A stretch of 13,558 bases of DNA, taken from Caldisericota bacterium. Its GTDB lineage: Bacteria > Caldisericota > JANLFM01. The notes beneath the pieces were generated by a model that did not search any database, was not told the origin of the DNA, and saw only the letters and a list, made by a program, of their open reading frames with translations. Made by a program: the position numbers and the translations under genes. Shown in pieces: positions 1 through 13,558 of this stretch. Within the stretch, counting starts at the first letter, position 1. Each line of letters opens with the position of its first letter. The DNA lies in contig JANLFM010000013.1 of the NCBI GenBank assembly GCA_024655865.1, forward strand, positions 39,009-52,566. The letters run 5' to 3'.

Positions 1-600
1 CTCCAGCTCGACAGGCCCTACTGTAGATAGCGTTATCTTTCTTCCCCCAAAATTGCAGCCTCTTTCGTGAGTGAGGGTTTCGATTGCTCCCAGGGTGGCC
101 TTTAGATTAAGAAGGGGTTCGCCCATTCCCATAAAAAGAACTCTGGAAACCTGCACTCCGCTTTCGATCTCCATTCCTACAATCTGGGCCAGGATTTCAC
201 CCCTGGTTAAGTTTCTCCTGAACCCCCCAAGTCCTGTTTGGCAAAAAGAACACTTGACCGGGCAACCTGCCTGGGTGGAGATGCACACCGAGACCCAGCT
301 TTTACGGGAAGTTAAATAATGAAGGAGGACGCTCTCGATCAACTCACCATCCCCCATGCGCCAGAGGTATTTTTCCGTACTATCTCGGGAAACAGAAACC
401 CTTTCCAGTGTGGGAAGAGGGTTAAAATTTGATTTCAGGGTTTCCTGTAACTCTCGGGGTAGGTTGGACATTTGCTCGAAGTCCAGAGTTTTTCTTTTAA
501 AGATCCATTCCCAGACCTGGGAAGCCCTGTACCCGGGCTGTCCCAACTCTTCCAGGTAGGACTTCAGTTCCTCATAACTTAAATCCAGAATTAACCCCAT
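1..600 (-). CDS. rlmN: RlmN, 23S rRNA A2503 / tRNA A37 C2-methyltransferase (3' end cut off)
   Basis: Radical-SAM enzyme that methylates C2 of A2503 in 23S rRNA and of A37 in some tRNAs. I translated the minus strand from ATG at 600-598; 200 residues are visible, about 58% of the usual ~345, and the frame is open to base 1. Seen: an N-terminal helical domain (about 1-70), a Glu in an IESVLL segment (E89, aligning with the general base of E. coli RlmN), the radical-SAM CxxxCxxC cluster at C113, C117 and C120, a Cys seven residues earlier (C106, matching E. coli C118), a GEPL motif at 160-163 and an ITLSTVG strand at 189-195. The methyl-carrying C-terminal Cys lies outside the window. The start overlaps the fmt stop by 10 nt. 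RlmN rather than Cfr is favoured by the fmt neighbourhood and housekeeping context. Confidence 0.95.
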   Translation of the reverse strand, partial: MGLILDLSYEELKSYLEELGQPGYRASQVWEWIFKRKTLDFEQMSNLPRELQETLKSNFNPLPTLERVSVSRDSTEKYLWRMGDGELIESVLLHYLTSRKSWVSVCISTQAGCPVKCSFCQTGLGGFRRNLTRGEILAQIVGMEIESGVQVSRVLFMGMGEPLLNLKATLGAIETLTHERGCNFGGRKITLSTVGPVELE

Positions 601-1520
601 GTCTCACCCGGTTCAATTCTGTTTCCCTTGAGAAAAGTGCTCGCAGTCAAGGGCTTTTTCCCTTCAACTTGCAAGACTTCTACTTTTAAAGAGCCCTTTC
701 CGCACCCCACATAAATGTCCTCTTCGTTTACCTCGACCCTTCCCGGAGGAATTACTTTATCTATAACGCTCGCTTTCCAGATTTTTACCCGTATTTTTTG
801 TCCTTTCACAGTCCGGAACGTAAAAGCGCCTGGAGCGGGATTAAGCGCTCTGATCAGGTTTTTGATGCTTTCCGCGGATTCATGCCAATTGATCAAACAA
901 TCAGTTTCTTTAATCTTGGGCGCCCAGGAAGCGTTCTCGGATGTCTGCTTGAGAGGAGTAATCTCGCCTTTTTCCAGTTGGGGAAGCAAGTCGAGCAACA
1001 AATCCGCGCCGACCCATGCCAGGCGGTTTTTCAGCTCTCCAGCGGTTTCCTGGTCGTCAATAGGCACTTCCCTTTGAATCAGGATCGGTCCCTGATCCAC
1101 TTTTTCCGTTAAGAGAAAAATAGAAACACCAGTTACCTTCTCCCCCGCCATAATTGCCCTTTCTACTGGGGCGGAGCCCCGATATCGCGGCAATAAGGAA
1201 GGGTGAATATTTAAAGACCCTATCTTCGGGATTGAAAGAACCTCAGGTGGCAAAATGGGAAAAGCAACCACCACAAAAAGATCCGGGTCCCGCGCCCTCA
1301 GCTCATCGAGGAAAGGGGGGTCATTGAGCCATTGTGGAGTGAGAACCGGAATCCCCAATTCCTGAGCTTTCTTCTTGACAGGTGTGGGCTTAAGCTTTAA
1401 TCCTCTTCCTTGAGGAGAATCTGGTCTGGTAACTACCAGTATTGGTCTATACCGGGAAGCTGACAGCTTTTCCAGTGCCGTAAGCGCAAATTCCGGTGTG
1501 CCAAAAAAAATTATCTTCAT
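591..1520 (-). CDS. fmt: Methionyl-tRNA formyltransferase
   Basis: Formylates initiator Met-tRNA using 10-formyl-tetrahydrofolate, in the cytoplasm. The 309-residue protein matches the family length (E. coli 315). The N-terminal Rossmann-like catalytic domain starts with FFGTPEFA (about 5-12). It has an SLLPRYRG segment and the catalytic triad Asn104-His106-Asp142, from NIHPS and KVDQGP. The C-terminal OB-like tRNA-binding domain is complete (WHESAESI to FLKGN). I chose ATG at 1520-1518, which overlaps the priA stop as TGATG. A TTG one codon upstream (1523) is also possible; an AGAGGA Shine-Dalgarno sits 9 nt before the ATG and 6 nt before the TTG. No peptide deformylase gene (def) lies next to it, although def-fmt pairing is common, so def is presumably elsewhere. 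The last 10 nt overlap rlmN. Confidence 0.97.
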   Translation of the reverse strand: MKIIFFGTPEFALTALEKLSASRYRPILVVTRPDSPQGRGLKLKPTPVKKKAQELGIPVLTPQWLNDPPFLDELRARDPDLFVVVAFPILPPEVLSIPKIGSLNIHPSLLPRYRGSAPVERAIMAGEKVTGVSIFLLTEKVDQGPILIQREVPIDDQETAGELKNRLAWVGADLLLDLLPQLEKGEITPLKQTSENASWAPKIKETDCLINWHESAESIKNLIRALNPAPGAFTFRTVKGQKIRVKIWKASVIDKVIPPGRVEVNEEDIYVGCGKGSLKVEVLQVEGKKPLTASTFLKGNRIEPGETWG

Positions 1521-3517
1521 CAATTCAATTCCTCTGGATCTAATTGTAATTGCATTTCTACCTTCCTGGGAAGGCGGATCCGGTATAAGTTTCTCAATTC
1601 CTCAGGGACTGCTCCCACGGGAAAGCGTACCAAGATTTCTGCTCTCCACCGTCCCCGAAGCTTGTAGTGGAAGCAAGGAATAGGTTCAGTAGCTACAAAG
1701 GAATTATAGGCGTCTAAATACTCTTTGACCTTCCTCGCCGCCTCCCAAAGGGCAGATTTCTCTTCAGCCTCAAAAAGAATGCGCATTATCCTTTTATAAG
1801 GGGGAAATCCTGTCTGCTTGCGAGATTGCAATTCCTCCAGGTAAAAATCCTCATCCAGCCAATCAAGATTCACCTGCCTGGAAACCTGCAAGATGATTTT
1901 TTCTGAGGCCAGGGATTCCAAATTTTTGTACAACTGATACGCCCTTTCGGTTGCGGAATAAAATGGTAAACTCAGGGAGAAATCGAGGTTCACCAGCACG
2001 ACCAAAGAAACAGGAGGAATAGCATGGCCCTGAAGGATGCTTGTTCCCAATAGAACAGAGGAGGGGTTGTCCTTAAAGGCCTCAATTTTGGCGCGAACGG
2101 CCTTCTTGCTTTTAGCTACTTCAGAGTTCACCAGAATTACTAATTCACCCAGTATCGATTTTAATTGCGTTTCCACCTTTTCCAGACCCACTCCCCTGGC
2201 TTTAAGGTTTGTGCCTTTGCAGTTTGGGCAAACGATGGGGATCTCTTCCCGGTGGCCACAGTAATGGCAGATAAGTTCTTCCTGATGAGGTGTTAGGCGG
2301 ACACCGCAGAAAGGACAGCTGAAATCTTCTCCGCAATCTTCGCATTGCAAGCAATTGGCATAACCTTTGCGGTTTAAAAAAACCAGGGTTCTTTTCCCTT
2401 CCAGGGAATTGCGTTTGATGGCATATACAATATCGGGAGCAAGGCCTCTTTCTCCCCGATAGTAGAGAACTTCTCTTAAAATTGCCTTACCCTCTTTTTT
2501 AATTAAAGTGCGATCTCGGTAGGCCTCTAAGTAAGACTCCACAGAAGGGGCTCGAGAAAAAAGGTAAAGATCCGCTCCAGAATTTCGAGCCAAAACCCTG
2601 GTCAGGCCAACAGCCGGAAAATAGGGCGGGCTGAGTACCCGATAGGCCGAGTTTTCCTCTTGAAGGACGCAAATCAGGCCTAAATTCCAAAAGGGTAAAA
2701 ATAAGGAAAGCCAGGTGCCAACGAGAATCAAGGAACTTTCATGCTGACAATTAAAAACTATTTTTCTTCGTACTTTGGGGCTTTGTTCGCCGCTAAAATT
2801 AAGGCATTCAACCCCATCTTTCGCCAGGGCCGAGGAAAGTGGTTCAATCAGGGAGCTCTCGGGCACAAGAACCAGAGCTTGAAGCTTTTGCTCTTGAGCC
2901 TTTCGGAGCAAAGAAAGAAGGAGTTGATATTGTTCCCTCCAAGGAGCCCAGAAGAGGCAGGACTTTGGTTCCTTCTTTACTGGATGTTGCTTTCGAAGAG
3001 GTTCCAAAACCGTATCTATAACTTTTGACTTTAAAAGCAAGGGAAGGGATCTGCTTCCGGGGAAATCTTCCAGATAAGCTTCTCCATTACGCTCTTCCAG
3101 AAAAGCAATGGCCTTTTTAAGGCTCCTACTTCGAGGAAGGAATTGTTTTTCCAGATTGGGATAGGAAGGGGAAAGCGAGATTTTTGTCAAAGCTCTTTTT
3201 AGGGTCACGGGCGAGAGATAATTCAAAATAGGTTTGGGAGATGAAATATAATTTTCCATAATCCAATTAATCATGGCAGCACGGACTTCGTCGAAATATC
3301 TGTTTCCTGTCCGAAGATATACTGCTTTTATCTCCCCCTTGGGTGCTGCAGAGGAAATGACGTATCCCTCAACGATCTTATCCTTCTTCCCAAAGGGCAC
3401 CATTATCCTCTCTCCAACCTGAAGTTTCTCGGAACTCCCATAAGTATAAAGTCCCTCTCCTCCAGGGAGAGGGACATCCACTAATACGTTAAAATAGTAG
3501 GGAAAACCAGCCTTCAC
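1520..3517 (-). CDS. priA: PriA-family primosomal protein N' with degenerate helicase motifs
   Basis: PriA recognises stalled forks and D-loops and reloads the replicative helicase. The 665-residue protein aligns in outline along its full length. The N-terminal 3'-DNA-binding domain is present (FNVLVDVPL to VPFGKK, about 9-45). So are the zinc-binding cysteines C392, C395, C401, C404, C417, C420, C430 and C433, the GVGLEKVE segment (442-449) and the C-terminal domain (FPPYKRIMRI, 571-580). The ATPase motifs are not: the Walker A position (about 187-200) has no GKT, the DEEH box reads QEEN (286-289), SATPS reads SRAPS (321-325), the Lys of the KGH motif is Gln (496), and the VAGRAGR arginine-finger motif is LESLASE (533-539). 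Translocation or helicase activity is therefore unlikely, as noted for actinobacterial PriA. The GTG start overlaps the rpoZ stop as GTGA. The frame has no break, so this is a conserved variant rather than a pseudogene. Confidence 0.9.
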   Translation of the reverse strand: MKAGFPYYFNVLVDVPLPGGEGLYTYGSSEKLQVGERIMVPFGKKDKIVEGYVISSAAPKGEIKAVYLRTGNRYFDEVRAAMINWIMENYISSPKPILNYLSPVTLKRALTKISLSPSYPNLEKQFLPRSRSLKKAIAFLEERNGEAYLEDFPGSRSLPLLLKSKVIDTVLEPLRKQHPVKKEPKSCLFWAPWREQYQLLLSLLRKAQEQKLQALVLVPESSLIEPLSSALAKDGVECLNFSGEQSPKVRRKIVFNCQHESSLILVGTWLSLFLPFWNLGLICVLQEENSAYRVLSPPYFPAVGLTRVLARNSGADLYLFSRAPSVESYLEAYRDRTLIKKEGKAILREVLYYRGERGLAPDIVYAIKRNSLEGKRTLVFLNRKGYANCLQCEDCGEDFSCPFCGVRLTPHQEELICHYCGHREEIPIVCPNCKGTNLKARGVGLEKVETQLKSILGELVILVNSEVAKSKKAVRAKIEAFKDNPSSVLLGTSILQGHAIPPVSLVVLVNLDFSLSLPFYSATERAYQLYKNLESLASEKIILQVSRQVNLDWLDEDFYLEELQSRKQTGFPPYKRIMRILFEAEEKSALWEAARKVKEYLDAYNSFVATEPIPCFHYKLRGRWRAEILVRFPVGAVPEELRNLYRIRLPRKVEMQLQLDPEELN

Positions 3518-3699
3518 GCTGAGTGCGAGCTCTCAGTTTCCATCTCTTCAATTTTTTTCAATGCCGCAGTAAGGGGTTTGACGTTTGTGAGTTTTCCCTC
3601 CTGTTCAATCTGATGCGCCAATCTGGCGGCAGCCACTACTAACCTGTATTTGTTGTGTCCCACTTTTTCCAGAAGTTTCTCCAGTTCAGGGTCTAACAA
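3514..3699 (-). CDS. rpoZ: RNA polymerase omega subunit
   Basis: Small subunit that binds the beta' C-terminus and helps RNA polymerase assemble. The frame is open up to 3783, but that extension lies inside gmk and has no omega character. I chose TTG at 3699-3697, because AAGGAGGAG (3714-3706) sits 6 nt before it. This gives 61 residues beginning LDPELEKLL after the initiator. The family core is visible: NKYRLVVAAARLAHQI, about residues 18-33, and KPLTAALKKIEE, about 41-52. It is somewhat shorter than Bacillus omega (~67). The start overlaps the gmk 3' end by 14 nt and the stop overlaps priA as GTGA. The gmk-rpoZ-priA context supports the call. Confidence 0.88.
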   Translation of the reverse strand: MLDPELEKLLEKVGHNKYRLVVAAARLAHQIEQEGKLTNVKPLTAALKKIEEMETESSHSA

Positions 3700-4306
3700 G
3701 CGGATCTCCTCCTTCCAATAAAGGATGCCTGACCCTGGACACACGGTGTTTTTCCGCGAAAACAATCTTTTCCAGGTCGGCAACTGCTACGTCCAGGACG
3801 TCGTTTATGAGGTAATAATCATAATACGATATGTACTTAAACTCAATTTCTGCAACCTCAAGTCTATGCTGAAGCTGGGAGGGGTTTTCGGTCCCCCGTT
3901 TCATCAATCGCTTCCGGAGTTCCTCCCTAGTGGGGGGTAGTACAAAGATGAGCACGGCTTCCGGCACACAGTTCTTTACTCTCAAGCCTCCTTGTACGTC
4001 TATTTCCAAAATGGCATCTTTACCACTTTGTAGTGCCTCCTCTACAGGGTCTCTGGGCGTGCCATAAAGATCTCCAAAGACTTCTGCCCATTCCAGCAAT
4101 CTCTGGCTTTCGATGTACCTCTGAAATTCAGCTTTGGAAACAAAGTAGTAGTCTTTCCCGCATATTTCGTAGGGTCTGGGCTGACGAGTTGTGAGGGAAA
4201 TGGAGAGATAGGACTCAGGGTGCTTTTCCATATATCTTGATACCAGTGTCCCCTTACCTACTCCTGAGGGTCCAGATATCACTACAAGCAGATTGGGGAA
4301 TCGCAT
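3686..4306 (-). CDS. gmk: Guanylate kinase
   Basis: Phosphorylates GMP to GDP with ATP, in purine nucleotide synthesis and salvage. The 206-residue protein has the typical length. Seen: P-loop GPSGVGKGT (12-20), the GMP-binding segment TTRQPRP (39-45) followed by GKDYYFV (50-56), YGTP (81-84), EIDVQGG (101-107), and the lid Arg region RKRLMKRG. The usual RPGE motif reads RPYE here, a Gly-to-Tyr change that may be harmless. ATG at 4306-4304 is 3 nt after the remA stop, with no strong Shine-Dalgarno, so translation may be coupled to remA. The 3' end overlaps rpoZ by 14 nt. Confidence 0.97.
   Translation of the reverse strand: MRFPNLLVVISGPSGVGKGTLVSRYMEKHPESYLSISLTTRQPRPYEICGKDYYFVSKAEFQRYIESQRLLEWAEVFGDLYGTPRDPVEEALQSGKDAILEIDVQGGLRVKNCVPEAVLIFVLPPTREELRKRLMKRGTENPSQLQHRLEVAEIEFKYISYYDYYLINDVLDVAVADLEKIVFAEKHRVSRVRHPLLEGGDPLVRP
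3706..3714 (-). promoter_or_regulatory. Shine-Dalgarno site that fixes the rpoZ TTG start
   Basis: The minus strand reads AAGGAGGAG, followed by 6 nt and then TTG (3699-3697). The site lies inside the last codons of gmk. It is the strongest ribosome-binding site in this gene group, and it argues against the longer in-frame start at 3783. Confidence 0.75.
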
Positions 4307-4309
4307 GGC

Positions 4310-4567
4310 TTACGGAGCGTTCTCTTCTTCGGATTCAAACCGGGAGGCAACGGTCTCGGGTTGGACCGGTGAAAGGATCACGTATCCGCAATCAGTAATG
4401 ATCACTGCGCGCGTTCTGCGTCCGTAAGTGGCATCAATAAGCTTCTTCTCCGCCCGCGCTTCTGACACGATTCTCTTCACCGGCGCAGAATCGGGAGAAA
4501 GGATAGCTATTACCCTATTTGCTGTAACGATATTACCGAAGCCGATGTTGATTAATTTAATATCCAC
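4310..4567 (-). CDS. remA: RemA/DUF370 family protein (extracellular matrix regulator)
   Basis: In Bacillus subtilis RemA is a DNA-binding activator of biofilm-matrix and osmoprotection genes; the role here is unproven. The protein follows the family almost end to end: [19 protein letters not shown], a [12 protein letters not shown] helix, [16 protein letters not shown] and [14 protein letters not shown] chose GTG at 4567-4565 (85 residues), preceded by AAGGGAAAG at about 10 nt. An upstream TTG at 4585 gives 91 residues but lacks a ribosome-binding site. The gene opens the conserved remA-gmk-rpoZ-priA-fmt-rlmN group, 51 bp after the preceding stop, and has its own promoter candidate. Confidence 0.92.
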
Positions 4568-4593
4568 GTTATTCTTTCCCTTCAAATTACTTA

Positions 4594-4622
4594 ATTTTTT
4601 ACAATCTCCCGCTATTTGTCAA
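4594..4622 (-). promoter_or_regulatory. Candidate sigma-70-type promoter for the remA-gmk-rpoZ-priA-fmt-rlmN group
   Basis: On the minus strand, a perfect TTGACA (4622-4617, overlapping the stop codon of the upstream pseudouridine synthase gene) is followed after 17 nt by AAAAAT (4599-4594), a 4/6 match to TATAAT. Transcription would start near 4587, about 20 nt before the remA GTG. The -10 match is modest and the region is A-rich, so this is a candidate only. Its position at the largest gap in groups 2 and 3 supports it. Confidence 0.4.
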
Positions 4623-5509
4623 TTTTCAAGCTTCTCAAGGATCTCCTGGAAATAGTTTGGTAGAGGCGCTTCAAAATAAAGTCGCTTCCCAGAAACTGGA
4701 TGTGAAAACTCCAGAGAAAAAGCATGCAAAAGTTGCCCTACCCTACCCCATGGGTTTGAAAGTCCGTAAACTGGATCCCCAACTACAGGATGTCCAATGA
4801 AAGCAAGGTGAACGCGAATCTGGTGAGTCCTACCGGTGCGTGGTTTAAGCTCAAGGAAGGTATATTCAGGGTACCTCTTAAGGACAGCGAACTCCGTAAC
4901 GGCTTCTTTTCCTTTGATGCTGGGAGCAAACTTTTTTCTGTCCCGGGCATCCCTGCCGATAGGAACCTCTATTATTCCCTCTTTTTCTGCAATTACCCCG
5001 TGGACTAAAGCGAGGTACACCTTGCGTACGGACCTCTCCTTAAACTGGCGAGAGAGCTCCATCAGGGAACGCTCATCTTTGGCCACGACGATCAACCCGG
5101 TCGTATCCTTATCCAGTCTGTGGACAATCCCCGGCCGCGCTTCGCTTTCCTCAAAGGATAGCGGGAATCTGCCCAGCAGGGCATTTACGAGAGTTTGAGA
5201 GTTTCTGCCGGCGCCAGGGTGAACTACCAGGCCTGCTGGCTTATTGATCACCGCAATGAAGTCGTCATCATAAATGACTTCCAGGGGAATATTTTCTGGT
5301 TTGAGGGATGTCCTCTCTTTGGGTAGGGCAGAGACAAAAAGGACTTCTCCTCCTTTTAAAGAGAGGGAGGGCCTGGCCATCCGCCCATTCACTAGAACCA
5401 AACCCGCTTTGATCAATTTCTGGGATTTTTCCCTGCTATAGCCTGTAAGAGAAGCGAGGGCTACGTCAAGCCTTTTTCCCCGAAATTCAGCCGGGATTTC
5501 TATTTCCAT
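4619..5509 (-). CDS. rluD: RluA/RluD-family pseudouridine synthase
   Basis: Isomerises uridine to pseudouridine, most likely in 23S rRNA; the exact target cannot be told from sequence. The 296-residue protein has an N-terminal S4 RNA-binding domain (about 12-60, RLDVALASLTGYSREKSQ) and a RluA catalytic domain. The catalytic Asp is D133 in HRLDKDTTGL, with PGIVHR just before it, the KPAGLVVHPG motif (90-99) and GRTHQIRVHLA further on. The ATG at 5509 overlaps lspA by 10 nt. The lspA-rluD pair matches the Bacillus lspA-ylyB pair, so the gene is the RluD/YlyB type by context. Confidence 0.93.
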   Translation of the reverse strand: MEIEIPAEFRGKRLDVALASLTGYSREKSQKLIKAGLVLVNGRMARPSLSLKGGEVLFVSALPKERTSLKPENIPLEVIYDDDFIAVINKPAGLVVHPGAGRNSQTLVNALLGRFPLSFEESEARPGIVHRLDKDTTGLIVVAKDERSLMELSRQFKERSVRKVYLALVHGVIAEKEGIIEVPIGRDARDRKKFAPSIKGKEAVTEFAVLKRYPEYTFLELKPRTGRTHQIRVHLAFIGHPVVGDPVYGLSNPWGRVGQLLHAFSLEFSHPVSGKRLYFEAPLPNYFQEILEKLEN

Positions 5510-5940
5510 TTCTTCTGAAAAAGAAGCAACCCCGTAAGCAGTATCCCCCCTAATACGATTGAGGAATCGGCTAAATTAAAGACGGGCCAGAAACGAAAGT
5601 CAATGAAATCAACAACTATTCCATAAGTCAGCCGGTCAAGGAGGTTTCCCGCGGCTCCTCCCAGGATCATTCCACAAGCGATCTGGTACCATGTTGGAAG
5701 CCTGATTAACTTCTTAAAAAAAAGAAAAGACCCTACTATCACTGCGCTTGATAGGACTAAAAAGAGGTAGAAAGCCCAGGGCATCATACCGAAAGCAGCC
5801 CCTCGGTTAGCAGTAAGAGTAAGGAAGAGGAAATTTCCAAAGAGAGGCTGAGGGAGCGAAAAAGGAAGAAAAATCAAGGCAAACGCTTTGGTAACCTGGT
5901 CTAAAATGAGGGTCGAAGCAAAAACCAGGATCAGGATCAT
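5500..5940 (-). CDS. lspA: Lipoprotein signal peptidase (signal peptidase II)
   Basis: Membrane aspartyl protease that cleaves prolipoproteins before the lipidated Cys. The 146 residues form four predicted membrane segments (about 1-25, 52-76, 86-103 and 121-141). Conserved motifs: LDQVTK (13-18), the ANRGAAFG loop (44-51), GGAAGNLLDRL (94-104), and the catalytic aspartates D111 (VVDFIDF) and D125 (FNLADSS), aligning with E. coli D123 and D141. ATG at 5940-5938 overlaps the surE stop as ATGA. A likely substrate is encoded two genes upstream (the lipoprotein at 6713-7168), and OppA may be another. Confidence 0.96.
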   Translation of the reverse strand: MILILVFASTLILDQVTKAFALIFLPFSLPQPLFGNFLFLTLTANRGAAFGMMPWAFYLFLVLSSAVIVGSFLFFKKLIRLPTWYQIACGMILGGAAGNLLDRLTYGIVVDFIDFRFWPVFNLADSSIVLGGILLTGLLLFQKKWK

Positions 5941-6713
5941 CTACGAGAGAAGAGCTCTTCCAACTCCTGGCGCAACGGTTCCAGGGACTTTAATCCCTCG
6001 TAGTCCGTAAGGTCCAGGGTGATAGGAGTAATAGAAACCAAGTTATTTTCAATCGCCCAACCGTCCGTTCCCGGCTCAGGCTCTTTCTCCTCAAGAATCC
6101 CTCCAATCCAGTAATAAGGCCTCCCAAAAGGGTCTGTCCGGCGCGTGAGCCTGCTCCGATATCGTCTCCTACCCAGTCGTGTAAGGGAGAAACCCCTGAT
6201 CTGGTCAAGAGTGCAATTGGGGACATTTACGTTTAGCAGGACCATGGAGTGAAGGTTCATCGTCGCTCTGACAATTTCAGTGGCAATTTGAGAAGCGACC
6301 TCCCAGTTGGGATTTTCGAAGGTGGTCAGGGAAATCGCCAACGCTGAAACGTCGCAGAGAAAACCTTCCAGCGCCCCAGAAACAGTTCCCGAATAGGTTA
6401 GATCATCGCCCAGGTTAGGCCCTAAATTTATCCCAGAGACAACGAGGTCGGGTTTGCGCGGAAGAAGGTCAAAAACCCCAACCACTACGCAGTCTGCAGG
6501 AGATCCGCTTGTCTCCCAGACCCTTATCCTCTCCCCCCGCTCTCCTTTATACCGAACTCTGATGGGCTTATGCATCGTAATAGAGTGTCCTGCAGCACTT
6601 CTTTCCCTTTCAGGCGCCACAACACAGACCTCACCGTGGACTGAAAGACCGAGGGCCAGGTGTTCCAATCCAGGGGAATCAACACCATCATCGTTAGTTA
6701 GAAGAAACAGCAT
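5937..6713 (-). CDS. surE: 5'/3'-nucleotidase SurE
   Basis: Metal-dependent phosphatase acting on nucleoside 5'- and 3'-monophosphates. From ATG at 6713-6711 the protein has 258 residues, typical for the family. The active-site set is present: D8 and D9 in LLTNDDG, S39 in APERERSAAGHS, and N96 in SGINLGPNLGDDLTYSGTVSGA. HKPIRV and GSPADCV are also family-typical. The chosen ATG overlaps the stop of the upstream lipoprotein gene as TGATG; a TTG at 6716 is a weaker option. The stop overlaps lspA. Expression is probably coupled to both neighbours. Confidence 0.95.
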   Translation of the reverse strand: MLFLLTNDDGVDSPGLEHLALGLSVHGEVCVVAPERERSAAGHSITMHKPIRVRYKGERGERIRVWETSGSPADCVVVGVFDLLPRKPDLVVSGINLGPNLGDDLTYSGTVSGALEGFLCDVSALAISLTTFENPNWEVASQIATEIVRATMNLHSMVLLNVNVPNCTLDQIRGFSLTRLGRRRYRSRLTRRTDPFGRPYYWIGGILEEKEPEPGTDGWAIENNLVSITPITLDLTDYEGLKSLEPLRQELEELFSRR

Positions 6714-7168
6714 CAAGCACCCGGTTGACGACTAATGGATTTTACTAACCAAAAATCACCCTCACGTACGAGCTCATAAGTGTGGCGAACTGAGCTCTTA
6801 GTGACCATAGATGGCCCACCAAAGATCGGGTTGGAGCCTGATTCCAGGATTGCAATAAATTCTGCCTGAACCGTAGCCTCATTTGAGGTCTGATTAAGCA
6901 CCTTTAACTTCAAATCCTGGTAATCTACTCTGGCATAGGATTTAAATTCGCTACCATAAAAGCGCTGGACTTCATTTTTGTAGGAATCTGCCGTCATTTG
7001 AAGCATCTTATCGAGGTCCATCGCTTTCCAGGCCTCCAGCCAGCTTTTCACAAGGGCATCAGGAGTTGCTGTCGATTCCGACTGTCGGCACGAAGTCAAA
7101 AAGGAAAAAAGGATCACAAGCGAGAGCAAAAATACAAAAACCCTTGTTAACGAACCAAAATGCTTCAT
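6713..7168 (-). CDS. Small predicted lipoprotein, possibly NTF2-like; function unknown
   Basis: I do not recognise a specific family. From ATG at 7168-7166 it has 151 residues: a short basic N-terminus (K2, R9), a hydrophobic stretch about 10-24, then lipobox LTSC with Cys27 as the predicted lipidated residue. The mature part begins with a polar linker (28-35), then a helical segment (PDALVKSWLEAWKAMDLDKM, 36-55) followed by beta-rich sequence ending VREGDFWLVKSI. That pattern resembles NTF2-like or SnoaL-type small lipoproteins, by inference only. ATG overlaps the DUF167 stop as ATGA; an alternative ATG at 7183 lacks a ribosome-binding site. LspA, two genes downstream, would process it. Confidence 0.8.
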   Translation of the reverse strand: MKHFGSLTRVFVFLLSLVILFSFLTSCRQSESTATPDALVKSWLEAWKAMDLDKMLQMTADSYKNEVQRFYGSEFKSYARVDYQDLKLKVLNQTSNEATVQAEFIAILESGSNPIFGGPSMVTKSSVRHTYELVREGDFWLVKSISRQPGA

Positions 7169-7404
7169 CTTTCCTTTATCCATTCTATTATTTTATGCGG
7201 TGAGCGTCCTCCCCGCAAAATCCGCAAAGCCCTGGTATCGCACCCTAAAAATCGAGCCAGAACCTCGAGACACTCTGAGTTCGCCCTGCCCTTAGATGGT
7301 GGAGATTTAACTTCCACCACAAGGGAATCGTCTCCTAAAGCTCGAACCGATTGCCCTTTTGAGGAAGACAAAACTTTCACCTTGAAGAGCTTCCTATCAA
7401 CCAC
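7165..7404 (-). CDS. DUF167/YggU family protein
   Basis: A 79-residue protein of the DUF167 (YggU) family, whose function is not established. The family pattern is clear: a first strand LFKVKVLSSSKG, DSLVVEVKSPPSKGRAN (GRAN in place of the common GKAN), helix ECLEVLARFLG, then ALRILRGGRSPHKIIEW. The start is GTG at 7404-7402, overlapping the divIVA stop by 8 nt, with no obvious Shine-Dalgarno. The stop overlaps the lipoprotein gene as ATGA. DUF167 genes often sit near divIVA or yggT-type division genes, as here. Confidence 0.88.
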   Translation of the reverse strand: MVDRKLFKVKVLSSSKGQSVRALGDDSLVVEVKSPPSKGRANSECLEVLARFLGCDTRALRILRGGRSPHKIIEWIKER

Positions 7405-7855
7405 CCCGATTTTCAGTGCGGTCCAATATCTCTGAGAAGCTTAAGAGCAACGCTCGGACCTCAGCTCTGAGACGCTCATAGAGCATGCGCATTTCCTGGA
7501 GTTTTCGGTTCGCTTCCTCAGAGGCCTTTTCGGCATCCAATTGAGCCTGGCTTTTAATGAGTTCTGCTTCCTTTTGGGCGCTGTTTTTTATCTCTTCCGC
7601 TACTTTCTGGGCAAGGAGCAGGGAGTTCCTGAGATTCTCCTCCATGCTCCTGTAATCCTCCAATTTTTGCGCCAGGGAGCCCAGCTCTTCCTTCAAAGCA
7701 GCATTTTCCCGATAGAGAGTTTCGTAATCGGAAGAAAGAGCGCTCAGGAATTCGTCAACTTCCTGCCTGTTATACCCCCGGAAGGATATGGAAAATTCCT
7801 TCCTGGAAAGGTCAAGGGGTGTAATTTTTAGATTTGGCGAGCTATTAGGTGGCAC
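7397..7855 (-). CDS. divIVA: DivIVA-domain coiled-coil protein
   Basis: DivIVA proteins bind negatively curved membrane at poles and septa and recruit division or cell-wall factors. The 152 residues have the diagnostic N-terminal domain at about 11-51: [18 protein letters not shown], with F25-R26 aligning with the membrane-inserting F17-R18 of B. subtilis, then [15 protein letters not shown] long heptad-rich coiled coil fills about 52-140 (many Glu, Lys, Leu and Ala). The C-terminus is short. The best start is GTG at 7855-7853, 28 nt inside oppF and without a visible Shine-Dalgarno. It leaves about eight extra N-terminal residues compared with B. subtilis, so the start is uncertain. Neighbouring lspA and pseudouridine synthase genes recall the divIVA-ileS-lspA-ylyB region of Bacillota; ileS is absent. 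Confidence 0.9.
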
Positions 7856-8826
7856 CAGACTATATGGTTATTTCCAACGTCCACGGGCTCCGGGATTTCC
7901 TTGTCGCAGGGCTCGAAACGATAGCGGCAGCGCGTATGGAATACGCAGCCTTTCGGCGGATTAATGGGGCTAGGGATGTCACCCTGGAGGATAATCCTTT
8001 GCTTTTTCACATCTGGATCGGGAACCGGAACCGCAGAAAGCAGGGCCTGAGTGTAGGGATGCAAGGGATTTCCAAAAAGATCCTCGTTATTCGCGGTCTC
8101 CATTAATTTGCCCAGGTACATTACCGCTACTCTATCGGACATATGTTTCACCACTGCCAGGTCGTGAGCGATGAAGAGGTAAGTAAGATTGAAGCGCCCC
8201 TGGAGTTCAATCAGCAGGTTAATAATCTGGGATTGAATGGAAACATCCAGAGCGGAGACAGGCTCGTCAGCTACGATAAATTTGGGGTTCATAGCCAGGG
8301 CGCGAGCGATACCGATCCTTTGCCTCTGTCCACCGGAAAACTCGTGAGGGTAACGCCTCAAGTACTCAGGGCGGAGACCCACAATCTCCATCAGCTCCTT
8401 AACCCTTTCCTCGCGTTCCTTGCGTGTACCTATTCCGTGAACCAACAGAGGTTCGCCGATGATATCCCCAACTGGAAATCTGGGGTTTAAGGAGCCAAAG
8501 GGGTCCTGGAAAATAATTTGCATATCCCGCCTTAAGACTCTCAGTTCGTGAGGCTTCATTTTAAAGACATTCTTGCCCTCGAACCAAACCTCTCCCCTCG
8601 TTGGCTCCATGAGTCTTAAGATGGTCCGGCCAACGGTGGTCTTCCCGCTTCCGCTTTCCCCTACCAAACCAAGGGTTTTCCCTTTGGGGATTTCGAAGCT
8701 CACGCCATCCACGGCTTTCACGTCACCCACATGGCGGCCGATAATACCTCGAATTATGGGAAAGTACTTAACTAAGTTGTTAACTTTGATAAATACGGTA
8801 TCCTGATTTTGCTTGATGTCCTCCAT
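7828..8826 (-). CDS. oppF: Oligopeptide/dipeptide ABC transporter ATP-binding protein, OppF type
   Basis: One of two ATPases driving peptide import, on the inner face of the membrane. The 332 residues contain Walker [10 protein letters not shown] (56-64), Q-loop Q107, signature FSGGQRQ (163-169), Walker B FIVADEP (183-189) and switch H221. The C-terminal oligo/dipeptide extension starts at HPYTQALL (256) and carries four Cys (C294, C300, C307, C325), the spacing linked with a [4Fe-4S] site in OppD/DppD-type ATPases. ATG at 8826 follows GGAGGAG (8840-8834) by 7 nt. It sits 2 nt after the oppD stop. The 3' end overlaps divIVA by 28 nt. Confidence 0.95.
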
Positions 8827-8828
8827 CT

Positions 8829-9821
8829 CTAAGCTCCTCCGGGTTTAAGGGGATAAAAACAACGCACCCAGTGATTGGGAGAAATTTCTTCTAATTGAGG
8901 CAATTCCTCGCGGCATCTGTCCTGTGCAAAGGAGCAGCGTGGGTGAAAAGCACACCCCTTGGGCATGTTGTAGGGACTGGGAACTACACCGGGAATCGTA
9001 GGTAAGGGCTCCTTGGTGCGTTTACGGTCCAGTCGAGGAATAGAAATCAAAAGTCCTCCTGTGTATGGATGACGTGGGGCTTTGAAAATTTCCCTGGCCA
9101 CAGCGTACTCCACGATCTTCCCGGAGTACATCACAGCAATATGCTCCGCCATCTCGGCGACTACTGCCAGGTTGTGAGTAATGAGAAGAATGGCCATGCC
9201 CAGTTTTTCTTTTAAAGACTTCATCAGTTCCAGAATTTGAGCCTGAATGGTCACGTCCAGAGCAGTCGTGGGTTCATCAGCGATTAGAAGGTCAGGGTTG
9301 CAGGATAGAGCCATTGCGATCATAACCCTCTGCCTCATGCCTCCGCTCATCTGGTGAGGATATTCTTTAACGCGGCGCTCCGGAGAAGGGATGCCCACAA
9401 GCTCCAGCATCTCTACTGTTTTCTTCCAGGCCTCGCTCCGGGATACTCCCTGATGCAGCATTACGGCCTCAGCTATTTGATCGCCAATAGTATAGACGGG
9501 GTTTAAGGATGTCATTGGCTCCTGGAAAATCATGGAAATTTCCGCACCCCTGATTTTCCTCATTTCGTGGGGGCTTTTCTTCAACAGGTCTTCGCCCTTG
9601 AACCAGATTTCACCGCCCACTATCTTTCCAGGAGGGCTCTGCACAAGCTGCATAATAGATAACGAGGTTACACTTTTCCCACAAGCAGACTCCCCCACCA
9701 ACCCCATGGTCTCCCCGGCTAAAATCTGGAAGCTTACATCGTCCACAGCTGGCACTACACCCTCATCGGTGTAAAAATATGTCTTCAAGTTTTTGACTTC
9801 CAAAAGCACCTGGTCCTTCAA
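8829..9821 (-). CDS. oppD: Oligopeptide/dipeptide ABC transporter ATP-binding protein, OppD type
   Basis: Partner ATPase of OppF. The 330 residues show Walker A GESACGKS (43-50), Q-loop Q100, signature MSGGMRQ (158-164), Walker B LLIADEP (178-184) and switch H216. The C-terminal oligo_HPY extension starts at HPYTGGLL (251) and has C290, C296, C303 and C321 in the same spacing as OppF. The start is TTG at 9821-9819, supported by GAGGTG (9832-9827) at 5 nt; no ATG fits. Gaps to oppC (26 bp) and oppF (2 bp) are short, so it belongs to the same transcript. The substrate could be di- or oligopeptides, or another OppA-class ligand. Confidence 0.95.
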
Positions 9822-9826
9822 TTTTT

Positions 9827-9832
9827 CACCTC
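9827..9832 (-). promoter_or_regulatory. Shine-Dalgarno site that fixes the oppD TTG start
   Basis: The minus strand reads GAGGTG, then AAAAA, then TTG. No other start codon near the N-terminus has comparable support. Confidence 0.65.
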
Positions 9833-9847
9833 ATTTACAAGTTGGAA

Positions 9848-10747
9848 TTAAATCTTCAAGCGGGGATCAAGGGCATCCCTTAAACCGTCTCCCATGAAGT
9901 TAAAGGAGAGAACGGTAATAAACAGGAAGAACCCGGGATAGAAAATTAACCATGGGCCGTTTCCGGGAGCGAAAATGTATTCGGCAGCGGTTTGCAAAAT
10001 ATTTCCCCATGAAGGTAGCGGGGGTTGAATTCCCAGACCCAGATAACTGAGGGCAGCCTCTCCCACGATATTTCCGCCCATGGCGAGTGTGGTAGAAACG
10101 ATAATGGGAGCCATGGAGTTCAGGAGCAGGTGGCGCACCATGATTCTCCAGTTTGAAGCACCAACCGCTTTAGCTGCTTCCACAAATTCCATATTTTTTA
10201 GGGAGAGAACCACGCCTCTAACCAGACGAGCATCGCCCATCCAGCCAAAGGCCACGAAAATTCCCACCAGCGTCCAGAACCCAGGACCAAAAGCCATGGC
10301 CAGCACAAGATAAAGGGGAATGTAGGGCAGGGACATCATGACGTCTGTGAATCGCATTAAAGCCTCGTCAATCCACCCCCCAAAGAATGCCGATACAACG
10401 CCTATCAGCGAGCCGATCACAACCGAAGCTACTGCCGAAATAAAACCCACAGCGATTGAGACCCGACCACCATAAAGGATACGTGCTACAACGTCTCTAC
10501 CCAGGTCGTCGGTGCCAAACCAGTGCTGGGCGGATGGGAGAGCATAACGGCCAGTCAAGTCCTGAGAAACATAATCATTTCCGGTAAAGTAAACATAGAG
10601 CGGATATCCAGCATAACAAGCCAGAATCATAAAAATGATCACTGCCCCGCCGAACATTGCCAGTTTATGCTTGCGGAAGCGGGTCCACACCATCTGCCAG
10701 TAGGAGAAGGATGGAGCTAATTCAACTGTTACATCAGCGACAGCCAT
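9848..10747 (-). CDS. oppC: Peptide ABC transporter permease, OppC/DppC type
   Basis: Second membrane permease of the importer. The 299 residues comprise a cytoplasmic N-terminus with RFRKHKLAMFGG (23-34), a first membrane helix (about 33-53), the OppC-type HWFGTDDLGRDVVARILYGGR segment (split at 75-95), further helices, and the EAA coupling loop (EFVEAAKAVGASNWRI, 187-202) that contacts the ATPases. GEAALSYLGLGIQPPLPSWG and a C-terminal DGLRDALDPR are also typical. ATG at 10747-10745 follows AGGAGG (10758-10753) by 5 nt. The oppB stop codon TAG overlaps this Shine-Dalgarno site, so translation of the two permeases is likely linked. Confidence 0.96.
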   Translation of the reverse strand: MAVADVTVELAPSFSYWQMVWTRFRKHKLAMFGGAVIIFMILACYAGYPLYVYFTGNDYVSQDLTGRYALPSAQHWFGTDDLGRDVVARILYGGRVSIAVGFISAVASVVIGSLIGVVSAFFGGWIDEALMRFTDVMMSLPYIPLYLVLAMAFGPGFWTLVGIFVAFGWMGDARLVRGVVLSLKNMEFVEAAKAVGASNWRIMVRHLLLNSMAPIIVSTTLAMGGNIVGEAALSYLGLGIQPPLPSWGNILQTAAEYIFAPGNGPWLIFYPGFFLFITVLSFNFMGDGLRDALDPRLKI

Positions 10748-10756
10748 TTTTTCCTC

Positions 10757-11758
10757 CTAAGAGTAACGTATTCTGGGGTCTACGACTGCATAAAGGATAT
10801 CAGCCACCAGGTTAAAAATAATAGTGATTACTGCAAGGAACAGAATATCAGTCATAGCAACAGCATAGTCCTTCCCAAGCACTGCCTGGTAGAGCATGCG
10901 GCCCACCCCTGGATAGGCAAAGACAGTCTCTGTGATCACAGCACCGGCAAAAAGACCGGGTATGGAAAGAGTGAGGATAGTGACCATGGGAATAAGAGCG
11001 TTGCGCAAGGCGTGCTTGTAGACCACCTTGTTTTCCGGAAGCCCTTTTGCCCGTGCAGTGCGCACATAATCTGCCCTGATTACCTCAAGCAAGGAAGAAC
11101 GCATATACCTTGTCCAGTGTGCCATGTTGTAAATGGCCAGGACCATGGTGGGCAGGAAAAGATGCCATAGCCTGTCATAGAAAGTTCCCTGATAAGGCTT
11201 CCCAAAGGACATGATATCGCCGGCTGGAAATAGAGGAAAACCTAAAAGTCGGGAGGGAATGAGGTGGAAGATAATGATGGACATTAAGCCCAGCCAGAAA
11301 GTTGGCAGGGACATCCCCAGGAAGGAGAGCGTGGTAAAGGTGTAGTCGAAAGTGGAGTATTGCCTCAGCGCTGAATAAATCCCAATTGGTATGGCGATTA
11401 TCAGCGAAATTAACAGGGAGAAACCCATCAAAATGAGAGAGTTGGGTAAAAAGAGCATTATAGCCCCGAATGCTGTCTGGCTTGGCCAGATTCGTGACCA
11501 GCCCCATTCTCCTTGCATTATTTGCTTGAGCCAATAAAAGTACTGAACGTAAAGTGGTAAAGGCTTCCCTGAAGCATCTACTAACCCTAATCTCATCTTC
11601 TCCCTTAAAACATCCTCTGGATGCACGCGGGGATTAAGCATAATCATATACTCCGCGGGGTCAGGTCCGGACAAACGCAAAAGCAAAAAAGTGAGGATGG
11701 AGATGAGAATCAGGATGGGAATCATCTGCAGGAATCTACGCACTATGTAGGTAAACAC
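10757..11758 (-). CDS. oppB: Peptide ABC transporter permease, OppB/DppB type
   Basis: First membrane permease of the importer. The 333 residues begin with the family-typical YIVRRFLQMIPIL and a first membrane helix (about 10-30). An extracytoplasmic region with LPLYVQYFYWL (67-77) follows, then five further helices. The EAA loop is at about 230-257 (DYVRTARAKGLPENKVVYKH). The protein ends DILYAVVDPRIRY, as usual for OppB. The start is GTG at 11758-11756, preceded by AAAGGAGAG (11775-11767) at 8 nt. A 173-bp gap separates it from oppA, the only sizeable gap in the importer operon. Confidence 0.96.
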   Translation of the reverse strand: MFTYIVRRFLQMIPILILISILTFLLLRLSGPDPAEYMIMLNPRVHPEDVLREKMRLGLVDASGKPLPLYVQYFYWLKQIMQGEWGWSRIWPSQTAFGAIMLFLPNSLILMGFSLLISLIIAIPIGIYSALRQYSTFDYTFTTLSFLGMSLPTFWLGLMSIIIFHLIPSRLLGFPLFPAGDIMSFGKPYQGTFYDRLWHLFLPTMVLAIYNMAHWTRYMRSSLLEVIRADYVRTARAKGLPENKVVYKHALRNALIPMVTILTLSIPGLFAGAVITETVFAYPGVGRMLYQAVLGKDYAVAMTDILFLAVITIIFNLVADILYAVVDPRIRYS

Positions 11759-11766
11759 TTTTGATT

Positions 11767-11775
11767 CTCTCCTTT
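11767..11775 (-). promoter_or_regulatory. Shine-Dalgarno site of oppB
   Basis: The minus strand reads AAAGGAGAG, 8 nt before the GTG start. It supports GTG at 11758 over later in-frame codons. Confidence 0.65.
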
Positions 11776-11827
11776 ATGGCTTTCTATTTGTTCTATTTTT
11801 TTTAACATCTTCTTTGCAGTCTTTTTA

Positions 11828-11856
11828 TATTTACTAAATTTTAGTTTAAATATCAA
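11828..11856 (-). promoter_or_regulatory. Weak promoter candidate upstream of oppB
   Basis: On the minus strand, TTGATA (11856-11851, 5/6 match to TTGACA) is followed after 17 nt by TAAATA (11833-11828, only 3/6). A better -10 (TATAAA, 11829-11824) would need a 21-nt spacer. The region is strongly AT-rich, so chance matches are expected. If real, it would let oppBCDF be transcribed apart from oppA. Confidence 0.22.
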
Positions 11857-11868
11857 CTTTTCCTTTTA

Positions 11869-11900
11869 AGTGTGGTAGCCCCTTTCGGGGCTACCACACT
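11869..11900 (-). other. Perfect 14-bp hairpin between oppA and oppB (mRNA stabiliser, attenuator or terminator)
   Basis: A perfect inverted repeat: arms 11869-11882 and 11887-11900 with a 4-nt loop. In the oppA transcript the stem ends in four C-G pairs closed by a GAAA (GNRA) tetraloop, so the RNA hairpin should be very stable. It begins 31 nt after the oppA stop. The minus strand continues TTAAAAGGAAAA, not a U-tract, so a standard intrinsic terminator is not supported. A short second inverted repeat (CCTTA/TAAGG, 11901-11913) lies on the oppA side. Many importer operons have a hairpin after the binding-protein gene that protects its mRNA and lowers permease expression; that role is inferred here. 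The rest of the gap (11759-11868) is AT-rich with nothing further recognised beyond the sites listed. Confidence 0.75.
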
Positions 11901-11931
11901 CCTTACTTTAAGGCGTCAAAGGATTCTCGTA

Positions 11932-13558
11932 TTACTCCCAGTACCAGTAGGCCACGTTCCAGGTGATCGAGGACCAGTTAGGATCGTCAATTCCCTGGAG
12001 ACGAGCTTTGTAGAGAGCGGCGTCAGCGGTGAAGAGTAACGGCACAACTGGCATATCTTGGAGCAGGATACGCTGAGCCATGAGGTTAGCTTCCTTAGCC
12101 TTGGCAACATCAAAGGTATCCTGGATCACCTGTGCCCACTTGTCGTACTCAGGGTTGGAATATCCGCAGTAGTTCTGTCCCTGTGGGTTCTCGGGCCAGG
12201 CAATGCGGTCTCCGCGGAAGACGTCGGTCACAGGGTAACGAGGATCAGTGGAACCCCAAGCGAACTCGACCATGTCAGGGTAGCCTCTCTTGTAGCCTGC
12301 CCAGCTGTCGGTGAAGAAAACTCCACCGGGTTTGAAGTCCAGATTGACCTTGATGCCCACATCGGCCAGGTTCTTTTGCCAGATCGTGGCCATCTGCTGG
12401 CGGTCAGTTCTGTTGGTTGTGGAGAGCTGAACCTCTAACTTCTTTCCGCCTTTGTCGCGGATGCCATCCCCATCGGTGTCCTTCCAGCCAGCCTCATCCA
12501 AAAGTTGTTTGGCCTTTTCCGGATTGTATGTGGGCACGAGATCCAGGCCAATTTCCTCGGCGGTGACGAACACGATCGCTACAGCGGGCGGGCACATGGA
12601 GAAGGCAGGCGGCTCATAGCCCTTGTAGAGAACAGTAGAAGCCTCTTCTCTGTTCACAGCGTTAGCGATGGCCAGGCGGACCTTGCGTCCGGACTCAGGA
12701 TCATCTGGTGGGTTGAAGATGGGGTGCTTCACGCCATCGTAGTTCCACAGGTTGAACTCAATGTGCTCGGTGTAGGTGGAGGGGTGAATCTCGTAAACCA
12801 CTCCCGGAATAGCATTTAGGTTGTCGATGGCCGTAGACGTGGTCACACCGATTCCGGGGATGGTGAGGTCTAAGTCACCGGAAGCGATACGGGCGTAAAT
12901 GGTGGAAGCATCGGGGATGAAGAGCCAGACGAGCTTCTTGATGTTGGGTTTGCCGAAGTGGTAGTCATCGCGGGCAGAGAGGGTCATAGAGGAACCCACG
13001 GTCCAGGAGTCGATCTTGTAGGCACCATGGCCCAGAGGATAGGTGTTCACATCAGAGCGGAAGAAGCCCTCGGGGTTGGTGGCCACGAGATCGGCGTATT
13101 TGTGCTTGGCCAGGGAGAAGGGAGGTCCATACACGGCAGCGGACTTCTCAGAGGAGTAGACGACTTTCAGGGTGTAGTCATCAAGCTTCTCGATACTTAC
13201 TACTGAATCTTCGGGATCACGAGAGTCAGCAGGAATGGCCTCGTTAATCAAAACCTCGTGGCCGAAAATGGCGTCGTCTAATGTTACCTGGACACCGTCA
13301 GACCAGTAGACGGGGGTCTTGCGCAGGTGCCAGGTAACCTCCATAGTACCGTCCTCATTGATCTTCACCAGACCATTCTCTAAAGAGGGGACCTCCTGAG
13401 CGAAGATGGGATAGTAGACACCCTTCTGCTCGGTTCCTTTACCCTCGGGAGCGACGCCAATCCAACCATCAAGAGTGCAGTTCAGAATCATGCTCTTGGC
13501 CGCCATGTTGTTGTGGTAGGGATACATCTTGGCCGGCTCCTGAGCCATACCGATAACG
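11932..13558 (-). CDS. oppA: Peptide ABC transporter substrate-binding protein, SBP_bac_5 family (5' end cut off)
   Basis: Extracytoplasmic binding protein that delivers peptides (or another OppA-class ligand) to OppBCDF. The frame stays open past the ATG at 13548 to the window edge, reading VIGMAQEPAKMYPY. This is the usual start of the mature protein after the signal sequence, so the ATG is internal and the signal peptide or lipobox lies outside. About 541 residues are visible. SBP_bac_5 features include VTWHLRKTPVYWSDG with the following DDAIFGHEVL, a YPLGHGAYKIDSW segment, VRLAIANAVNREE, and a C-terminal KQLLDEAGWKDTDGDGIRD plus QRILLQDMPVVPLLF. By eye its codons favour G/C third positions (AAG, GAG, GTG) more than the neighbours do, consistent with high expression. 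The TAA stop is 31 nt before the hairpin. Confidence 0.94.
   Translation of the reverse strand, partial: VIGMAQEPAKMYPYHNNMAAKSMILNCTLDGWIGVAPEGKGTEQKGVYYPIFAQEVPSLENGLVKINEDGTMEVTWHLRKTPVYWSDGVQVTLDDAIFGHEVLINEAIPADSRDPEDSVVSIEKLDDYTLKVVYSSEKSAAVYGPPFSLAKHKYADLVATNPEGFFRSDVNTYPLGHGAYKIDSWTVGSSMTLSARDDYHFGKPNIKKLVWLFIPDASTIYARIASGDLDLTIPGIGVTTSTAIDNLNAIPGVVYEIHPSTYTEHIEFNLWNYDGVKHPIFNPPDDPESGRKVRLAIANAVNREEASTVLYKGYEPPAFSMCPPAVAIVFVTAEEIGLDLVPTYNPEKAKQLLDEAGWKDTDGDGIRDKGGKKLEVQLSTTNRTDRQQMATIWQKNLADVGIKVNLDFKPGGVFFTDSWAGYKRGYPDMVEFAWGSTDPRYPVTDVFRGDRIAWPENPQGQNYCGYSNPEYDKWAQVIQDTFDVAKAKEANLMAQRILLQDMPVVPLLFTADAALYKARLQGIDDPNWSSITWNVAYWYWE

Follow-up and report, generated by a model that had tools for sequence, protein, structure and literature searches.

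A phylum-wide PriA pseudohelicase in the Caldisericota, probably an ATP-independent platform for DnaB loading

The window, the stretch of 13,558 nucleotides analysed here from a Caldisericota bacterium, carries on its minus strand a priA homologue without helicase motifs (1520..3517, 665 amino acids, GTG start), and the same losses occur throughout the phylum. Judged by sequence, the protein is filed as a PriA pseudohelicase and not as a PriA helicase because the SF2 motifs GxTGSGKT, DEEH, SATP, KGH and GRAGR are all replaced. The best explanation, to which we give a probability of roughly four in five, is that this sole PriA is an ATP-independent fork-recognition platform for the loading of DnaB, probably with DciA.

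The frame is intact over its 665 codons, as a preliminary description of this DNA had claimed, and both the PriA profile and the domain profiles match above their cut-offs. Orthology over the whole protein is given by TIGR00595 (240.4 bits; cut-off, 230.35). The Pfam models PriA_3primeBD, Zn_ribbon_PriA and PriA_C each exceed their own cut-offs. These place a 3'-DNA-binding domain (3'BD) at residues 11-100 (3218..3487, minus strand; PF17764, 30.5 bits, cut-off 22.7), a cysteine-rich zinc region at residues 392-433 (2219..2344, minus strand; PF18319, above cut-off) and the PriA C-terminal domain at residues 573-661 (1535..1801, minus strand; PF18074, 38.6 bits, cut-off 26.9). Among solved structures, bacterial PriAs are the closest by sequence. 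The gene lies in a housekeeping run ordered remA-type gene, gmk, rpoZ, priA, fmt and rlmN, of which remA, gmk and rlmN were named by eye from the sequence. The fmt gene (591..1523, minus strand; TIGR00460, 268 bits), which overlaps the priA stop, is the usual neighbour of priA, and priA-def-fmt-rsmB-rlmN is a common order; here the run is shortened to priA-fmt-rlmN, with def and rsmB absent from it (window positions 1-1523). Directly upstream of priA is an rpoZ-like ORF of uncertain start (3514..3783, minus strand; TIGR00690, 31.7 bits, above cut-off), whose frame, if read from the listed TTG start, shares about 100 bases with the 3' end of gmk; the true start is probably internal to the listed frame.

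The helicase motifs were read from an alignment of the window protein with 46 PriAs from named genomes of other phyla. At the Walker A position the octet GVTGSGKT is replaced by WAPWREQY (residues 190-197; 2927..2950, minus strand), so that the canonical G190xT192xS194-G195-K196-T197 reads W-A-P-W-R-E-Q-Y; the replacement has no gap and the lysine position is therefore Gln-196. The Walker B position, also aligned ungapped, holds LQEE for DEEH (residues 285-288; 2654..2665, minus strand), and in this register both the catalytic aspartate and glutamate are lost, being Leu and Gln. Motif III is SRAPS for SATPS (residues 321-325; 2543..2557, minus strand). At motif V, GTSIL-QGHAI stands for GTQMLAKGHHF (residues 491-500; 2018..2047, minus strand), with Gln for the KGH lysine (column 496) and one residue deleted, and motif VI is NLESLASE for QVAGRAGR (residues 532-539; 1901..1924, minus strand), where GRAGR (535-539) has become S-L-A-S-E and both arginines are gone. 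As a control of the method, conservation was scored by column in 80 named PriAs and one Klebsiella PriA, in which the Walker A lysine is 100% conserved, the DEEH columns 99-100% and both motif VI arginines 100%.

The alignment thus agrees with the preliminary description on the absent GKT, on SRAPS, on the Gln of KGH, on LESLASE for VAGRAGR at 533-539 and on a retained zinc site, all eight cysteines being aligned (392, 395, 401, 404, 417, 420, 430 and 433). The loss of DEEH holds too, but its reading as QEEN at 286-289 was one residue out of register. That every motif is lost holds for the catalytic residues and is slightly too strong otherwise, as parts of the lobe anchors persist, namely PE in motif Ia, NR-G in motif IV and GT/GH in motif V. 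The DNA-binding domains had been described as kept, which is borne out for the 3'BD and the C-terminal domain but not for the winged-helix region, where no clear domain is found at residues 105-166.

An AlphaFold2 model of the window protein has a mean pLDDT of 82.6 and is poor only at residues 105-166 and 176-181. The former segment (pLDDT below 50) corresponds to the position of the winged helix in E. coli PriA, and the winged-helix region is not recovered in the model. E. coli PriA bound to a fork gives the best structural match (PDB code 8fak; Z 31.3, rmsd 3.5, 597 residues aligned), followed by other PriA structures at Z 26 to 27, with Mfd well below at 17.8. The predicted overall fold is that of PriA, an agreement not independent of homology because the input alignment included PriAs of other phyla and would partly impose it. 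The first lobe strand ends at residue 190 in the model and the helix starts at 193; as a feature of the model and not an observation, this would leave too little space for a phosphate-binding loop of the usual length.

The phylum is represented by 54 genomes in the collection searched, far too few for it to be the Actinomycetota. The organism is therefore not an actinobacterium, and what had been offered as a wider occurrence on that condition is a loss across a whole phylum. With a profile built from the phylum's own PriAs, PriA was found in 49 of the 54 genomes, which span seven families (one spurious match of Mfd length in G052 was left out). Motifs were read in 48 genomes; the sequence of G050 is cut before Walker A and that of G022 after the first motifs. 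Among the 47 genomes that can be scored, which represent all seven families, the Walker A lysine position is Arg in 42, Gln in five and Lys in none, Gln being confined to the five genomes of the window's family and Arg found in the other six families. The zinc cysteines are present in 47/47 of the genomes covering them at seven positions and in 45/47 at one. Since the loss is common to all 47 scorable genomes it is more than chance. The profile search found no PriA in four genomes that are 55-87% complete (G041, G052, G038 and G032), which are probably gaps, and none in G019, rated 96% complete, where PriA may be dispensable or may lie in an assembly gap; without such a gap, G019 would have lost PriA altogether after the loss of its motor. 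G025 has only the N-terminal part of PriA. Two near-identical priA loci, one cut at a contig end, are present in each of G051 (L044, L045) and G036 (L053, L054), which suggests strain mixtures in these assemblies; the second matches were rejected as paralogues, being near-copies cut at contig ends, that is, strain redundancy.

Decay within the strain, or an error of sequencing or assembly in a gene being lost, can be set aside almost entirely. The window does come from a draft assembly of 63 contigs, but the frame is intact with its zinc cysteines unchanged, and the same losses in 47/47 scorable genomes of seven families refute this reading; no clade member with intact motifs was found among them, so the loss is not specific to one strain. 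Further against decay, dN/dS over the whole gene is 0.10-0.21 in five pairs of close relatives, and PriA is therefore under purifying selection. Individual regions were followed at the positions conserved to 90% or more in PriAs from other phyla. Retention of these sites in the phylum averages 27% for lobe 1 and 35-41% for lobe 2 but 76% for the zinc region, 66% for the C-terminal domain and 94% for the 3'BD, which has just two of them. A tree built without the motif columns sets the PriAs of the phylum apart from the rest by a branch supported at 98/98, and the same branch has support of 92 in a quick tree and 98 with the motif columns kept. One loss is the simplest reading of this single well-supported branch, and the phylum's ancestor had probably already lost the ATPase, in a single event, as far as can be read from unrooted trees with long branches. 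No Deinococcus or actinobacterial PriA for inclusion in the trees was among the plasmid matches listed.

That the protein retains an atypical ATPase, or some other ATP-driven function built on non-standard residues such as Arg for the Walker lysine, is very improbable. The helicase-lobe fold is predicted to remain and motifs Ia (PE), IV (NR-G) and V (GT) are partly kept, as such an enzyme would have it, but the losses extend to the Walker B acids, motif III and the two arginines of motif VI, and a change of Lys to Arg alone abolishes the activity of E. coli PriA, the natural equivalent in D. radiodurans being likewise inactive. It is also unlikely, if less so, that PriA has left restart for another DNA role, for example a structural one in recombination or at the replisome. 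The branches between families are very long and the PriAs across the phylum have no anchors in common but those of the zinc region, 3'BD and C-terminal domain, which would fit such a change of role; against it, these restart-specific parts are the very ones conserved, the window's genome holds no other PriA, and DnaB still needs reloading.

A genome-wide search for a second, full PriA in the window's genome, as the preliminary description had proposed, found none, the other matches having the lengths of Mfd, RecG and UvrB. RecG, encoded on the same contig as priA, has intact motifs (GEVGSGKT, DEQH, TATP and GRVGRG), RecG-length matches occur in most genomes of the phylum, and a UvrD-family helicase is present in 52/54. 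DnaB is found in 54/54 genomes and DciA in 50/54; no DnaD-type domain exceeds its cut-off in any of the 54, and a dedicated DnaC/DnaI loader was not seen across them. Matches to the IstB/DnaC family were rejected as DnaC/DnaI loaders, as they are IS21-like genes or a DnaA-like gene of 430-450 amino acids. In nearly every genome dciA lies about 3.3 kb from the DnaA-like gene (for example G008:C1:394-714 and 3732-3962). The DnaB profile covers about 430 positions, but two dnaB frames are 892 and 683 amino acids long (G018:C11:30418-32988 and G039:C14:10591-12561, respectively), a length that points to a large in-frame insertion, for example an intein, in this family's replicative helicase.

The preferred reading, a fork-recognition platform, is the likeliest mechanism because it has precedents in E. 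coli PriA K230R, which has lost ATPase and helicase activity and still assembles primosomes (PMC3325207), and in D. radiodurans PriA, whose natural Lys to Arg change leaves no ATPase or helicase activity and which binds fork DNA and DnaB (PMC4504706). The Caldisericota protein retains the PriA scaffold, in which two helicase-like lobes are combined with the 3' end-binding domain, the zinc region and the C-terminal domain, and would have lost normal ATP binding and hydrolysis and translocation. An abandoned fork would most likely be recognised through the free 3' end of its leading strand and bound through the 3'BD, zinc region and lobes. DnaB would then be recruited with no unwinding, probably with DciA, which nearly all the genomes have instead of DnaC, DnaI or DnaD; for Caulobacter it has been proposed that DciA may work together with PriA (PMC9825169). 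Any clearing of strands would fall to RecG or a UvrD/PcrA-type helicase. The earlier suggestion of PriA as a structural loader is supported in this sense, neither an intact relative nor a second PriA having been found, and the loading step itself is one that we infer. The five genomes of the window's family all have Trp-190, Trp-193 and Gln-196 at what was once the ATP site (2927-2950), and this invariance suggests a new constrained surface. A more speculative and doubtful extension is that the dead ATP site has been rebuilt, with W190-x-x-W193-x-x-Q196 (Arg in the other families) docking DciA, DnaB or SSB to give an ATP-free PriA-DciA restart distinct from the DnaC, DnaI and DnaD routes.

Phylum-wide loss of PriA motifs has been reported for Deinococcus-Thermus (PMC4504706), and the novelty is less than the preliminary description implied because it overlooked this biochemically proven D. 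radiodurans pseudohelicase. The PriA pseudohelicase is thus a known kind, and what is new is a further phylum-wide occurrence, probably of single origin. Literature searches returned no report of PriA motor loss in the Caldisericota, nor did the papers searched describe its loss of essentially all catalytic motifs, with a uniform Arg in six families and Gln in the remaining one. Deinococcus-Thermus and Actinobacteria are joined by one more phylum with a motorless PriA, in which an apparently single loss has persisted as the whole phylum diversified. That the motor has been lost repeatedly while the DNA-binding and zinc parts stayed is evidence from nature that the indispensable function of PriA lies in recognition and loading and not in unwinding, and the PriA-DciA-DnaB sets of these lineages, which lack DnaC, DnaI or DnaD, offer material for reconstitution.

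Among known systems, E. coli PriA K230R (priA300) resembles the Caldisericota protein in the loss of the Walker A lysine and makes an ATPase-dead PriA with primosome assembly a known working state. It is, however, a laboratory mutant with one substitution, whose helicase is intact in all other respects and whose partners are DnaC, DnaT and PriB, whereas the Caldisericota PriA lacks all the catalytic motifs and has DciA as the candidate loader. Actinobacterial PriA is annotated as lacking helicase domains (UniProt/HAMAP wording) and is likewise an orthologue with no recognisable helicase motifs in a DciA-bearing lineage. The window protein differs from it in scoring 240 bits with the general PriA models and at most 82 bits with the PRK14873 models, which we take to represent the actinobacterial type. 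The closest likeness is to D. radiodurans PriA, in which Walker A and B are lost and the DNA-binding parts are kept; the Caldisericota protein is of this type in being a PriA orthologue that has lost its catalytic motifs and is under selection. The Lys to Arg change of D. radiodurans PriA is also that of 42 of the 47 Caldisericota members, the window's family having Gln instead, and the two differ in phylum and in that the Caldisericota pseudohelicase is recognised from its sequence.
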